NCBI GenBank assembly: GCA_019245575.1 | Contig: JAFARE010000040.1 | Coordinates: 1 to 64,000, forward strand | Length of the DNA stretch: 64,000 nucleotides | Origin: Candidatus Dormiibacterota bacterium | GTDB lineage: Bacteria; Chloroflexota; Dormibacteria; Aeolococcales; Aeolococcaceae | Reading direction: 5' to 3' | Shown here: in pieces, positions 1-64,000 of the stretch | How the letters are laid out: every line of letters starts with the position of its first letter | Position numbering within the stretch: position 1 is the first letter of the stretch | The notes under the pieces: model-generated | Told to the model about the DNA's origin: nothing | The model's input: only the letters and a program-made list of their open reading frames with translations | The model's database searches: none | Made by a program: the position numbers and the translations under genes

Positions 1-278
1 CATTGCCTGGCACCGAGGCCACGATTGACGCGGACCTCGTGCTGCTCGCCATCGGCTTCGACGGACCCGAGCCGGGTCTCCTGGACGCGTTCGGCCTGCA
101 CCGCGACGGCCGGGGCAACGTCCGCGTGAACGAGGACCTCTCGACGAGCGTGGATGGCGTCTTCGCCGCGGGTGATGCCGTACGCGGCGCGTCACTCATC
201 GTGTGGGCGATCGCCGACGGCCGAGCCGCGGCGCGCACGTGCGACCGCCACCTCATGGGAGCGACACTGCTTCCCTGA
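1..278 (+). CDS. C-terminal end of a GltD-like FAD/NAD(P)-dependent oxidoreductase (5' part outside window)
   Basis: Only the last ~92 codons are present; the frame is open to the left edge. The visible part carries the end of a class-I flavin disulfide-reductase-like fold: DLVLLAIGF followed by GVFAAGDAVRGASLIVWAI and GRAAA. This is the usual C-terminus of the glutamate synthase small subunit and of related electron-transfer subunits that pass electrons from NAD(P)H to a partner. Without the N-terminus and neighbours I cannot say whether it partners a GltB large subunit, so no symbol is given. Family placement is by motif recognition. Confidence 0.75.
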   Translation, partial: LPGTEATIDADLVLLAIGFDGPEPGLLDAFGLHRDGRGNVRVNEDLSTSVDGVFAAGDAVRGASLIVWAIADGRAAARTCDRHLMGATLLP

Positions 279-1108
279 CGAGCCTGACGAGAGCAACGCC
301 GACGCGGTCCTTCCTCGACCATCCCGGTCCGATTCCGTTCGCCCACCGAGGTGGGTCGGACGAGGCGCCGGAGAACACACTGCCCGCGTTCGAAGCCGCG
401 GTCGCGCTGGGCTATCGATACCTCGAGACCGACGTGCACCTCACAGCGGATGGCGCGCTGGTCGCATTCCATGACGAGACGCTGGACCGCGTCACGGACA
501 GCCGCGGGCACATCGCCAATCTCTCGCTGGACCGCATCCGCGAGGCGGACGCCGGATACTGGTTCACGCCCGACTTCGGCGAGACATATCCGTTTCGCGG
601 CCAGGGCGTGGTGGTACCGATGCTGGAGGAGATCCTCATGCGTTGGCCCGATGTTCGAGTCAACATCGAGCCAAAGAGCGACGTCGCGGTGGGGCCGCTG
701 ATGGCTCTCCTCCACCGCCTGGATGTGCTCGACCGTGTGTGCATCGGCTCGTTCTCCGACCGCCGGCTCTTGCGCGCGCGCGCACTGGCGAAAGGGAAGG
801 TCTGCACCTCGATGGGACGCAACGCGGTGGCGATGGGTTGGGTGCTCGCCCGCTTCGGACGCCTCCCACGCATGGACGCCGACTGTGTGCAGATGCCCCT
901 GCAGTGGCGCGATCTCCGCGTCGTGACAGAGTCGTTCATACGAGCCGCGCACCGGTCCGGACTTCCCGTGCACGTGTGGACCGTCAACCGTGAGGACGAG
1001 ATGCGGGAGCTGCTCGACCTCGGCGTCGACGGCATCATGACGGACAGGCCGCGGATGCTCCGCGACGTGCTCAGTCAGCGCGGGCAGTGGCGCGGTGCTG
1101 CAGAGTGA
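203..1108 (+). CDS. Glycerophosphodiester phosphodiesterase (GDPD family)
   Basis: The protein has the GDPD signature in order: FAHRGG with the catalytic His-Arg, then ENTLPAF, a metal-binding LETDVHLTADG segment, HDETLDR, and near the end HVWTVNRED and VDGIMTDRP. GDPD enzymes hydrolyse deacylated phospholipids to glycerol-3-phosphate and an alcohol. There is no predicted signal peptide, so it is probably cytoplasmic. No ATG/GTG/TTG occurs between the end of the upstream gene (278) and the HRGG motif. Translation must therefore begin at GTG 203 or GTG 239, inside the GltD-like gene, giving an overlap of 40-76 nt. A CTG start near 275 is the only non-overlapping alternative. Confidence 0.85.
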   Translation: MGDRRRPSRGAHVRPPPHGSDTASLTSLTRATPTRSFLDHPGPIPFAHRGGSDEAPENTLPAFEAAVALGYRYLETDVHLTADGALVAFHDETLDRVTDSRGHIANLSLDRIREADAGYWFTPDFGETYPFRGQGVVVPMLEEILMRWPDVRVNIEPKSDVAVGPLMALLHRLDVLDRVCIGSFSDRRLLRARALAKGKVCTSMGRNAVAMGWVLARFGRLPRMDADCVQMPLQWRDLRVVTESFIRAAHRSGLPVHVWTVNREDEMRELLDLGVDGIMTDRPRMLRDVLSQRGQWRGAAE

Positions 1109-1163
1109 GCCGCCGCCACGGTTTCATAATGGCCGGTGATCCGACGGCGCTGGAGGGCTGCGA

Positions 1164-1436
1164 GTGAATGCGATCGACCTGAACACCGTGGTGCGCGGCG
1201 AGCCCGAGCTGGCCGCTTCTCCCGAATGGCGAGAGCGCCTGCGTTACGAGATGGGGCATGGCGCGGGCCTCACCGACGCGGAGGCGGATGAGGTCGCCGA
1301 GTCGGTGCAGCAGGCGGATGTCGTGACGTACGCAGCCGCGCTGCTGCAGCCCTGCGTCAACCACATCCGGATGCACATCGGGGAATTGGAAACGCTGGTG
1401 CGCGTCGATGCGCCGCTGCAAGGGGTTCCCGCCTGA
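1164..1436 (+). CDS. Hypothetical protein, 90 aa, upstream of the acyl-CoA dehydrogenase
   Basis: A short acidic, probably helical protein (EADEVAESVQQADVV, HIRMHIGELETLV) with no family I recognise. The GTG start at 1164 is preceded by GGAGGG at 1152-1157, a good ribosome-binding site. It ends 2 nt before the acyl-CoA dehydrogenase gene, so the two are almost certainly co-transcribed. Codon use resembles its neighbours. No catalytic motif, membrane segment or cysteine cluster is visible. Confidence 0.6.
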   Translation: MNAIDLNTVVRGEPELAASPEWRERLRYEMGHGAGLTDAEADEVAESVQQADVVTYAAALLQPCVNHIRMHIGELETLVRVDAPLQGVPA

Positions 1437-1438
1437 GC

Positions 1439-3226
1439 ATGCTTCCCTCGGACGGCGGCGCGCGCCACATTCCCGAGCCCAACGGGCACGACTGGTACAC
1501 ACCGGACGAGCACCTGCGCTGGCTCACGCATCGCGCCGTCGGCGACGGCGACTGGGCGGTGGCGGAATCCGTCCTGCGCGAGCTGGGCGAACTCGTGCCG
1601 GCGCGCGTCGAACCGCTGGCGCGCACGGCTGATCGCAACCCGCCGGTGCTGCGTCAGTACAACGCGCGCGGCGAACGCATCGACGAGATCGAGTTCCATC
1701 CGTCGTACCGTGAGCTGGAACGGCTGGTGCTCGGCTTCGGCGCGGTGCGCGCAGCGTATGGCTCAGGCTGGCGGGGGTTCCCCGCCCGTGCGCCGCGCGC
1801 GCTCGTGACGGCGATGCTCTACATGTTTCTGCAGGCTGACCAGGCCATCACCGGGTGCCCCATCGGGATGATGGACGCGATGGCGCGCTGCCTGGAGCGC
1901 AACGACCCGGACCTCGCTGCGCGCTTCATCCCACGCATCGCCGACGACAGCGGCAATCACATGACGGCCGCGATGTTCCTCACCGAGAAGGCCGGTGGGT
2001 CGGATGTGGGCGCCAACGAGACGGTCGCGGTGCCCGCCGGTGACGGCACCTGGCGGCTGAACGGTGAGAAGTGGTTCTGCAGCTGCGCGCATTCGGACCT
2101 GATCCTGGTGCTGGCGCGGCCCGAGGGAGCGCCGCCGGGCCCGCGAGGCCTCGGCCTGTTCCTGATGCCGCGGTACCTCGAGGACGGCACGCGCAACACG
2201 TATCTGATCCACCGCCTCAAGGAGAAGTTCGGCACGCGGGCCATGCCCTCCGCCGAGGTTGGCTTGCGCAATGCATTCGCATGGCAGGTCGGGAGCGTCG
2301 ACCGCGGGCTGCCGCAGATGATGGACATGGTCAACCTGACGCGCGTGGGCATCGCCACGGCCACCGCCGGCGCGATGCGGCGCAATGCCTTCGAGGCATT
2401 GACGCACGCGCGCGGGCGCTCGACATTCGGCACGCAGCTGGACGCGCACCCGCTGATGCGCGACCAGTTGATGGAGCTCGTCGTCGACTCGGTTGCAGGA
2501 CTGTCGGCGGCGATGGGGATCGCGCAGACACTGGATCGAGCAGACGCCGGCGATCGTGAATCGCTGGCCGCGCTTCGGCTGCTGACACCGCTCTTCAAGA
2601 TGCACGGCACCGAACGGGCGCGGATCAGTGCGACCGAGGCCATGGAGGTGCGCGGCGGCAACGGCTTCATCGAGGACTGGCCGGAGCCGCGGATCCTGCG
2701 CGACGTGTACGTGCATGCCATCTGGGAGGGTTCGGGCAACGTGATCGCCCTGGACGTGCTGCGCGCCATTGAGCAGGGAGCGCTGCCTGGGTACATCGGC
2801 GACACCGAGCGGTTCGCCGAAGCCGCCGCAGGGACAGGGCCGGCAGCGCCATTGAGCCGGGTCGTGCTCGACGGTCTGCGCCGAGTCGAGGCCGACGTCG
2901 CCGCGCTCGCCGGGAGTGACAGCGCCGCTCGGCAACTGCCGGTGCGCCGGCTGGCGCGGCGCATGGCGATCCTGGCGATCGGCGCGCGCCTCGTCGAACA
3001 GGGAAACGCCTACGCGGAGCACACGGGCAGCGGGCGCCTCGCCTGGCTGGCGGCGCGGTTTCTCGCGCGTCTTGGCGGCGAGCCCGCGGTGGCCGCGCTC
3101 GCCGATGACGCGTCGTGGCTCGCACACGCCGATGCCCTGCTGCACGGCGGTCACGTCCCGCCGGCGGCGGCTCGCGCTGCCGCGGAGGCTGTGGCGGCTC
3201 ACATGGCTGTCGGTTCGACCGCGTGA
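1439..3226 (+). CDS. AidB-like acyl-CoA dehydrogenase
   Basis: A 595-residue FAD flavoprotein of the acyl-CoA dehydrogenase superfamily, longer than ordinary ACADs (~380-400) and close to the E. coli AidB subgroup. AidB-like hallmarks are the FAD-loop segment TEKAGGSDVGAN (around residues 182-193), EAMEVRGGNGF, and IWEGSGNVIALDVLRAI, which closely parallels AidB. AidB is induced by alkylation stress and binds DNA; its substrate is not settled. The last ~130 residues are a helical extension. It probably forms an operon with the 90-aa gene before it and the 71-aa gene after it. Whether it acts in fatty-acid oxidation or stress is not visible here. Confidence 0.85.
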   Translation: MLPSDGGARHIPEPNGHDWYTPDEHLRWLTHRAVGDGDWAVAESVLRELGELVPARVEPLARTADRNPPVLRQYNARGERIDEIEFHPSYRELERLVLGFGAVRAAYGSGWRGFPARAPRALVTAMLYMFLQADQAITGCPIGMMDAMARCLERNDPDLAARFIPRIADDSGNHMTAAMFLTEKAGGSDVGANETVAVPAGDGTWRLNGEKWFCSCAHSDLILVLARPEGAPPGPRGLGLFLMPRYLEDGTRNTYLIHRLKEKFGTRAMPSAEVGLRNAFAWQVGSVDRGLPQMMDMVNLTRVGIATATAGAMRRNAFEALTHARGRSTFGTQLDAHPLMRDQLMELVVDSVAGLSAAMGIAQTLDRADAGDRESLAALRLLTPLFKMHGTERARISATEAMEVRGGNGFIEDWPEPRILRDVYVHAIWEGSGNVIALDVLRAIEQGALPGYIGDTERFAEAAAGTGPAAPLSRVVLDGLRRVEADVAALAGSDSAARQLPVRRLARRMAILAIGARLVEQGNAYAEHTGSGRLAWLAARFLARLGGEPAVAALADDASWLAHADALLHGGHVPPAAARAAAEAVAAHMAVGSTA

Positions 3227-3238
3227 CGATGATCCGTC

Positions 3239-3454
3239 ATGGCTGAGGCGCACGAGCGGGTCGGACGCGTGCTGCGCTTTCTCTCATCCGGCGGCATGGC
3301 AGACGAGGACCCCGATGTCGTCGCCGAGCTGTTGCAGAGCGCGCACCGGCTGGCCGAACTTATCCTCAACGACTCCCACGCATCACCCGAGGCTCAACAC
3401 GCCGCACGAGAGTTCATGGCGCGTCTGGAGTCGGACACGTTCGATCGCCACTGA
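3239..3454 (+). CDS. Hypothetical protein, 71 aa
   Basis: Small predicted helical protein starting at ATG 3239, 12 nt after the acyl-CoA dehydrogenase stop and in the same direction. It contains a charged helix (DVVAELLQSAHRLAELIL) and no cysteines, signal or membrane segment. The ribosome-binding site is weak, so translational coupling to the upstream gene is plausible. It is convergent with the HNH gene. I do not recognise the family. Confidence 0.5.
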   Translation: MAEAHERVGRVLRFLSSGGMADEDPDVVAELLQSAHRLAELILNDSHASPEAQHAAREFMARLESDTFDRH

Positions 3455-3487
3455 CGCGGACGCCGTGGTCCGCCGTCCCGTCCGTCC

Positions 3488-4762
3488 CTACGCCGCGGCT
3501 CCGTCGGGTGCCCGCGCCGTCGGGCGGCGCTCGGGCAGCGGCGGGATGCGCACGATGGTGCCGTCGCTGTGCCGCGCGAGTTGCCAGCCGCCCTCATGCA
3601 CCATCCAGTGGTGGCGATGGCAGATGAGCACCAGATTGTCCAATTCAGTCTTCCCACCACGGGCCCAGTGCACCATGTGATGAGCCGACGTCCACGCCGC
3701 CGGACGCTCGCACCCGGGCCACACGCAGCCTCGATCGCGCGCCAGCAGCGCGCGACGCGTCGCTGAAGCGGGTAGCCGGCGCTCGCGACTCACGTCGAGT
3801 GGCGCCGACCGCGCATCCAGCAGCACGCGGGTGACTCCGGCGTCGCACGCCAGCCGCTGCACGGTGGCCGCGGGGACGGGTCCCGCGTGCTCCAGCTCGC
3901 CGGCCGGCGAGCCGGCCGCACCCGAGAGCGTCTCGGCGGTTGCCGTGACCTGCAGGTGCGTGCGCACATTCCGGGTCGCCGGTACCGCACCTGAGTCCAG
4001 CGCGTGGCTCGACAGCTCCACCAACGCGTCGGCCAGACGCCTGCCCCGGCTGCGGGTGTCCTCGGCGCCGGCGAAGCGCGCCAAGGGCTCGAGCGCCGTG
4101 CGCAGCGTCGCGCCTCCTACGGAATCAAGGAATCCGCGGAGGAACATCGCGCCATCCTCGCCGGTGCGCAGCTCCAGGTACCGCGCCTCCACGACATCGA
4201 CGTGCTCCGCGAGCGCCGCCTGGGCATCGGCAGCGTGGCGCGCGTGTGCGCAGTCGTGCCGGAACCGGCCCACGCTGTGCGCGAGCGCCTGCGCGAGGAG
4301 TGGTCTCTCGTCGAACGGTTCTGCGGACGGGGACGACGTGAGGGCGCGCGCAGTGCGAGCCAGCAGCGTGAAGTGGCCGAAACCGATCCGGCCCGCCTCG
4401 AGCGCCTGCTCGCCCTGCGGCAGGGCGCGTACCTGCTCGCCGGCGCAGATGGCCGCATCCGCAGCCGAGCCCGACATCCGGCACTCATGCCGGATCCAGT
4501 CCTGCGGCGTGGCTGAGCCCTCGCGCTCGGCCTGATCCGTCGCCGCATACGCCGCGGCTCGGCGGGAGAAATCAAGCTCGAGGACGTCGATGAGATGGCG
4601 CAGCTCCCGGAGGTCCTCCCCCACCTCCACCGGGTGCCGTTCCGCGCGCCGTGCGCACGCGAAGGATTCCACGGCGCGGCGGAGCTCGACGATCTCCGCC
4701 GCTTCGCGCAGCGGCTGCAGCGATCCATTGATCCATGCGTACTGCGGCACCAAATCGCTCAT
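3488..4762 (-). CDS. DUF222 / HNH endonuclease domain protein, SOS-type promoter (paralogue 1)
   Basis: N-terminal DUF222 region followed by a C-terminal HNH domain with CVWPGC, HHMVHWARGGKTELDN and CHRHH, the ligands of a ββα-metal nuclease. DUF222-HNH proteins are common in actinobacteria; many are linked to mobile or introns-like elements, but function is unproven. I place the start at ATG 4762. From there the protein is 424 aa and aligns without gaps to its paralogue at 59592-60869 (425 aa) from residue 1. A -10 element (TACCAT) lies 7 nt upstream, and a LexA-like box sits 1 nt before that, exactly as in the paralogue. The ATG at 4783 would place the box inside the gene. Leaderless translation is expected. 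Confidence 0.85.
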   Translation of the reverse strand: MSDLVPQYAWINGSLQPLREAAEIVELRRAVESFACARRAERHPVEVGEDLRELRHLIDVLELDFSRRAAAYAATDQAEREGSATPQDWIRHECRMSGSAADAAICAGEQVRALPQGEQALEAGRIGFGHFTLLARTARALTSSPSAEPFDERPLLAQALAHSVGRFRHDCAHARHAADAQAALAEHVDVVEARYLELRTGEDGAMFLRGFLDSVGGATLRTALEPLARFAGAEDTRSRGRRLADALVELSSHALDSGAVPATRNVRTHLQVTATAETLSGAAGSPAGELEHAGPVPAATVQRLACDAGVTRVLLDARSAPLDVSRERRLPASATRRALLARDRGCVWPGCERPAAWTSAHHMVHWARGGKTELDNLVLICHRHHWMVHEGGWQLARHSDGTIVRIPPLPERRPTARAPDGAAA

Positions 4763-4769
4763 GCAGACG

Positions 4770-4790
4770 ATGGTATCGAACATGCGTTTG
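4770..4790 (-). promoter_or_regulatory. Putative LexA (SOS) box plus -10 element of the DUF222/HNH gene
   Basis: On the minus strand, CAAACGCATGTTCG (4777-4790) is a two-mismatch version of the Gram-positive LexA operator CGAAC-N4-GTTCG. After 1 nt comes TACCAT (4770-4775), a -10-like hexamer, then 7 nt and ATG 4762. The same order and spacing (box, 1 nt, -10, 6 nt, start) occurs before the paralogue at 59592, where the box is perfect. That conservation is the main support. No good -35 hexamer is seen. Confidence 0.6.
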
Positions 4791-5064
4791 CCCCACGCGG
4801 ACAGTCCCGCGGACAATGCCCAGCGTGCAATCGCACCCCAGGCAATCGCGCAACGCCGCCGGCACAATGCACCCGCGCAAAACGAATGTAAAGCGGAAAC
4901 AACGCCTGTTCACAAACACCTCGAACCACGCACATACGAATCGAAGCGTGCGGCGTGGTCTTGTCTGAGCATTCTCGACCGCGGCGTAACAGATGATGAC
5001 GAAGCCTCAGCATTCGGTCCGATGACGCGCGCGCGGTATGCTCTCGGCGGAGAAGGTGGGGCCT
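4791..5064. other. Divergent intergenic region between the HNH gene and the CHAP gene
   Basis: About 270 nt, less GC-rich than its surroundings in the middle (around 4870-4925). It should hold the promoter of the CHAP gene; TATGCT at 5037-5042 is a possible -10, about 22 nt before the chosen GTG. I looked for a ydaO-type (cyclic di-AMP) riboswitch, common upstream of cell-wall hydrolases, and did not find its conserved core. No small gene is convincing. Confidence 0.4.
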
Positions 5065-6198
5065 GTGAAATTCGGTCGTTTCCGTGCGTCCGTGCTCGGC
5101 TGTCTGGTCCTGGCCGCGATCACGCCCGCTATCGCGGCGGGTGCATCGCCCACGCCCAGTCCGTCGCCGAGCCCGAGCCCCTCGACAACCAACCCGGCCG
5201 TGCTCGCACTGCAGGCGCAGGCGTCGTCGCTCGAGCAGCGCATCATGGCGCTGCAGCTGCAGAGCGCACCGCTCCAGTTCGACGCGGTGCAGGCACAGCA
5301 GCAGGCCGCGACCGCCCAGGCGCAGCTGGCACAGGATCAGATGGCGCTGGCCAACGCCAACGTGGCGCTGGCGCACACCGCGTCCGCGCTCGCCGGGGTA
5401 CAGGCGACGCTGGCCACCGACCGCAGGCGCCTCGGCGCGCTCATCGTCGCCACCTATGAGACGAATGCGAACAGCACCGCGCTGAAGGCGCTGCTCGACA
5501 GCAAAGACCTCGCCCAGACGCTCGACACCATCGTCAGCTACTCGCAGATGACCGACGACCTGACGTCGCTGGTGTACAGCGTGCGCGCCGCGAACGACGA
5601 GCTGACCTCCCTGCGCGCCGATCAGACGGCGGAGCAGCAGCAGGCCCAGCAGCAGGTGGCCGCGGTTGAGGCGGAGCAGGCACAGGCGATGCAGGACCAG
5701 GCCCGCTACCAGAAGGAGGCGACGCAGCTCACCGGTCCCGCCGCGACGCTGACCCAGCAGTTGCAGGGCGTGCTCGCACAGCTGGCGGCGACCTCAGGCC
5801 AGCAGGCGGCAAGCGTCAGCATCAGCGGTGGCAGCGCCGCTTCAGTCGGCGGCGCCATAGCGCCCTTCGGGTTCGGCCCCCGCGTGGACGACTTCCCGTG
5901 GGGCCAGTGCACGTGGTATGTCGCCTCGCTGCGCGACGTCACGTGGGGCGGCGATGCGTGGCAGTGGATCACGACGGCAGCGGCCCAGGGCAAGCCGGAA
6001 AGCATGACGCCGAAGGCCGGGGCGATCGTCGTGTTCGCGCCAGGCAACGGCGCGAGCAGCGTCGGGCATGTCGCCTACGTTGAGACGGCCGTGAGCCCGA
6101 CCAGCTTCATCGTCGACGAGGCCAACGTCTACGGACTGGGTGTCGTCGACAAGCGGCTCGTGCCCTCCCTGCTCGGTGTCGAGGGCTTCATCTACTAG
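5065..6198 (+). CDS. Secreted coiled-coil protein with C-terminal CHAP amidase/endopeptidase domain
   Basis: Order of parts: signal peptide (FRASVLGCLVLAAITPAIA), a Pro/Ser-rich linker (PTPSPSPSPSPS), a long Gln/Ala-rich coiled coil (roughly residues 45-255), and a CHAP domain with the nucleophile in QCTWYV and the His in SVGHVAYVE. The layout matches PcsB/RipA-like cell-separation hydrolases in which the coiled coil docks to FtsEX and controls the peptidase. No ftsEX is in the window. GTG 5065 is preferred because GGAGAAGG lies 5-12 nt before it; ATG 5038 would add nine residues. The Asn/Asp that completes the triad is probably in FIVDEANVYG. Confidence 0.85.
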   Translation: MKFGRFRASVLGCLVLAAITPAIAAGASPTPSPSPSPSPSTTNPAVLALQAQASSLEQRIMALQLQSAPLQFDAVQAQQQAATAQAQLAQDQMALANANVALAHTASALAGVQATLATDRRRLGALIVATYETNANSTALKALLDSKDLAQTLDTIVSYSQMTDDLTSLVYSVRAANDELTSLRADQTAEQQQAQQQVAAVEAEQAQAMQDQARYQKEATQLTGPAATLTQQLQGVLAQLAATSGQQAASVSISGGSAASVGGAIAPFGFGPRVDDFPWGQCTWYVASLRDVTWGGDAWQWITTAAAQGKPESMTPKAGAIVVFAPGNGASSVGHVAYVETAVSPTSFIVDEANVYGLGVVDKRLVPSLLGVEGFIY

Positions 6199-6759
6199 CT
6201 AGCGTCTCGGCTCGTAGCGCAGCACGACCGCGCCGGAGCCGAATTCCTGCCGGCTCACGAGCTTCAGCTCGATGCGGTGAGAGATGCCGGCGAACAGCGT
6301 CGGCCCATGGCCCGCCACCAGTGGCTGAACGACGAACTCGTACTCGTCGATCAAACCACGGTCCGCCAATGCCAGCGGGAGCGTCACGCCCCCCAGGAGC
6401 AGGCCCTTGCCGGGCTGTTGCTTGAGCTGCCGAACCGCATCCGCGAGATCGCCACGCACCAGCTCGGCGTTCCAATCCACCGACTCCAGCGTGCTCGACA
6501 CGACGTACTTCTTCGCCGCGTCGATGGTGCGGGCGAACGGCTCCATCCAGGGCTCCATCCGTTCGGGCAGCGCACCGCCCTCCGCCGGCAGATGCCATGC
6601 GGCTTCCATCATCTCGTAGGTGACGCGGCCGAAGAGGAGTGCATCCGCTCGATCCAGGTTCTCCACGGCGTGCTGGTGCAGCTCTTCGTCCGCAATCCCT
6701 TCACGGTGATCGCAGCACCCGTCCAATGTCACGTTGATGGAATATCGTAGTGGTCGCAC
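6199..6759 (-). CDS. RibD C-terminal-like / dihydrofolate-reductase-fold protein
   Basis: Matches the RibD_C family of stand-alone DHFR-like reductases: LRYSINVTLDG at the start, DALLFGRVTYEMM, KYVVSSTLESVDWN, LKQQPGKGLLLGG, and LIDEYEFVVQPLVAGHGPTLF. These are single-domain NADPH-dependent reductases of unknown substrate, often misnamed dihydrofolate reductase. GTG 6759 begins the family-typical N-terminus and is preceded by TACCCT 6 nt upstream, suggesting a leaderless transcript; ATG 6783 is the alternative. It is convergent with the CHAP gene, which stops at 6198 with no space for a separate terminator. Confidence 0.8.
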   Translation of the reverse strand: MRPLRYSINVTLDGCCDHREGIADEELHQHAVENLDRADALLFGRVTYEMMEAAWHLPAEGGALPERMEPWMEPFARTIDAAKKYVVSSTLESVDWNAELVRGDLADAVRQLKQQPGKGLLLGGVTLPLALADRGLIDEYEFVVQPLVAGHGPTLFAGISHRIELKLVSRQEFGSGAVVLRYEPRR

Positions 6760-6802
6760 GGCGTAAGGGTACTGGCATGACATCGGCTCGCGAATCTCGC
6801 AC

Positions 6803-6895
6803 GCTCAGCGCACACCGGCGCGAATCCAGCGAACCAATCCCGTGCGCGCAGTGCACACCGGCGCTAATCCCGTGCGCGCAGCGCACAGCGGCGCG
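6803..6895. repeat. Short imperfect tandem repeat, ~30-nt unit
   Basis: Two adjacent 30-nt units (6836-6865 and 6866-6895) begin AATCCCGTGCGCGCAG and differ at a few positions. A partial earlier unit (6803-6822) shares GCGCACACCGGCGCG. The units contain GCGCGCAG and GCGCAC stretches that can pair. There are no unique spacers, so this is a tandem duplication and not a CRISPR array. No coding role is visible. Confidence 0.6.
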
Positions 6896-6949
6896 CGTCA
6901 GCGGGCCGAGGATGAGGGTGAGGATCGTGCGGCTCTGCCGCCGATCCGA

Positions 6950-6972
6950 GGGAGAAGGATCTGCCTTCTCCC
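6950..6972. terminator. Perfect 9-bp hairpin downstream of tRNA-His
   Basis: GGGAGAAGG (6950-6958), 5-nt loop, CCTTCTCCC (6964-6972). It lies ~75 nt past the 3' end of the minus-strand tRNA-His, so it may end or process that transcript. There is no T-tract on either side, so rho-independent termination is only a guess. Confidence 0.4.
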
Positions 6973-7045
6973 TGTATATGGAACGGGGTCCCCGAGCGAT
7001 CGACCAGTTGCGCACCCCAATGATTCGAGTACTCGGGAGATCGGT

Positions 7046-7123
7046 TGGGGTGGCCAGTGGGATTCGAACCCACGACCTCCAGGGCCACAACCTGGCACTC
7101 TAACCAGCTGAGCTATGGCCACC
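7046..7123 (-). tRNA. tRNA-His (anticodon GTG), encoded G-1 and CCA
   Basis: Cloverleaf read on the minus strand: acceptor GTGGCCA/TGGCCAC, D-arm GCTCAGCTGGTTAGAGTGC, anticodon stem-loop CCAGG-TTGTGGC-CCTGG with anticodon GTG, and T-arm GTGGGTTCGAATCCCAC. The base before the acceptor stem is G (position -1) and the discriminator is C, the identity pair of tRNA-His. The 3' CCA is encoded. Confidence 0.95.
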
Positions 7124-7213
7124 ACGCGCCGCTGGAGCGGGCCTGGCGATTATATGTGGCGAGCGCGGATGCACCTCCGCGAGCGGAAGCCCTGGGTACA
7201 CTCAGCCACGCAC

Positions 7214-7286
7214 GCCCCCGTAGCTCAGTGGATAGAGCATCCGCCTTCTAAGCGGTCGGTCGTGGGTTCGATTCCTACCGGGGGCG
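7214..7286 (+). tRNA. tRNA-Arg (anticodon TCT)
   Basis: Acceptor GCCCCCG/CGGGGGC, D-stem GCTC/GAGC, anticodon loop CTTCTAA with anticodon TCT, T-arm GTGGGTTCGATTCCTAC, discriminator G. The outermost anticodon-stem pair is a T-T mismatch. CCA is not encoded, unlike the neighbouring tRNA-His. It decodes AGA/AGG, rare codons in this GC-rich genome. Confidence 0.93.
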
Positions 7287-7305
7287 CAGCCGCCGCGTGA
7301 ACCCG

Positions 7306-7311
7306 TAGCAT
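7306..7311 (+). promoter_or_regulatory. -10 element (TAGCAT) for a leaderless histidine phosphatase mRNA
   Basis: TAGCAT lies 7 nt before ATG 7319, so the transcript would start at or next to the A of the start codon. No ribosome-binding site is present. Spacing matches several other genes in this window. No clear -35. Confidence 0.4.
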
Positions 7312-7318
7312 CGCTGTG

Positions 7319-7978
7319 ATGGCAGACGCGCCCAGCACACGCCTCTATCTCGTCCGCCACTGCGACGTGCGCAATGCCGACGGCGTGCTCTACGGCCACC
7401 TCGACGATTTCCCCCTCAGTGACAAGGGCGTGCAGCAAGCACACGCCATCGGCCGTCATCTGGCTGAGAGCGGCGTGCGCCGCATCATCACGAGCCCGCT
7501 GGAACGCGCGCGTCAGACAGCCGACATCGTGGCCTCACATCTCGAGGGCGCACGCGTCGACGTGAGCGACGACCTCATCGAGGCACGATTCGGCCGGTAC
7601 CTGCAGGGGGTTCGCCCGCGCGACGTGCCCTGGCGCCGGCCGCTGTGGTTCATCCACATGGCCTGGCCGGGGCTGCTGCCCATCGACGAATCGGTGAGCC
7701 AGATGGCCGCGCGCATCCGCCGCCAGCTCGTGCGCCTGCTCCGCGAGCAACCGGGCGAGCCGGGCATGTGCATCAGCCACGGCGACCCGATCCAGGCGTT
7801 CTGGGTCGAGTCGACGGGCCGGCGCGCGTACGCGCTGCACCGACTGCAGTGCGCCAAGGGAGGGATGCTCGAGCTCGACTACGAGGGCACGCGCCTCGCC
7901 ACCCTGGCGTACCGCTCACCCCAGACCATCGCCGCCCCCGACGCCGTATCGACGGCTGCGGCCGCCGGGCACGGCTGA
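7319..7978 (+). CDS. Histidine phosphatase superfamily protein (phosphoglycerate mutase-like)
   Basis: Branch-1 histidine phosphatase: LVRHCDVRNADG near residue 10 (RHC instead of the usual RHG), SPLERARQTADIV, the Glu-containing LIEARFGRYLQG, and the second catalytic His in GMCISHGDPIQAF. The protein ends in a low-complexity Ala-rich tail. Such enzymes include cofactor-dependent PGM, CobC-like and many phosphosugar or phosphoprotein phosphatases; the substrate cannot be told. A similar subgroup called MSMEG_4193-like is found in actinobacteria. ATG 7319 is preferred over GTG 7316 because of the -10 spacing. Confidence 0.8.
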   Translation: MADAPSTRLYLVRHCDVRNADGVLYGHLDDFPLSDKGVQQAHAIGRHLAESGVRRIITSPLERARQTADIVASHLEGARVDVSDDLIEARFGRYLQGVRPRDVPWRRPLWFIHMAWPGLLPIDESVSQMAARIRRQLVRLLREQPGEPGMCISHGDPIQAFWVESTGRRAYALHRLQCAKGGMLELDYEGTRLATLAYRSPQTIAAPDAVSTAAAAGHG

Positions 7979-7988
7979 AAACGCGGAA

Positions 7989-9440
7989 TCACACGCCCGC
8001 CGGCTCGCGCTCCTCGTCCGCTGTATCCGGTTCGACTGCGGCTGGCTCACCGCTCACGCTGGACGTCCACCGCGCATCGAGCTGCAGCGGCACACGCCGG
8101 CGCGAGCGAGCGCGCCGCTCCAGCAGCGGGCGGAGGTACAGCTTGGCCAGCAGCCCCGCCATCATCGTGAAGAACGTCGTGTACACCAGCAGCACGCCGC
8201 TGTCCTTGTTGACCTGGAACAGCGAGTACTGGTGCAGCGCCTTGAACGTCACGCTGAACTGCACCGCCTGGCCGCCCTTGCCAGGGAGGTTCAGCGGCAC
8301 GGTCTGCCCCAAGCTCAGCGCGATGGTGTGCCCGTCGCTGTAGTACGGCTGCATCCCGCTGGTGTCCAGCGAATTGACGTCCTGCGGCGTGCCGCTGTTC
8401 AGTCCGAGGTCGCCGACGAACAGCTGCGTCTCGATGACGGGATTGCGCGGCGTCGGGCCTCCCGGGCCGTATGCGATCTGTGAGGTGTCGATCGACCCGT
8501 CGGGGTTGAGCACGGGAATCACCGTCGCATCCGGGTACAGCGCCAGCTTGGCGCCGAGCTGCAGCGCCTGGTGAAAGCCGGGCACGGTGTACCCGAAGTC
8601 CGGCACCTTGAGCACACCGTCGCCCACGCCCTTGTCGCCGAGCCGCTGCGTGTCGTCGCTCATCAGCACCGGGCCGTCGAACACGGTCTGCCCAGCGGGG
8701 TTGCGCACCACCAGCTCCGGCGCCCAGCCGTAGTCCTGCAGGTACACATTGATGCCGTCGTAGCCGAGGAAGTCGTTCACGCGCACGTCCTTCGTCAGCA
8801 CCGGATGCCCGCCGTCGTACAGCGTCACGTTGCTCACGTAGTCGCTGGCCTCGCCGCTCGGCGCGTACGTCGCCGTGAACTTGTTGAGGTGCACTGTGAA
8901 GCCGGCGTGCTGGCCGTTGAACAGCAGCCCCTCGTTGATCTGATCGTAGGCCGCGCGTGTGTCTGTGAAGCTGCCCCCCTCGGGAACGCGCACCAGTCCC
9001 TGGTACCCCGTGGCCTTGCCCCACACCACCGCCACCAGCAGCAGCAGGAATGACGCGTGGAAGAACCACGAGCCCCATTCGCCCCAGTACTGCGGCGTGC
9101 GCGGATAGCGGCGGAACGTGCGCGCCGCCAGCGCACGGCCGCGGCGCACCACGCAGGCCACCAGCGCGATGTACAGGCTGCCCAGCAGCACGTAGAACAC
9201 GGGCGATACGAAAACGTCGGTGAGCGGAAGCCCGAGATGTCCGAAGAGGCCGGTGATGTTGGGATGGTCGGTGAGGAACTGCTGGACCTTCGCCGGGTCG
9301 GATGTGTCCTGCTGCGGCACGAACGACCCCACGGCGACGATGAGCACGACGCCGATGAGAAAGAAGATCGCCGTGCGCATCCGCGTGTACTCGCGCCAGA
9401 AGCGCCAGAGCCGCGGCCGCAATCCGGCGCGCGCGATCAT
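7989..9440 (-). CDS. resB: ResB-like cytochrome c biogenesis protein
   Basis: A 483-residue membrane protein with the ResB/Ccs1 layout: three N-terminal membrane segments (one at IFFLIGVVLIVAVGSFVPQ, one near residues 80-97, one at FFHASFLLLLVAVVWG), a large periplasm-facing domain (about 150-400) and a last membrane segment (LLVYTTFFTMMAGLLAKLYL). ResB works with ResA/CcsA to deliver haem and attach it to apocytochrome c. No ccsA (ResC) is present here, which is unusual, as they are normally adjacent. It is the last gene of the nuo operon and overlaps its neighbour by 4 nt. Its link to respiration fits that position. Confidence 0.85.
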   Translation of the reverse strand: MIARAGLRPRLWRFWREYTRMRTAIFFLIGVVLIVAVGSFVPQQDTSDPAKVQQFLTDHPNITGLFGHLGLPLTDVFVSPVFYVLLGSLYIALVACVVRRGRALAARTFRRYPRTPQYWGEWGSWFFHASFLLLLVAVVWGKATGYQGLVRVPEGGSFTDTRAAYDQINEGLLFNGQHAGFTVHLNKFTATYAPSGEASDYVSNVTLYDGGHPVLTKDVRVNDFLGYDGINVYLQDYGWAPELVVRNPAGQTVFDGPVLMSDDTQRLGDKGVGDGVLKVPDFGYTVPGFHQALQLGAKLALYPDATVIPVLNPDGSIDTSQIAYGPGGPTPRNPVIETQLFVGDLGLNSGTPQDVNSLDTSGMQPYYSDGHTIALSLGQTVPLNLPGKGGQAVQFSVTFKALHQYSLFQVNKDSGVLLVYTTFFTMMAGLLAKLYLRPLLERRARSRRRVPLQLDARWTSSVSGEPAAVEPDTADEEREPAGV

Positions 9441-10087
9441 GTGCCGGGCTGGAGCAGCCCCTGGGGATCGAACGCCGCCGCGACGAGCGCGTGCGCAGCT
9501 TCCGGCGCCGGCCCGGGCGGCGGCGACACCGGCGTGCGCGCGCTCTCCGGCTCGAGGCGGAACGTGACCGCCGTGATCAGCGCAAGCCGCCCCATGCTGC
9601 CGAGCAGCAGCGCCGGCAGGTCATACCCGACGACGTCCTTGAGCACACCGCCGCCGAAGCGCACCTGCTCGCCGCCGGGCAGCACGGCCTCGACGCCGCA
9701 CAGCGCGCGGCGGGGCACCTCGCCGCGCGCGATCAGCGAGCCCACATGCTGTGCCCGCGCGGTGCCCAGCCCGACGACGGCGAGCCGAGCCTGCTGCGCG
9801 GCGCGCCGCACCTCGTCGACGGTCGCCCCGGCCTCGGCCCGGAGCGTCAGTTGCGCCGGCGCGGCCGACACCGCCTTCATGCGCTTGAGGCTGAGCACCA
9901 CACCGCCGTCCGCCTTCTCGCCCGCGTCGGCGCCACTGCTCACGCGGATGCGCGTTCCCGTCTCGTCGCACACGCGCACGGCGGCGGCAAGTCCGTCGAC
10001 GGTCGCGGGGATGACGACGTCGCCGCTCGACGCCACGGCGCCGCGTCCCGCCGCCTCGTTCAACCGCGCGCGCAGCGTGCTGTCCAT
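9437..10087 (-). CDS. GlcE-like FAD-binding protein (truncated glycolate-oxidase type)
   Basis: A 216-residue PCMH-type FAD-binding domain. Visible motifs include VVIPATVDGLAAAVRVCDE, GLGTARAQHVGSLIARGEVPRRA, and GGGVLKDVVGYDLPALLLGS, the classic FAD-contacting segment of GlcD/GlcE. It ends AAFDPQGLLQPGT, the common tail of GlcE-type proteins (DPxGxLNPG). GlcE is ~350 aa in E. coli, so the middle substrate-cap region is missing. Starts at ATG 10087, 4 nt after the nuoN stop; its own stop overlaps the resB start by 4 nt. No GlcD/GlcF partners are in the window, so the reaction is unknown. Confidence 0.75.
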   Translation of the reverse strand: MDSTLRARLNEAAGRGAVASSGDVVIPATVDGLAAAVRVCDETGTRIRVSSGADAGEKADGGVVLSLKRMKAVSAAPAQLTLRAEAGATVDEVRRAAQQARLAVVGLGTARAQHVGSLIARGEVPRRALCGVEAVLPGGEQVRFGGGVLKDVVGYDLPALLLGSMGRLALITAVTFRLEPESARTPVSPPPGPAPEAAHALVAAAFDPQGLLQPGT

Positions 10088-10091
10088 CAGC

Positions 10092-11624
10092 TCACCCTGA
10101 GCTGCTCGCAATGGCGGGCAGGAGACCGCTCTGCGCAGCCGAGGCCGCGTTGTACAGGAGGAACACGAAGATGCCGAGCACGAGCGTGCCGGCGGTGGTG
10201 GCGGCGAGCACGATGCCCGCGGACAGCGAGGTGCGCGACCACGCGTACTCGCGCTCGTCCTCCGCCGGGCGCTGGTACATCAACAGCGCAACGCGCAGGT
10301 AGTAGAAGACGGACACGGCGCTGGTGACGATGCCCCAGATGGCCAGCGGAGTGAGGCCCGTCTTGATCGCCGCGGCGAACACGAAGAACTTGCCGAAGAA
10401 CCCCGCGGTGGGCGGGAAGCCGCCCAGGGACAGCAGGAACAGCCCCATCGCCGCGGCCACGTAGGGGCGGCGGAATGCCAGCCCGCGCAGCCCGCTGTAG
10501 CTGTCCAGGTCCTCGCCGCGGCCCGCCATCACGGTGATGACGGCGAAGGCGCCGATGTTCGTCACAGCGTAGGCGGCCAGGTAGTAGAGGACGCCGATCG
10601 TCCCCAATGCCACGCGCGGGTCGACGGCGACGCCGATGAGGATGTAGCCGGCCTGCGCGATGCCGGAATAGGCGAGCATGCGTTTCAGGCTCGTCTGGGT
10701 GAGCGCGGCGATGTTGCCCACCAGCATCGACAGGATCGCCACCAGCGACACGATCACCTGCCAGTGCGTGTACACGTAGGGGAACGTGTAGGTGAACACA
10801 CGCACCAACGCCGCGAAGGCCGCGACCTTGGTGGTCACGCTCATGAACGTCGTCACCGACGTGGGCGCGCCCTGGTACACATCGGGCGTCCACGTGTGAA
10901 ACGGCACCGCGCTCACCTTGAACGCAAAGCCGATGAACACGAGGATCACGCCCACCAGCACGAGCGGATCGACGCTCGACGTCTGCGCCGCGCGCAGCGC
11001 CAGCCCGATCTGCGCCAGCTGCGTGTGCCCGGTCTCGCCATACACCAGCGCCATGCCGTAGAGCAGGAAGCCCGAGGCGAAGCCGCCCAGCAGCAGATAT
11101 TTCAGGGCCGCCTCCTGGGAGCGCTCGTCGCCCCGGGAGAACCCGCTCAGCACATACAGCGAGATGGACAGCAGCTCGATGCCCAGGAAGATGACCATCA
11201 GGTTCATCGCCCCGGCCAGGATCATCATCCCGGTCGTCGAAGCCAGAATCAGCGCGTAGTACTCGCCGTGGTGGATGCCGCGCCGGTTGAGGTACTGCGG
11301 GCTGATGATCACCACCAGCGCGGAGCTGACCAGCAGGATCGCGTTGACGAACATGCTGTAGCGGTCGTATGCGAATGCGCCGAAGTACAGCGTGCGCCCC
11401 GAGCCCGAGTCGAACCAGCCCCACATCGAGGCGCCGAACGCCGCCGCGAGCGAGATGAACGCCACCACCGCGAGCCAGGACCGGCGTGTCGACGGCAGGA
11501 ACGCATCCAGCGCCATGAGCAGGACGAACGCGGCGCCGAGGATCAGCTCCGGCAGCAGGCCGAGCAGGTCGCGCCCGGTGGGCGTGACCAGGGCGGGAAT
11601 CGTGGCGGCCTGCGCGAGCATCAC
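10092..11624 (-). CDS. nuoN: NADH-quinone oxidoreductase subunit N
   Basis: 510-residue antiporter-like membrane subunit of complex I, carrying one of the proton channels of the membrane arm. Family landmarks include FLGIELLSISLYVL, the conserved KYLLLGGFASG and FKVSAVPFHTWTPDVYQGAP, with the functional Glu in the first and Lys in the second and third. GTG 11624 overlaps the nuoM stop by 4 nt; ATG 11621 is the alternative. Last of the fourteen nuo genes, in the usual A-to-N order. Confidence 0.97.
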   Translation of the reverse strand: MMLAQAATIPALVTPTGRDLLGLLPELILGAAFVLLMALDAFLPSTRRSWLAVVAFISLAAAFGASMWGWFDSGSGRTLYFGAFAYDRYSMFVNAILLVSSALVVIISPQYLNRRGIHHGEYYALILASTTGMMILAGAMNLMVIFLGIELLSISLYVLSGFSRGDERSQEAALKYLLLGGFASGFLLYGMALVYGETGHTQLAQIGLALRAAQTSSVDPLVLVGVILVFIGFAFKVSAVPFHTWTPDVYQGAPTSVTTFMSVTTKVAAFAALVRVFTYTFPYVYTHWQVIVSLVAILSMLVGNIAALTQTSLKRMLAYSGIAQAGYILIGVAVDPRVALGTIGVLYYLAAYAVTNIGAFAVITVMAGRGEDLDSYSGLRGLAFRRPYVAAAMGLFLLSLGGFPPTAGFFGKFFVFAAAIKTGLTPLAIWGIVTSAVSVFYYLRVALLMYQRPAEDEREYAWSRTSLSAGIVLAATTAGTLVLGIFVFLLYNAASAAQSGLLPAIASSSG

Positions 11625-13216
11625 TGGGGCGCCTGCGGCGTGCCCGCCGACGGAGCCGATGACGACGGGTTCGGATTCGCGCCGGTGGCGATGCTCACGT
11701 ACTGCGCAACCGATGGGTTGGCAAGGTCGCCCACCGGCCGCGGATAGACACCGAGGAACACCATGAGCGCCACAAGCGGCGACAGCAGCAGCGCCTCGCC
11801 GAGGCGGATGTCACGCACGCGCTCCAGCACCGGCTTGATCGGATCGTGCATCAGCCCCTGGTGCAGACGGAGCATGTACCAGCACGCCAGGATCACTCCC
11901 CCACCGGCCAGCACCGCGTAGATCCAGTTGAGCTGGAACGCCCCCAGCATGATCGTGAACTCGCCCACGAAGCTGTTCATCCCGGGCATGCCCAGGCCCG
12001 CCAGCGTGGCCACGAGAAACAGGAAGTAGAGCCAGGGCATTCGCTTCTCCAGGCCGGAGAGCTCGTGCAGCTCGCGCGTGCCGGTGCGCGCCTCGATCAT
12101 GCCGACGATGAGGAACAGCGCGGCGATGATGATGCCGTGGTTGATGATCTGGATGATCGCGCCGTTGACGCCGTTCTGCGTCAGGGAGAAGATGCCCAGC
12201 GCGATGAAGCCCAGGTGGCTGATGCTCGCGTACGCGACGATGCGCTTGATGTCGCGTTCACTCAGGGCCATCAGCGCGCCGTAGATGATGCTGAGCACCG
12301 CCAGCGCCGCGAGCACCCACTTGAAGTAGCCGATCGGCTGCGGGAACAGCGTCAGGCCGTAGCGGATGAATCCGTACGCGCCAAGCTTGCTGACGATGCC
12401 GGCGAAGAACACGAGCACGAACGGCGGGCTCGATTCATACAGACCGGGCAGCCACGTGTGGAAAGGGACGATCGGGATCTTGATCGCGAACGCCAGCGCG
12501 AAGCCGATGAACACAAGCTGCTGCGGCGTGAACGTCGAGATCTTGACGCCCGGGATCACTAGCGCCGCCTGCGAGGCGGAGGGGTGGTTGATCAGAAACG
12601 CGAGGTCGAACGACGAGGTCTCGCCGGTGCCGAGATGGGCGTTGAAGTACAGCCAGATGATGGATGCGAGCATCAGCAGGCTGCCGGCGACGGTGTAGAT
12701 CACGAACTTCAGCGTGTTGCGGCCGCGGTTCTCATCCCCGAAGTTGCTCAGCAGGAAGTACAGCGGGATCAGCATCCCCTCCCAGAAGAGATAGAAGAGG
12801 AGCAGGTCGGCGGACAGCAGCACGCCGCCGGTGGCGGCCTCGGTGAGCAGCAGGAGCGTCGCGTAGAAACGCAGGCGATCCGTAGCCCTGCGCGACACGG
12901 CGAGCGCACCGAGCAGGAACACGCCCGCGTTGAGCGCGAGGAGCCACCCGGAGAGGCCGTCGAGACCCAGGTGGTAGCTGGCCCCGATGGCCGGGATCCA
13001 GTCGTGGCGCTCCTGGTAGTGCAGGCTCAGCGGACCGCCGCCGGCGGGTGAGCCGGCCATGTTGTAGAGCAGCGCAAACACGATCACCGCGACCGTCGCG
13101 GTGGCGCCGACCATCAGCGCCTTGATCAGCGCCGTCTGGCTGCGCGGTACCAGCTGCAGCAGGATCGCCATCCCGACGGGGATGACGATGACGAGCGTCA
13201 GCCAGGGCACGTTCAT
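11621..13216 (-). CDS. nuoM: NADH-quinone oxidoreductase subunit M
   Basis: 531-residue proton-pumping subunit of complex I, with LFYLFWEGMLIPLYFLL (key Glu), KIPIVPFHTWLPGLYESSPP (key Lys and His-Thr-Trp-Leu-Pro), and SISHLGFIALGIFSL. The ATG start overlaps the nuoL stop by 4 nt (ATGA), implying translational coupling. About 14 membrane segments are expected; the last ~25 residues are a Ser/Pro/Ala-rich tail. Confidence 0.97.
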   Translation of the reverse strand: MNVPWLTLVIVIPVGMAILLQLVPRSQTALIKALMVGATATVAVIVFALLYNMAGSPAGGGPLSLHYQERHDWIPAIGASYHLGLDGLSGWLLALNAGVFLLGALAVSRRATDRLRFYATLLLLTEAATGGVLLSADLLLFYLFWEGMLIPLYFLLSNFGDENRGRNTLKFVIYTVAGSLLMLASIIWLYFNAHLGTGETSSFDLAFLINHPSASQAALVIPGVKISTFTPQQLVFIGFALAFAIKIPIVPFHTWLPGLYESSPPFVLVFFAGIVSKLGAYGFIRYGLTLFPQPIGYFKWVLAALAVLSIIYGALMALSERDIKRIVAYASISHLGFIALGIFSLTQNGVNGAIIQIINHGIIIAALFLIVGMIEARTGTRELHELSGLEKRMPWLYFLFLVATLAGLGMPGMNSFVGEFTIMLGAFQLNWIYAVLAGGGVILACWYMLRLHQGLMHDPIKPVLERVRDIRLGEALLLSPLVALMVFLGVYPRPVGDLANPSVAQYVSIATGANPNPSSSAPSAGTPQAPQ

Positions 13217-15162
13217 CGCGACAGGAACACCGCGGTGACCACCACGAGGACCACGGCGCCGACCGTGAAGGCGGCCGCGTAGTCGCGGATGAAGCCGGTC
13301 TGGTACGCGCGCAGGTCGACGCTGAAGCCGCGCAGCAGGTCGGTCAGCCCCGCAATCCAGCCGTCGAAGACGTCCGGCTCGACCACCCGGCGCGCTGTGC
13401 GTGCGGCAGCGCGCACCGGACGCACGAATGCGGCGTCGTACAGCTCATCGAAGTAGAACTTGTTGTAGGAGAGGAGCGGCAGCGCGCGAGGCAGGCGCGC
13501 CGCCACCGCTGCCGGGTCGGGCTCGCGGTGCAGCCACATGCGCTGCGCCGCGCCCACGCCCAGAAGGCTCGCCAGCGTGCCGATCACCAGTGCGACGATC
13601 GCGATCCAGAGCGCGGGCTCGCTGGCCAGCCCGGCCGGCGTCCCCGCGAACACCGGGCTCAGGAAGTCGCTGAACACGCGCACGGCGTTGGGCACCGGCC
13701 ACTGCAGCGGCCACGCGACGATCAGGCTGAGCACTCCCAGGATGACCACGGGAACGAGCAGCACGTTGCGCGCTTCCTTGGCCGCGTAGACACGCGCGGT
13801 CTGCGGCTCGCCGTGGAATACCGTGGCCCAGAGCCGGAACGCGTACAGACCGGTGAGCACGTTGACGCCCACGCCGACCATGTAGAGCAGCCACGGCGCG
13901 GGGCCGGGACCGGCCACGGTGCCGAAGCCGAGCAGGTTCTCCTTGCTGAACCAGCCAGCCCACAGCGGGATGCCGGCGAGCGCGAGCGACCCGGAGAGGA
14001 ATGCCCAGTGGGTCCAGCGCATGCGCGCCGCCATGCCGCCCATGAGCCGGATGTCCTGCTCGTCGTGCAGAGAGTGGATGACGTTGCCCGCCGCCATGAA
14101 GAGCAGCGCCTTGAACACCGCGTGCGTGGCGAAGTGGAACATGCCGGCCGAGTACGCGCCGATGCCGACCGCGTAGATCATCAGGCCGATCTGCGACATG
14201 GTCGAGTACGCGATCACGCGCTTGATGTCGATCTGGGAGAGGGCGATGATGCCGGCCATCAGCGCGGTGCCCATCCCGACGCAGGCCACCATGCCGCCGG
14301 CGATGGGCGCCAGGTTGAACAGCGGGTGGAAGCGCGCGATCAGGTAGACGCCGGCGGTGACCATGGTGGCCGCGTGGATCAGGGCCGACACCGGCGTGGG
14401 GCCCTCCATGGCGTCGGGCAGCCACGTGTGCAGAGGGAACTGGGCGCTCTTGGCGAAGGCGCCGATCGCCAGCAGCGCGCAGATGCCGTTGACCAGGATG
14501 CCGCCCGAGGGAAACGCGGCTGTGCGCGCGAAGATGTTGGGCAGGCTCAGCGTGTGCGCGTTGAGGAAGATGAGAAACGCGGCGATCACCAGCGCCACGT
14601 CACCGATCACCTGCGTGATGAATGCCTTGCGCGCGGCGAGCACGGCGCTGGCTCTCTCGTACCAGAAGCCGATGAGCAGGTAGCTGCTCAATGCCACCAG
14701 CGCCCAGCCGACGATGAGGATGATCAGGTCGGCGGCCAGCACCAGCGTGAGCATCGAGAAGATGAAGAAGTTCATGTAGGCGAAGAAGCGCGCCACGCCC
14801 GGGTCGTGCTCCATGTAGCCCACGCTGTAGACGTGGATCAGGAAGCCCACGCCGGTGATGACCATCACCATGAGCGCGCTCAAGGGGTCGAGCGTGAAGT
14901 CCATCCCGATCGAGAGGTTGCCGCTGCCCAGGTTGAGCCACTGCCAGAGCCGCACCGACACCGCGCTGTGGCCCGCCGGCGCCGCGATGACGTTGCCCAG
15001 GATCACGCAGGCCACGACGAAGGCGGCGCCGATCGACAGGGTGCCGGCGAGGTTGACGAAGCCGCGGCCCAGGCGCGGGCCGAGCACCGCGTTGAGCGCA
15101 GCCCCCGCCAGCGGGAACAGCAGGATGAGGATGACCAGCGCCGACGCGGTGTCGACGCTCAT
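13213..15162 (-). CDS. nuoL: NADH-quinone oxidoreductase subunit L
   Basis: 649-residue distal proton-pumping subunit. It shows the NuoL pattern [39 protein letters not shown] and [14 protein letters not shown]. The C-terminal lateral helix and final membrane anchor ([19 protein letters not shown]) are complete. ATG 15162 overlaps nuoK by 4 nt. Confidence 0.97.
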
Positions 15163-15470
15163 TCGCTCATCTCACTGATGTCATCGACATCGAGCTCGCG
15201 GCCCAGGCGGAAGATCTGCGTGATCAGCGCGAGGCCCACGACAACCTCCGCCGCGGCGACGATGATGACCATGAAGGCGAAGATCTGGCCCTCGACGCTG
15301 TTGAGGAAGCGGCCGTAGGCGATCAGCGCGACGTTGCCCGCGTTGAGCATGAGCTCGATGCACATGAAGACCACCAGCGGGTTCCGCCGGATCAGCACGC
15401 CGGTGGCGCCCACGGTGAACAGGAACGCTGAGAGCCCCAGCATGTACGGGAACAGGCCGGTGCTGATCAC
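15159..15470 (-). CDS. nuoK: NADH-quinone oxidoreductase subunit K
   Basis: 103-residue, three-helix membrane subunit. Conserved intramembrane Glu residues are visible in [18 protein letters not shown] and [21 protein letters not shown] 15470 overlaps the nuoJ stop (GTGA), matching the coupling seen throughout the operon; longer reading frames to the left would run into nuoJ. The acidic tail ([12 protein letters not shown]) is a few residues longer than usual. Confidence 0.96.
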
Positions 15471-16045
15471 CGCTCCACTCCGCGCCGCGTCAGGTAGACG
15501 GCGCCGATCACCGCCACCAGCAGGAGCAGCGACGTGATCTCGAAGGGCAGCAGGAAGGTGGTGAACAGCTGGCCCGCCACGGTCTGCACGTTGCCCGCGG
15601 CATTGGTCGCGTCCACGGGGTAGGAGAACGTGCGGTACGGGTCGCACGGCCCGGCGTTGAGGCTGGTGCACGACCCGAGCAGCTGCGTGGCCCGGAAGCC
15701 CTTGGAGTTGTACGTCACGCCGTTGCCGGCGGCGACGAACACGAGGATCGTGACCGCGGCGACGGCGATCAGCCCCACCACGGCACGCCAATCCCGGCCG
15801 GGACGGTCCTCGGCGTCAGGGCTGAGCAGCGCGATGATGAAGACGAAGAGCACCATCACCGCGCCTGCGTAGATGATGATCTGCACCGCGAAGAGAAACT
15901 GCGCATTGAGCAGCAGGAAGAGCACCGAGATCATCGCGATCGTCACCACCAGCGACAGCGCGGAGTAGATGGTCTGGCGGGAGAGCACGACGCCCAGGCT
16001 GCTGATGGCAGCCAGCGCCATGGCCACCACGACGAGCACGTTCAT
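15467..16045 (-). CDS. nuoJ: NADH-quinone oxidoreductase subunit J
   Basis: 192-residue membrane subunit with [39 protein letters not shown] (the π-bulge helix TM3 typical of NuoJ) and [11 protein letters not shown] at the end. ATG 16045 overlaps the nuoI stop (ATGA). The loop between residues ~110 and 150 ([17 protein letters not shown]) is longer than in E. coli and carries two Cys that might form a disulfide on the outer face; that last point is inference. Confidence 0.95.
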
Positions 16046-16677
16046 GCGTTGTCTCTGGTGGTTCCCGGTTCGGTGACGGTGGGCACGTCGGCAGGGATGC
16101 CGAGGTCGCCCGCATGCGGTCCCTGCCCGCTCTGACGGCGCGCGTCCACCAGGTCCCACGCCAGCCGCGGGCTCACGCCGGGGTCGATCTCCTCGCGTCC
16201 CGTCTGGTCGGCGCCTGCGCCACGCGGGCTCGGCGGCCTTCGGGACTGCGCGAAGTGGGGCCACGACTCGAGCAGCTCCGCCTTGGTGACCACGGTGTGC
16301 TCGCGGCGATAGTCGGCGAGCTCGTACTGCGGGCCGAGTGTGATCGCCTCCGTGGGGCACGCCTCGGCGCAGTATCCGCAGTAGATGCAGCGCATGAGGT
16401 TGATCTCGTACCTGATCGCGTAGCGCTCACCCGGCGACACCGGGTTCGCGGGGTCGTTCTCCGCGGCCTCTACGTAGATGCAGCCCACGGGACAGTTCGC
16501 CGCGCAGAGCTCGCAGCCGATGCACCGCTCCAGCCCGTTGTCGTAGCGGTGCAGGATGTGGCGGCCGCGATGGCGCACCGGCACGGGCTTCTGCTCCTCC
16601 GGGTACTGCACCGTGAGCGGGCGCGAGAGCATCTGCTTCAGTGTGAAGGCCATGCCCTGCACGATCTCCTTGATCAC
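16042..16677 (-). CDS. nuoI: NADH-quinone oxidoreductase subunit I (two 4Fe-4S clusters N6a/N6b)
   Basis: 211 residues with two complete ferredoxin motifs, CIGCELCAANCPVGC and CIYCGYCAEACP, followed by TEAITLGPQYELADY. These clusters pass electrons toward NuoB. The tail beyond residue ~165 is poorly conserved, Arg/Pro/Gly-rich and probably disordered. Separated from nuoH by 13 nt and coupled to nuoJ by 4-nt overlap. Confidence 0.97.
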   Translation of the reverse strand: MIKEIVQGMAFTLKQMLSRPLTVQYPEEQKPVPVRHRGRHILHRYDNGLERCIGCELCAANCPVGCIYVEAAENDPANPVSPGERYAIRYEINLMRCIYCGYCAEACPTEAITLGPQYELADYRREHTVVTKAELLESWPHFAQSRRPPSPRGAGADQTGREEIDPGVSPRLAWDLVDARRQSGQGPHAGDLGIPADVPTVTEPGTTRDNA

Positions 16678-16690
16678 CGCGCGCCCTCGC

Positions 16691-17722
16691 TCATGCGCGC
16701 ACCGCGACGATCGCGCCCGTGATCACGATGTTCAGCAGGCCGAGCGGCAGCAGCACCTTCCATCCAAAGTTCATGAGCCGGTCGTAGCGCAGACGGGGCA
16801 GCGTCCAGCGCACCCACATCATGATGAAGAGCAGCGCGATGACCTTGCCCAGGAACCAGAACGGGCCGGGAATCCAGTCAAAGGGATGGAACGGCAGCAG
16901 GGGCAGCCACCCGCCCAGGAACAGCGCGGTGGCGATCGAGCAGACGGTGACCATGTTCACGTACTCGCCGAGGAAGTAGAGGCCGAAGCGCATCGACGAG
17001 TACTCGGTGTGGTACCCGCCCACCAGCTCCGTTTCCGCCTCCGGCAGGTCGAACGGCAGGCGGTTGGTCTCGGCGAACGCGCCGATGAAATAGAGAATGA
17101 AGGCCAGCGGCTGCAGCACGATGAACCACAGGTGCTGCTGCGAACCCACGATCTGCTCGAGGTCGAGCGACCCCGCCAGGATGACGGCGCCGATCAGCGC
17201 GAATGCGACCGCCATCTCATAGGAGATGAGCTGCGCTGAGGAGCGCAGCCCGCCGAGCAGGGAGTACTTGCTGTTCGCCGACCACCCACCGAGGAACAGC
17301 GAGTACACGCCCAGCGAGGTGACGCCGAGGATGACGAGCAGCCCGACGTTGGCGTGCGTGATGTCCCAGTGGAACTGATAGCCGAACCAGCTGTTTGTGC
17401 CGAGCGGGATGAACGCGTACGCCAGCATCGCGGCCGCGCCGGCGAGGCTCGGTCCGACGAAGAACAGGATGCGGTCGCGGTTGGAAGGGCCGGCGTTCTC
17501 CTTGAAGAACAGCTTGATGCCGTCCGCCGCGGGCTGCAGCAGACCGAACGGTCCGACGCGGTTCGGCCCGTAGCGCAGCTGGATGCGCGCCGACACCTTG
17601 CGCTCGGCCAGCGTCAGGTACGCGAACGCGGTGGCGAGGAACAGCACGAGGAACGCTGACTTGAGGACGAGGACCCACCAGAAGTCCCCGCCCACAAGCG
17701 CGGTCCAGAAGCTCGCGATCAC
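16691..17722 (-). CDS. nuoH: NADH-quinone oxidoreductase subunit H
   Basis: 343-residue quinone-site membrane subunit. Landmarks: ERKVSARIQLRYGPNRVGP, GLLQPAADGIKLFFKE, ALIGAVILAGSLDLEQIVGSQ, and ETNRLPFDLPEAETELVGGY. The GTG start at 17722 overlaps the nuoG stop (GTGA). A longer in-frame extension to 18010 exists but lies within nuoG and is not part of the gene. Confidence 0.96.
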   Translation of the reverse strand: MIASFWTALVGGDFWWVLVLKSAFLVLFLATAFAYLTLAERKVSARIQLRYGPNRVGPFGLLQPAADGIKLFFKENAGPSNRDRILFFVGPSLAGAAAMLAYAFIPLGTNSWFGYQFHWDITHANVGLLVILGVTSLGVYSLFLGGWSANSKYSLLGGLRSSAQLISYEMAVAFALIGAVILAGSLDLEQIVGSQQHLWFIVLQPLAFILYFIGAFAETNRLPFDLPEAETELVGGYHTEYSSMRFGLYFLGEYVNMVTVCSIATALFLGGWLPLLPFHPFDWIPGPFWFLGKVIALLFIMMWVRWTLPRLRYDRLMNFGWKVLLPLGLLNIVITGAIVAVRA

Positions 17723-19647
17723 GCGACAGCCTCCGCCACCCACGTGGCGCGGCCGCCGTTCCCCGCCGCGGCGTAGGGGGCCAGCGCTGCGCGCAGCGCG
17801 CGGTTGACGGCGCTCGGCTCGCCGCGGTCCCAGTCGCGCGCTCCCAGCTCGGCGGCGAGCGAGCTGAGCACGCGCGTCTCCGTCGGCGTCGGCGTCGCCG
17901 GCGGCAGCGCCGGGCGGATGCGCTGCACGCGCCCCTCGAGGTTGGTCACGGTGCCGTGCTTCTCGAAGAATGCGTGCCCGGGGATGAGCACTGTCGCCGC
18001 GCCGGCGCACACGCCGGGCCGCGAGTCGATGACCACCACCGAATCCGCGCGCGCGAGAGCGCGCTGCAGCACGTCGCCCGCCGTCTCGAGCGCGGGATTG
18101 GGGCCGAGGATGAGCAGCGCGCGAAGCGCGCCGGAGGCGGCGGCCTCGAGGATCTCCCGGCCGTGCTTGCCCGAGGGCGCGGACCGGTAGCCGGCGGCGA
18201 GGCCAGGCAGCACGCCCATGTCCTTCGCGCCGCGGCCGTTGACGCCGCGCGTCACGGTGAGGCGGCGCACGGCTCCGCCGGTGATCGCGGCGGCGACTCG
18301 CGCGGCATGCGCACGGTTGGTCTCGTCGGCGATGACGCCGATGGTCTTGGCGCCGCGCACCGCGCTCGCGATTCGCGACGGGTCTGCGCCGTGGTCGAGA
18401 CGGTGCACTCTTGCGCCGCGCTTGCGCTCCGCTTTGAAGAGGCGCAGCGTCAGCACCGGCGCTTCTGCTTCAGGCTCGGCGCCGAGCACCACGAGCGCGT
18501 CGCACTCCTCGATGTCGGCGATGCCCAGCGCGTGCTCCGCAGGGTCCAGCTTCTCGAAGGGCTCGAGCTGGTGGTCGATGTGCGGCGTGCCGATGACGTC
18601 GCGGGCCAGTCGGCCGAGCAGCCACAGCTCCTCGTTGGTGTTCAGCGCCGAGCCCAGCACGCCGACCGCGCCGGACCCATGCTGATCCACCACCGCGCGC
18701 AGCTCGCGCGCCGCGGCCGAGATCGCCTCCACCGCCGTGACGTCGCGCTGCTCCCCTCCTCGAGGACGCAGCTGCGGGCGGCGCACGCGCTCCGACGTGT
18801 TCCACTGCGGGAAGCTGTACCGGCCGCGGTCACACAGCCACATGTCGTCGACCAGCGGGTTGTCCCGCGAGGCGAACCGCTTGATCTCGAAGTCGCGGCT
18901 GTCCGCGTTGATGTTGCAGCCGTAGGAGCACTCGGGGCAGACGCTCGGCGCGCGCTGCAGCTCCCACGGGCGGGCGCGGAAGCGGTACTCGCGGTGCGTG
19001 AGCGCGCCGACGGGGCACACCTCGGGCAGGTTGCCCTGGAAGTTCGACTTGAGCTGCTCGCCGTTGAACGTGGTGACGAGCGTCTGCACGCCGCGCTGCT
19101 GCAGCACGATCTCCTTCTCGCCGGTGATCTCGTCGTAGTAGCGCACGCAGCGCCAGCACAGGATGCAGCGCTCCTGGTCCAGCTCGATGTGCTGGGACAG
19201 CGGCAGCGCCTTGGCGAAGTGCACCTTCTCGGTGATGGGAAACCGCGAGGTGCCCGGCCCGTAGCGAAACGTGAAGTCCTGCAGATCGCACTCGCCACCG
19301 CGGTCGCACACGGGGCAGTCGAGTGGGTGGTTGACCAGCAGGAACTCGAGCACGCCCTCGCGCAGCTTGGTGACCTCGGCGTTGTTGGTCGTGACGACCA
19401 TGCCTTCGGCCACGGTCGTCGCGCACGCCGGCTGCGGCTTGGGGAACTTCTCGATGTGCACCAGGCACATGCGGCAGACGGCGACGGGATCCAGCTTCGC
19501 GTGTGCGCAGTAGATGGGGATGTGGATGCCGAGCTCGGTGGCGGCGTCGAGCACGAGCGTGCCCTTGGGCACGCGCACCTCGCGCCCATCGATCGTCACA
19601 CCGACGCGGCCGTCGTCGGGCCCGGGCGCCGCCGGCGTCTGCGTCAT
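17719..19647 (-). CDS. nuoG: NADH-quinone oxidoreductase subunit G
   Basis: 642 residues; binds the N1b 2Fe-2S cluster (CAHAKLDPVAVCRMC), the N5-type His/Cys ligands in HPLDCPVCDRGGECDLQ, N4 (CILCWRC) and, unlike mitochondria, an intact N7 motif: CPECSYGC with a fourth Cys in MWLCDRGR. The C-terminal molybdopterin-oxidoreductase-like domain is present but short (E. coli NuoG is ~900 aa). Located in the peripheral arm between NuoEF and NuoI. ATG 19647; 7 nt separate it from nuoF. Confidence 0.96.
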   Translation of the reverse strand: MTQTPAAPGPDDGRVGVTIDGREVRVPKGTLVLDAATELGIHIPIYCAHAKLDPVAVCRMCLVHIEKFPKPQPACATTVAEGMVVTTNNAEVTKLREGVLEFLLVNHPLDCPVCDRGGECDLQDFTFRYGPGTSRFPITEKVHFAKALPLSQHIELDQERCILCWRCVRYYDEITGEKEIVLQQRGVQTLVTTFNGEQLKSNFQGNLPEVCPVGALTHREYRFRARPWELQRAPSVCPECSYGCNINADSRDFEIKRFASRDNPLVDDMWLCDRGRYSFPQWNTSERVRRPQLRPRGGEQRDVTAVEAISAAARELRAVVDQHGSGAVGVLGSALNTNEELWLLGRLARDVIGTPHIDHQLEPFEKLDPAEHALGIADIEECDALVVLGAEPEAEAPVLTLRLFKAERKRGARVHRLDHGADPSRIASAVRGAKTIGVIADETNRAHAARVAAAITGGAVRRLTVTRGVNGRGAKDMGVLPGLAAGYRSAPSGKHGREILEAAASGALRALLILGPNPALETAGDVLQRALARADSVVVIDSRPGVCAGAATVLIPGHAFFEKHGTVTNLEGRVQRIRPALPPATPTPTETRVLSSLAAELGARDWDRGEPSAVNRALRAALAPYAAAGNGGRATWVAEAVA

Positions 19648-19654
19648 GAGCGCA

Positions 19655-20936
<1,282 letters not shown>

Positions 20937-20944
<8 letters not shown>

Positions 20945-21554
20945 CGCTCGCCTCGGGCTTCGTGCGACGCCGGGGCCGGGTCCTGCCGCCTGCGGGTGCC
21001 CCCCGCCTCCGCTCCCCGGAACTCGCTGCGGCGGGCTCCGCCCCTACGGCGTCACCCGGCCCCGTCGTCGCATGTGGGGACGAGGCTCTCGCCGCTGCGA
21101 GCGTTGCGTCGACGGATTCCGGCGTCAGGTTTTCCACGAAGCGGTGGTCCAATTGCATCGCGGGCGCACCCCCGCATGCGCCGAGGCATTCAACCGTGCT
21201 CGACCACGTGAACTCTCCATCGGCTGTGGTGGAGCCGGACTCACAACCGAGGCTGCGCTCCAGGTGGGCGACGATGTCGTCGGCGCCGCGCAGCGCGCAC
21301 GAGACGTTGATGCACACGATCACCTCGTGCCGGCCGTGCGGCTTCTGGAAGTACATCGAGTAGAAGGTGGACACCGCCTCCACCTCGCTCGCCGTCACAT
21401 GCAGGATGCGCGCCACCTCCTCCATGCCGTCGGGCGACAGGTGACCGACCTCGTGCTGCACCGCCCAGAGCGCGGGCAGGATCGCGCTGCGAGCCTGCGG
21501 GTACCGTTCGCGTGCCGTCTCGATCTCGGCGCGCGTGGCTGCGGAGAGGCTCAC
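20937..21554 (-). CDS. nuoE: NADH-quinone oxidoreductase subunit E (2Fe-2S N1a)
   Basis: 205 residues. Cluster ligands are CINVSC (C-x4-C) and CLGAC (C-x3-C), with the conserved EAVSTFYSMYFQKP. The last ~55 residues are a basic, Pro/Arg/Gly-rich tail (RRRGAPAGGRTRPRRR) not found in E. coli NuoE and probably disordered. GTG 21554 overlaps the nuoD stop by 4 nt; reading frames that go further upstream overlap nuoD and are not real. Confidence 0.94.
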
Positions 21555-22840
21555 CTGTCGACGTCTCCCAGGATGATGTCGATGGAGCCGATTACGGCCA
21601 CGACGTCGGCGATCAGCTCGCCGTGCACCATGTGCGGCAGCGAGCTGAGGTTGCTGAAGGACGGCGAGCGCACCTTGCAGCGGTACGGCCGGTTGGTGCC
21701 GTCGCTGACGAGGTAGAAGCCGAGCTCCCCGCGCGGGCTCTCGATGCCCTGGTACACCTGGCCGACGGGCGTGCGCATGCCCTCGGTGACCAGCTTGAAG
21801 TGGTGGATCAGCGACTCCATGCTGGTGTTGATCTCGTTGCGCGGCGGCAGCGTGACCCGCCGGTCGCTCGTGTTCACCGGTCCCTCGGGCAGCCCGTTCA
21901 GCGCCTGGTCGATGATCTTCACGGACTCGCGCATCTCCTGCATGCGCACCAGGTAGCGGTCGTACACGTCGCCGTTGCGTGCGATGGGGATGTCGAAGGT
22001 GAAGTGGTCGTACGAGCTGTACGGGTGCGCCTTGCGCAAGTCGTAGGGGATGCCGCAGGCGCGCAGGATCGGACCGGTGCAGCCGTACGACATCGCGTCC
22101 TCGGCGGTGATCTTTCCGAGCCCGACGGTGCGCTCCCGCCATATGGGGTTCTTGGTGATCAGCAGCTCGTGCTCGTCGATGAGCTTGGGGAACGTGCGCA
22201 CAAAGTCGTTCACCATCGAGTAGAACTCGATGGGCACGTCGGCCATCAGCCCGCCCACGCGGATGAAGGAGGTGTGCATGCGCACCCCGCTCACCAGCTC
22301 GTTGATGTCGAGGAGCTTCTCCCGATCCCGCCACGCGTAGATGAAGGGCGAGGTGGCGCCCAGGTCGAGCGCGCTGGTGCCGTACCACAGCAGGTGGCTG
22401 GCGATGCGCGTCAGCTCGCACATGATCACGCGCAGGTACTGCGCGCGCGGCGGGATCTCAACCTCCAGCAGCTTCTCCACGGCGAGCGAGAAGCCGAGGT
22501 TGTTGAACAGCGGCGAGAGGTAGTCCATCCGGTCCGTGTACGGGATGCACTGCTGGTACTGGTGCCGCTCGAAGTCCTTCTCGAAACCGGTGTGCAGGAA
22601 GCCGATGTCCGGCTTGCACTGCTTGACGATCTCGCCGTCGAGCTCGAGCACCAGCCGCAGCACGCCGTGCGTCGATGGGTGCTGCGGACCCATGTTGAGC
22701 TCCATCGTGCTCTCGTCCAGCTGCACCAGGTCCACGCTGTCCAGCCCCGACTCGACGCCGAGCACGTCGCGGCCGTGCTCGTACTCCTCGGAGGCGCGGT
22801 CCGTCTGCGGCGGGGATCCCAGCGGCGGCAGCACGGTCAT
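21551..22840 (-). CDS. nuoD: NADH-quinone oxidoreductase subunit D
   Basis: 429 residues; quinone-binding 49-kDa-type subunit. MELNMGPQHPSTHGVLR carries the quinone-site His of the β1-β2 loop; also IGFLHTGFEKDFE, YTDRMDYLSP, and the hydrogenase-like C-terminus IGSIDIILGDVDR. ATG 22840 overlaps nuoC by 4 nt; the N-terminus has a ~25-residue Ser/Glu-rich lead before the conserved domain. The much longer in-frame extension lies inside nuoC and is rejected. Confidence 0.97.
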   Translation of the reverse strand: MTVLPPLGSPPQTDRASEEYEHGRDVLGVESGLDSVDLVQLDESTMELNMGPQHPSTHGVLRLVLELDGEIVKQCKPDIGFLHTGFEKDFERHQYQQCIPYTDRMDYLSPLFNNLGFSLAVEKLLEVEIPPRAQYLRVIMCELTRIASHLLWYGTSALDLGATSPFIYAWRDREKLLDINELVSGVRMHTSFIRVGGLMADVPIEFYSMVNDFVRTFPKLIDEHELLITKNPIWRERTVGLGKITAEDAMSYGCTGPILRACGIPYDLRKAHPYSSYDHFTFDIPIARNGDVYDRYLVRMQEMRESVKIIDQALNGLPEGPVNTSDRRVTLPPRNEINTSMESLIHHFKLVTEGMRTPVGQVYQGIESPRGELGFYLVSDGTNRPYRCKVRSPSFSNLSSLPHMVHGELIADVVAVIGSIDIILGDVDR

Positions 22841-23421
22841 CGCGACTCTCCGGGCAGGTCGAGGGGACGTTCCTGCGCCGGCAGCGCCCATTCGAGGTTG
22901 TGCGTGAACGCCACCGGCTCGCCGAAGGACACGTAGTCCTTGCGCAGCGGATGTCCCTCCCAGTCCATCGGCATGAGGATGCGGCGCAGATCGTGGTGTC
23001 CGGTGAACTGGATGCCGAGCAGGTCGTACGTCTCCCGCTCCAGCCAGTCCATGCCCGCGAAGACGTCCTCCAGCGTGGGCACGCTGGGGTCGTCCTCCCC
23101 CACCTGCACGATGAGCCGGCACGTGTCGTTGTGTTGCAGCGAGCGCAGCTGGTAGACGACGTCGAACCGCGGCTCCTCGGGCTCGCGGTCGGGCCAGTCC
23201 ACGGCGGTGACGAACTGGGGCACGGTGTACCGCGCGTCCTCGTGGTCGCGCAGCAGGGTGCACGCCTCGACCAGGCGCTCGCGCGGCAGCCACACCGTCT
23301 CCTCACCGTACGCAACCGCGCGGCGCACAACGGCGTCGGGCAGCTCGCGGGCGAGCAGGTCCGCAGCGCGGGAGCCGCTCACCGGGCGCGACGCAGCGGA
23401 CGGTGTGGCGGCTGCGCTCAC
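22837..23421 (-). CDS. nuoC: NADH-quinone oxidoreductase subunit C
   Basis: 194 residues. Typical core: ERETYDLLGIQFTGHHDLRR followed by ILMPMDWEGHPLRKDY. NuoC is separate from NuoD, as in most bacteria and unlike the fused E. coli NuoCD. GTG 23421, with 4 nt between it and nuoB. Confidence 0.96.
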   Translation of the reverse strand: MSAAATPSAASRPVSGSRAADLLARELPDAVVRRAVAYGEETVWLPRERLVEACTLLRDHEDARYTVPQFVTAVDWPDREPEEPRFDVVYQLRSLQHNDTCRLIVQVGEDDPSVPTLEDVFAGMDWLERETYDLLGIQFTGHHDLRRILMPMDWEGHPLRKDYVSFGEPVAFTHNLEWALPAQERPLDLPGESR

Positions 23422-23425
23422 CGCA

Positions 23426-23985
<560 letters not shown>

Positions 23986-23995
<10 letters not shown>

Positions 23996-24342
23996 CGCAG
24001 AGCGCCCTTGCGCCACACGTAGAGCAGGCCGACGAGGAGGGTGCCGATGAAGATCGCGATCTCGACGATGCCGAAGATCTTCAGCTGGCGCACGATCGTG
24101 GCCCAGGGGAACAGGAAGATCGATTCGACGTCGAAGATGATGAAGAGCATCGCGGTCACGTAGAAGCTGACGGAGAACCTGCGCCGCGCTGATTCGCGCG
24201 GAACGATGCCGGACTCGTACGGCAACTCCTTGGCGGCCGAGGGGCGGCGCGGACCGAGCGCGTTGCTCGCCACCTGCGCACCGACGGCAAAACCCAGGAC
24301 GACCACGAGAAAGACGAGGATCGGCGCGTAGTCCGACAGCAT
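23986..24342 (-). CDS. nuoA: NADH-quinone oxidoreductase subunit A
   Basis: 118 residues, three membrane segments. [11 protein letters not shown] is the conserved loop that lies near the quinone chamber, followed by [19 protein letters not shown] with conserved Asp-Glu. ATG 24342 begins the family-typical [11 protein letters not shown]. First gene of the sixteen-gene nuoA-N, glcE-like, resB transcription unit. TACGAT at ~24351-24356 (minus strand) is a possible -10; I see no strong -35. Confidence 0.95.
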
Positions 24343-24434
24343 CTGCGCCGATCGTAACAAAGGCTCTTGAGCGGACGAACCGACCTTCTCGTCTACTCTC
24401 TCCAGCGCAATCGACAGTTGGGAAGGAGGTGCAG

Positions 24435-25238
24435 ATGGCAGCCGCCAAAGCAGTTCCCACCTCGGTCCCGGTGCTGGTGACCGGTGCGTCCAGCGGCATC
24501 GGCGAGGAGTTCGCCCGCAGGTTCGCCGAGCGCGGCCACGCGGTCACGATCGTGGCCCGGCGCGCCGAGCGCCTGGAGCAGCTGGCCGAGGACCTGCGCA
24601 GCCGCTACGGCGCGACCGTCGACGTGCTGGTGGCCGACCTGGAGACGGCGCGCGGCCGCAACAGCGTGGCCAAGCTGCTTCGCGAGCGCTCCCCCTGGGT
24701 GCTGGTGAACAACGCCGGCTACGGCACCCGCGGCCGCCTGGCCGACCTCGACGCCTCCCGAGAGCGCGCCGAGGTGCAGCTCAACGTGGTGAGCACGCAC
24801 GACCTCTCGCTCGCCGTGCTGCCCGGCCTGCTGCGGGCGGGAGCCGGCGGCATCATCAACGTCGCCAGCACGGCCGCCTTCCAGTCGCTGCCCTACATGG
24901 CGACCTATGCGGCCACCAAGGCCTTCATCCTCCATTTCACCGAGGCGCTCGCCGAGGAGCTGCGCGGCTCCGGAGCCCGGGCCATGGCCCTCTGCCCCGG
25001 TCCGGTGCGCACCGAATTCAGCGAGGTCGCCGGCGTGCAGGACTACATGGAGCTGGCCCGGCCGATGAGCATGAGCGCGGCCAAGTGCGTCTCCACCGCC
25101 CTGCGCGCCTTCGACCGCGGCACCGCCGTGTGCGTCCCCGGGCCGCTCAACTCCGCCGCCACCCTCGGCCCGCGCCTCGCGCCCCGCGTCGTCGTGCGGA
25201 AGGTGACGGGCCAGATCTTCCGTCCACGGTCAGGCTGA
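24435..25238 (+). CDS. Short-chain dehydrogenase/reductase
   Basis: 267-residue classical [22 protein letters not shown] (NAD(P)-binding TGxxxGxG), NNAGYG, the catalytic Ser in [11 protein letters not shown], and YAATK (YxxxK) with Tyr/Lys. CPGPVRTEF follows. Arg residues after the glycine motif (VARRAERL) favour NADPH. A near-perfect ribosome-binding site, AAGGAGGT at 24423-24430, lies 4 nt before ATG 24435. Divergent from nuoA. Closest by look to the DltE/YqjQ-type SDRs; the substrate is unknown. Confidence 0.9.
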
Positions 25239-25280
25239 GAGCGGGGGGACCGGCTCCCCCGCAACGGTGGGCAGATGCCA

Positions 25281-25425
25281 AGAGGGGGTCGGCGGGCGGC
25301 GCGGAGAGACCGTCTCGGAGGCGAAACGGAACGGCTCGGATCGCAGGTTGAGCCGAGAGTCAGGGGCGGGGCGGCAGCGCCGCTCCGACCCCGTGGTCTC
25401 GGAGCACCGCGTGCCGACCCCCTCT
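25281..25425. other. Strongly structured convergent intergenic element (possible ncRNA or bidirectional terminator)
   Basis: A perfect 13-bp inverted repeat closes the element: AGAGGGGGTCGGC (25281-25293) and GCCGACCCCCTCT (25413-25425). Inside, further pairs extend the stem: GCGGCGC with GCACCGC (one mismatch), GAGACC with GGTCTC, and TCGGAG with CTCCGA. The tip holds a hairpin CGGCTC/GAGCCG. The whole 145 nt folds into one long rod. The right arm covers the first 2 nt of the stop codon of the convergent DUF3048 gene. It does not contain the cores of RNase P, tmRNA or SRP RNA. A 6S-like rod, a paired terminator and a small palindromic element are all possible. Confidence 0.45.
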
Positions 25426-26425
25426 AACCGCTGACTAGAGCGGCGGGCGAGCCGGTGGGCACCAGCTCGATCCAGAGCAACCCAGGAGCCATCGGCGCAG
25501 GGCGTCCGTTGGCGAGCTTGAACTGCGGGGGCCCGGCGTCAGGCTGCGTCCACGTGGCGTTGTACTCGTGGCCGTAGACGAAGACCTGGGCGGCGCCGCT
25601 GCCGGTGAGCTGGTGGTCGACGCCGTGGACGCCGTTCACGTCGACCACCTGGGCCGAGTACGTGACCTGGACCTGCTGCACGATCACGGTCGCGGCCTGC
25701 ACCGGCTGGCCCGACTGCGAGTCGACGAAGGGCCCGGTGTCTGGCTCGATGCGCGTCCAGGCGAAGCGGGTCTGGTCCCAGGACCAGGTGGGCTGCTCGA
25801 AGTTGGACACGGGCACGGTGAACGCCTGCGCCGCCGTTCCGCCGCTGGGCGCGGCGCTGATCACGGGAAAGGCATACGACACCGTCGGCGGGTGCACGCG
25901 AGTCAGCAGGTCGTGTAGGTGGACGCCGTCGGTGTAGAGGTTGTGCGGCGCGGGCCGGCTGTTCACCCGGAAGAGGTCGCCGCCCGCGCTGTCCTCGTCG
26001 AAGTGCGGCAGGTTCGACGCGTCGAGCAGGCCGTTGATGTACTCGGAGCCGCCGGAGTACATGAGCACGCCCTGGTAGAGCCGGAGCAGGGAGATCGTGG
26101 CCAGGCGGGCGCTGCGCACCGGCCCGACGGTCACCGCGGGAGGCACCGGGTAGATCGCGGAGAACCGGCTGATGCCGCCCTCGGCCACGTACTCGTAGAC
26201 GATCGTCGCCTGCTGCAGTCCGGACTGGGGCCGTCCCGCGTCCGAGTTCTCCACCTGCACGATCACCGGGGCCGGGGGTGGCGGGAGAGGCGTGGGCGAA
26301 GGGCTCGGAGTCGGGCGCGGCGAACTGGACGGCGGCGGCGTGCCCCCTCGGGCCGCCGGCGATCCGCAGGCTGCCGCGACCAGCGCGACCAGCCCGAGCA
26401 GCGCGGCGCGCCGTCCCCTCGTCAC
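25424..26425 (-). CDS. DUF3048 (YerB-like) lipoprotein
   Basis: 333 residues. Lipoprotein signal LLGLVALVAAAC with the lipid-attachment Cys at ~20, a Pro/Ser/Thr-rich linker, then a DUF3048 domain: VQVENSDAGRPQSGL, VYEYVAEGGISRFSAIY, VGPVRSAR, SGGSEYINGLL, and the C-terminal part with GLLWIELVP. YerB-type proteins are extracytoplasmic lipoproteins of unknown function, widespread in Gram-positives. Starts with a 4-nt overlap with the DUF488 gene, so the two are coupled. Its stop codon overlaps the structured element described at 25281-25425. Confidence 0.85.
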   Translation of the reverse strand: MTRGRRAALLGLVALVAAACGSPAARGGTPPPSSSPRPTPSPSPTPLPPPPAPVIVQVENSDAGRPQSGLQQATIVYEYVAEGGISRFSAIYPVPPAVTVGPVRSARLATISLLRLYQGVLMYSGGSEYINGLLDASNLPHFDEDSAGGDLFRVNSRPAPHNLYTDGVHLHDLLTRVHPPTVSYAFPVISAAPSGGTAAQAFTVPVSNFEQPTWSWDQTRFAWTRIEPDTGPFVDSQSGQPVQAATVIVQQVQVTYSAQVVDVNGVHGVDHQLTGSGAAQVFVYGHEYNATWTQPDAGPPQFKLANGRPAPMAPGLLWIELVPTGSPAALVSG

Positions 26426-26985
26426 AGGGGCAGCGCCATCTCGCGACCCGGGTACGTCAGCACCCCGCCCTCGAGGGCCGCGCCTTCGGTGGGCCGGTGC
26501 GGCTCAACCAGGCCGCGGCTGACCACGTGGCGCACCTCGATCCCGCGCACCAGCACCAGGTGGTCCGCGATGAGGCGGCGGTGGCAGCGCCACCACAGGG
26601 TCTCCGAGCACATGACGGCCACCCCCGGCTCGTGCGCCTCCGCCAGCACGATTTCGATGCCCACGCGGAAATCCTCGCTGCTCAGGTGGTCGGCGTAGCC
26701 GCGAAACGCAGGGTGCCGCCAGGCCATGTTGACCGAGTCCGGCCGCGGCCGCCGGAAGCCGCCCAGCCGCAGCTCCCATCGATACGCGATACCTTCCCGC
26801 GGCAGCCACTCCTCCATGGCCGAGCGCGCGAAGTGAGGATGGCGCCGGCTGCCGGGCGCGGTGCGCACATCGACGATCAGGCGCACCCCGCCGGACCGGC
26901 ACCGTTGCAGGAAGGCCGCTGGTGCATCTGCCCCATGCCCGATCGTGGCTATGGCGCTCACACTTTCCGCCAGGTTCTGGGTCAT
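26422..26985 (-). CDS. DUF488 family protein
   Basis: 187 residues with family signatures IATIGHG at the start, LIVDVRTAPGSRRHPHF, and MCSETLWWRCHRRLIADHL with the conserved Cys and Cys-His-Arg. DUF488 proteins are cytoplasmic and uncharacterised; the conserved Cys suggests redox or nuclease-like chemistry, unproven. ATG 26985 is preceded by three direct copies of TGACCC. Coupled to the downstream lipoprotein gene by a 4-nt overlap. Confidence 0.85.
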   Translation of the reverse strand: MTQNLAESVSAIATIGHGADAPAAFLQRCRSGGVRLIVDVRTAPGSRRHPHFARSAMEEWLPREGIAYRWELRLGGFRRPRPDSVNMAWRHPAFRGYADHLSSEDFRVGIEIVLAEAHEPGVAVMCSETLWWRCHRRLIADHLVLVRGIEVRHVVSRGLVEPHRPTEGAALEGGVLTYPGREMALPL

Positions 26986-27007
26986 GGGGTCAAGGGGTCA
27001 GGAGATT

Positions 27008-27058
27008 CGTTCGACGCGAACGGGGGGTTTGACAAGAAACGCGATGCTCGCATACGCT
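27008..27058 (+). promoter_or_regulatory. σ70-type promoter of the GT2 gene with adjacent inverted repeat
   Basis: TTGACA (27029-27034), 18 nt, TACGCT (27053-27058). The -35 is a perfect consensus. Directly upstream is GTTCG-ACG-CGAAC (27008-27020), a 5-bp inverted repeat that could be an operator; its half-sites are in the opposite orientation from a LexA box. A leader of about 110 nt precedes the gene; I recognise no riboswitch in it. Confidence 0.65.
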
Positions 27059-27175
27059 TCGTACAGACGTTTTTCGTCAGACTGGGTTACGGGGGCTGGG
27101 CAGGGGATGAGGTTGCCCGCGTTCCGTGCGTTGCTGCACGGCACAGGCGTCCGTGGGAGTTGGGGGGAATAGGGG

Positions 27176-28708
27176 ATGACCCTGGAGATCGGCGTCCGCA
27201 CGACCGATTACGACCTTGATCTGGGCGCGCGCAGCGCCGGTCTGCTCGACCGGCCCACGACCAGCAGCGCGCACATCGGTGAGAGCCAGCCCGAGAAGGT
27301 CCTGACCAATCAGCAGAAGGCCGTCATCGCCCTGGGCATCGGCGTGCTCGCCGTGGCCGCGGTGTACCAGCCGCTCATCACCGCGCTCTTCATCAACTCC
27401 GTCATCGTCGTCTACTTCGGCGCCGCCAACCTCTTCAAGCTGTCGCTGGTCAAGCGCTCGCTGGGCAACCCGTGCGCGCTCGAGGTGACGCGAGACGAGC
27501 TCAACGCGCTCGACGACCGCAGCCTTCCCGTCTACACGATCCTGCTGCCGCTCTACCACGAGCCGCAGATGGTGCCGCAGCTCATCGCCGGCATCGCCGA
27601 GCTGAACTACCCGGCGGAGAAGCTCGACGTGAAGATCCTCATCGAAGAGGACGACGACGAGACGCGCGACGCGCTGATCGCGTTCAACCCGCCGTCGCAC
27701 TTCGAGGTGCTGACGATCCCGGACATCGGCCCGAAGGGCAAGCCGCGCGCGTGCAACGCGGGGCTCTCCCGTGCGCGCGGGCAGTACCTCGTCATCTACG
27801 ACGCGGAGGACCGGCCCGAGCCGGACCAGCTGCGCAAGGTGGTCATCGGCTTCCGCAACGGACCGCCGGAGATGATCTGCATCCAGGCGAAGCTCAACTA
27901 CTTCAACCGCAAGTACAACGTGCTCACGCGCTGGTTCACGGCCGAGTACTCGGTGTGGTTCGACCAGCTGCTGCCGGGCTTGCAGTCGTACGACGTCGCC
28001 ATCCCGCTGGGCGGCACGTCCAACCACTTCATCACGCAGCGCCTGCGCGAGCTCGGCGGTTGGAACGCGTACAACGTCACCGAGGACGCCGACCTGGGCA
28101 TGCGCGTCTTCGTTCGCGGCTGGAAGACCGCGGTCATCGACTCCACGACCTATGAGGAGGCCACGAGCCGCGTGGGCAACTGGATCCGGCAGCGCAGCCG
28201 CTGGGTCAAGGGCTACATGCAGACCTACCTGTACTGCATGCGCCATCCGATCCGGCTCTACCGCCAGATGGGCATGCGCGCCTTCGTCGCGTTCCAGCTC
28301 TTCTTCGGCGCGGGCACGTTCTGCCTGCTGATCAACCCGCTCTACCTGGCGTTGACGGTGGCCTGGTTCGGCTTCCATCCGCACGTCATCCAGCTGCTGT
28401 TCCCGGGCGGCCTGCTCTACGTCTGCTCGGCGAGCTTCTTCCTGGGCAATGCGGCGTTCACCATCGCCACCGTCAGCGGCTGCTACGCGCGCCGCCACTA
28501 CGACGACGTGAAGTGGGCCATGCTCGCTCCGATCTACTGGCTCCTCATGTCGGTGGCGGCGTGGAAGGGCTGCCTGCAGCTCATCTACAAGCCGTACTAC
28601 TGGGAGAAGACGAAGCACGGCTTCTGCACGCTGCCCGAGCAGCCGCCCGTGGCGGCGCTGCCGAAGCTGCCCGACCTGGTGGAGGACGGCCTGGCCATTC
28701 CGGCCTGA
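27176..28708 (+). CDS. Processive family-2 glycosyltransferase (BcsA-like core, no PilZ)
   Basis: 510 residues. Two membrane segments (about 48-84), a GT2 catalytic domain and at least three C-terminal membrane segments. The full D,D,D,Q(Q/R)xRW set is visible: EEDDDETRD, YDAEDRPEP, TEDADLG and RQRSRWVKG. These enzymes polymerise and export a polysaccharide in one step. There is no PilZ domain and no bcsB or other export partner next door, so the product (glucan, mannan or other) is unknown. The N-terminal ~45 residues are cytoplasmic and not conserved. ATG 27176 follows a G-rich ribosome-binding stretch (AGGGG). Confidence 0.88.
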   Translation: MTLEIGVRTTDYDLDLGARSAGLLDRPTTSSAHIGESQPEKVLTNQQKAVIALGIGVLAVAAVYQPLITALFINSVIVVYFGAANLFKLSLVKRSLGNPCALEVTRDELNALDDRSLPVYTILLPLYHEPQMVPQLIAGIAELNYPAEKLDVKILIEEDDDETRDALIAFNPPSHFEVLTIPDIGPKGKPRACNAGLSRARGQYLVIYDAEDRPEPDQLRKVVIGFRNGPPEMICIQAKLNYFNRKYNVLTRWFTAEYSVWFDQLLPGLQSYDVAIPLGGTSNHFITQRLRELGGWNAYNVTEDADLGMRVFVRGWKTAVIDSTTYEEATSRVGNWIRQRSRWVKGYMQTYLYCMRHPIRLYRQMGMRAFVAFQLFFGAGTFCLLINPLYLALTVAWFGFHPHVIQLLFPGGLLYVCSASFFLGNAAFTIATVSGCYARRHYDDVKWAMLAPIYWLLMSVAAWKGCLQLIYKPYYWEKTKHGFCTLPEQPPVAALPKLPDLVEDGLAIPA

Positions 28709-28777
28709 CCCGGGCGCGGCCGCCCAGCGCCGTTTGACGGGTGCATCACGCGGTCCTGTGCGGACCCTGTCTGGCTC

Positions 28778-28783
28778 TATGCT
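28778..28783 (+). promoter_or_regulatory. -10 element (TATGCT) upstream of the aminopeptidase
   Basis: TATGCT lies 8 nt before ATG 28792, fitting a leaderless transcript. No ribosome-binding site is present. A small hairpin, GGTCC-TGTGC-GGACC, lies at 28752-28766, where a -35 would be expected. Confidence 0.35.
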
Positions 28784-28791
28784 TCCCGGCC

Positions 28792-31464
28792 ATGCCGCCC
28801 GATGCAGCGATGGAGGCGTCCGCGCCTCACGACAACCTCACGGAGGACGAGGCCAAACAGCGGGCGGCGCTGCTCTCCAACATCGCCTACACCGTCTCGC
28901 TGACGCTGAGCGACGATCCCGCGGCCACCACCTTCGAGAGCGCAACGGAGATCACGTTCGACGCGGCCCATGAGGGCGCCGCGACCTTCATCAACCTGGC
29001 GGCCGCGTCGGTTGAGGAGGTGGTGCTCAACGGCCACCGCATCGAATCGGAGGCGCACCGGTTCGACGGCACGCGCCTGCACCTGGACGGGCTCCCCGCC
29101 GGCGCCAACCGCCTCGATGTGCGCGCGCAGTGCGAGTACCAGCACCTGGGCGTCGGCCTGCACCGCCTGCTCGACCCGATGGACCGGCGCGTGTACGTGT
29201 ACACGCACTTCGAGCCCTTCGACGCGCACAAGGTGCTGGCCTGCTTCGACCAGCCCGACCTGAAGGCGACCGTGAGCATGACCGTGGCCGCGCCGCCGGC
29301 CTGGCGCGTGTGCGGCAACGCGCGCGTGGTCAGCACGCAGTCGCGCAACGGCCTCACGGTCACGCGCTTCAACACCACACCGCCGATCCCGCCGTATCTC
29401 ATCGCGCTGGTCGCGGGCCCGTACCACGTGATCACCACCGAGCACCGCGGCGTGCCACTGGGCATCTGGTGCCGCGAGTCGATGATGAGCTGGGTCGAGG
29501 AGCAATCCGAGGACATCTTCGAGGTGACGCGCGCCGGGCTCGACTTCTTCGCCGACTACTTCGGTTTCAGCTATCCCTTCGACGAATACAACCAGCTCTT
29601 CGTGCCCGAGTTCAACATGGGCGCGATGGAGAACCCGGGCTGCGTGACGTTCAACGAGTCGTACATCTTCCGCGGCCGCGCCACCAACACGCAGGTGGAG
29701 CGCCGCGCGGAGACGGTGCTGCACGAGATGGCGCACGTGCACGGCTTCGGCGACGTCACCACCATGAAGTGGTGGGGCGACCTGTGGCTCAACGAGACGT
29801 TCGCCACCTTCATGTCGGTGCTGGGCATGGTGCGCGCCACCCGCTTCACGGACGCGTGGGCCGACTTCGCCAACACGGTGAAATCGGTTGCGGCCCGCCA
29901 GGATCAGCTCGTCACAACGCATCGCATCGCGGACGACGTGCCCGACACCGAGGCGGTGCGGCAGAACTTCGACGGCATCACGTACCACAAGGGCGCCGCG
30001 GTCATGCGCCAGCTGGTGGCGTGGGTGGGTGACGACGCGTTCAAGCACGGTGTGCAGGACTACTTCCGCCGCTATCGCTGGGGCAACGCGACGCTGGAGG
30101 ACTTCCTCGACTGCCTGCGCCGCTCGTCGGGACGCGACGTGTCGCGCTTCGCGCGCGAGTGGTTGCAGACCACCGGCATGAACACGCTGCGCCCGCTGTT
30201 CACCGTCAGCGGTGACCGCTACGCGTCCTTCGCCGTGGAGCAGACCGCGCGGCCCGAGCACCCCACGCTGCGCTCACACCGCATCGCCATCGGGCTGTAC
30301 GACCGCGATCCCAACGGCGGGCTCAGGCGGCGGCGCAAGGTGGAGCTCGACATCGAGGGCGCGCGCACCGAGGTGCGCGAGCTGGTGCACGAGCGCGCCG
30401 CCGATCTCGTGCTGGTGAACGACGAGGACCTCACGTTCGCCAAGCTGCGCTTCGACGACCGCTCGGTGGCGACGCTGCTCGACGGCCTCTCCGGCCTGGA
30501 CGACCCGCTGGCGCGCGCGCTCTGCTGGGCGGCGCTGTGGGACATGACCCGCGACGCCGAGCTGGCGGCGCGCACGTTCGTCGAGCTGGTGGCCCGGCAC
30601 GCCCCGGCCGAGGACGACGTGCTCATCGTGGAGCGGATCCTGGGACAGGCCGGCGCCGCCATCGAGCAGTTCGGCGACCCCGCCAACCGGTTGGCCGCGC
30701 GGCAGCGCCTGCACGAGGCGGCGCGGCTTCAGCTGGAGAGCCAGGAGGTCGGCAGCGACCTGCAGACGGCCTGGTTCCGCATCGCGGTCGGCACCGCGGT
30801 GCAGCCAGCCGACCGGCAGTATGTGGTCGACGTGCTCGAGGGCCGCGAGACGGTGCCGGGCATCGCCATCGACGTGGACCTGCGCTGGCTGATCCTGGGG
30901 CACCTCTCCTCCTACGGCCTGGCCGACGCGGACCGCATCAACGCCGAGATCGACCGCGACCCCTCCGACATCGGCCGGCGCCGCGGCGCCGCCTGCCTGG
31001 CCGCGCGCCCGATCGCGGCGGCGAAGGAGGAGGCATGGCAGCGCATCGTCGACCCGCGCTCGTCGATCCTCCCCCACTGGGCCAAGGCGGTCGACCACGA
31101 GCCCTCGCTGGCTGCGATGGCCACGCTGATGGCCGGCTTCGTCGCCGGGTCCTCGCTCGTGGCCGGATTCCAGGCGCGCAGCGACGACCTGAGCCTGCTC
31201 GAGCCGTACGTGCAGCGCTACGCCGACGCCCTCCCCGGCGTCTGGCAGCACCGCTCCATCGACGAGGCCGAGACGTTCACCGAGGCGCTCTACCCACGTT
31301 TCCTCACCGACGACGTGGTGCTGACGGCGATCGACCGCGCCATCGAGGAGGGCACCCTGCCCAGCCCGGCGCTGCGCCTGCTTAAGGAGGGGCGCGACGG
31401 CACCCTGCGCGCCCGCCGGGCGCGCGAGTACGACAGGGCAGAGGCCGCGGCCGCGCCGCGCTAA
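28792..31464 (+). CDS. pepN: Aminopeptidase N (M1 metallopeptidase) with altered zinc-site spacing
   Basis: 890 residues from ATG 28792, close to the usual length of actinobacterial PepN. M1 signatures: YVYTHFEPFDAHKVLACFDQ, the substrate-binding NMGAMENPG (GAMEN), the zinc motif HEMAH (H311, E312, H315), DLWLNETFATFM (third ligand Glu), and ITYHKGAAVMRQLV. The C-terminal ERAP1-like helical domain is complete. Unusually, 19 residues instead of the canonical 18 separate HEMAH from the ligand Glu, because the segment after HEMAH reads VHGFGD where relatives have MWFGD. The reading frame is intact. The enzyme is cytoplasmic and removes N-terminal residues from peptides. Confidence 0.93.
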   Translation: MPPDAAMEASAPHDNLTEDEAKQRAALLSNIAYTVSLTLSDDPAATTFESATEITFDAAHEGAATFINLAAASVEEVVLNGHRIESEAHRFDGTRLHLDGLPAGANRLDVRAQCEYQHLGVGLHRLLDPMDRRVYVYTHFEPFDAHKVLACFDQPDLKATVSMTVAAPPAWRVCGNARVVSTQSRNGLTVTRFNTTPPIPPYLIALVAGPYHVITTEHRGVPLGIWCRESMMSWVEEQSEDIFEVTRAGLDFFADYFGFSYPFDEYNQLFVPEFNMGAMENPGCVTFNESYIFRGRATNTQVERRAETVLHEMAHVHGFGDVTTMKWWGDLWLNETFATFMSVLGMVRATRFTDAWADFANTVKSVAARQDQLVTTHRIADDVPDTEAVRQNFDGITYHKGAAVMRQLVAWVGDDAFKHGVQDYFRRYRWGNATLEDFLDCLRRSSGRDVSRFAREWLQTTGMNTLRPLFTVSGDRYASFAVEQTARPEHPTLRSHRIAIGLYDRDPNGGLRRRRKVELDIEGARTEVRELVHERAADLVLVNDEDLTFAKLRFDDRSVATLLDGLSGLDDPLARALCWAALWDMTRDAELAARTFVELVARHAPAEDDVLIVERILGQAGAAIEQFGDPANRLAARQRLHEAARLQLESQEVGSDLQTAWFRIAVGTAVQPADRQYVVDVLEGRETVPGIAIDVDLRWLILGHLSSYGLADADRINAEIDRDPSDIGRRRGAACLAARPIAAAKEEAWQRIVDPRSSILPHWAKAVDHEPSLAAMATLMAGFVAGSSLVAGFQARSDDLSLLEPYVQRYADALPGVWQHRSIDEAETFTEALYPRFLTDDVVLTAIDRAIEEGTLPSPALRLLKEGRDGTLRARRAREYDRAEAAAAPR

Positions 31465-31467
31465 CGG

Positions 31468-32763
31468 TCAGCCGGCCCGGAGGAGTTCCACCGCCTCGTC
31501 GTCGTAGCCGCAGGGCTCCGCCGACGGCGTGGCCTCGCCACTGAGACGGGCGTAGATCGCCCCCACGCGCTCCACGGCGCGCGCCCAGGTGAACGTGGTG
31601 GCGCGCTGCCGCGCCGCCTCCCCCATCGCCCCGCGCCGCTCGGGGTCGCTCAGGACGGAGGCGATCGCGTCGGCCCAGCGAGACGCGTCGCGGCCCGGCA
31701 CCAGGACGCCGGTCACACCGTCCTCCACCACCTCGGTGAGGCCGCCGACCGCCGCCGCCACCACCGGCGTGCCCAGCGCCTGCGCCTCGAGGGCGACGAA
31801 GCCGAAGCTCTCCGTGCGCGAGGGCACCACGCAGACCTCGGCCAGCGCGTACAGGTCGGGCAGCTGCTCGTGCGGCACCGCGCCGAGGAACCGGACCCGC
31901 CCGGCAAGACTGCCCTCCTCCGCCGAGCGCTGCAGCCGGGCCCGCTCGCCGTCGCCGTGGGAGCCGTCCTGGCTGTCGTCGCCGGCGACCAGCAGCGTCA
32001 GGTCGGCGAACTCGGGGCGCTCCACCAGGCGCTGGGCAGCCTCCAGCAGCGTGTCCGCTCCCTTGAGCGGCTCGAGCCGGCCGGCGAAGAACACCACCCG
32101 GTTGCCGTCGAGGCCGAGCGAGCGGCGCACGGCGGACGTGTCTCGCGGCTCGAAGAGGCGCAGGTCGACACCCGGCTGGGCCACGCAGATCCGGTCGCGC
32201 GGCGCGCGGTACAGCCGGATCAGGTCCTTGGCCTCGGACACGCTCGCCGCCACCAGGCGGTCGGCGTTCTCGACCAGCGCGGCCTCGGCCTCCGCCCGGT
32301 CCTCCTCGAGGGGAAGGCCGGCCCGCGCCTTGGTGCGCGCCAGGGTGTGGAACGACTGCACCCAGGGCACGTCCCAGGACGAGCGCAGCTGCTCTGCGAC
32401 GAGGCCGGCATGCCAGTAGTGCGCGTGCACGATGCGGTAGCGGCGGCCCTCGGACCGCGCGTGACGCACGACGGCGGCAGCGAAGTCGTCGCAGAGCCGG
32501 CGCACCTCAGCCTTGGGGATCGGCGCCGGGGGGCCCACCGGCAGCCGCACCAGGCGGCTTCCCGGCGCGATGAGCTGCTCATCCGGCGCCGAGCGGTCGT
32601 CGCGCCGCACGAACACGTCGGTGGGGACGCCCCGCTCCGCCAGGCCCTCGCACACACGGCGGATGGCGAGGTTCATGCCGCCGTTCTCGCCCCGCCCCAG
32701 CTCGGAAAGCGGCGACGCGTGCACGGAGATCACGGCAACGGCCTGCCTGCCAGGGTCCGGCAT
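31468..32763 (-). CDS. GT4-family glycosyltransferase, MshA-like
   Basis: 431-residue GT-B glycosyltransferase. N-terminal VISVHASPLSELGRGENGG resembles MshA and sucrose-phosphate-synthase relatives; VHAHYWHAGLVAEQL follows. The C-terminal nucleotide-sugar domain has FAGRLEPLKGADTLLEA and PSRTESFGFVALEAQALG (E-x7-E). MshA makes the first mycothiol intermediate from UDP-GlcNAc and inositol phosphate; related enzymes act on other acceptors, so the exact role is open. No other mycothiol genes are nearby. ATG 32763 matches the family N-terminus; the longer reading frame adds a non-conserved stretch. Convergent with pepN (3-nt gap). Confidence 0.82.
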   Translation of the reverse strand: MPDPGRQAVAVISVHASPLSELGRGENGGMNLAIRRVCEGLAERGVPTDVFVRRDDRSAPDEQLIAPGSRLVRLPVGPPAPIPKAEVRRLCDDFAAAVVRHARSEGRRYRIVHAHYWHAGLVAEQLRSSWDVPWVQSFHTLARTKARAGLPLEEDRAEAEAALVENADRLVAASVSEAKDLIRLYRAPRDRICVAQPGVDLRLFEPRDTSAVRRSLGLDGNRVVFFAGRLEPLKGADTLLEAAQRLVERPEFADLTLLVAGDDSQDGSHGDGERARLQRSAEEGSLAGRVRFLGAVPHEQLPDLYALAEVCVVPSRTESFGFVALEAQALGTPVVAAAVGGLTEVVEDGVTGVLVPGRDASRWADAIASVLSDPERRGAMGEAARQRATTFTWARAVERVGAIYARLSGEATPSAEPCGYDDEAVELLRAG

Positions 32764-32845
32764 GGAATTCAGTGTATCCACGCCGGCCGCGAGCCAAGCC
32801 TCGAGCGGGCGCACTGCTAGGGTTACTGCACAGGAGGCAGCAGCG

Positions 32846-33667
32846 ATGGCACAAGCGACCGCCCCCACGAGCACAGACCGGCCGGGGGACATCGAGCCCG
32901 CCCGCGGCGGTCCGCGGGTCGAGACCGTCCGCTACGGCGACTTCCGCTCGATCATCACCGGCAAGGACTCGAAGTGGGAGATCGGGGGGTTCAAGCTGCC
33001 CGACGGCGGCGAGTGGAAGTACCGCGAGCCGAATGCCACGGTGATCGTCGAGGGCGAGAAGCTGCGCGTGCGCGCCAACCCGCTGTCGCGGTCGCACGAT
33101 CGCATCCAGGTGCTGGACAACGCCAAGCACATGTACTTCTCCAAGGCGCGCTTCGAGCCACCGGACGATGGCGAGATCGCGGTGGAGCTGAGCATCGCCG
33201 CGCGACGCCACAACGGCAACGACGACGACCTGTACGACGGCATGGCCACGGTGAACCTGCTCGACTTCAACACCGGCGCCGCCATCGACTTCTTCGCCAC
33301 CAACGCGAAGATCGCGACCGTGTACGGCCGCGTGCTCTTCCCGGGGGTTGCCGTCGACCCGCCGGACGATCTCAATCGCCCCACGTACTTCTGCATCTTC
33401 AACGAGCTGGACTTTCCGACGCGCGCGGGGCAGACGCACCTGTACCGCATCACGTACGACAAGAAGAACGACACGCTCGTCTGGTACATCGACGGCCAGG
33501 AGGTCGACCGGCACGACAATGTGCCGATGAAGATCGAGTCCTTCCTGGTGGCGCTCGGCATGATGACCGAGAAGCCCATCGACGACGACCACAGCGTCTC
33601 GCTGCACGGCCAGGGCCTCACCGCAGAGTGGAGCCCGGTCACCATCACGCGCACCTTCCGCAGCTGA
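32846..33667 (+). CDS. DUF6081-like protein (concanavalin-type β-sandwich)
   Basis: 273 residues with a β-rich pattern: FSKARFEPPDDGEIAVELSI, AAIDFFATNAKIATVYGR, TYFCIFNELDF, YRITYDKKNDTLVWYIDGQE and MKIESFLVALGMM. It looks like the LamG/concanavalin-type family catalogued as DUF6081, found mostly in soil actinobacteria. No signal peptide is visible. A good ribosome-binding site (GGAGG at 32833-32837) precedes ATG 32846. Divergent from the GT4 gene and translationally coupled to the PRC-barrel gene. Function unknown; family placement is by eye. Confidence 0.65.
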   Translation: MAQATAPTSTDRPGDIEPARGGPRVETVRYGDFRSIITGKDSKWEIGGFKLPDGGEWKYREPNATVIVEGEKLRVRANPLSRSHDRIQVLDNAKHMYFSKARFEPPDDGEIAVELSIAARRHNGNDDDLYDGMATVNLLDFNTGAAIDFFATNAKIATVYGRVLFPGVAVDPPDDLNRPTYFCIFNELDFPTRAGQTHLYRITYDKKNDTLVWYIDGQEVDRHDNVPMKIESFLVALGMMTEKPIDDDHSVSLHGQGLTAEWSPVTITRTFRS

Positions 33668-34008
33668 TGGCGGAGGAAGCGGAGGAGCAGGTCTCGTGGC
33701 GTGACGTCGGCGCGCAGGCGCCCGTCATCGCGAGTGACGGTCAGGAGGTGGGGAAGGTGCAGGAGGTCGCGGCCCTCGATCAGGAGGACATCTTCCACGG
33801 CATCGTGTTCCGGCACGCGCGCCTGGGACACAGCCAGCTCGCGCCGGCGGCCGACGTGGAGCGAATCACCACTCGCGCCGTGTACCTGTCGAAGGACAGC
33901 GCCGCCGCCGAGCAGTACGAGGAGTTCCACCAATTGCACGTGTCGCGCCTCGGCCTGCGCGGCACATGGCTGTGGAAGCACATGGGCTGGAAGGACTCGT
34001 CCGAGTAA
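33667..34008 (+). CDS. PRC-barrel-like domain protein
   Basis: 113 residues. The segment VIASDGQEVGKVQEVAALDQ followed by FHGIVFRH and QLAPAADVERITTRAVYLS fits the PRC-barrel fold (like RimM C-terminal and photosystem reaction-centre H). Its start ATG shares one base with the upstream TGA stop, so it is coupled to the DUF6081 gene. The C-terminus is a short helix (FHQLHVSRLGLRGTWLW). Role unknown. Confidence 0.65.
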   Translation: MAEEAEEQVSWRDVGAQAPVIASDGQEVGKVQEVAALDQEDIFHGIVFRHARLGHSQLAPAADVERITTRAVYLSKDSAAAEQYEEFHQLHVSRLGLRGTWLWKHMGWKDSSE

Positions 34009-34022
34009 TTCGCTCCGCACAC

Positions 34023-34544
34023 ATGGACTTCTCGCTGGAGCGCAGCAGGGAGGTGCTGCGCAGCACGCCGCAGGTGCTCGATGCGCTGCTCACCGATGCG
34101 TCGGATGACTGGGTGATGCGCGACGAAGGGCCCGCGACGTGGTCTCCGTGGCAGGTCGTGGGACACATGACGCACATCGAGGAGACGGACTGGATCGACC
34201 GCACGCGGATGATCCTCGAGCACGGCACGGAGCGGCCCTTCGAGCCGGTCGACCGCGAGGCGGGGTTCACCCGTTTTGCGGGATGGAGCGTGCAGGACCT
34301 GCTGAGCCGCTTTGCGTCACTGCGTGCGGCGAACCTGAAAGAGCTCGAATCGTTGGTGGGCGAGGGCGAGTTGTCACGGCGCGGCGTCCATCCGGCGTTC
34401 GGCGAGGTGACGCTGAGTCAGCTGCTCGCGACGTGGACCGTGCACGACCTGAACCACATCGGGCAGATCGTCAAGACGATGGCGAAGCAGTACGGATCAG
34501 CGGTCGGGCCGTGGCGGGAGTTCCTGCCGATCATCGACGCGTAG
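34023..34544 (+). CDS. DinB/YfiT-like four-helix putative metal-dependent protein
   Basis: 173 residues with the DinB_2 pattern: metal ligands in VVGHMTHIEETDW and HDLNHIGQIVKTM. Members include thiol-S-transferases using mycothiol or bacillithiol, and damage-inducible proteins of unknown function. With an MshA-like enzyme nearby a thiol-transferase role is possible but is inference. ATG 34023 lies 14 nt after the PRC-barrel gene. No LexA box precedes it. Confidence 0.82.
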   Translation: MDFSLERSREVLRSTPQVLDALLTDASDDWVMRDEGPATWSPWQVVGHMTHIEETDWIDRTRMILEHGTERPFEPVDREAGFTRFAGWSVQDLLSRFASLRAANLKELESLVGEGELSRRGVHPAFGEVTLSQLLATWTVHDLNHIGQIVKTMAKQYGSAVGPWREFLPIIDA

Positions 34545-34566
34545 ACCCGGCTGCTTCGGGCTTCGA

Positions 34567-34959
34567 CTATTTCGGAGCGCTGACTGACAGTCCGGCCGCA
34601 CGCGCGGCGCGGCTCAACTGCTGGTCATAGGTAACGAACACCGTAAGGTCTGCTTCGACGGTGAGAGCACTTGCGAGATGCAGCGCGTCGAGGCTCCCCA
34701 ACTCAACGGGATCCAGCCGCGAAGCGCGCTGCATGATCGCCTGGTCCAGATACACGAGGTCAAGCCCCGCCAGAAACAGCTCGGCCTCTTCTACAAATGC
34801 TGAGGAGATGCGCCGGCAAGCGCGCCGGACCTCCAGTGTTGCGATTTCGCTGGTAACGCGAGCAGACGTCGCCCTCGTTGTCAGCCACGTCCCGAGGGCT
34901 GCGCTGTGAGGCTCATCCACGACGAGCTTCGTGATGGCTGATGAGTCGAGGTAGATCAA
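34567..34959 (-). CDS. PIN-domain toxin, VapC-like
   Basis: 130 residues with all PIN acidic residues: LDSSAITK (Asp5), SEIATLEVRRA (Glu), GSLDALHLASAL (Asp) and VTYDQQL (Asp). VapC toxins are Mg-dependent RNases that cleave tRNA or rRNA. Its ATG overlaps the upstream antitoxin gene by 4 nt, the usual toxin-antitoxin order. Convergent with the DinB gene. Confidence 0.85.
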   Translation of the reverse strand: MIYLDSSAITKLVVDEPHSAALGTWLTTRATSARVTSEIATLEVRRACRRISSAFVEEAELFLAGLDLVYLDQAIMQRASRLDPVELGSLDALHLASALTVEADLTVFVTYDQQLSRAARAAGLSVSAPK

Positions 34960-35243
34960 GGCAGGCGCTCTTGGCGCATCTCGGCCAGAATCTCCGACAG
35001 CAAGGGAGATCCTTTGGGAAGCCGGCGTCGCCGAGGAAGCGCAAACGGCGCTCGTGCCGGGATGAGCTTCCCTTCCGCGATCAGACGATCGCGGGCGGAC
35101 AACTCGGGCGACGGTGGTCCGAGCACCGCGATGAGCCGCCCTCGCTCAGTCACCTCAACGGTGTGCCCAGCCTTGACCTCAGACAGATACCTGCTGGCCT
35201 GCTGGCGCAGTTCGCGAACTCCGATGCGGATCACACGAGCCAT
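34956..35243 (-). CDS. Phd/YefM-type antitoxin
   Basis: 95 residues. The N-terminus RIGVRELRQQASRYLSEVKA plus HTVEVTERGRLIAVLGPP is the Phd/YefM DNA-binding fold; the basic and hydrophobic C-terminal tail should wrap the toxin. Immediately upstream lies a TGTAG-N11-CTACA inverted repeat that overlaps the start codon, a likely self-regulation site. Confidence 0.85.
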   Translation of the reverse strand: MARVIRIGVRELRQQASRYLSEVKAGHTVEVTERGRLIAVLGPPSPELSARDRLIAEGKLIPARAPFALPRRRRLPKGSPLLSEILAEMRQERLP

Positions 35244-35263
35244 GTAGCACCTATTGTTCTACA
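35243..35263. promoter_or_regulatory. Inverted repeat at the Phd/VapC operon start (putative operator)
   Basis: TGTAG (35243-35247), 11-nt spacer, CTACA (35259-35263). It overlaps the antitoxin start codon. Antitoxins of this type bind palindromes over their own promoter. Possible operator, with shared influence on the divergent B12 operon. Confidence 0.45.
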
Positions 35264-35318
35264 ACGGCGCGGACGATGCCATCCAAGTCGTTGGCCCATA
35301 CTTCGGCGGACAACTGAA

Positions 35319-35471
35319 TAGCGCCACGGGTGACGGGAAGCCGGTGCAACACCGGCGCTGTCGCGCAACTGTGAGCGGGGAGCCCACGCCAACCGTGCCA
35401 CCTCGGAGTTCCGGGGGAAGGCGGCTGAAGGCGACGATCCGCAAGCCAGGAGACCGATCCGTGGGGCGCCA
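35319..35471 (+). promoter_or_regulatory. Cobalamin (B12) riboswitch
   Basis: All core parts are present in order: GGGAAGCCGGTG, CCGGCGCTGTCGCGCAACTG, TGAGCGGGGAGC, GTGCCACC, GGGGGAAGGC, GACGATCCGCAAGCC and the B12 box AGCCAGGAGACC (35444-35455). The P1 stem pairs GCGCCAC (35321-35327) with GTGG..GGCGC (35461-35469). The gap to the start codon at 35561 is ~90 nt and contains C- and G-rich stretches that could form the expression platform. High B12 should switch off the downstream five-gene operon. A weak promoter, TTGGCC-N17-CTGAAT, lies at 35291-35319. Confidence 0.95.
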
Positions 35472-35560
35472 ACTCCACCCCCGCGCGAGACGGGAGGTCG
35501 GCCTCATGCGGCGAGGACCCTCCGGCGAGGTGGATCGGCGAGCCGCATGGGAGCAGTGGG

Positions 35561-37807
35561 ATGAACAGGTCCCGCTCGGTGATCGCGACCGGCGCCGCGT
35601 GTTGCGCCGTCGCAGCCCTCGCCGCGCTCGCCGTCGGCGCGCGCACGGCGCGAACGCAGGCGGATCCTGCGTCCCGCGCCATCGACTACCTGCAGGCGCA
35701 GCAGCTCGCCGATGGCTCGATCCCCTCGAGCGCGGGCAGCTACGGACCCACGGAACTGTTTGTCATCGCCGCCGCGGCCGACGGCTTCGACCCGGGCGCG
35801 CTGCGCTCCAGCGCCGGCCACAGCCCGATTGAATTCCTCTCCGCGAACGTCGTTGATGCGTCGAGCACCGCCGGCAAGTGCGGTGAGCTCCTGCAGGCGG
35901 TGCTCAGCGCCGGCCTCGACCCGCACGCCTTCGCCGGCCATGACCTGGTCGCCACCCTCGCGGCTGACCTCAACCCCACGACGGGCGCGTACGGAAACGG
36001 CCAGTCCGACGCGCAGGCGTTCCCGCAGGCTCTGGCGATGCAGGGACTCGCGGATGCCGGCATGACCGTTCCGCCGGCCGCGACGGCGTACGAGATCACG
36101 CGGCAGGACTCCGACGGCGGCTGGAACTATCTCAACATCCGCGACGACCCGAACCCACAGGATTTCGCCAGCAGTGACACGAACTCGACGGCGATGGTGC
36201 TCATGGCGCTCGATGCGTCCGGAGATCACAGCCGTGACGCGAGCGCGCTGACCTGGCTGCACACGCAGCAGAACGCGGACGGCGGCTTCCCCTACCAGGC
36301 GGGCGCGCCCAGCGACCCGGACTCCACGGCCCTGGTGGCGCAGGCGATTCTGGCCACGGGCGGCGACCCGGCCGCGTCGAGCTGGGCCAAGAGCGGCCAC
36401 ACGCCGTTGCAGGAGCTGGTGGCGACGCAGACCGCCGGCGGTGGGTACACATTCCCCGGCAACGCCGCCCCGGATGCGTTCACCACCAGCCAGGTGCCGG
36501 CGGCGCTGCTGCGCCAGCCGCTGCCGGCCGCGAGCGCGTTCGCCGCGGGGCTCACACCCGGAGTGGAACAGCACGCGGCTCTGCAGGCGCTGCTCTACCT
36601 GCAGACCCAGCAGGCGGGCGACGGCTCCTTCACCGGCGTCACGGCCACCTACGACCCCAGCGAGCTGTACGCAATCGGCGCGGCCGCGGGCGGCTACGAT
36701 CCCAGGACGCTGCGCGTGGCAGGCGGAACGCCGGTCATGGACTTTCTCGCCGCGCACGTCACTGCAGCGACCGCAAACGCGGGCCAGACGGGCCGGCTGA
36801 TTCAGGCGGTGATCGCCGCCGGCCTGGATCCGCACTCGTTCGGTGGAACCGATCTGGTCAGCAGGCTGCAGTCGTTCCTCGCGCCCACGGGGGACATCTA
36901 CGGCGACGGCGCCGCGTTCACGCAGACGCTCGCGATCCAGGGGCTGCTGGTGGCGGGCACCACTCCGCCGCCGGCCGCGGTGGGTCACCTCGTCACCACG
37001 CAGGATTCGGACGGCGGCTGGGACTACCTGCTGAAGCGCGATGACACAAACCTGCAGGATTTTGCCAGTAGTGACACGAACTCGACCGCCATGGTGCTGA
37101 TGGCGCTGGATGCGGCCGGCAACCACTCCCGCGACGCCTCGGCCCTGGCATGGCTGCGCACGCAGCAGAACACCGATCGCGGATTCCCGTACCAGGCGGG
37201 TGCCGCGAGCGATCCGGACTCGACCGCGTTGGTGATCCAGGCAATCGAGGGGGGCGGCGGCAACGCCGCGGCGGCGCCGTGGTCGGGCGGCGGCCGCAGC
37301 CCCTTCAGCGCGCTGGTGGCGATGCAGAACGCGTCAGGCGGGTACGCGTTCCCGGGGAACCCGGCGCCGGATGTGTTCACCACGGCGCAGGTGCCCGCGG
37401 CGCTGGCGCGCGTGGCCTTCCCGGTCCCCTTTGCGCAGCGCGCGTTCTATCAGCCGGGAGCGACGCTGGGCGCGCCGGCGGCGCCGACGCCCACGCCGTC
37501 GTCGAACACCTCGCTGTCCGCCGGCCCGATCGCGCCGCCGGCTCCGGCGCCGGCTCGCCATGCTGCGTCGGCGCAATCAACGTCGAACGCCACTCCCCCA
37601 CCGGCACCGGCCACGCAACCGCCTGCGGCGCCGTCGCCGTCCAGTGGCATCGGCGCCGCGACTGCACCGAGCACCACGCGACCGCTGCCGACGCGTGTCG
37701 CCGTGGCGCAACCGGGTGGGCCGCTCCCGCTGCTGTACGCGGGCATTGCGCTCGCGGTTGCGGCGGCGGTCACCGGCGCCGGTCTGCTCTGGACGCGGCG
37801 GCGGTGA
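35561..37807 (+). CDS. Surface-anchored α/α-toroid protein, intrinsic-factor α-domain-like, internally duplicated
   Basis: 748 residues: signal peptide (about 1-28), two homologous halves (about 30-335 and 340-650) of prenyltransferase/squalene-cyclase-type α-hairpin repeats, a Pro/Ala/Ser-rich stalk (650-725) and a membrane anchor LLYAGIALAVAAAVTGAGLL followed by WTRRR. Repeats carry DGS, QDSDGGW, DGGFPYQAG and SDPDSTALV motifs. The two halves share nearly identical segments (NSTAMVLMALDA, HSRDASAL), so the duplication is recent or kept alike by conversion. Being first after a B12 riboswitch and next to a β-domain protein and an ECF transporter, it is probably an extracellular cobalamin or corrinoid binder, like the α-barrel of transcobalamin. 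Binding itself is inference. Confidence 0.8.
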   Translation: MNRSRSVIATGAACCAVAALAALAVGARTARTQADPASRAIDYLQAQQLADGSIPSSAGSYGPTELFVIAAAADGFDPGALRSSAGHSPIEFLSANVVDASSTAGKCGELLQAVLSAGLDPHAFAGHDLVATLAADLNPTTGAYGNGQSDAQAFPQALAMQGLADAGMTVPPAATAYEITRQDSDGGWNYLNIRDDPNPQDFASSDTNSTAMVLMALDASGDHSRDASALTWLHTQQNADGGFPYQAGAPSDPDSTALVAQAILATGGDPAASSWAKSGHTPLQELVATQTAGGGYTFPGNAAPDAFTTSQVPAALLRQPLPAASAFAAGLTPGVEQHAALQALLYLQTQQAGDGSFTGVTATYDPSELYAIGAAAGGYDPRTLRVAGGTPVMDFLAAHVTAATANAGQTGRLIQAVIAAGLDPHSFGGTDLVSRLQSFLAPTGDIYGDGAAFTQTLAIQGLLVAGTTPPPAAVGHLVTTQDSDGGWDYLLKRDDTNLQDFASSDTNSTAMVLMALDAAGNHSRDASALAWLRTQQNTDRGFPYQAGAASDPDSTALVIQAIEGGGGNAAAAPWSGGGRSPFSALVAMQNASGGYAFPGNPAPDVFTTAQVPAALARVAFPVPFAQRAFYQPGATLGAPAAPTPTPSSNTSLSAGPIAPPAPAPARHAASAQSTSNATPPPAPATQPPAAPSPSSGIGAATAPSTTRPLPTRVAVAQPGGPLPLLYAGIALAVAAAVTGAGLLWTRRR

Positions 37808-38586
37808 TGTCGAGGCCGCGCATCGCGGCTGCCGTGCCGCTGCTGTGGGCTGGGATGTCGGCGGGCGGTGCGCTCATCGCGCCGCACACGGCGCCGAGCG
37901 CGATCGGCCTGTGCAGCGCGGCGACGTACGCGCATCGCATCGCGCTCGTCGTCGAGCACGGCAACGGTGGCGTGATCCGCGTCTGCATCGGCTTCAACGG
38001 CTCGTCGATCACCGCCGAGCAGGCACTGCAGGTGAGCGGGGTCGAGTACGCCACGGTGAGCTACGGCTCGCTCGGTGACGCCGTGTGCCAGATCGACCAT
38101 GAGCCGGCGTCGTATCCGCCGAGCTGCTGGACATCCACCAGCCCGTACTGGGTGCTCTTCGTGGCGCACGGGTCGAGCGCGTGGAGCCCCGCCGCGCGCG
38201 GCATGTCGACGCAGACGCTGGGCGACGGCGACGCCGCGGGCTTCCGCTACGACCCGCAGAGCGGCGGTGCGGCGCCGCCCGTGTCAGCGTCGGGCACATG
38301 CGCGCAGAGCGCTGCTGCCACCGCGCCGCCGTCGGCGCCCTCCGCCGTCACGAACCCCGCTGCTGCGGTGGCGACCGCATCTCCGCCGGCAGATGCCGCG
38401 GTGAACTCGGCACCCGCGGCGTCGGCGCTGTCGCGCGCGGGCGCTGTCGTCCCGGCACCGCAGACGGCCGCGGCGCACCCCTCCAGCGGGGTCGACGCCG
38501 GGCTGCTGCTCGCCGCGGTGGGCGGCGGTGCGCTTGCCGGCCTTCTGGTGCTGCAACTGCTGCGGCGACGCAGACGAGCCGCATGA
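37807..38586 (+). CDS. Surface-anchored DUF4430-like protein (transcobalamin β-domain-like)
   Basis: 259 residues: signal peptide (MSRPRIAAAVPLLWAGMSAG), a compact β-domain (about 35-160) with YPPSCWTSTSPYWVLFVAHG, SAWSPAARGMS and LGDGDAAGFRYDP, a long Ala/Pro/Ser-rich stalk, and a C-terminal membrane helix with RRRRR. The W-x(n)-G-x-W and dGDxxgfrY pattern is that of DUF4430, the family catalogued as the C-terminal domain of transcobalamin/intrinsic factor. Start ATG shares one base with the stop of the α-toroid gene. Cys pairs (C36 region, CVICIG-like, CQID, SCW) may form disulfides. Together with the preceding protein it could sandwich B12. Confidence 0.72.
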   Translation: MSRPRIAAAVPLLWAGMSAGGALIAPHTAPSAIGLCSAATYAHRIALVVEHGNGGVIRVCIGFNGSSITAEQALQVSGVEYATVSYGSLGDAVCQIDHEPASYPPSCWTSTSPYWVLFVAHGSSAWSPAARGMSTQTLGDGDAAGFRYDPQSGGAAPPVSASGTCAQSAAATAPPSAPSAVTNPAAAVATASPPADAAVNSAPAASALSRAGAVVPAPQTAAAHPSSGVDAGLLLAAVGGGALAGLLVLQLLRRRRRAA

Positions 38587-39413
38587 ATCCGCGCGTCGCC
38601 GCTGCCTGGAGCTTCGCGGCGCTCACGGTCGCACTGAGCACGGACAACCCCATCTATCGCGGCATCGTGCTGCTCGCCGCACTCAACGTGCTGGTGGCGT
38701 TCCGGCGCGACGAGACCCGGTTGAAACCGCTGCTCCTCGCGCTCGCGATCGCGGCCACGACGTCGCTGCTCGTGACGGCGCTGTTCAGCCACACGGGCAC
38801 GCACGTGCTTCTGCGCATCCCGAGCGGCGTCCCCGGCGCCGGCGGCGACATCACGCTCGAGGCGATCGTGTTCGGTGTCACGACCGGCCTCGGCGTCGCG
38901 GCCGCGCTAGCGGCCGCGGCCACGCTGTCGATTGTCGTTGCCCCACACGAGCTCGTCGGCGCCCTGCCGCGAGCGCTGGCGCGCAGCGGCGCGGCCGTCG
39001 GGACCGCGCTCAACCTCATCCCCGGCATGGCCCGCAGCGCCACCGAGATCCGCGACGCGCAACGCATGCGCGGCTGGCGTCCTCGCCGCGTGAGCGACTG
39101 GCCCGACATCGCCGTTCCCATCGTGCTCACCTCCATCGAGAGCTCGCTCACGCTCGCCGAGGCGATGGAGGCGAGGGGATATGGCAGCGGCGCGCGCACG
39201 CATTTCGGCACCACACAGTGGCGCGTGCTGGACATCGCCGTGGCGGCATGCGCGCTGCTCGCTGCCGCAGGGTTCGTCGCGCTGCGCGTCACCGGCGCTG
39301 TCACGGATTGGTACCCGTTCCCCGAGGTCACGATGCCCGCGCTGAATGCCGCAGCGGCCGCCTGCGCCCTCCTGCTGGCCGCGCCGCTGCTGGCATGGAG
39401 TCGTGGCGCGTGA
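38583..39413 (+). CDS. ECF transporter T component (EcfT)
   Basis: 276-residue membrane protein with about six hydrophobic segments and the two cytoplasmic coupling motifs of EcfT, seen as DAQRMRGWRPRR and EAMEARGYGSG (Ala-Arg-Gly type). EcfT links the ATPases to the substrate-binding S component. Overlaps the upstream gene by 4 nt (ATGA) and the downstream ATPase by 4 nt (GTGA). Confidence 0.88.
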   Translation: MNPRVAAAWSFAALTVALSTDNPIYRGIVLLAALNVLVAFRRDETRLKPLLLALAIAATTSLLVTALFSHTGTHVLLRIPSGVPGAGGDITLEAIVFGVTTGLGVAAALAAAATLSIVVAPHELVGALPRALARSGAAVGTALNLIPGMARSATEIRDAQRMRGWRPRRVSDWPDIAVPIVLTSIESSLTLAEAMEARGYGSGARTHFGTTQWRVLDIAVAACALLAAAGFVALRVTGAVTDWYPFPEVTMPALNAAAAACALLLAAPLLAWSRGA

Positions 39414-40774
39414 AGACGCTGCAGCTCGAGTCGTTCAGCTACGCGTACCCCGGCTCGCAGCACGCGGCACTCGACCGCGTCGACCTGGACCTCGACGGCG
39501 GGCTCGTCGCCCTCGCGGGCGACTCCGGCAGCGGCAAGTCGACGCTGCTGCGCGTGTGCAACGGCCTGGTGCCGCACTTCCACGGCGGCACCGTGCGTGG
39601 CTCGGCGCGCGTGCTGGGCATGGACGTGCTGCACCTGCAGACACGCCGGCTCGCGCGCGACGTGGCGCTGCTGTTCCAGGACTCCGAAGCGCAGTCCGTG
39701 TACGCAACGGTGGAACGGGATGTCGCGTTCGGCCTCGAGAACCTCGGCGTGCCGCGCAACGAGATGCACCTTCGCGTGCAGGATGCGCTGGCGCACACGA
39801 GCATCACCGCACTGCGAGGACGGGCCGTCAGCACCCTGTCCGGTGGTGAGCGGCAGCGGTTGGCGCTGGCCGGCCTGCTGGCGATGCAGCCGAGGCTGCT
39901 CGTGCTCGACGAGCCGCTTGCCCAGCTCGACCAAGGTGGCGCGGCATCGCTCATGAAAACGCTCGCGTCGGTGAACCGCCGGGGCACCGCAGTGCTGCTC
40001 GCCGAGCACCGGCTGGAACACGTGCTGCCGGTGGCCACCGGCCTGATCACCATCAGCGAGGGGCGGTTGGCGAATGGCGCAGACCATCGCAGCCGGGAAA
40101 CGCTGGACCATGAGCCCCGCGCGACGTCGAAGCGGCTTCAAGATGCTCCCGCTGAGTGGGAGCTGCGCCGCGTGAGCGCAGGTTTCGGCGGCACGCCCGT
40201 CGTTCACGATGTCAACCTCGCCGGCGGCCCGGAGGTGGTGGCTCTCAGCGGGCCCAACGGCAGCGGCAAGACCACGCTCCTCCGCACGCTTGCCGGGTTG
40301 CTGCCACCACTGGCCGGAACGGTGCGCCGCCCCGCGGGGCGTGTCGCCTATCTCCCGCAGAACCCCACCGCGCTGCTGCACCGCCCCACCGTGCGCGCGG
40401 AGCTGGAGTGGACGCTGCGGCGGGACACGCCCGCACGTCGCGCACGCGCGGTGGATGCGATGCTGGACCTCTTCGCCCTGTGCGACGTCGCCGGCAGATA
40501 TCCGCGCGACCTGAGCGGCGGGCAGCGGCAGCGCGCGGCGCTGGCGGCCGTTCTCGTCGGCGCTCCTGCATTGGCGCTACTCGACGAGCCCACGCGGGGC
40601 ATGGACGCTCCGGCCCGGCGCTCGTTGATCGCGGCGATCCGTGGACTGCGCGACGCCGGATCGGCCGTGCTGCTGGCAACGCACGACCGCGAGCTTGCGC
40701 AGGCGGTGGCGGACCGCGTGATCACCATCGACCGCGGCGTCGCCCGCGAGCAGCCGGCGATGGTGCGGGCATGA
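39410..40774 (+). CDS. ECF transporter ATPase, two fused ABC domains (EcfA-EcfA')
   Basis: 454 residues containing two complete ABC modules. First: GDSGSGKST (Walker A), LSGGERQRLALAG (signature), LLVLDEPLAQLD (Walker B). Second: GPNGSGKTT, LSGGQRQRAALAA, LALLDEPTRGMD. The linker (about 225-245) is short and polar. Most ECF systems use two separate ATPase genes; fusions are known in some actinobacterial and vitamin systems. GTG 39410 keeps the 4-nt overlap pattern of the operon; ATG 39395 is an in-frame alternative inside ecfT. Confidence 0.92.
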   Translation: MKTLQLESFSYAYPGSQHAALDRVDLDLDGGLVALAGDSGSGKSTLLRVCNGLVPHFHGGTVRGSARVLGMDVLHLQTRRLARDVALLFQDSEAQSVYATVERDVAFGLENLGVPRNEMHLRVQDALAHTSITALRGRAVSTLSGGERQRLALAGLLAMQPRLLVLDEPLAQLDQGGAASLMKTLASVNRRGTAVLLAEHRLEHVLPVATGLITISEGRLANGADHRSRETLDHEPRATSKRLQDAPAEWELRRVSAGFGGTPVVHDVNLAGGPEVVALSGPNGSGKTTLLRTLAGLLPPLAGTVRRPAGRVAYLPQNPTALLHRPTVRAELEWTLRRDTPARRARAVDAMLDLFALCDVAGRYPRDLSGGQRQRAALAAVLVGAPALALLDEPTRGMDAPARRSLIAAIRGLRDAGSAVLLATHDRELAQAVADRVITIDRGVAREQPAMVRA

Positions 40775-41532
40775 TCCTCGCCGCGATCTCCGCCGCCGGA
40801 CTGCTCCTGTTCTTCTGGCCGCTCTTCGCGTCTGCTGCGCCGCCGCAGACGTTCAGCTTCGCCATCGCACTCGGTGTGGTCGCAGTGCTCGCCTTCATCG
40901 AGCTGGCCACGCGCCGGCTCGACGCGCGCCGCTTCGCGCTGCTGGCGGCCATCGCCGCATTGGACGCCGCGCTGCGCCTGGTGCTCGTCGTCGGGCTAGG
41001 TGGATTCAGCCCGATCTTCTTCCTGATCCTCGCCGCCGGCTACGTCTACGGACCGTCGTTCGGATTCCTGTGTGGCGCGACGTCGCTCCTGACCTCAGCC
41101 GTTGCGACCGGCGGCATCGGGCCCTGGCTGCCGTACCAGGTGATCGCGTGCGGCTGGGTCGGCATGGCCGCGGGCCTTGCCGGACTGCGCCGGACGGGCA
41201 TACCAAGACGCCGTGACGTCATCGCACTCGCGCTCGTCGGCCTTGTAACCGGCTACGTCTTCGGTGCGTTGCTGGATGTGTGGGACTGGACCACCTTCTA
41301 CCGCGCGGCGCCGTCGTTCGGCTGGCTGCCGGGGCTGTCGTTGGCAGACGCCCTCTCGCGTTTCGGACGCTTCTACCTCGCCACGTCGGCGGTGTACGAC
41401 TCGTTCCGGGCGGCGGGCAACGTGTTGATGATCGCCGTGCTGGGCGCACCCGTGCTGGCAGCGCTGGCGCGCCTGCGATCGCGGTTCCATGTGGTGGTGC
41501 TCACGGCCGATCAGCCGCCGCTCACGACGTAG
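40771..41532 (+). CDS. ECF transporter S component, predicted cobalamin-specific
   Basis: 253-residue membrane protein with at least six hydrophobic segments. The segment AALDAALRLVLVVGLGGFSP and YVYGPSFGFLCGATSLLTSA resemble CbrT/CbiM-like or generic ECF S components; VGMAAGLAG likely lies at the membrane interface. Specificity is inferred from the riboswitch and from the α- and β-domain proteins in the operon. The stop overlaps the convergent small gene by 11 bp. Confidence 0.82.
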   Translation: MILAAISAAGLLLFFWPLFASAAPPQTFSFAIALGVVAVLAFIELATRRLDARRFALLAAIAALDAALRLVLVVGLGGFSPIFFLILAAGYVYGPSFGFLCGATSLLTSAVATGGIGPWLPYQVIACGWVGMAAGLAGLRRTGIPRRRDVIALALVGLVTGYVFGALLDVWDWTTFYRAAPSFGWLPGLSLADALSRFGRFYLATSAVYDSFRAAGNVLMIAVLGAPVLAALARLRSRFHVVVLTADQPPLTT

Positions 41533-41782
41533 ATTCCACCGCGGCGACACACCTCGCCACGAACGCCGCGCGCTCAGCATCTGTCGTGACTCGCAGGCGC
41601 TCGAACCGCTCCCCAAGCCGGACGTCCACGTAGAAATCGTCAACGTCCGCGTGGAAGTGCGCAAACGCGCGTGATCCGCGGGAGAAGCTGCCGCGATTTC
41701 GCTCGCGCAACTGGGGAATGCCGCGCAACTCGGCCAGCAATGGCTCCAGCCGATCGAGGTCGGTGCTGGTGGCGTGCCGCAA
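41522..41782 (-). CDS. Small hypothetical protein, 86 aa
   Basis: FAHFHADVDDFYVDVRLGERF and VTTDAERAAFVARCV suggest a small α/β protein (resembling actinobacterial luciferase-family/DUF5519 fragments), but I cannot fix the family. Start TTG 41782, 4 nt after the preceding gene's stop, so it looks like the last gene of the long minus-strand operon that begins at 52485. Confidence 0.5.
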   Translation of the reverse strand: MRHATSTDLDRLEPLLAELRGIPQLRERNRGSFSRGSRAFAHFHADVDDFYVDVRLGERFERLRVTTDAERAAFVARCVAAVESTS

Positions 41783-41786
41783 TCGT

Positions 41787-42134
41787 CTATCCCGTCGTCA
41801 TCGCGCGAAACGCGAAGAGCAACGTGGCCACGGCGCCGCCCATCACCCATATCGGCTCGGTGCGGGCGTCGCGGCTGCCGCCGATGAGCATCGCCAGCGG
41901 CAGTGCGACGAGCGTGGCCGCACCGTAGAACCAGTGCAGCGCGGGCGGACGGTGGCCGCCGAAGACCAGCGCGATGCCGATCACCACCTGCACCGCCACC
42001 GCGAACACGCTGAGGCGCAGATAGACGCGCACCGTCGGCAGCAGAGCGGGACGCAACAGGCTGGCCACGGCGAGGACCGCGCCGGCCGCGGCGACGATCG
42101 TGACGATGACGCCGTAGCGATCGTGGATCAGCAC
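41787..42134 (-). CDS. Small integral membrane protein, four predicted helices
   Basis: 115 residues: hydrophobic segments at about 9-28, 41-60, 68-85 and 94-110. HRPPALHWFYGA between the second and third contains conserved-looking His. It may be a haem-binding or cytochrome-biogenesis-like membrane protein given the operon, but no known family is evident. GTG start 42134. Confidence 0.55.
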   Translation of the reverse strand: MLIHDRYGVIVTIVAAAGAVLAVASLLRPALLPTVRVYLRLSVFAVAVQVVIGIALVFGGHRPPALHWFYGAATLVALPLAMLIGGSRDARTEPIWVMGGAVATLLFAFRAMTTG

Positions 42135-42140
42135 TGCTGC

Positions 42141-42713
42141 CTACCGCAGGAGGACGGTGAGACCACTCCGCGGTAGTGTGCGGTACGGACAGGCGGTGGC
42201 GGCGAACGTCGACGGCGGCTCGGTCACCAGCAGTCCGGTGTGACGCGCGAGGCGGCGCTGCCACGCGGCCTCGTCCTCCGGTGTGTCGAGGAGGAACGCC
42301 TCACCGTCACCCAGCGCGCCATGACGCGCCTCGCACGCGGCCGCGACGGTGTCCACCAACGTCCACAGCTCCTCCTCGGACGGCAGCGCCTGCTCCAGCT
42401 CGTCCCACGCCGGCAGCCCGAGGATGACCTCGTCGAATGCTCCGCCCTGGACGTGCAGCGCTTCGAGCACCAGCGTGACGCCGTGCCAGCGCAGCTCCTG
42501 GCTGTGCACCAGCGGCACGCCGCGGCCGGCGCCGAGCGCGCGCGGCGACCCCTCGCGCTCCGCTCCCATCCGCTGCAGCTCGGTGAGCGCGCGGCTCAGC
42601 GGCCACGGGTCATCCTCGTCCGCGCGCGGAATCGCAAAGCGCACGCTGGTTGCGCCCACCAGCGGCACGTGCACGCTCCACGCCGGCGGCGCATCGGGGT
42701 GCAGCGCGGTCAT
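42141..42713 (-). CDS. Hypothetical protein, 190 aa, in the bd/Rieske operon
   Basis: Soluble protein: VPLVGATSVRFAIPRADEDD, ALHVQGGAFDEVILGLPAWD, LWTLVDTVAAACEARHGALGDGE. No family recognised. ATG 42713 overlaps the lipoprotein stop by 4 nt. The longer in-frame extension to 42827 falls inside the lipoprotein gene and is not used. Confidence 0.6.
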   Translation of the reverse strand: MTALHPDAPPAWSVHVPLVGATSVRFAIPRADEDDPWPLSRALTELQRMGAEREGSPRALGAGRGVPLVHSQELRWHGVTLVLEALHVQGGAFDEVILGLPAWDELEQALPSEEELWTLVDTVAAACEARHGALGDGEAFLLDTPEDEAAWQRRLARHTGLLVTEPPSTFAATACPYRTLPRSGLTVLLR

Positions 42714-43357
42714 GCTGCCGGCGCGGCCTGGGGTGGCACGCACGCCTGCGCGCGCCAGCTGTACGAGCCCGGCGGCAGCGAGCCGCCGAGCGGCGCGCGC
42801 ACGGCGAAGTCGTGATACGCGCCCCACACGATGCTGCCCGTGGCCCGGATCGGCGGGTACACCAGCACCGCGACCACGCTCTGTCCGGGATCGACGTGCA
42901 CGGTGCAGCTCGCATCGCTGCCGTGCAGCGTCAGCACCGCGAGAGGAAACAGCGGGTGGTAGTAGTGCCGCAGCGGTCCCGACGCCGTGCCGTCCGGCGC
43001 GTAGTCACTGGCGATCTGCAGCGCGTTGAGCTGCGGGTCGGAGAACGCCTTGCCGTCGTTGCGCACCACCACTCCCACGAAGGTGAAGCCACCCAGTGAC
43101 GCCAGGTCGTGCAGCCCGGCGACGGCGGGCAGCAGCGCTGCCAGCGCATCCGCCGGCGCTCGCGTGACCATGCGCAGCTCCAGGTGATCGGGGTTGCGGT
43201 AGATGCCGCCGTCCGGGCTCGTGTAGATGCTCACCTCCGCCAGCGCCGCGCCCGCAGCCACCGGCAGGCTGAGCGATGAGCCCACCGCGGCGCCGGGTGA
43301 CGCGCAGGCGGCGAGCAATAGGCCGAACACCGCCACAACGACGAGCCGCGCTCTCAT
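42710..43357 (-). CDS. Putative lipoprotein in the ABC/bd operon
   Basis: 215 residues with a lipobox (VVVAVFGLLLAACAS, Cys near residue 19). The rest is β-rich: LAEVSIYTSPDGGIYRNPDH, LASLGGFTFVGVVVRNDGKAF, HYYHPLFPLAVLTLHGSD, CTVHVDPGQSVVAVLVYPP. No family recognised. ATG 43357 overlaps the permease gene by 4 nt, so it probably acts with the ABC transporter on the outer face. Confidence 0.68.
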   Translation of the reverse strand: MRARLVVVAVFGLLLAACASPGAAVGSSLSLPVAAGAALAEVSIYTSPDGGIYRNPDHLELRMVTRAPADALAALLPAVAGLHDLASLGGFTFVGVVVRNDGKAFSDPQLNALQIASDYAPDGTASGPLRHYYHPLFPLAVLTLHGSDASCTVHVDPGQSVVAVLVYPPIRATGSIVWGAYHDFAVRAPLGGSLPPGSYSWRAQACVPPQAAPAA

Positions 43358-44118
43358 CGGCTGCGTAACACGGCGCGCGCGAACACGGCCGGCAGCATGA
43401 GCGCGACCAACGCCGTGCATGCGGCAGCGATGAGTATCGCCACCGCGTCGAAGGCGGGCGAGCCGCCCAGCGCGGCGATGAAGGCGGAATGCAGGTAGCT
43501 GAAGGGATCCGCCTGCGCAACGATCCAGCGCCAGCCGTCGCGCGGGACGCCGGTGAACAGACCGCCGAGGAAGAGCAGCGGCGCGAGCACGATGGCCACG
43601 TCGAGCAGCACCTCGCCCGGACCGCCGCCCAGCGCCGCGACGGCGCTGCCGAGCGCGTTCGCCAGCAGCAACACGGCGAGGACGCTGAGCACGAGCACAG
43701 CACCGTCCACGGTGGACACCGGCGACAGCGCGAGCACGACGACGATCGCCGGCGCCAGCTGCACGGCGTCGACCAGCGCGCCGCCGGCGACCCAGCTCGC
43801 CACCACGCGCCACGCGGGCCTCGGGGTCAGCGCGAGGCGCGTGAGCAGGCCGGACTCGCGCGCGCGCGCCGTTGTCACCGCAGCGCCGATCGCGCCGGTG
43901 ATCGCGCACAGCACGCTGAGCAGCATCCCCGCCCAGAACGTGGGCGCATGGCCCGCCAGCAACGGCACGGTCAGCACCAGCGGGACCGCGAGCTTGATGA
44001 GCAGCGCGCGCGGACGCGCCAGCGTCACGAGGATCTCGCGCGTGAACATCGCGCGCGGCATCACGCGGCGCAGCCGTGGCAGCGCGCTGGTGGCGACGTG
44101 CTGCGACGAGAGTGCCAT
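43354..44118 (-). CDS. ABC-2 type transporter permease
   Basis: 254 residues, six predicted membrane segments; FTREILVTLARPRALLIKLA at the N-terminus and PRDGWRWIVAQADPFSYLHS near the end fit ABC-2 permeases. ABC-2 systems export lipids, polysaccharides, drugs, or (CcmB-type) support cytochrome assembly. Starts on the last base of the ATPase stop codon overlap region, so it is coupled to that gene. Confidence 0.82.
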   Translation of the reverse strand: MALSSQHVATSALPRLRRVMPRAMFTREILVTLARPRALLIKLAVPLVLTVPLLAGHAPTFWAGMLLSVLCAITGAIGAAVTTARARESGLLTRLALTPRPAWRVVASWVAGGALVDAVQLAPAIVVVLALSPVSTVDGAVLVLSVLAVLLLANALGSAVAALGGGPGEVLLDVAIVLAPLLFLGGLFTGVPRDGWRWIVAQADPFSYLHSAFIAALGGSPAFDAVAILIAAACTALVALMLPAVFARAVLRSR

Positions 44119-45059
44119 CAGCGCCCCCCTCCGGACGCAGGCCGGCGCTCGGCTGCGAGGGACCGTCCGGTCAGCATGCGGAAGCTGTCGCTGAGGTCGG
44201 GGCTGTGCAGGCGCAACCCGCGCAGCCGGCCGTTGCCGTCGTCAGCCGCGGCCACCACGGCCGCGAGCGCGCCATGGTGCAGCAGCTCCACCTCCACCGC
44301 GCCGTCGTCGCGCACCACATCTCCGACGCCGGGTATTCGCTGGAGCGCCGTGGCGTCGAAGGACTCCGACACATCGAGGCGCGCGCGGCGCGCGCCGCCC
44401 ACCTCGGCGAGCAGCTCGGCGGGGCGCGCGTCGCGCACCAGCTCCCCGGCGTCGAGGAACACGACGCGGCTGCATGCCGCCGCCACAAAGGAACAGTCGT
44501 TGCTGGCGACGAGCGTGATGTCGCCGTCGGCGGCGCGCGCATCCAGCAGCCGCTGCAACGCCTGCGCGCCGTCGGGGTCGAGGCCGGCCGTCGGCTCGTC
44601 GAGCAGCGCGATGCGCGGCCGGTGCGCCAGCGCCTGCGCGATGGCGAGCCGGCGGCGCATGCCGAACGAGAAAGCGGACACCGGCTCGTCGGCCACGTCC
44701 AGCAGGCTGACGGCATCGAGCGCAGCGCTGACCAGCTGCGGCACCGCAGCGGAGCGCACCCATTGGCCGCACCAGAAGTGCGTGGCCTGCCGTGCCGTGA
44801 GCGCCCCCTCCTCGGCGACAACGTCCGCGGCAAACCCGATGTCGCGGCGAGCCGCGCGGGATGACGCGCGGCCGTTCCAGGTGACGTGGCCGCGCTGCGG
44901 CGTCGCCGCGGTGGCGAGCAGGCGCAGCAGCGTCGTCTTGCCTGCGCCGTTCGGACCCATGAGGGCCACGCATTCGCCCGCCTCGACGCGCAGGCTCACT
45001 GGGCCCACACCGCGCCCGTTGCGATAGCGGCGCTGCACCGCACGTGCTTCGACGTTCAT
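44118..45059 (-). CDS. ABC transporter ATP-binding protein
   Basis: 313 residues: GPNGAGKTT (Walker A), SAFSFGMRRRLAIAQAL (signature, diverged: SFGMRRR), IALLDEPTAGLD (Walker B), and a ~85-residue C-terminal extension typical of DrrA/CcmA-like exporters. Partner of the ABC-2 permease. ATG 45059 overlaps the receiver-domain gene by 4 nt. Confidence 0.88.
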   Translation of the reverse strand: MNVEARAVQRRYRNGRGVGPVSLRVEAGECVALMGPNGAGKTTLLRLLATAATPQRGHVTWNGRASSRAARRDIGFAADVVAEEGALTARQATHFWCGQWVRSAAVPQLVSAALDAVSLLDVADEPVSAFSFGMRRRLAIAQALAHRPRIALLDEPTAGLDPDGAQALQRLLDARAADGDITLVASNDCSFVAAACSRVVFLDAGELVRDARPAELLAEVGGARRARLDVSESFDATALQRIPGVGDVVRDDGAVEVELLHHGALAAVVAAADDGNGRLRGLRLHSPDLSDSFRMLTGRSLAAERRPASGGGR

Positions 45060-45409
45060 GCGCGCACCATCGCCAGCAGCGCGCTGACCTGTGCGGCCAC
45101 ATCGGTGGGCTTGAACGGCAGGCGCACCAGGCCGGCCGCGCCCTCCTGCATCGCGGCGTGCGCACCCGCCTCGTCACGAGCCTCGATCATGGCGAACCAG
45201 CCGTGCGCCGGCGCCTCGGGCGGCCGGGGTGCGACGCGCGTATCCAGCAGGAGCACGTCTGCGCCACCGTCACGCATTGCGCCGGCCAGCGCGCCCGCAT
45301 CGCGCACGCACGTGACTTCATGGCCCTCGCGGCGCAGCTTGTGCTCCAGGATGCGCGCCACCATCGGCTCCTCGTGGGCGATGAGCACGCGCGGACGCAT
45401 CTCAGGCAT
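45056..45409 (-). CDS. Stand-alone response-regulator receiver-like protein (degenerate)
   Basis: 117 residues with the CheY fold: RPRVLIAHEEPMVARILEHKL, the phospho-acceptor-like Asp in ADVLLLDTR, and the conserved Lys in LVRLPFKPTD. The acidic pair that binds Mg is HEEP instead of the usual DD, and the Thr/Ser switch strand is not obvious. No output domain or kinase is adjacent. It may act as a non-phosphorylated protein-interaction module. Start ATG 45409 (alternative ATG 45400). Confidence 0.7.
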   Translation of the reverse strand: MPEMRPRVLIAHEEPMVARILEHKLRREGHEVTCVRDAGALAGAMRDGGADVLLLDTRVAPRPPEAPAHGWFAMIEARDEAGAHAAMQEGAAGLVRLPFKPTDVAAQVSALLAMVRA

Positions 45410-45806
45410 CGCCGCCGTACCACATGCGCGGCCAGCCCGCCTCGTCCATGTCGCAGACGGCGCACATCGGCCCGGCCACGCCCTCATCCTCGAGCACGCG
45501 GCGCGCTTCGTACGGCGTCATGCGCGCGGTGGCCACCAGGTCGTTGCCACGCAGCTCGATCTCCCAGCCCAGACCCTCGAGCACGGCTGCGACGAACGCG
45601 ACGAGGTCGAGGCGATGACGCAGCGCCTCGCTCACCGCCGACGTTGCGGCTGACGCCGTCACCTCCGCGTGGCCGGTGTCGATGGCCTCGTTGCTGCTCT
45701 CCTCCAGCTCGTACAGGCGGCGCATCCAGCGCGGCCACGGCGGTTTCAGCGCGCGCGCGAGCTCTTCACCGGGCTCGTCGAAGAGGTGCAGCCGCACCGC
45801 CGTCAT
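45402..45806 (-). CDS. Hypothetical protein, 134 aa, C-terminal CxxC
   Basis: Begins MTAVRLHLFDEPGEELARA, followed by a helical middle and LVATARMTPYEARRVLEDEG; ends with GPMCAVCDMDEAGWPRMWYG. The CxxC near the C-terminus could bind metal or be redox-active. No family recognised. Lies between the CydA-like gene and the receiver gene; overlaps the latter by 8 nt. Confidence 0.6.
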   Translation of the reverse strand: MTAVRLHLFDEPGEELARALKPPWPRWMRRLYELEESSNEAIDTGHAEVTASAATSAVSEALRHRLDLVAFVAAVLEGLGWEIELRGNDLVATARMTPYEARRVLEDEGVAGPMCAVCDMDEAGWPRMWYGGDA

Positions 45807-45847
45807 ACCTGGGCCCGGCTGCACCGCCGGGCGTTCGCGCACCTGCG

Positions 45848-47290
45848 TCACCGGTCGGTCACCCCGCTGCTGCCGCCGACGGCGCTGGGCTGATTGTTGA
45901 GGATCTGCTGGTTGTTGATCGTCAGCTCGCCGCTGATCAGGTACGGCTGGCGCGCGTGCTCGCGGATCACGCCCATCACCATCATCATCACGCTCACGGT
46001 GGCGCCCAGCCCGATCAGGATCACCGCGCTGCGCCTGCCGACGCGTCCGGCCTGCAGCTCGTCGCGGCTGTTGGCGCGCATGTACGCCGTGAGCGACCAG
46101 AGCGCGAGCATCACCATGGCGAACAGCGCGCCGACCTTGTACGGGATGAAGTTGCCGAACGGGTTGAGCAGGCCGCCCTGCCAGAAGGGACGGTCGAGGT
46201 GGGCGGTCACCACGTCGGCGTACGTCGGCGCGAACCATGCCGGCAGCGCGGCGAAGAGCGTGACGAACGCGAGCATCGCGGTCACCACCCCCTGGCGCCG
46301 GGCATGCGGCGCACCCGAGGCCTTCATGCGGCGCCAGAAGTAGGCCGCGCCCAGGGTGAAGATGCTGCCCAGCAGCGTGATCTGCACGAGGAACACGTTG
46401 CTGAGGTCGCCGAACATCATGTTGAACCACGCGGGGTATGCGTGCAGCTGGATCTCCTTGGCGTACTCGTAGCCGACCCACGGCTGCAGCAGCGTCAGGC
46501 CGACGGCGAACACCGCGCCCCACTGCCCCGCCCAGTCCCAGTACCGCGCCTCGCGCGCCTCCGGCGGCTCGCTGCCCGCCGCGGACGCGGCCATCGCGCC
46601 CACGGACGCCGCGGCCGCCGTCGCCGGCGCGGTGCGCCGCACGGTCTCGAGGCGGCGCGTCACGCGCAGGTACTGCACGCCGCTCACCAGCGCCACCGCC
46701 GCGCCTGCCCAGGCGATGTTGCCCAGCGTGCGGTGCGCTGTGAGCACGATCGACGTCGGGTTCAGGATCAGGTTCAGGATGTTCACGTCGCCGCCGTTGG
46801 GCGTGACCATGAACGAGGCAACGATGTCGATGAAGAACATCTGCCACCACTGCACGACGTTGAGCAGGATCAGCATGCCCAGCCGCGCCTTCCGGTGCTC
46901 ACCCAGGCGCTGCCAGTTGGCGTAGAGGGTATAGATGAGGACGATCTCGAAGAGGAACGTGATGCCCTCGAGGAAGAAGACCCAGAAGGTGATCTGCTGC
47001 AGCGAGACGAAGAACTTGCCCCACACGCCGGTCAGCACGAACATCACGAAGAAGATGGCCAGCGCCGAGCCGAAGCCGAAGATGAAGATGCTGCTCTTGA
47101 TGAGGCCGTGCGCCAGGCGGTCGTGGCGCTCGTCGCGGTTGCGCCGCACCAGCGAGACGGTCTCGCTGACGATGGCCATGGTGGATGCGCCGATCAGGAA
47201 GGCGGCGATCTGGATGTGCACCAGCGCCACCACCGCCACCAGCAGGCCGTTGGTGAGCAGGTTGCCGCCAATCTGCGTCGAGGTGCTCAC
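45848..47290 (-). CDS. Cytochrome bd oxidase subunit I-like protein (CydA-like 1)
   Basis: 480 residues, about nine membrane segments. H25 (VALVHIQIAAFLIG) matches the haem b595 ligand H19 of E. coli CydA; E108 in TFWVFFLEGI matches E107; H186 in IVLTAHRTLGN matches the b558 ligand H186. By eye E99 is replaced by Ile, and the Met ligand of b558 is not found in the YKVGALFAMVML segment. REHARQPYLI near the end matches the conserved GRQPW-type region. No CydB follows. It is coupled by overlap with the cytochrome b gene. It resembles the two-CydA subgroup of the bd superfamily. Confidence 0.82.
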   Translation of the reverse strand: MSTSTQIGGNLLTNGLLVAVVALVHIQIAAFLIGASTMAIVSETVSLVRRNRDERHDRLAHGLIKSSIFIFGFGSALAIFFVMFVLTGVWGKFFVSLQQITFWVFFLEGITFLFEIVLIYTLYANWQRLGEHRKARLGMLILLNVVQWWQMFFIDIVASFMVTPNGGDVNILNLILNPTSIVLTAHRTLGNIAWAGAAVALVSGVQYLRVTRRLETVRRTAPATAAAASVGAMAASAAGSEPPEAREARYWDWAGQWGAVFAVGLTLLQPWVGYEYAKEIQLHAYPAWFNMMFGDLSNVFLVQITLLGSIFTLGAAYFWRRMKASGAPHARRQGVVTAMLAFVTLFAALPAWFAPTYADVVTAHLDRPFWQGGLLNPFGNFIPYKVGALFAMVMLALWSLTAYMRANSRDELQAGRVGRRSAVILIGLGATVSVMMMVMGVIREHARQPYLISGELTINNQQILNNQPSAVGGSSGVTDR

Positions 47291-48489
47291 AGGTTGTAGA
47301 GCCGGTTGACGCCGAGCACGGCGAGGAAGATGACGGCGAAGATCATGAACAGGGCGGGCACGAGCACCTCGGGCCGGCGCGTGGGCCGGCGTTCACGTGA
47401 GCGGTCCAGGAATGGGAGCAGGAAGAACGCCGCGGCGCCGGCCAGCACGATGACGAAGATGCCCACAGCGATCAGCGGGTCGTGCGGCGTGAGCACCAGG
47501 AACTGGTCCAGCGGCAGGTAGAACCACTCCGGCGTGGGCACATAGGTGAGCGTGGCCGAGTCCGCCGGCTCGTCCAGCGTGGCCCCGAAGATCAGCCCCG
47601 CGATGAAGATGATCGCCACCAGGCCCACGCTCACCGCGGTGTCCTTGAACAGCTGGTCGGGGAAGAAGTCGACGGTGCGCTTGGGCGCCGCGTAGCGCCG
47701 CTCGATCCGCTTTGTGGGATAGGGCGGCTCCGCGTTGCGGATGCGCTCGCCGATCTCCTTGTCGGGGTCGTCCGTCTCCGTGTTGTAGTTGACCCACGCG
47801 CCGAACTCGCCGTGACGCCGCAGCAGGTAGAGGTGCGCGCCGATGAACGCGAAGAGCACGAAGGGCAGCACCCACACGTGCAGCGCGAACGTGCGGGTCA
47901 GCGTGATCGGGCCGACGAAGGTGCCGCCCCGCCAGAGCTGGCGCAGCCCGTCGCCGATCAGCGGGAAGTAGTGGAGGATGTTGGTGACGACGGTCGCCGT
48001 CCAGTAGGCGGCGTTGTCCCAGGGCAGCATCGCACCGGTGATCGCCAGCCCCAGCACGAGGAAGAACAGCAGCGCGCCGCTCATCCAGTTGAGCTCGCGC
48101 GGCCGCTTGTAGCTCGCGCTGAGGAAGGTGCGCAGCGCGTGCAGGCCGATGACCAGGATGAGCGTGTACGCGCCCCACAGGTGCAGGCCGCGCACCCAGT
48201 TGCCGAAGGCGTCCTGCGCCTGCAGGAAGTGCAGGCTCTGCCATGCCTCCTCCACCGAGGGCACGTAGTCGAGGAGCAGGAAGATCCCGCTGAAGAGCTG
48301 CAGCAGGATGAGCACCAGCGTGGCGCTGCCCAGCGTGTACGCCCAGCCGCCGCTGTGCGGCACCGCCTCGTAGAGGCCCTTGTGCACCAGCTGCGTGATG
48401 CCGGTGCGCTCGTCGAACCAGCGATAGGCGTTGCGCAGCGGCACCGTCACCACGCGGCTGGGGTGGAGCAGCGTCCTAAACGCGTTCAT
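47287..48489 (-). CDS. Cytochrome b subunit of a bc1/b6f-type complex
   Basis: 400 residues. Four haem-ligand His lie in helices B and D: LHLWGAYTLILVIGLHALR and FALHVWVLPFVLFAFIGAHL, giving H-x13-H and H-x14-H-type spacing. PTPEWFYLP is the PEWY quinol-site motif (PEWF variant). Length suggests fused N- and C-terminal domains but with fewer C-terminal helices than mitochondrial cytochrome b. It would oxidise quinol with the Rieske protein next door. Start ATG 48489 overlaps the Rieske gene by 14 nt. Confidence 0.9.
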   Translation of the reverse strand: MNAFRTLLHPSRVVTVPLRNAYRWFDERTGITQLVHKGLYEAVPHSGGWAYTLGSATLVLILLQLFSGIFLLLDYVPSVEEAWQSLHFLQAQDAFGNWVRGLHLWGAYTLILVIGLHALRTFLSASYKRPRELNWMSGALLFFLVLGLAITGAMLPWDNAAYWTATVVTNILHYFPLIGDGLRQLWRGGTFVGPITLTRTFALHVWVLPFVLFAFIGAHLYLLRRHGEFGAWVNYNTETDDPDKEIGERIRNAEPPYPTKRIERRYAAPKRTVDFFPDQLFKDTAVSVGLVAIIFIAGLIFGATLDEPADSATLTYVPTPEWFYLPLDQFLVLTPHDPLIAVGIFVIVLAGAAAFFLLPFLDRSRERRPTRRPEVLVPALFMIFAVIFLAVLGVNRLYNL

Positions 48490-48976
48490 CGAGCTGGTTC
48501 TGCACCTCGAGGACGTGCTGCCCGGTGACCGGGTCGAGGGTGATGCGGTGCACCCACTGCGGTAGCGGCGCGGGCGGCGGCCCGCCGATGTTCACGCCGT
48601 CGATGTCGTACAGGCCGCCGTGGCAGGGGCAGAGGAACTGGCCCAGCCGCGGCTCCCAGTGCACGTCGCACTGCATGTGCGAGCAGATGTTGCTCAGCAC
48701 GCGCGTGGTGCCGTCCGACTTGCGCACGATGTACACCACGCGCCGCTCCGAGGGCACCGGCCAGCCCTGCTCGTTGGGCATGTCGACGTAGCGCACGGTG
48801 GGTGTGCCCACCGGCACCTGGTCGATGGCCCCGACGGTGAGCCACGCGATGCGCTTCTGCGCGAAGAGCGGGCTGAGCAGGAAGCCGAGCGCGGGGATGC
48901 TGAGCATCACGCCGATGGCGCCGGCGCCGAGGCCGGTCATGCGGATCAGGAACTGACGCCGCGAGACGTCGCGCAT
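48476..48976 (-). CDS. Rieske iron-sulfur protein
   Basis: 166 residues. Twin-arginine signal-anchor SRRQFLIRMTGLGAGAIG, then the 2Fe-2S domain with CSHMQC and CPCHGG, supplying Cys-His and Cys-His ligands plus the disulfide Cys pair, and YDIDG. Accepts electrons from quinol in bc/b6f complexes. No cytochrome c1 or f gene is present in the cluster, so the next acceptor is unclear; the CydA-like subunits are candidates. ATG 48976 shares a base with the preceding stop. Confidence 0.93.
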   Translation of the reverse strand: MRDVSRRQFLIRMTGLGAGAIGVMLSIPALGFLLSPLFAQKRIAWLTVGAIDQVPVGTPTVRYVDMPNEQGWPVPSERRVVYIVRKSDGTTRVLSNICSHMQCDVHWEPRLGQFLCPCHGGLYDIDGVNIGGPPPAPLPQWVHRITLDPVTGQHVLEVQNQLDERV

Positions 48977-49236
48977 CAGCCGGTCCCCCCGGTGCGGATG
49001 AGCCCCACCGCCGCGGCGATGAGCATGCCGATGAGGGCAAGCATCGAGAACATCGAGGCGGCGACGATCAGCGTGCCCGCCGCGCGGTCGGTGCGGTAGA
49101 TGCGCACCCCGCCGCGCACGGCCCAGGCGCAGCCGACGACCACGAGCAGCACCATCGCGGCGACGAGAATCGACAGGTACCACGCGGCCTGGAACTGCGC
49201 GGCTCGGATCTGCGCGAGCACGGCCGCGCCGCTCAC
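48976..49236 (-). CDS. Small two-helix membrane protein of the bd/Rieske cluster
   Basis: 86 residues with hydrophobic segments at about 18-40 (AWYLSILVAAMVLLVVVGCAW) and 55-80. No haem-binding CxxCH. Probably an accessory subunit. Overlaps the CydA-like 2 gene by 4 nt. Confidence 0.7.
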   Translation of the reverse strand: MSGAAVLAQIRAAQFQAAWYLSILVAAMVLLVVVGCAWAVRGGVRIYRTDRAAGTLIVAASMFSMLALIGMLIAAAVGLIRTGGTG

Positions 49237-50483
49237 GGGTACAGGCTCCCAGACGGCGTGAACTGCTGCTGCGCCTGCGCCTGCGTCAGCTCGCCGTACA
49301 CCGCATAGCTGCCGCGCGCGCTCTCCTTGATGACTCCCATCAGCAGCGCGGTGAGCAGGGAGAACGCTCCCACGGTCACCAGCGCGCGCCGCCCGAGCGT
49401 CAGCGCTGACGCGGCGATGTCCCCCGCGGGGATCGGGCGCCGGTGCCAGCGCAGCGCGAGGTGCACCGCCGTCACGACGAGCGCCGCGCCCAGACCGACG
49501 AAGCGCACCGTCTCAGCGCCGCTCGGCAGCACGCTCGACGGCAGCGCGGCCACCACCATGCCGGCCAGCGACACGCCCACGGCGACGAGGCCGATGGTGT
49601 CGCGTCCCTCGCCGTTCGCGGAGCCGCGCTGCTCCGCGATCAGCGCCACGTTGCCGCCCACCAGCACCACGGCGACGAACGCCTCCTGCAGCACCATGAG
49701 CCATGCCGTGCTGCCGCTCACGAGGTTGTTGAAGAAGCCCTGCTGGGAGTTGTTGAGCACGAGCATCAGCGCGTATCCCTCAACCGGCATCAGCAGCGCG
49801 GTCACGAGGCCGATGCGCAGGTTGACCCACGCCGCCCATGCCTGGAAGCCGCGCTCCTCGCCATCCGCGCTGCGGTGCAGCTTGATCGCCGCATAGCCGG
49901 CCAGGAACAGCGCGGTCCACGAGACGTTACCGATCAGGCGGTGGATGAGCAGGGGGATGTAGGGCGGATCGAGCGCGCTCTCCAGCAAACCACCGTGAAA
50001 CGGCGTGATGAGGTACGCGTCCAGGCTCACGATGAGCACCACGAACAGCGTCTGCACCAGCGCGACCGCCGCGCCGAGGCTCGCGTGAGCGCGCGGGCCG
50101 ATCCGTCCGAAGCTGTTGCGGTACACGGCGAGCATGGGCGTGAGCACGAGGAACAGGCCGAACGCGAACGCGACGAGCGGGATGAAGACGTTGATCAGCC
50201 GCCCGAACTCGTTGCCCCACAGGCCGATCAGCAGCACGACGGCGAACACGGCGAAGGTCGCCCCCAGGCTGAACACGAGGTAGTAGCTGTTGGCTGCGGC
50301 GCGCGCGTAGCGCGCGGCGCGTGCGTCGCCCGTGAGAGCGGCGCGCCACTCCATCGCCGCGGCGAGAGTGATCACGCCGACGGAGAACTCCGCGATGGCG
50401 ATGTGCAGCAGGAAGAGGATGGCCACCGGCAGGCTGCTGCCCAGCGCGGGGAACTGCGGCGGCGTTACCTGGAGGCCGAGCAT
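49233..50483 (-). CDS. Cytochrome bd oxidase subunit I-like protein (CydA-like 2, CydA')
   Basis: 416 residues, about nine membrane segments. H27 (FLLHIAIAEFSVGV) and H181 (LLIHRLIGNVSW) match the H19 and H186 ligands of CydA; the Glu residues for haem d/b595 are not found in the corresponding helix (NVFIPLVAFAFGLFL). The C-terminus KESARGSYAVYGEL resembles the REHARQPYLISGEL end of CydA-like 1, which supports common ancestry. Likely takes the place of CydB in a heterodimer with CydA-like 1. Confidence 0.78.
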   Translation of the reverse strand: MLGLQVTPPQFPALGSSLPVAILFLLHIAIAEFSVGVITLAAAMEWRAALTGDARAARYARAAANSYYLVFSLGATFAVFAVVLLIGLWGNEFGRLINVFIPLVAFAFGLFLVLTPMLAVYRNSFGRIGPRAHASLGAAVALVQTLFVVLIVSLDAYLITPFHGGLLESALDPPYIPLLIHRLIGNVSWTALFLAGYAAIKLHRSADGEERGFQAWAAWVNLRIGLVTALLMPVEGYALMLVLNNSQQGFFNNLVSGSTAWLMVLQEAFVAVVLVGGNVALIAEQRGSANGEGRDTIGLVAVGVSLAGMVVAALPSSVLPSGAETVRFVGLGAALVVTAVHLALRWHRRPIPAGDIAASALTLGRRALVTVGAFSLLTALLMGVIKESARGSYAVYGELTQAQAQQQFTPSGSLYP

Positions 50484-50493
50484 CTGCGCGGCG

Positions 50494-52485
50494 TCAGCCG
50501 TCCGCAGCAGCGGCGGGCGCCGCCGCGTCCGTCTCGCGCTTCCCGAGCGCGGTGACCACCGGTGCGGTCACCTCGTTGAGGCGGCCGCTGCTCGACGCCG
50601 GCGGCATCTTCGTCCCGTTGCCGCCGGACGCCTCCATCCGCGCGCGCGCCTCGGCGATCCCCGCCTCGACGTGCAGCAGCGTCACCTCACTGGCGCGCAG
50701 CGCGGTGGCGAGCCGCTCCACCTGCTCCGCGGCGAGGTTGCGCAGAAAGCCGGCGGGGATGCGCTCGATGCGCTCCACCGCCTCGTCCGACCAGGGCAGG
50801 CGATGACGCTGGTCCACCTGCGGCCCGGTGTGCGCCTCGGGTCCGAGCGGCGCGCGGTGCGGCCCCGCCTGCGCGTCGAGTGCATCCAGCTCCGGCCGCA
50901 CGAACGGCTCCGCGATCTCAACGGTGATGGCGGGCAGGCGCCGCGTGCGCGCCGTCTTCTCCACCATCGCCTTGACGCGCCTCCGCAGATACCCGGCGGG
51001 CAGCTGCTGCAGCAGCCGGCGCGCCTCCATCGTCCAGCCCAGCTTCTGGCCATCGAAGTCGGCGGTGGCGCCGTCGCCCTCGGCGCGGGCGTCGCGCATC
51101 AAGGCCGCCACATCCAGCGGCTCGAAGGTCGCGCCGTCTGCGCCGCACACCGGGCACTGCGCCGGCTGTGCCGTGCGTGCTGCGTATCCGCATGTGCGGC
51201 ACAGCGCGCGCGCCTCGTCCGCCGCGGGCTCGTCGAGCATGGCCCGCTCCGCCCCGTCGAGTGACGCTGTCACCTCGTGGATGCGGCGCATCACACGCCG
51301 GTGCGGCATCAGGTCGTCGAGTGCGGAGTCGACGTCCCCCGACGAGACGACGCTGTGCCCGCGCTCCGTGCACCAGCGGAGCACGGCGGTGCGCGCCAGC
51401 CCGCGCGCGCCGGCGGGCACGTGCTCCAGGCGCGCCTCCGCCTCCGGCGTCCACGCCACTGCCTGCTCGGCGCGCATGTCGATCGGCGGCACGTACGTCG
51501 AGCTGCTGAGCAGCACGTTGCAGGGCGCGTCGCGCAGCACGTGCTCCGCATTGCTGCCGATGTCCATGCCATCGGGCGAGTGCACGCCGATGCGGCCGCA
51601 CACCAGCAGCCACGGCTCGCGCTCACGCGCGAAGCGGAGGACGCGCTCGAAGGCCTTGCCGTCGAGCAGCGTGATGCCGAGCCCCACGCCCTCCTCCGCC
51701 GCGGTGGCCTGCGCCACGCGCAGGTGCGACTCGTAGATCTTCGCCAGCCCGGTGTCGATGATCTCCTCGTGCAGCGCCTCCTGCTCCTTGAAGCGGAACA
51801 CCTTCGACGCCTTCTCCGAGAGCACGTCGACGATGCCGTTGAACACCGCGTAGTGCAGGTACGGGTCGTACACCGCCACCGCCTCCACCCGCTTGCGCAG
51901 CGCGCGGCCGATCGCGATCGCGGTGCGCAGCCCGCCGAAGGACTGTGGCGACCCGTCGATCGCCACCAGGATGTCGCCGTCCAGCGCGGCCTCTCCGGTG
52001 CGCCGCACCACCAGCGTGTCGCGCCGCATCCGCCGCACGACGCGGTCCGTGACGCTGCCCAGCCGCGATTCGCGCACCGCACCCGTCCCCAGCGCGCCCA
52101 TCACCACGAGGTCGGGACCGGTCTCCTCGATGTCGGCGACCAGCTCCTCCCAGTTGCGGCCGTCGCGCATGCGCGCCTCGAAGGGGATCTCGCGCTCCAT
52201 GCAGCGGAAGCGCATGACGTCGGTGTAGCTGTCGCTGATGAGCTGCAGCCCGGTGGTGATCAGGCTGTCGTGGATGCGCCGCTGACGCAGCAGCTCCGCC
52301 TCGTCCTGGTACTCCTCCGGGAGCGTGTACTCCATCTGCTTGAACCGGTAGTCGTGCATGCGTCCCGCGTAGACGTGCATGCCGATGCAGCGCGCGTCGA
52401 ACGCCTCGGCCAGGGCGAGCGCGACCGTGGTGGCCGCGTCCGAGTGCTCGGAGTTGTCAAGCGGGACGTAGATGCTTCGGAACAT
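50494..52485 (-). CDS. Universal-stress-protein tandem fused to PCP_red and rubredoxin-like domains
   Basis: 663 residues, order: USP domain 1 (about 1-162, VYVPLDNSEHS-type start, VMGALGTGAVRESRLGSV), USP domain 2 (170-332, ILVAIDGSPQSFGGLR), PCP_red-like helical motif (344-392, WTPEAEARLEHVPAGARG), a rubredoxin-like centre CRTCG/CPVCG (Cys429, 432, 444, 447), and two more PCP_red-like motifs (484-528 and 564-612). PCP_red is the small C-terminal domain of light-independent protochlorophyllide reductase. This combination is unusual and, as first gene of the hybrid bd/Rieske operon, may regulate or feed that complex. Good ribosome-binding site (GGGAG) before ATG 52485. Confidence 0.78.
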   Translation of the reverse strand: MFRSIYVPLDNSEHSDAATTVALALAEAFDARCIGMHVYAGRMHDYRFKQMEYTLPEEYQDEAELLRQRRIHDSLITTGLQLISDSYTDVMRFRCMEREIPFEARMRDGRNWEELVADIEETGPDLVVMGALGTGAVRESRLGSVTDRVVRRMRRDTLVVRRTGEAALDGDILVAIDGSPQSFGGLRTAIAIGRALRKRVEAVAVYDPYLHYAVFNGIVDVLSEKASKVFRFKEQEALHEEIIDTGLAKIYESHLRVAQATAAEEGVGLGITLLDGKAFERVLRFAREREPWLLVCGRIGVHSPDGMDIGSNAEHVLRDAPCNVLLSSSTYVPPIDMRAEQAVAWTPEAEARLEHVPAGARGLARTAVLRWCTERGHSVVSSGDVDSALDDLMPHRRVMRRIHEVTASLDGAERAMLDEPAADEARALCRTCGYAARTAQPAQCPVCGADGATFEPLDVAALMRDARAEGDGATADFDGQKLGWTMEARRLLQQLPAGYLRRRVKAMVEKTARTRRLPAITVEIAEPFVRPELDALDAQAGPHRAPLGPEAHTGPQVDQRHRLPWSDEAVERIERIPAGFLRNLAAEQVERLATALRASEVTLLHVEAGIAEARARMEASGGNGTKMPPASSSGRLNEVTAPVVTALGKRETDAAAPAAAADG

Positions 52486-52563
52486 CGCTCCCAGCCGAGC
52501 CCTCCCATGATTCCGCCACGCAGGATGTTAGCGCGGCTGCCCCTTTTCCCCCGGTGCCCGCAT

Positions 52564-52581
52564 GACGACAAACGTGTCGTC
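52564..52581. promoter_or_regulatory. Perfect inverted repeat between the divergent USP/bd operon and PCP_red gene
   Basis: GACGACA-AACG-TGTCGTC: perfect 7-bp arms and a 4-nt spacer. A -10-like TACGAT (plus strand) starts 2 nt after it, so a bound regulator would block the PCP_red gene promoter and possibly the minus-strand operon. Candidate operator for the respiratory cluster. The regulator itself is not in the window. Confidence 0.5.
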
Positions 52582-52612
52582 TACGATGGTATGTCCGCCA
52601 ACACAGGGGAGT

Positions 52613-53311
52613 GTGAGTCGATTGGCCGACGAGGACCAGCCGCGCTGTCCGTTTCCGCACGACAGCGCCACGTCTGACAAGACGGGCGGCCGCGACGAGC
52701 GGTGGACGGAGGAGGCGCGAAAGCTCGCCGCCGAGCGGGGGCACGCGCATGCGGCGTTCAGCCACCTCGACGCGGATCGCGCCCAGCGCATGGCAGCGGG
52801 CGCGGTCGAGTCGCGAGCGGCCAGCCGCGAGGTGGCGCAGATCGACGCGGCCTTCGTCGAGCGCGTCGGGCGCAAGATGGGATACGGCCATCCGCTGAGC
52901 GAGCGCACGGGCACGCTGCACTTCACGTGGACGCCCGAGGCCGAGGCCCGGCTTCAGCAGGTGCCCGAGTTCTGCCGCGAGCTGACGCGCTGGCGCGTGG
53001 AGTGGACGGCGCACAAGCAGAACCTCGGCACCACCATAACGCCCGACATCATGGACGTGAAATACGACATGTGGGGCGAGGTCTCACACGCGATCGTGCA
53101 GCGCCACGAGAGTGATGTCGAGTGGACCGACGCGGCGCGGCAGCGCCTGGCCGGGATCCCCGACTTCGTGCGCGGCCAGGTGATGGAGTCGGTGGAGGGC
53201 AACGCGCGCCGGATGGGTCAGAGCGTGGTCGATGACGACGTCATCGACGCGACCATCCAGCGCTGGAGCGAGACCGGCGACTTCCACGAAGGGAAGTACG
53301 GCTTCCGCTGA
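52613..53311 (+). CDS. PCP_red-domain protein divergent from the hybrid respiratory operon
   Basis: About 232 residues. Three PCP_red-like motifs: WTEEARKLAAERGHAHAAF (partial), WTPEAEARLQQVPEFCRE and WTDAARQRLAGIPDFVRGQ, the last followed by VDDDVIDATIQRWSE, the family's closing helix. Same domain as in the facing USP protein. CPFPH near the N-terminus has one Cys. Start is uncertain: GTG 52613 or TTG 52622 after GGGGAG (52607-52612); ATG 52562 would put the inverted repeat and -10 inside the gene. Confidence 0.72.
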   Translation: MSRLADEDQPRCPFPHDSATSDKTGGRDERWTEEARKLAAERGHAHAAFSHLDADRAQRMAAGAVESRAASREVAQIDAAFVERVGRKMGYGHPLSERTGTLHFTWTPEAEARLQQVPEFCRELTRWRVEWTAHKQNLGTTITPDIMDVKYDMWGEVSHAIVQRHESDVEWTDAARQRLAGIPDFVRGQVMESVEGNARRMGQSVVDDDVIDATIQRWSETGDFHEGKYGFR

Positions 53312-53322
53312 GCACCGGGTGG

Positions 53323-53748
53323 TCAGCCGCGCGGAACGACGACCTCCAGGCCTTCGAAGCGCAGAAAATCGCGATCGAACGAAGTCAGCGTGGCACGATG
53401 CGCAAAAGCAAGGGTAGCGAGGTGCGCATCATTCACCAGACTCCCGGCCGTCCCTGACGCCATCAGCAGCTGTCGCAGTTTGCCGAGGTGGCCCGGACCG
53501 GGCTCAATGACGCGCGCCGTTGGTTGGTCGAGCCATTCGTCGACCAGGCCGCACGCGCGATCCGCGCTGATCGGAGTGCGAAAGGCGCCACTTGTCGCAA
53601 TGCGGATGAACCCGAGCAGCACGACCCACCCGAATCCAACGATCTCCGCCCCGGACAGTGCGCGTTCCAACCAGGTACGCGCGGCCGCGTGGTGAGGATC
53701 GTCGGCGTTGACTGCGTAGAGCAATACGTTGGTATCCACGATCGTCAC
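53323..53748 (-). CDS. VapC-family PIN toxin
   Basis: 141 residues with PIN acidic residues in VDTNVLLYAVN, SLVNDAHLATLA and TSFDRDF. Subgroup features (TIVDTNVLLYAVN, FGWVVLLGFIRIAT) match the TA_VapC-type RNases. Follows its antitoxin by 5 nt. Convergent with the PCP_red gene. Confidence 0.85.
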   Translation of the reverse strand: MTIVDTNVLLYAVNADDPHHAAARTWLERALSGAEIVGFGWVVLLGFIRIATSGAFRTPISADRACGLVDEWLDQPTARVIEPGPGHLGKLRQLLMASGTAGSLVNDAHLATLAFAHRATLTSFDRDFLRFEGLEVVVPRG

Positions 53749-53753
53749 GGCGG

Positions 53754-54011
53754 CTAGCGCCCCTCTCGCATCTTCGCGAGAATCGCCTCGTCTTCCATCT
53801 CGGCTGCGAGGCGGAGCGCGTGCTGCAGCGGCACCAATGGTGCCCCCATGGAATGCGGCGCGAGGCGATACGGCGGGCGGCCCTCATCGCCTGCGGACAG
53901 GCCTCGCCGAAGACCTTCGTTGACAGCCGCTTTCAATCCCAGGCCACGGCGCTCCATGACTCGTTTCAGCAGAGCCTCGACATCTGGGTCCAGCGTGATC
54001 GTGGTGCGCAT
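53754..54011 (-). CDS. VapB-family antitoxin (ribbon-helix-helix)
   Basis: 85 residues; MRTTITLDPDVEALLKRVM is a typical RHH N-terminus, the C-terminal part should bind the toxin. ATG 54011 fits the family; an in-frame ATG at 54023 would add four residues. A perfect inverted repeat is 12 nt upstream. Confidence 0.82.
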   Translation of the reverse strand: MRTTITLDPDVEALLKRVMERRGLGLKAAVNEGLRRGLSAGDEGRPPYRLAPHSMGAPLVPLQHALRLAAEMEDEAILAKMREGR

Positions 54012-54023
54012 GGTGAGCATCAT

Positions 54024-54044
54024 AGCATCAACGATCTTGATGCT
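54024..54044. promoter_or_regulatory. Perfect inverted repeat upstream of vapBC (putative operator)
   Basis: AGCATCAA-CGATC-TTGATGCT: perfect 8-bp arms with a 5-nt spacer. RHH antitoxins bind such palindromes to repress their own operon. The surrounding ~80 nt (54045-54160) are less GC-rich and carry no gene I can support. Confidence 0.6.
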
Positions 54045-54161
54045 CTGATGTCTTTATCGGAGGCGTCCTGGCAATGCGGGATCCAAACTTAGGCAGGGCG
54101 ACGCCCCTTCGACGGACGAACGGCCCTTAGCTCATGCCGGCGTTTTCGAGCCGCCGGATGG

Positions 54162-54998
54162 TCAAGACGCCGGCGTCAGCACCGCTGCCGCATCGTCTCG
54201 AGCATCGATCGCGACGCTCGAAGGTTGCGGGATCTGAAACACTTCCACGCTGGCCGCGTGCTCCTCACCAGCCCTCGTTTCCGTCACCGCGAGCAGGCGA
54301 TCGAGCAGCACAAATGCGCTCTCGCGCAGGCACTCGGCGGTGCGCCACAAGCGCGACGTGCCCGCCTCGTGCTCGGGCTGGCAATCCGCCTCCGCCACGT
54401 GCCATGCGGCGGCGCGAGCCACCGTGCGCGCAGCCTCCCAGCGGCGGCGCGCGCGCGAAACGCCGCCGTCATCGCTGACGTCCATGCGCGCGCGGTAGGC
54501 GCTGCTCGTGCCCGACACGGCCAGCGCGGCGCTCACCGCGACGGCGGTGCGGTGGTCGTCGACCGGACGCACCGGTGCATGCCCGTACACGTCGATGACG
54601 CCCATCACCGTCTCGAGCGCGTCGCCCCGGTGCCGGCACACCAGTGCGGCAAGGTCCTGGCGCTGCGCAGCGCCCAACCACGTCGGCACCGCCGACTCGA
54701 TCATCCAGTTCCACAGCAATCGACCGCGCTCGAATTCCTGCTCGCGCATGCCGCGGCTGTCGATCATGCGCGGTGTCATCGCGGCCAGCCGGTGGCGGTG
54801 CTCAGCGCTCAGCGCATCGTTGAACTGCGGGATGAACGACGCGATGACCGGCGAGGCCGTGACCGGATGGTCGCTGTGCTTCTCCCCCGCCATCCACGCC
54901 ACCAGCTCCATGGCGCACACGCCGTCCTCCGGCGTGCGGTGCCGTCCGGGCTGCAGCTGGACGATCTCGGCGAGCTCTCGGGGTTGCTTGGCGGCCAT
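54162..54998 (-). CDS. Conserved hypothetical protein, 278 aa
   Basis: Begins MAAKQPRELAEIVQLQPGRH, followed by DGVCAMELVAWMAGEKHSDH and ASPVIASFIPQFNDALS, a conserved N-terminal block I have seen in actinobacterial hypothetical proteins. The rest is Ala/Arg-rich and helical. No catalytic motif recognised. An excellent ribosome-binding site (AGGAGGAG, minus strand) lies just before ATG 54998; the longer reading frame to 55295 is rejected. Confidence 0.7.
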   Translation of the reverse strand: MAAKQPRELAEIVQLQPGRHRTPEDGVCAMELVAWMAGEKHSDHPVTASPVIASFIPQFNDALSAEHRHRLAAMTPRMIDSRGMREQEFERGRLLWNWMIESAVPTWLGAAQRQDLAALVCRHRGDALETVMGVIDVYGHAPVRPVDDHRTAVAVSAALAVSGTSSAYRARMDVSDDGGVSRARRRWEAARTVARAAAWHVAEADCQPEHEAGTSRLWRTAECLRESAFVLLDRLLAVTETRAGEEHAASVEVFQIPQPSSVAIDARDDAAAVLTPAS

Positions 54999-55053
54999 TG
55001 GGCTCCTCCTGAACGGCGCTACCGCGTAGTGTCGCTCCAAAGGACCTCCGGAG

Positions 55054-55686
55054 TCACCGGGGGTCGCTGCGGTCGATGTTCCAGTGCCGGGCGACGGACA
55101 CGAACCAGCCGCCGTCGCCCCGCGGCTGCATGCCGAAGAGGCTGACCGTCCGCTGGCCGCCCTCGTGGTCGCCGTAGAGCAGCTCAACAGCGAAGCGGCG
55201 CCGCTCGCGGATCGCGGCAGCCGCCTCGAGGAACTCCGGCGCCGCGGGATCGCGGAGGGCGCCCTGCCAGAAGCCGACGTCACCCGCGGGCACATAGATG
55301 TCGCGGGTCAGCACGCGAAAGTCGCTCAGCGCCGAAGCCTCCCCCTTCCCCGGCGTGTAGTCCGTGTGCATGCGCCAGCCGTGCAGCACGGCGATGCCGT
55401 TGCCGGCGTTGCGCACCGACATCACCAGGTAGACCGCGTTGTCGGTCACCTCGGCCGAGCCACCGCCCCCCGGCACCATCACGAAGTGCTCGTCCGCGAA
55501 ACCCACCTTCTGCGCGCCGTCTTCGAGACGGGACGGCATCAGCAGCGGCCGGAGGCCCACTAGCAGCGACCGCTCCGCCACCCGCGCGGCGCGGTTGGCC
55601 GAGCGCACCGAGGCGAACGTGGCCACGGCCAGCACCAGCGTGCCGCCCGCGGTGGCCAGCGCGGAGATGGTCACCCAGTCAGCCAT
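55054..55686 (-). CDS. Hypothetical protein with one N-terminal membrane helix
   Basis: 210 residues. One hydrophobic segment (WVTISALATAGGTLVLAVATF) then an amphipathic region (VRSANRAARVAERSLL) and a soluble β-rich domain: AVYLVMSVRNAGNGIAVLHG, RDIYVPAGDVGFWQGAL, FAVELLYGDHEGGQRTV. Resembles membrane-tethered hypothetical proteins of actinobacteria. No known function. Start ATG 55686; the gene begins 12 nt after the reductase gene. Confidence 0.65.
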   Translation of the reverse strand: MADWVTISALATAGGTLVLAVATFASVRSANRAARVAERSLLVGLRPLLMPSRLEDGAQKVGFADEHFVMVPGGGGSAEVTDNAVYLVMSVRNAGNGIAVLHGWRMHTDYTPGKGEASALSDFRVLTRDIYVPAGDVGFWQGALRDPAAPEFLEAAAAIRERRRFAVELLYGDHEGGQRTVSLFGMQPRGDGGWFVSVARHWNIDRSDPR

Positions 55687-55698
55687 CGCCGCCCCCAC

Positions 55699-56451
55699 TC
55701 AGTCCGGCCAGTACTGCTCCTCGCGGATCTCCTTGTCGCTGAGGCCACGCCGGCGCATGATCGCGCGCGCCGTGGCGATCATGCCGGGGTGCCCGCAGAG
55801 GAACACCCCGCCATGGCCGGGCCGCACGCCGGCGGAGTCGGCGTGCTTGCGCAGCACGTCCTCAACCCTGCCGAGCTCGCCGTCCCACCCGGGGTCCTCC
55901 CAGGGCCGGCTCACGGTGGGCACGTAGGTGAACCAGTCGAACTCGGCATCCAGGGCGCGCAGCTCCTCGGCGTAGCCCAGCTCCTCGGAGCGGCTCGCCC
56001 CCTGCAGCGCCATGACCGGGTCAGGGGCCGGCTCGCCGTTGCGCGCCTTGCCGGCGAGCGTGCGCAGGTAGCTGACGAAGGGGGCGATGCCGGTGACGGT
56101 TGCCACGAACACGTGGGGCTGCCCGGTCACCGGGGCGTCGCGCAGGAACAGGCCCTTGGTGCGCCGCCGCACCACCATCTCGGCGCCGACCTGCAGCTCG
56201 TAGAGCGGCGTCGACAGCTCGCCGTCGGGCACGCGCTCGATGAACAGCTCGATCGCCTCCTCGGTGGGCGAGGAGCAGATCGAGTAGGGGCGCTCGATGA
56301 CGCGGCCGTTGCGCGGCAGCCCGATCGTCACGTACTGCCCGGGGCGGAAGGGGAGCTCCGTCTCCGGCTTGACCCGGATGACCCACAGGTCGGGCGCAAA
56401 GTCGCGGCGGGACACGACCACGGCGGAGGCGTACTTCTCGGAGTCGATCAT
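55699..56451 (-). CDS. Ferredoxin/flavodoxin-NADP reductase
   Basis: 250 residues of the FNR fold: FRPGQYVTIGL, RPYSICSSP (FAD-binding RxYS), VTGIAPFVSYLR (NADP-binding) and VFLCGHPGMIATA. Size and motifs fit bacterial FPR (subclass similar to E. coli Fpr). Exchanges electrons between NADPH and ferredoxin or flavodoxin. ATG 56451 fits the family; a longer frame overlaps the divergent promoter region. Confidence 0.88.
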   Translation of the reverse strand: MIDSEKYASAVVVSRRDFAPDLWVIRVKPETELPFRPGQYVTIGLPRNGRVIERPYSICSSPTEEAIELFIERVPDGELSTPLYELQVGAEMVVRRRTKGLFLRDAPVTGQPHVFVATVTGIAPFVSYLRTLAGKARNGEPAPDPVMALQGASRSEELGYAEELRALDAEFDWFTYVPTVSRPWEDPGWDGELGRVEDVLRKHADSAGVRPGHGGVFLCGHPGMIATARAIMRRRGLSDKEIREEQYWPD

Positions 56452-56492
56452 GCCGTGAGGCCAGTGTAGGGTCGCCTGATCGCAGCGCGCCC

Positions 56493-56498
56493 TAAGCT
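56493..56498 (+). promoter_or_regulatory. -10 element (TAAGCT) for a leaderless S51-peptidase-like gene
   Basis: TAAGCT lies 6 nt before GTG 56505, with no ribosome-binding site. Fits a leaderless mRNA. On the opposite strand TACACT (56463-56468) could serve the reductase gene. Confidence 0.4.
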
Positions 56499-56504
56499 CG
56501 CCGC

Positions 56505-57224
56505 GTGACCGAACGGCCCGGAATGCTTGCACTGGTGGGCGGCGACGAGTTCCACTCGGGCAACGAGCAGCAGGACGAGCTGCTGCGCGACGCGGCTGCC
56601 GGCCGGCCCGCCTATGTCGTGGCCACCGCGACGCGGGACGCGCCTGAGATGGCGGTGCGCACCGCCCGGCGCTGGTTCGAGTCGCTCGGGCTCGCGGTGG
56701 AGGAGCTTCGCCTCCGCACGCCGGGAGAGGCCCGGGGAAGCGCCGCGGTGGAGCAGGCTCGCGGCGCCGGACTCATCTACCTGTGCGGCGGCGACCCGGG
56801 CCGCGTGGTGCAGGTGCTCCGGGGCAGCCCCGCTTGGGACGCGATCCGCGACGCGTGGCGCGGTGGCTGCGCGCTGGCCGGCTCCTCGGCCGGAGCCATG
56901 GCGCTGTGCCGCTGGACCCTGGTGCGGCGCAGCTTCCCCGGGCACACCCAGCGGCGGCCGCTCGACGCGCTGGGCATGGTGCCGGGCTGCGCGCTGCTCC
57001 CTCACTACGACACCTTCGGCGAGCGCTGGATCCCGTCCGCCCAGGAGGAGCTCGGGCCGGACACGCTGCTCATCGGCGTGGACGAGCGCAGTGCGGCGGT
57101 CTGGAGCGACGGGTCGTGGCGGGCGCTCGGCCCCGGAGCGGTGACCCTGGTGCGCGGCGACGAGCGGCGCCGCTTCGCGTCCGGTCAGGCGATCGACGGG
57201 CTCCCCGATCCGGCGCCCGAATAG
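56505..57224 (+). CDS. Peptidase S51 / cyanophycinase-like protein
   Basis: 239 residues. The nucleophile elbow AGSSAGAMAL (G-x-S-A-G) around residue 126-135 and LIYLCGGDPGRV are signature segments of the S51 family (dipeptidase E, cyanophycinase), a class-I glutamine-amidotransferase-like fold with Ser nucleophile. ALLPHYDTFGER carries a conserved His. Substrate (aspartyl dipeptides, cyanophycin or other) cannot be told. GTG start. Confidence 0.82.
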   Translation: MTERPGMLALVGGDEFHSGNEQQDELLRDAAAGRPAYVVATATRDAPEMAVRTARRWFESLGLAVEELRLRTPGEARGSAAVEQARGAGLIYLCGGDPGRVVQVLRGSPAWDAIRDAWRGGCALAGSSAGAMALCRWTLVRRSFPGHTQRRPLDALGMVPGCALLPHYDTFGERWIPSAQEELGPDTLLIGVDERSAAVWSDGSWRALGPGAVTLVRGDERRRFASGQAIDGLPDPAPE

Positions 57225-57315
57225 CCGTAATCCGATCGTAACCCTGACCCGTTTACTGGTATGCGGAGCAGGGGAACCCTGACATCGGAGCCCGCGTTAT
57301 TCGGAACGACAGGAC

Positions 57316-57654
57316 ATGAGCATCCAGGACGCCATCGTAGAAATGGACACCGCCAAGGAGCGGGCAGCCCGCGTGAAGCGGCAGCGCCGCCTGCGCGTGG
57401 CCCAGGTGCAGCGGCTCGAGCAGCTCCTCGAGGACGTGGAGACGCGCAACCTGCAGCGCGACCGCCAGGTGCCCACAGAGATGTGGCGAGAGCTGGTGGA
57501 GCTGGACGGCCTCCTCCCGGTGCGCGCGCCCAAGCGCCTCTGGGAGGCTCGCAACACCGCGCGCCTGCACGACGCGATCCTCGACTGGGAGGGCGACCTG
57601 CTCGACCAGCTGACGCCGCACCGCCGCGACTACACCGACACACGCGACGACTGA
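57316..57654 (+). CDS. Hypothetical coiled-coil protein, 112 aa
   Basis: Highly charged, helix-forming: KERAARVKRQRRLRVAQVQ, LEQLLEDVETRNLQRDR. No family recognised. ATG 57316 has ACAGGAC 4-8 nt upstream as ribosome-binding site. Stands between the S51 gene and a VapBC module in the same direction. Confidence 0.55.
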   Translation: MSIQDAIVEMDTAKERAARVKRQRRLRVAQVQRLEQLLEDVETRNLQRDRQVPTEMWRELVELDGLLPVRAPKRLWEARNTARLHDAILDWEGDLLDQLTPHRRDYTDTRDD

Positions 57655-57657
57655 ACC

Positions 57658-57698
57658 GCAAGTAGATATCTCATCTCCGGCCCCACGGATATACTTGC
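57658..57698 (+). promoter_or_regulatory. vapBC promoter and operator: inverted repeat around TATACT
   Basis: GCAAGTAGATATC (57658-57670) and GATATACTTGC (57688-57698) are inverted copies, the first with a 2-nt insertion. The right arm contains the -10 TATACT (57690-57695), 7 nt before GTG 57703. This fits a leaderless, self-repressed antitoxin gene. Confidence 0.6.
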
Positions 57699-57702
57699 AG
57701 GT

Positions 57703-57909
57703 GTGCGAAAGACATCCGTGGCCATCGACGAAGGGCTGGCGCGCCAGGCGGGTGAGCTGCTGGGCACCTGCACTCTCAAGGAAACCATCGATAGCGCTCT
57801 GAGAGAGGTTGTCGCCGCCGACGCACGCCGCCGGTTTGTGGACCGGCTTCGCGACATGAGGGGTATGGACCTCGACCAGCCGGACGTTATGGCCGGCGCG
57901 TGGCGCTGA
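57703..57909 (+). CDS. VapB-type antitoxin, 68 aa
   Basis: RKTSVAIDEGLARQAGELLG with LKETIDSALREVVAADARR is the ribbon-helix-helix pattern of DUF2191-type VapB antitoxins. GTG 57703. Overlaps the toxin gene by 10 nt. Confidence 0.85.
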   Translation: MRKTSVAIDEGLARQAGELLGTCTLKETIDSALREVVAADARRRFVDRLRDMRGMDLDQPDVMAGAWR

Positions 57910-58313
57910 GAGCCACCCACCTCGCCGATACCAGCGCCCTCGCACGGCGGCAGCACCCAGCGTTCGCGACAGTGTTGGAACCGCTGCTGCTCGAAGGGCG
58001 AGTGGCGACGTGCTCGCTCATAGATCTGGAACTCCTGTACAGCGCACGTGGAAAGCGTGACTTTGAAGAGATTGCAAACGAACGCGCGGGCTTCGAACGA
58101 GCTCCAATCCTTCAAGCGGACTTCGACCGCGCCGTCCACGTGATGTCGGAGCTGGCCGCGACAAGCCGCCACCGGATCGCGCTACCAGACCTGATAATCG
58201 CCGCCGTGGCTGAACGCGTTGGGCTGATCGTGCTTCATGAAGACGCCGACTTCGAGCGCATCGCGAGGGTCACGGGACAGCCGACACAACGGCTCACCAC
58301 AGGCGGGAAGTGA
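57900..58313 (+). CDS. VapC-type PIN toxin
   Basis: 137 residues; PIN acidic residues in LADTSALAR, SLIDLELLYSAR, ALPDLIIAAVAE and LHEDADFERIA. Its stop overlaps the tyrS start by 4 nt (GTGA), an unusual direct coupling of a toxin gene with an essential tRNA synthetase gene. Confidence 0.87.
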   Translation: MALRATHLADTSALARRQHPAFATVLEPLLLEGRVATCSLIDLELLYSARGKRDFEEIANERAGFERAPILQADFDRAVHVMSELAATSRHRIALPDLIIAAVAERVGLIVLHEDADFERIARVTGQPTQRLTTGGK

Positions 58314-59440
58314 GCACCGACGAACGTCTCGCGCTGATCGAGCGCAACACGGCGGAGATCCTCGGACGCGACGAGCTCCGCACGCTGCTCGACTCGGGGA
58401 TGCCGCTGCAGCACTACATCGGCTTCGAGATCTCGGGGAGGGCGCACCTCGGCACCGGCCTCGTGAGCATGGCGAAGGTGCGCGACCTCACCGAGGCGGG
58501 CGTGCAGTGCCGCGTATGGCTTGCCGACTGGCACACGTGGATCAACGACAAGCTGGGCGGCGACCGCGAGGTCATCCGGCGCATCGCCACCGGGTATTTC
58601 GCGGAGGCGATGCGCGCCTCGCTGCTCTGCGTGGGCGGCGACCCGAGCACGCTCGAGTTCGTGCTGGCCAGCGACCTGTACGACGAGCTGCCCGACTACT
58701 GGGCCTGCGTCATCGACGTCAGCAAGAACACGACGCTGGCGCGCATGCAGCGCAGCATCAGCATCCTGGGCCGGCAGGAGGGCGAGAGCGTCGACTTCGC
58801 CAAGCTCATCTACCCGGCGATGCAGGCGGCCGACATCTTCGCCCAGAAGGTGCACATCGCCCACGCCGGCATGGACCAGCGCAAGGCGCACGTCATCGCG
58901 CGCGACGTCGCGACGCACCTGCGCATCAACCCGCTGCGCGGGCCCGGCGACGCGGTGATCAAGCCCACGGCGCTGCACCATCCGCTGCTGCTCGGCCTGC
59001 GCCGGCCGCCGGTGTGGCCCGTGCCCGAGGAATCCGCGCGCGACGTCTACGCCGCGATGAAGATGAGCAAGTCCGATCCCCACTCCGCGGTGTTCGTGCA
59101 CGACTCGCCCGACGAGATCCGCGACAAGATCCGCCGCGCGTTCTGCCCGCCGCAGGCCGTCGAGTTCAACCCGGTTTTGGACTGGATCGACAAAATCGTG
59201 TTCCGCATCGCAGGTGGTCCGCTGGAGGTGGCGCGCTCGGCCGAGAACGGTGGGCCGGCGGCGTTCACCGCGTACGAGGAGGTGGCGGACGCGTACGCCT
59301 CGGGTGCGCTGCACCCCATGGACGCCAAGGCCGCGCTCTCCGAACGGCTCATCACACTCCTCGAGCCCGCGCGCGCGCATTTCGCCCGGCCCGAGATCCG
59401 CGCCACCCTCGACGAACTGGAGCGCGCCGAGGCCGCGTAG
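58310..59440 (+). CDS. tyrS: Tyrosyl-tRNA synthetase of archaeal/eukaryotic type
   Basis: 376 residues with class-I motifs HLGTG (HIGH) and KMSKS (MKMSKSDPHS). It lacks the C-terminal S4 domain of ordinary bacterial TyrRS, and its KMSKS replaces the bacterial KFGKT/S. Many segments follow archaeal TyrRS: IERNTAEILG, YIGFEISGRAHLG, IYPAMQAADIFA, AGMDQRKAHVIARD, DSPDEIRDKIRRAFCP, and ALHPMDAKAALSERLI, each with a close match to the Methanocaldococcus enzyme. It charges tRNA-Tyr. The GTG start overlaps vapC; no closer Met start fits as well. The following 116 nt up to 59556 hold no gene or clear terminator. Confidence 0.9.
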   Translation: MSTDERLALIERNTAEILGRDELRTLLDSGMPLQHYIGFEISGRAHLGTGLVSMAKVRDLTEAGVQCRVWLADWHTWINDKLGGDREVIRRIATGYFAEAMRASLLCVGGDPSTLEFVLASDLYDELPDYWACVIDVSKNTTLARMQRSISILGRQEGESVDFAKLIYPAMQAADIFAQKVHIAHAGMDQRKAHVIARDVATHLRINPLRGPGDAVIKPTALHHPLLLGLRRPPVWPVPEESARDVYAAMKMSKSDPHSAVFVHDSPDEIRDKIRRAFCPPQAVEFNPVLDWIDKIVFRIAGGPLEVARSAENGGPAAFTAYEEVADAYASGALHPMDAKAALSERLITLLEPARAHFARPEIRATLDELERAEAA

Positions 59441-59556
59441 CTGCCGGCGCACTGGACCGGCTCGCCACGAATGAATCATGGGTGAGCCGATGGATCTCAC
59501 CAACGAATCTCTCTTCATCTCCGTTATGCAGCAAGGGATTTTGTCCGTCTAGCCGG

Positions 59557-59585
59557 TTGAATTGCGAACACTTGTTCGCTACAAT
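59557..59585 (+). promoter_or_regulatory. σ70-type promoter with LexA (SOS) box in the spacer
   Basis: TTGAAT (59557-59562), 17 nt, TACAAT (59580-59585). The spacer contains CGAACACTTGTTCG (59565-59578), a perfect CGAAC-N4-GTTCG LexA operator, ending 1 nt before the -10. Transcription should begin at about 59592, which is the G of the GTG start, giving a leaderless mRNA. LexA bound here would cover the promoter. Confidence 0.85.
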
Positions 59586-59591
59586 TGCATC

Positions 59592-60869
59592 GTGTTCGAG
59601 AGCCGATCGCTGTACGAGCCGCGCCAAGGAAGGATGCTTCGCGTTGAGGTGGCACAGGAGATTCTCGAGCTCGCAACTGCTGTCGATAAGTTCCGTGCAG
59701 GACCCGGCCCGGAGCGTCATCCAATCGAGGTGGGCAATGACCTCCGGCATCTTCGCCACCTCATCGACCTGCTCGAGATGGACTTCGCGCAGCGTGCGGC
59801 CGCTTGGGCGTCAACCGACCAGTACGAACGCGAGGGCTCGGCCAGTCCAGCTGATTGGATTCGCCACGAATGCCACCTGCCGAGAACGGCGGCTGATGCC
59901 TCGATCGCGGCCGGCGAGCAGCGCGGCAATCTTGCGGAGAGTGAGCGCGCGGTTGAGGCGGGCCGCATCGGCTTCGCGCATTTCGCGCTCATGGCCAAGA
60001 CGGCCCGGGCACTGAGCGAGTCGCCGACCGCTGCGCCTTTCGCAGAGGCGCCACTCCTCCAGCAAGCGCTCTCTCACAGCGTGGGCCGATTCCGACACGA
60101 CTGCGCTCACGCGCGGCATGCCGCCGACGCCAAGGGCGCGCTGGCCGAGCACGTCGAGCTCGTCGAGGCGCGAAGCCTGGAGCTCCAAACCCGCGAGGAC
60201 GGGGCCATGTTCTTGCGCGGCTTCCTTGATTCAGTCGGCGGGGCCACGCTGCGCACCGCGCTCGAGCCGCTCGCGCGCTTCTCAGGCGCGGACGACAGGC
60301 GGCCGCGCGACCAGCGCCTCGCGGACGCGCTGGTGGAGCTGTCCAGCCACGTGCTGGACAAGGGAGTCCTGCCAGCCACACAAGGGGTGCGCACGCATCT
60401 TCAGCTGACCGCGTCCGTCGAGACGCTCGCCGGCACGGCTGGCGCGCCTGCGGGTGAGCTCGAACACTCGACGCCGATTCCCGCTGCGACGGCGCAGCGC
60501 CTCGCTTGCGATTCCGGCGTCACCCGCGTGCTGCTCGACGCGAAGTCGGTACCGATCGATGTCAGCCGAGAGCGTCGGTTGCCCGGACCGTCGACACGAC
60601 GCGCCCTCGCGGTTCGCGACCGCGGTTGCACATGGCCGGGCTGCGACCGCACCGTGCGATGGACGTCAGCGCATCACATCGTGCACTGGGCGCACGGCGG
60701 CAAGACAGATCTGCAGAACTTGGTGTTGCTTTGCCACCGCCATCACTGGATGGTTCACGAAGGCGGCTGGCAACTGGCTCGGGCACCGGACGGCCGGGTG
60801 CTCAAGGTTCCCTCCCTCCCAGACCGCGCGCCGTCAGCACGTGCGCCGGATCAACCGGCGGTCGCATAA
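59592..60869 (+). CDS. DUF222 / HNH endonuclease domain protein under SOS-type control (paralogue 2)
   Basis: 425 residues: DUF222 N-terminal region and HNH domain with CTWPGC, HHIVHWAHGGKTDLQN and CHRHH. It is a close paralogue of the gene at 3488-4762; both share whole segments such as GAMFLRGFLDSVGGATLRTA. GTG 59592 is chosen from the promoter (-10 6 nt upstream), and because both proteins then align without gaps over their first 44 residues. Earlier TTG at 59562 would lie within the promoter. DNA-damage induction is predicted; the nuclease target is unknown. Confidence 0.87.
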   Translation: MFESRSLYEPRQGRMLRVEVAQEILELATAVDKFRAGPGPERHPIEVGNDLRHLRHLIDLLEMDFAQRAAAWASTDQYEREGSASPADWIRHECHLPRTAADASIAAGEQRGNLAESERAVEAGRIGFAHFALMAKTARALSESPTAAPFAEAPLLQQALSHSVGRFRHDCAHARHAADAKGALAEHVELVEARSLELQTREDGAMFLRGFLDSVGGATLRTALEPLARFSGADDRRPRDQRLADALVELSSHVLDKGVLPATQGVRTHLQLTASVETLAGTAGAPAGELEHSTPIPAATAQRLACDSGVTRVLLDAKSVPIDVSRERRLPGPSTRRALAVRDRGCTWPGCDRTVRWTSAHHIVHWAHGGKTDLQNLVLLCHRHHWMVHEGGWQLARAPDGRVLKVPSLPDRAPSARAPDQPAVA

Positions 60870-60990
60870 GCCTCAGCCGATCACTAGCCTGGCCACGCTG
60901 CGCTGCGGATCAATACACCGCCCTTCCAGGACCCGGGTACTCAGACTGTCGCGTGACCGACGCTGGTGAGACCTTGCTGGCCTGCCGAGG

Positions 60991-61233
60991 TCAGGTGTCT
61001 CCGCCGCCGCCGGGTTGGTTTCTCGAGCGGTCCAACTCCGCCGCCTTGCGAACCGCCCGCGCGAAGTGAGCTTCGCCGCTGCCCAGCGCAGCGACGCCGA
61101 AGCTGAAATTACCCAACGTCGCCAGACCCGCCGCAAAGCGGACAACCCACCACGCTTTCCGAGCGCCTCCCCGCTGGTCGCAGAACTCGTCCTTGACCCG
61201 TTCACGCCATGTCGGGAGTTTCGCGGCGCTCAT
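60991..61233 (-). CDS. Small hypothetical protein, 80 aa
   Basis: MSAAKLPTWRERVKDEFCDQ, then RKAWWVVRFAAGLATLGNF, a possible short membrane segment. No family recognised. Promoter elements TTGAGC-N16-GACAAT lie upstream, with the -10 6 nt before ATG 61233 (leaderless). A copy of the 24-nt repeat lies just upstream. Weakly supported as a gene. Confidence 0.4.
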   Translation of the reverse strand: MSAAKLPTWRERVKDEFCDQRGGARKAWWVVRFAAGLATLGNFSFGVAALGSGEAHFARAVRKAAELDRSRNQPGGGGDT

Positions 61234-61267
61234 GCGTCGATTGTCAGCCATTGCTCGCCTGGCTCAA

Positions 61268-61291
61268 GGGTGATTGGCGGATCCTGGCCTG
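61268..61291. repeat. Dispersed 24-nt repeat, copy 1
   Basis: GGGTGATTGGCGGATCCTGG and following CCTG; four or five differences from copies 2 and 3. Lies 35 nt upstream of the minus-strand gene at 60991-61233. Confidence 0.5.
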
Positions 61292-61303
61292 ATGGGAGTC
61301 CGC

Positions 61304-61741
61304 CTACCTCGGAGGCGCTGTATTCGCGCCCAACCTTGCGAACTCAGGCTCGTCCGCCGTCGTCAAGACGAACAGGGCGTCAGAACCGTGGTGAGCCGCA
61401 AGAACCCCGATCTTCTCTTCGCTAAGAGCCGCGGCCCGATTGACAAATGCGAGCCAGCTCTCCCCGGGATTTGGCTTGGCTGCCCACACGTCGCCGCCGA
61501 ACCTAGGACCGGCCGGGCCGCGCAACCAAACGTCGCCGCCGAGTACGGCGTGCCCCGCTGCAGCCAGCGCACGGACGGCGGCCAGAGCTGATGGCTTGGC
61601 AAAGCCGACCTCCGCCACGTGCTGCGCCCGCAGGTCGACGGCCTCCTTCTGAAGCGTTTCGTTCAGGAGAGCTAAGAATTTCGGCAGGCTAAGGGGCCTT
61701 CTGGGTGGCGGTGCTCCGGGCGGCAACCAGTCGCTGTTCAC
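61304..61741 (-). CDS. Hypothetical protein, possibly Imm40-like immunity protein
   Basis: 145 residues. VGFAKPSALAAVRALAAAGH and AVLGGDVWLRG, then PNPGESWLAFVNRA and LFVLTTADEPEFA. The GGDVW block recalls the Imm40 family of polymorphic-toxin immunity proteins, but no toxin gene is adjacent, so this is a weak guess. GTG start. Confidence 0.45.
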   Translation of the reverse strand: MNSDWLPPGAPPPRRPLSLPKFLALLNETLQKEAVDLRAQHVAEVGFAKPSALAAVRALAAAGHAVLGGDVWLRGPAGPRFGGDVWAAKPNPGESWLAFVNRAAALSEEKIGVLAAHHGSDALFVLTTADEPEFARLGANTAPPR

Positions 61742-61819
61742 CGTCCGATTCTCGGTGATCGAGTAGATACTGGCGCTTACTGGCGTGAAGCACGGCCGCC
61801 TCGTCGGGTAAGAAACAGC

Positions 61820-62284
61820 TCAGCGAAGGGTCAGCACGCCGCTCCCGAGCCAGTTTCCGAGGGCATCGCACAAGGTCTTCACCTCTGCCGGGCTGCGGAA
61901 GTACCAGCCAGTCGCGCCCAGAACCACGGTGGCTCCGTCGTTGAGCACGGCGCGCACAACGATCCCAGGGGTTTCCCTTCGGGTTCCGTCCACTCGAAAC
62001 GACGCGATCTCAGTTCTCCATATGACGCGGGTGCTAAAGAACTGGCGCACCACTAAGCGGTCGTCGGCAGTGGTCACCGCCAGAGACGCCCACCGCCACG
62101 CCACTACTGCGAGCACCACCAGCACCCCCAGAGCGACCATCGCCCCAGCCCAGCTGCCGCGGAGTAGCGCCTCTGCACCGAAGATCATCACGAAGATGAT
62201 CCCGCACACCGAGAACCAGGCGGCGATAAACAGTCGAAACCTCGAAGCGAGCCGGATCATTGCGGAGGCCCCGTGAGCGCTCAT
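61820..62284 (-). CDS. PH-like domain membrane protein
   Basis: 154 residues. Two hydrophobic segments (LFIAAWFSVCGIIFVMIFG and AMVALGVLVVLAVVAWRW) and then a β-rich domain: DDRLVVRQFFSTRVIWRTEI and FRVDGTRRETPGIVVRAVL, typical of bacterial PH-domain membrane proteins common in actinobacteria. TACTCT 6 nt upstream fits a leaderless ATG 62284. Copy 2 of the 24-nt repeat lies ~50 nt upstream. Confidence 0.65.
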   Translation of the reverse strand: MSAHGASAMIRLASRFRLFIAAWFSVCGIIFVMIFGAEALLRGSWAGAMVALGVLVVLAVVAWRWASLAVTTADDRLVVRQFFSTRVIWRTEIASFRVDGTRRETPGIVVRAVLNDGATVVLGATGWYFRSPAEVKTLCDALGNWLGSGVLTLR

Positions 62285-62333
62285 GCACTGAGAGTAAGCC
62301 GGACCAGCGATTTCGACAGCCACACTCCGTCAA

Positions 62334-62357
62334 GGGTCATTTACGGATGCTCGCCTG
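62334..62357. repeat. Dispersed 24-nt repeat, copy 2
   Basis: GGGTCATTTACGGATGCTCG and following CCTG. Shares CAAGGGT at its left edge with copy 1. Contains TTGACG (minus strand, just outside its left end), a possible -35. Confidence 0.5.
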
Positions 62358-62386
62358 CGCCAAACCGCTCCGCCGCGAATCAGCGG

Positions 62387-62569
62387 TCAGCGGCGAGAGC
62401 TGAATTCGCCCCGCCTCGCTGCGATGAATGTCAGTAGGCCAGCGGCCAGGGCAGCCGCGATAGATGCCGCCAACAGCCACCAGAACGTGCTCACTTCGCC
62501 CACCGCGGTCGCAACGACGATCAGCGCGACGACCATTAGGCCAACCAATCCCGCCATTAGACGAAGCAC
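62387..62569 (-). CDS. Small membrane protein, 60 aa
   Basis: Two predicted membrane segments: MAGLVGLMVVALIVVATAVG and WWLLAASIAAALAAGLLTFI. Ends GEFSSRR. No family recognised. GTG 62569 or ATG 62557. Copy 3 of the 24-nt repeat lies ~85 nt upstream. Confidence 0.45.
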   Translation of the reverse strand: MLRLMAGLVGLMVVALIVVATAVGEVSTFWWLLAASIAAALAAGLLTFIAARRGEFSSRR

Positions 62570-62652
62570 TACGCCGGCCCTCTGCCTGCGGGCAAGCCCT
62601 GCCCTCCTGACATCTGTCGGATGCTAACAGGCTGTCGGAGGCTGTTCGTCGG

Positions 62653-62676
62653 GGGTCATTGGCGGATGCTCGCCTG
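62653..62676. repeat. Dispersed 24-nt repeat, copy 3
   Basis: GGGTCATTGGCGGATGCTCG and following CCTG. Two differences from copy 2. The adjacent 62610-62650 holds a short imperfect tandem (CTGTCGGATGCT / CTGTCGGAGGCT). The rest of 62570-62739 has no gene I can support. Confidence 0.5.
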
Positions 62677-62739
62677 TCCGGCGTCGGCTTCCCTTGTAAG
62701 GACGTCCGCATGCGGTGCCGTAGGCGTGCGCCGCGAACG

Positions 62740-63147
62740 TCACGCCGCCGGCTGCACCTGCGACGTGCAGAAGCTGCAGCGGCGCGCGGCTTTCGGAATG
62801 GTGCTGAGGCATTCGGGGCACTCGCGCGTCGCCACGTCCACCGCGGGCTTGGCGCGCCGTTCCGCCAGCTTGTTCATCGGCAGCACCACCACGAAATAGA
62901 CCACGGCGGCGATGGCGAGGAAGGAGATGATCGCGTTGATCACGTCGCCGTAGAGGAAGTGGCTGTTGTTGACGGTGAACGTCAGGCTGCTGAAGTCCGG
63001 CTTGCCCACGATGGCTGCGATGAGCGGCGTCAGCAGGTCCTTGACGATCGCGGTCACAACCGCGGTGAACGCAACGCCGATGACCACGGCGATGGCCAGG
63101 TCGATGACGTTGCCGCGAAGGATGAAGTCGCGGAACCCCTTGAACAT
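62740..63147 (-). CDS. mscL: Large-conductance mechanosensitive channel with C-terminal zinc-ribbon
   Basis: 135 residues. FKGFRDFILRGNVIDLAIAV is the conserved N-terminus and first membrane helix; second helix is VINAIISFLAIAAVVYFVVV. Opens under membrane tension to release solutes. The C-terminus has CPEC and CSFC, a zinc-ribbon that replaces the plain helical bundle of E. coli MscL. Good ribosome-binding site (GGAGGAC). Begins 23 nt after the trpS stop, so is probably in an operon with trpS. Confidence 0.95.
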   Translation of the reverse strand: MFKGFRDFILRGNVIDLAIAVVIGVAFTAVVTAIVKDLLTPLIAAIVGKPDFSSLTFTVNNSHFLYGDVINAIISFLAIAAVVYFVVVLPMNKLAERRAKPAVDVATRECPECLSTIPKAARRCSFCTSQVQPAA

Positions 63148-63170
63148 CGGCTGTCCTCCGCGCTGCCGGC

Positions 63171-64000
63171 TCAGCGCAAACCCATCGCCACCTGCACCCG
63201 CCGCAGGGTGGCGCCGGCCACGGCCGAAACCCGCTCCGCAGACTCGGCCAGCAGGCGCTGCAGCGCCGCGTCGTCGGAGCGGAGGTCAGCATATTTCGCC
63301 TGGATGGGTTGCAGCGCATCCACCATCGCATCCGTCACCGCGGACTTGAGCGCGCTGTAGGGCTTGCCCTCGAACGCGGCGAGCGCGGCGCGCGAGTCCA
63401 GGCCGCGCAGCGCCGCGTACATGTCGAGCAGGTTGGCCACGCCGGGGCCCACCGGGTCGCGCACCGCGGGCTCGGTGTCCGTCTGGGCCCGCGCCACCTT
63501 GCGGCGGATGACGTCGGGCGGGTCGAGCAGCAGCACAGCGTGGCCGGGCCGCTCGATGGCGATGCTCTTGCTCATCTTCTCCAGCGGAGCGTCGAGGCCC
63601 ATGACCCGCGCGCCCACGTCGCGAATCAGGGGCTGCGGCACCTTGACCACGTCGCCGTGCAGCGAGTTGAGCCGCTGCGCCACGTCGCGGGTCAGCTCGA
63701 TGTGCTGGCGCTGGTCCTCACCCACGGGCACGTAGTCCGCGTCATAGAGAAGGATGTCCGCCGCCATCAGGTCCGGGTAGACGAACACGCCCGTGCTGAT
63801 GCGCTCGCGGCCCTGTGCCTGGCTGCGCGCCTTGAATTGCGTCATGCGCTCTAGCCATCCCATCGGCGTCAAACACTCCACGATCCACGCCAATTCGGCG
63901 TGCGCGGGCACGTGCGACTGCACAAAGATCTCGCACCGCGCGGGATCGAGGCCGCACGCCACGTAGAGAGCGGCCAGCTCGAGCACGTTCGCGCGCAGCT
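63171..64000 (-). CDS. trpS: Tryptophanyl-tRNA synthetase, 3' part (5' end outside window)
   Basis: At least 276 C-terminal codons. ELAALYVACGLDPARCEIFV, SHVPAHAELAWIVECLTPMG, GVFVYPDLMAADILLYDADY, PVGEDQRQHIELTRDVAQR and PLEKMSKSIAIERP (KMSKS loop) are standard bacterial TrpRS. HIGH motif lies upstream beyond the window. Charges tRNA-Trp. Confidence 0.96.
   Translation of the reverse strand, partial: LRANVLELAALYVACGLDPARCEIFVQSHVPAHAELAWIVECLTPMGWLERMTQFKARSQAQGRERISTGVFVYPDLMAADILLYDADYVPVGEDQRQHIELTRDVAQRLNSLHGDVVKVPQPLIRDVGARVMGLDAPLEKMSKSIAIERPGHAVLLLDPPDVIRRKVARAQTDTEPAVRDPVGPGVANLLDMYAALRGLDSRAALAAFEGKPYSALKSAVTDAMVDALQPIQAKYADLRSDDAALQRLLAESAERVSAVAGATLRRVQVAMGLR

Follow-up and report, generated by a model that had tools for sequence, protein, structure and literature searches.

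The hairpin at the SDR-DUF3048 junction

In the window, the whole 64,000-nucleotide stretch of DNA analyzed here, an SDR gene ending at 25238 and an oppositely oriented DUF3048 gene converge on a 145-nt element at positions 25281-25425. A preliminary description made from the letters alone had reported these convergent neighbors and a perfect 13-bp closing stem, and both stand: 25281-25293 is fully complementary to 25413-25425 over 13 bp, or over 14 bp with one G-T pair. The structured nature claimed there for the element is confirmed by folding, with a minimum free energy (MFE) of -99.4 kcal/mol on the plus strand and -91.8 kcal/mol on the minus strand (z-scores of -6.53 and -6.61, respectively), and none of 200 dinucleotide shuffles was as stable on either strand. 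The element was further said to span the gap between the genes, which is true of the right side, where from the fold and the gene coordinates the DUF3048 stop codon (25424-25426) shares 2 nt with the right arm, but not of the left, where 42 nt lie free beside the SDR gene. Relatives of the DUF3048 protein in other contigs were found at four distant MAG loci and were not used further.

On the plus strand, the closing stem P1 pairs a left arm at 25281-25294, whose copy-specific sequence is unlike the arms of other copies, with a right arm at 25412-25425. Within it, covariation defines P2, formed by GAGACC (25306-25311) and GGTCTC (25395-25400) and altered on both sides in seven of eight helix pairs, and P3, two helices with a 5' strand at 25313-25327 (TCTC, a 3-nt bulge GGA, GGC, a tandem GA, AAC) and a 3' strand at 25347-25358 (GTT, GA, GCC, GAGA). 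The P5 hairpin (25363-25392) carries a bulged A at 25388 and has 97.5% of its cells paired. The covariance model R1 matches 25289-25417 with 116.1 bits, the window copy itself being among the 14 sequences of that model. The nested complementary blocks seen in the preliminary description correspond to P1, P2 and P5, whereas the local hairpins of the MFE structure at about 25312-25352 were ruled out as the conserved fold, covariation favoring the longer P3 with its GGA bulge and tandem GA/GA. Neither the T-tract of an intrinsic terminator nor a sigma-70-like promoter was found at the window copy. Elsewhere in the window lie a cobalamin riboswitch (35311-35476, 94.7 bits) and two tRNA genes (7049-7122 and 7214-7286), one on each strand and separated by about 90 nt.

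A dispersed family with a conserved core and copy-specific arms

An initial BLAST search of the source genome (2.6 Mb, 89.6% complete) gave 12 places at E < 1e-5, the window included; weak places at C12:39684, C27, C36:341082, C13 and C30 were discarded as short or unconvincing, and C12:39642 is a marginal R1 match (E 0.005). Covariance models R1 and R2, the latter built from 54 sequences, alike identified 31 dispersed copies at E <= 0.01. Matches at this threshold occur in 20 of the 32 genomes of the taxonomic family (marginally in G007), and in a sample of 400 genomes from the phylum six match at E <= 1e-4, all of them within the family, with eight candidates scored per genome, a setting at which weak or distant copies could escape. 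The element measures about 110-170 bp across the family, and nearly all copies match the 129-position covariance model from one end to the other. In one copy (L037, G003:C309, 1399-1580) the P5 hairpin has been swapped for a longer, unrelated hairpin. At both gathering and permissive thresholds Rfam gave no match at the element; phages and plasmids gave none, nor did viral contigs in a weak test with a single exact string as pattern. A literature search at the level of titles and listings found no description of this repeat family.

Conservation across copies is centered on the core (about 25306-25400 in the window), which comprises P2, P3 and P5. The 3-nt bulge in P3 is GGA or GCA, and the tandem GA/GA is present in most source-genome copies. 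Of 22 copies folded, most have a P1 of at least 12 bp. Covariation in the helices, a feature expected of structured noncoding RNA, is present. In alignment A3 (65 rows, including three that are probably false: L091 and the second matches in L061 and L055), 32 of the 39 model pairs have changed on both sides; 91.8% of cells are paired, whereas shuffled versions reach 68.7% and slid ones no more than 49.3%, and 513 cells carry a change on both sides, as against 165 in shuffled versions, counts that lean toward structure because A3 was fitted to it. Several pairs, such as columns 41-81 (24 G-C, 20 A-U) and 109-189 (27 G-C, 26 A-U), are either G-C or A-U across dozens of sequences and never G-U. 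The checks for further copies and for covariation proposed in the preliminary description were both run and found many copies and many compensatory changes, so that, of the refutations it had named, neither a lack of other copies nor a lack of compensatory changes materialized.

Covariation of this strength, together with the RNA-like bulge and tandem GA motif, is what would be expected of a multicopy structured RNA, either a trans-acting sRNA or a cis-acting RNase III or stability signal, with stems selected for RNA folding. The types of mismatch speak on both sides of this explanation. Random mismatches would give G-U, A-C and other combinations at 1:1:4, and the two outer stems come near this ratio, with 21 G-U, 18 A-C and 44 other cells in P1, some of them possibly misaligned, and 8, 8 and 34 in P2; this lack of a wobble preference counts against selection for RNA folding. 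P5 has 27 G-U cells against one A-C, 25 of them at a single pair, and this GU-rich position favors an RNA; P3a has 11 G-U against four A-C, and P3b two against one. As a control, 10 predicted tRNAs from the same sequences, one of them a doubtful-looking prediction, contain six G-U and no A-C in 204 pairs (Fisher p 0.033). The excess of G-U in P5, weaker in P3a, suggests selection on the folding of one strand. The stems thus seem to be kept on both strands or by copying, while the core may in addition be read as a single strand.

Among 11 source-genome copies the closest pairs of cores are 85-94% identical, but in the same pairs identity over 40 arm positions is just 23-45%, close to that of all 55 pairs of the 11 copies (mean 0.35); therefore, similar cores bear unrelated, complementary arms. 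In genus g6, arms of the GTGGGGAGGGCATG type are alike between sites, indicating that arm turnover differs among genera. An example of paired change is the inner arm at purS-purQ, which reads GGGCATGTGC/GCACATGCCC in G019 and GGACGGGGAC/GTCCCCGTCC in G005, both sides having been altered together. The motif GAGG occurs 15 times in the arms as against 4.6 expected from a background that was not matched for composition.

Gene context, orientation and flanks

Copies are located preferentially just downstream of genes. Among 30 source-genome copies, 14 lie between convergent genes, six and five between tandem genes in the two orientations, four between divergent genes and one inside a gene. With genes called by a simple codon-usage script rather than a standard gene finder, 14 of 29 intergenic copies are convergent, whereas contig C36 has 46 convergent junctions out of 296 (p 3.6e-5). 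This enrichment would suit the structured RNA considered above, and also a bidirectional transcription terminator or a 3' end barrier for convergent genes, to which the great stability of the fold on both strands would also be suited. A terminator is hard to reconcile, however, with the missing T-tract of the window copy, with copies inside the operons atpA-atpG, sucC-sucD and purS-purQ and inside a LigD-like gene, and with a core conserved far beyond a terminator's needs, and we give this explanation very little credence.

Both G000 and G001 have a copy between atpA and atpG. The names atpA, atpG, sucC, sucD, purS, purQ and purC rest on recognition of the encoded proteins. Two copies, L049 in the source genome and L094 in G001 (each from position 1501 onward), lie in frame, in differing frames, in the linker between the two parts of a ligase-polymerase that is presumably LigD-like, judging by its domains.

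At two operon sites the core occurs in both orientations among related species, the g6 species compared being about 82-92% identical in sucD. At purS-purQ it has the orientation of the model in G014, G023 and G046 and is inverted in G019, G005 and G047, a pattern that needs at least one flip. At sucC-sucD, G046 has the core as it is in the model, and G019, G014, G047, G045 and G023 have it inverted. A sucD tree, whose deeper nodes are weakly supported, places G046 as the sister of G023 with a support of 1.0, and the flip at sucC-sucD is taken to be recent because these two are sisters. The copies at sucC-sucD in G046 (L117) and at purS-purQ in G023 (L105) have lost much of P3/P5 by deletion and have kept the arms.

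An orientation fixed with respect to transcription or to an own promoter, a trait of structured RNA genes, was not found. A core that flips between sister species at orthologous operon sites, tandem contexts in the source genome that split six to five, in-frame copies in the LigD-like gene of the source genome and of a second genus, the lack of an Rfam family and the window copy's lack of a promoter all argue against the structured RNA, which we regard as unlikely despite the covariation. Of the two identities suggested in the preliminary description, a small RNA and a palindromic mobile remnant, the former is weakened, as core orientation is arbitrary relative to transcription and flips at one site between sister species and the arms have no wobble preference; the latter is upheld by the dispersed copies, by like cores at unrelated loci and by sites that lack the element.

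Such empty sites are found at sucC-sucD, where stop and start codons overlap in G005, G000, G001, G003 and G009 and the genes nearly abut in G008, and at the SDR/DUF3048 pair, whose stop codons overlap in G016 and which is separated by a 72-nt gap in G021. Because the same convergent pair lacks the element in these two genomes, we regard the window copy as an insertion, on a comparison at family-level divergence. No target duplication or TA end was recognized by eye between filled and empty sites, the relatives being too diverged to define the ends.

The complementarity of many copies extends beyond the element. When the left flank was compared with the reverse complement of the right flank 15-100 nt outside the model, 17 of 27 source-genome copies (L070-L072 being left out) scored above the 99th percentile (16.0) of a background drawn from the 64-kb window, and the median score was 20 against a background mean of 9.6. 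Maximum control scores were 18.0 over 161 slid centers and 18.5 for swapped flanks, and at 100-300 nt outside the model only three of the 27 copies exceeded the 99th percentile. The other 10, the window copy included, have no flank complementarity above that percentile. The right flank of L048 looks like a decayed 3' end of the adjoining SDR-like gene, turned around; L053, L060 and L062 are among the cases listed with flanks of this kind. L085 (G002:C310, 1501-1615) has flanks that match in this way over some 156 nt (score 73), but its position close to a contig end makes an assembly artefact possible.

Similar cores between unrelated arms and palindromic flanks in the source genome could also be explained by a mobile core inserting into preexisting palindromes, the arms and flanks being target sequence. 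This explanation is contradicted at the empty sucC-sucD and SDR-DUF3048 sites, where the genes overlap or nearly abut (72 nt in G021) and are too close to accommodate a palindrome, and by the arm sequence that g6 copies have in common between sites, and we consider it very unlikely.

Proposed replication template switching in a family of palindromic repeats

A DNA palindrome is preferred over an RNA gene because the core flips at one site, the arms have no G-U preference and, in 17 of 27 copies, the flanks are complementary over about 100 nt. The element probably belongs to a new family of nonautonomous palindromic DNA repeats, in which template switching at replication would preserve the pairing and flip the core. 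The hairpin would cause the polymerase to switch template between the arms during replication, so that one arm would be rewritten from the other and the stem would drift in sequence without losing its complementarity; the same switching would sometimes invert the core that the arms enclose, and tracts of the flanks, including the 3' ends of genes, would be copied in inverted form onto the opposite side. Paired arm turnover, core inversion and palindromic flanks would all follow from template switching acting at the hairpin, which we infer here from static copies. Template switching between inverted repeats is described as having two products, arm homogenization and spacer inversion (PMC8604942), and a role in the origin and upkeep of hairpins has been proposed for it (PMC8794818). 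The element resembles such quasipalindromes and small hairpin inversions in both products, but in these accounts the process is described at ordinary inverted repeats and RNA genes (PMC8604942, PMC8794818), whereas in the present case a single dispersed, conserved family would be its target and it would apparently spread into flanking genes.

The family is further proposed to have spread through transposition in trans. Y1 transposase, reverse transcriptase and IS110 transposase families were rejected as candidate mobilizers, with no match in the 89.6% complete source genome. IS110 occurs in 16 of the 32 family genomes, both with and without copies, and Y1 (PF01797) was found in one of the 32, not the source genome, with five of 14 control genomes positive. 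The strand-specific features of the core, namely the GGA bulge, the tandem GA and one conserved G-T/G-U pair, may serve as a recognition signal for the mobilizing enzyme or be active in transcripts, and the core may have a role as DNA or as RNA.

As outlined for the bacterial MITE-like repeats Correia/NEMIS, ERIC, RUP and RPE (PMC2229807), those elements are likewise noncoding, 100-200 bp long with long stem-loops, mostly intergenic with some in-frame insertions, and without their own transposase. The present family has the same traits of a small, dispersed, noncoding repeat that is intergenic and sometimes in frame in genes. According to that account, however, MITE-like repeats mostly have shared terminal repeats, often with TA ends and target duplications, whereas arms in the source genome are copy-specific (PMC2229807); a terminal inverted repeat common to copies is absent there, and g6 arms are similar. 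Another difference is that the present core is found in either orientation at a single site. REP elements, or GTAG/CGTC-tagged palindromes, are also described as multicopy, located between convergent or tandem genes and in some repair genes, and having stem variants with paired changes (PMC3733652). They are 20-40 bp long with a terminal tag and frequent G-T pairs (PMC3733652), in contrast to the roughly 130 bp and absence of wobble preference in P1/P2 of the present elements, and the RAYT mobilization proposed for GTAG-type REPs (PMC3733652) contrasts with the absence of a Y1 transposase match from the source genome. No terminal GTAG/CGTC tag was seen by eye, and many copies have CGTC inside the core at the P2/P3 junction. 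We regard the family as a MITE/REP variant that bears unusually clear signs of self-correction at the DNA level.

Covariation is commonly taken as the strongest evidence that an RNA fold is functional, and here the paired changes look DNA-driven. More tentatively, the RNA-like covariation may be made mainly by DNA replication, the hairpin of each copy being a hot spot of template switching that continually rewrites its arms from the flanks, flips its core and palindromizes gene ends, although we hold this wider reading to be somewhat short of an even chance. If it is true, strong covariation by itself is no proof of RNA function, a caution for RNA-discovery pipelines that encounter palindromic repeats. 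Dozens of copies, among them orthologous sites with either orientation, along with empty sites, provide many replicates for testing the maintenance of hairpins by template switching, in a family whose flanking gene ends have apparently been pulled into palindromes.

Follow-up and report, generated by a model that had tools for sequence, protein, structure and literature searches.

Gene content of the locus

The window under study, that is, the whole stretch of 64,000 nucleotides that was analysed, lies on contig 39 of a 2.6 Mb Candidatus Dormibacterota metagenome-assembled genome (MAG), which is 89.6% complete. A respiratory gene cluster is found on its minus strand, and the genes of the cluster, together with those following it, are given below from the upstream end.

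50494-52485, minus strand: protein with a USP domain, a rubredoxin-like zinc ribbon and a PCP_red domain (Pfam, neighbourhood comparison); accessory at most
49233-50483, minus strand: CydA2, subunit I-like protein of the bd superfamily (Pfam, profile, alignment, model); probable non-catalytic partner
48976-49236, minus strand: small two-helix membrane protein of 86 aa, weakly conserved
48476-48976, minus strand: Rieske [2Fe-2S] protein; ligands intact (CSHMQC...CPCHG), one helix at the N-terminus
47287-48489, minus strand: cytochrome b of 400 aa, b6 and subunit IV fused
45848-47290, minus strand: CydA1, subunit I-like protein of the bd superfamily (profile, alignment, model); probable catalytic subunit
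45402-45806, minus strand: down1, small conserved protein downstream of CydA1 (Dormibacterota loci)
45056-45487, minus strand: response-regulator-like protein (receiver similarity only, below the Pfam cut-off)
44118-45059, minus strand: ABC transporter ATPase
43354-44118, minus strand: ABC-2 type permease, partner of the ABC ATPase

An earlier note on this DNA had described seven consecutive, mostly overlapping genes. Their positions and overlap were confirmed, all on the minus strand, with four of the five junctions overlapping by 1-14 bases and a 10-base gap separating USP from CydA2, but the span was found to hold six genes rather than seven. The operon probably extends into the last four genes listed, from down1 to the ABC-2 permease, which move with the cluster in relatives of the same family (f1); the real start of the response-regulator-like protein probably lies downstream of the listed one. 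The ABC ATPase is located downstream of the cluster in f1 and between the USP and CydA2 genes in Chloroflexi loci, and the ATPase/permease pair (43354-45059, minus strand) is cluster-linked in two lineages at different positions; a possible role for this pair is that of an assembly or haem-related transporter. Additionally, the two-helix protein occupies the same place in most Dormibacterota loci and in some Chloroflexi loci. No match to CydB (PF02322) was obtained in the window's own genome, the MAG being about 90% complete, and no CydB gene was seen in the operon.

The USP gene lies upstream of the cluster in family f1 and in Chloroflexi (CF) loci. However, it was not detected by neighbourhood comparison beside the clusters of family f2 and Rubrobacter, and it is therefore not considered a core part. 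Participation of its PCP_red domain in chlorophyll synthesis was rejected, as only the small domain is present. Two divergent PCP_red genes occur here (50494-52485, minus strand, and 52562-53311, plus strand), both without the rest of light-independent protochlorophyllide reductase subunit B, and such domains may be the explanation for the reports of 'BchB' in Rubrobacteria (PMC7901476). Elsewhere in the window, two small gene pairs (53323-54023, minus strand, and 57703-58313, plus strand) resemble PIN-domain toxin/antitoxin modules by eye, and a cobalamin riboswitch (35311-35476, plus strand; Rfam RF00174, 94.7 bits) is found about 3 kb before ABC-transporter ORFs.

The two CydA-like subunits and the Rieske/cytochrome b pair

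CydA2 was recognized by the Pfam model Cyt_bd_oxida_I with 42 bits, and no Pfam model matched CydA1. Single-sequence phmmer searches of either protein against the PDB returned no match, and profiles were needed. The profile of CydA1 relatives matched the solved CydA structure 5doq with an E-value of 5.7e-12 and that of CydA2 relatives matched it with 2.8e-16, and the two profiles aligned with each other at 2e-73 (hhalign). The AlphaFold2 models reached pLDDT values of 88.7 (CydA1) and 90.1 (CydA2), and the ten best Foldseek matches against the PDB were CydA chains for each of the two models. In a tree including canonical CydA, the CydA1 sequences formed one group (support 83) and the CydA2 sequences another (81), opposite the canonical set (100). 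Profile, fold and tree thus place both proteins in the cytochrome bd superfamily, in agreement with the earlier note, which had proposed two CydA-like subunits. Most simply, the two would derive from one old duplication and represent an ancient paralogue pair.

Haem ligands were evaluated by aligning 61 CydA1 and 60 CydA2 sequences with E. coli CydA and ten canonical relatives. In the window CydA1, residues H25, E108, E115, H186, K385 and E444 correspond to H19, E99, E107, H186, R391 and E445 of E. coli, respectively. A conserved Met had been considered as the E445 equivalent, and was rejected because the alignment with E. coli and the ten canonical CydA sequences gives E444. Equivalents of H19, E99, H186, E445 and R448 were each verified in 61/61 CydA1 sequences, the E107 position is mostly occupied by E or Q, and the R391 position by K in all 61; equivalents of M393, W441, K252 and E257 are absent. 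In the window CydA2, H27, H181 and E387 correspond to H19, H186 and E445, with no counterpart of E99, E107 or M393. Across the CydA2 group, H19 is kept in 60/60 sequences, H186 in 59/60 and E445 in 29/60, and Ala is found at the E99 position. The quinol residues K252/E257 and the b558 ligand M393 have been lost in both paralogue groups, and on our reading of the AlphaFold2 models against the alignment, two membrane helices occupy the Q-loop position in both. Neither protein of the window contains a cysteine, and thus neither would carry a covalent haem.

Since CydA1 keeps the active-site ligands and CydA2 is degraded, the catalytic role appears to belong to CydA1 and that of structural partner to CydA2, as far as residue conservation indicates. 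The suggestion that the haems might be split between the two proteins was not sustained, given that CydA1 alone keeps H19, E99 and E445 (61/61) together with H186. The refuting outcome envisaged in the earlier note, in which neither protein would keep a haem ligand, failed outright.

Regarding the electron-donating side, the Rieske ligand motif is intact in 61/61 sequences and the Qo motif PEWF is present in 65 of 67 cytochromes b. In the window cytochrome b, the histidine pairs for the b haems are H103/H117 and H204/H219, with the b6-type spacing 13/14. As in bc1 and b6f complexes, therefore, Rieske ligands, two bis-His b haems and the Qo PEW motif are all in place, and in Rubrobacter cytochrome b is even split into b6 and subunit IV. 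Unlike those complexes, the operon has no c-type exit cytochrome (c1 or f), as none of its genes encodes a protein with a CxxCH motif; together with the missing CydB, this upholds what the earlier note had claimed. Moreover, the window cytochrome b lacks cysteine, and therefore would carry no covalent haem (haem cn).

Conservation of the cluster and respiratory genes of its carriers

CydA1 or a paralogue is present in 36/50 genomes of the order. A scan of a species collection yielded 69 loci in Dormibacterota, soil 'Chloroflexi' MAGs, Rubrobacter and other Actinomycetota, and one 'Bacillota' MAG; the carriers come from soil and hot springs and span three phyla. The earlier note had proposed to look for the same gene order in other genomes, and the order CydA2-Rieske-cytochrome b-CydA1 on a single strand was indeed found in every one of the 60 loci that carry all four, always with the Rieske and cytochrome b genes between the two CydA genes; the remaining 9 of the 69 loci end at contig edges, and their visible part is consistent with the same order. 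In the 60 complete loci, the median gaps were 5 bases between Rieske and cytochrome b and 11 bases between cytochrome b and CydA1. Chance neighbourhood was rejected on the basis of this fixed order. Pairwise distances in the four gene trees were correlated with r 0.91-0.99 (56 loci), and within Rubrobacter with r 0.60-0.81, all 500 permutations being lower. Therefore, these congruent distances indicated that the module is inherited as a unit. Neither CydB nor a c-type cytochrome, whose presence in the operon of close relatives the earlier note had treated as contrary evidence, was found there. A gene for a monohaem c-type lipoprotein (CLDCH; L117:11332-11937) is located directly after CydA1 at one distant locus, the only such locus noticed.

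The capacity to produce c-type cytochromes was assessed, in genomes most of which are incomplete MAGs, through PF01578 (cytochrome-c assembly), a family shared by the two c-haem maturation systems common in bacteria. This domain was absent from 18/18 genomes of family f2, each with a cluster match, from seven cluster-bearing f1 genomes (G011, G013-G016, G023 and G024) and from 21/21 Rubrobacter-type genomes. Altogether, c-haem maturation is missing from at least 46 genomes with the cluster, and PF13442 c-type cytochromes are also absent in all but two of them: one among the f2 and the seven f1 genomes, and one among the Rubrobacter-type genomes (absent in 20/21). The f2 genomes retain haem-copper oxidases. 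In one of them (G033), a COX2 gene with the CuA motif CYEFCGVGHDQM was observed (L140:6807-7676), although neither a c-type cytochrome nor c maturation could be found in that genome; the donor to this CuA COX2 is perhaps a cupredoxin.

Among the 21 Rubrobacter-type genomes, COX1 was absent from 19 and CydB was not found in 12 (8-9 have CydB), and in 11 neither a haem-copper oxidase (COX1) nor CydB was found. The complete genome of R. marinus has no c maturation, PF13442 or COX1, and possesses CydAB. Gaps in MAGs as the cause of the missing CydB or cytochrome c1 were rejected, since many genomes agree, including, for c maturation, COX1 and PF13442, this complete one, despite its CydAB. In the isolate R. 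taiwanensis, COX1, CydB, PF01578 and PF13442 are all absent, and the only PF01654 matches are the Rieske/cytochrome b-linked cluster and one orphan CydA1 (L155:6564-7910), which has no CydA2, Rieske or cytochrome b gene adjoining. Thus, in this cultured aerobe, the cluster holds the sole oxygen-reductase-family genes found, the orphan CydA1 apart, in a search that covered COX1, CydB and PF01654. Meier et al. reported that Rubrobacteria have no cytochrome c oxidase and depend on 'cytochrome bd', with no mention of Rieske (PMC7901476).

Other carriers possess c-type machinery, with maturation genes in 14 of 15 Chloroflexi-type carriers tested. The window's own genome encodes a c-type cytochrome, maturation genes including a CcsA-like gene, and a haem-copper oxidase. 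A second respiratory region on contig 22 of this genome (L138:8227-14599) encodes Rieske and cytochrome b together with COX1 and a protein in which CxxCH occurs three times, and therefore the organism may have two quinol-oxidising branches.

Proposed mechanism, alternatives and relation to known systems

It is somewhat probable, in our estimation, that the products of the operon form a single membrane complex, a bd-type (OR-N-like CydAA') quinol:O2 oxidoreductase that is coupled to a Q cycle, contains no c-type haem and transfers electrons directly from Rieske to CydA. Cytochrome b and Rieske would oxidise (mena)quinol at Qo, as in b6f/bc complexes, with bifurcation of the electrons, one to the b haems and the other to Rieske. 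The Rieske cluster would then reduce a haem of the CydA-like heterodimer directly, probably the one that H186 of CydA1 ligates at the b558 position. The electron would pass from there to the two haems held by the H19/E445/E99 equivalents of the same subunit, where O2 would be reduced, and CydA2 would stand in for CydB. The earlier note had already suggested electron flow from Rieske/cytochrome b to the CydA pair without cytochrome c, and this idea has been strengthened by the fixed order across three phyla, the agreeing gene trees and the dozens of carriers without c-haem maturation, almost none with c-type domains. Complex formation, direct transfer, haem content, O2 as the substrate and a proton yield above that of plain bd are what we infer from these observations. 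The fuller proposition, in which a single c-haem-free complex with direct transfer to a CydA haem conserves more energy than plain bd and, in certain aerobic Rubrobacteria (R. taiwanensis among them), is the sole terminal oxidase, is put forward tentatively, at slightly less than an even chance. Several observations count against these readings: the loss of M393, the second ligand of the entry haem b558, the c-type lipoprotein adjoining CydA1 at L117, the c-type machinery and haem-copper oxidase of some carriers, and the CuA-type COX2 of f2 genomes.

The main rival is that a soluble carrier, either a cupredoxin or, where present, a c-type cytochrome, links Rieske/cytochrome b to the CydA-like pair, as proposed for the cytochrome-c-oxidising OR-N enzymes of Nitrospira and Nitrospinota (PMC10839748). 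The L117 lipoprotein is in line with such a carrier, and a c-type donor is possible in carriers such as the window's organism, due to the c-type cytochrome, maturation genes (the CcsA-like one included) and haem-copper oxidase encoded there. Moreover, the CuA-type COX2 of f2, found without a c-type cytochrome, hints at copper proteins, and therefore a copper carrier reducible by Rieske may exist. However, the 46 or more genomes devoid of c-haem maturation, nearly all also devoid of c-type domains, and the failure of any carrier gene to recur in the operon make a diffusible link unlikely overall. It is more doubtful still that the CydA-like pair forms the electron exit of a bc-like complex, replacing cytochrome c1/f, or its proton- or quinone-handling unit, with O2 being reduced by another enzyme. 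The lost M393 would fit such a role, as would the haem-copper oxidases still present in f2 and the CydB of 8-9 Rubrobacter-type genomes, but the ligands of the O2 site do not vary among CydA1 sequences, and neither a haem-copper oxidase nor CydB was found in 11 of the 21 Rubrobacter-type genomes. Finally, a Rieske/b complex and a CydAA' oxidase that work independently and share only the operon might be imagined from the separate Rieske/b cluster of the window's genome and from the orphan CydA1 of R. taiwanensis. This we regard as very improbable, since Rieske and cytochrome b always lie between the CydA genes, in the same order in 60/60 loci, their trees are congruent with those of CydA, and the CydA proteins lack a quinol site of their own.

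Comparison with characterized enzymes clarifies what is shared by the proposed complex. It differs from canonical CydAB in having no CydB partner and from quinol-oxidising bd enzymes (qOR, including archaeal CydAA') in having lost K252/E257 and M393. The archaeal CydAA' of Caldivirga is reported (Murali 2021) to be a heterodimer of two CydA paralogues that oxidises quinol itself; the present pair would likewise be a paralogue heterodimer, but its quinol residues are lost and a Rieske/cytochrome b module is linked to it. In Sulfolobus SoxM and SoxABCD, Rieske and cytochrome b are joined to an O2 reductase without a c-type cytochrome; the proposed complex would have the same c-free layout, whereas the reductase is haem-copper in Sulfolobus and bd-type here. 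A weak SoxC profile match was also recorded.

Two reports describe the OR-N CydAA' enzymes of Nitrospirota/Nitrospinota as bd-superfamily members with two CydA-like subunits, no CydB and no canonical quinol site (PMC10839748, PMC12342949). Compared with the published descriptions of OR-N, the present proteins are similar in their paired CydA paralogues without a c-type domain, absent quinol site and replacement of the Q-loop by membrane helices, two in number here versus three in the bd-like protein of Nitrospina (PMC3578206). In Nitrospirales, the genes for OR-N5 CydAA' immediately follow those for ACIII, which oxidises quinol (PMC12342949), whereas here the partner is Rieske/cytochrome b, placed between the CydA genes. 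Furthermore, OR-N enzymes are thought to oxidise cytochrome c (PMC10839748), whereas many carriers here have no c-haem maturation. In N. moscoviensis, Rieske and cytochrome b genes are clustered with two bd-like oxidase genes, and a complex III/bd-like respiratory supercomplex was suggested; that region further encodes multiple c-type cytochromes and a candidate NXR gamma (PMC6606698), neither of which occurs in the single tight operon described here. Therefore, the OR-N CydAA' enzymes and the Nitrospira bc/bd-like supercomplex proposal are already known. Three features appear to be new: that a CydA-Rieske-b-CydA operon of fixed order recurs across three phyla, that it occurs in organisms where no c-type machinery could be detected, and that in one cultured species no other genes of an oxygen-reductase family were found. 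No description of the cluster was found in the literature on Dormibacterota or on Rubrobacter with Rieske/bd, in a search largely of papers outside subscription, and the arrangement may already be mentioned in Murali, Gennis & Hemp 2021, the closest primary paper.

Plain bd oxidases, which oxidise quinol themselves, are regarded as low-yield. If the proposed direct transfer is correct, a bd-type oxygen reductase fed by Rieske/cytochrome b would gain a Q cycle and have no need of cytochrome c; we know of no earlier demonstration of such a respiratory layout. The idea is testable because one cultured aerobe, R. taiwanensis, has the cluster as its only oxygen-reductase genes found. The proposal also bears on the electron donor of the OR-N branch of the bd superfamily and, if true, would explain how Rubrobacteria without cytochrome c oxidase (PMC7901476) respire.
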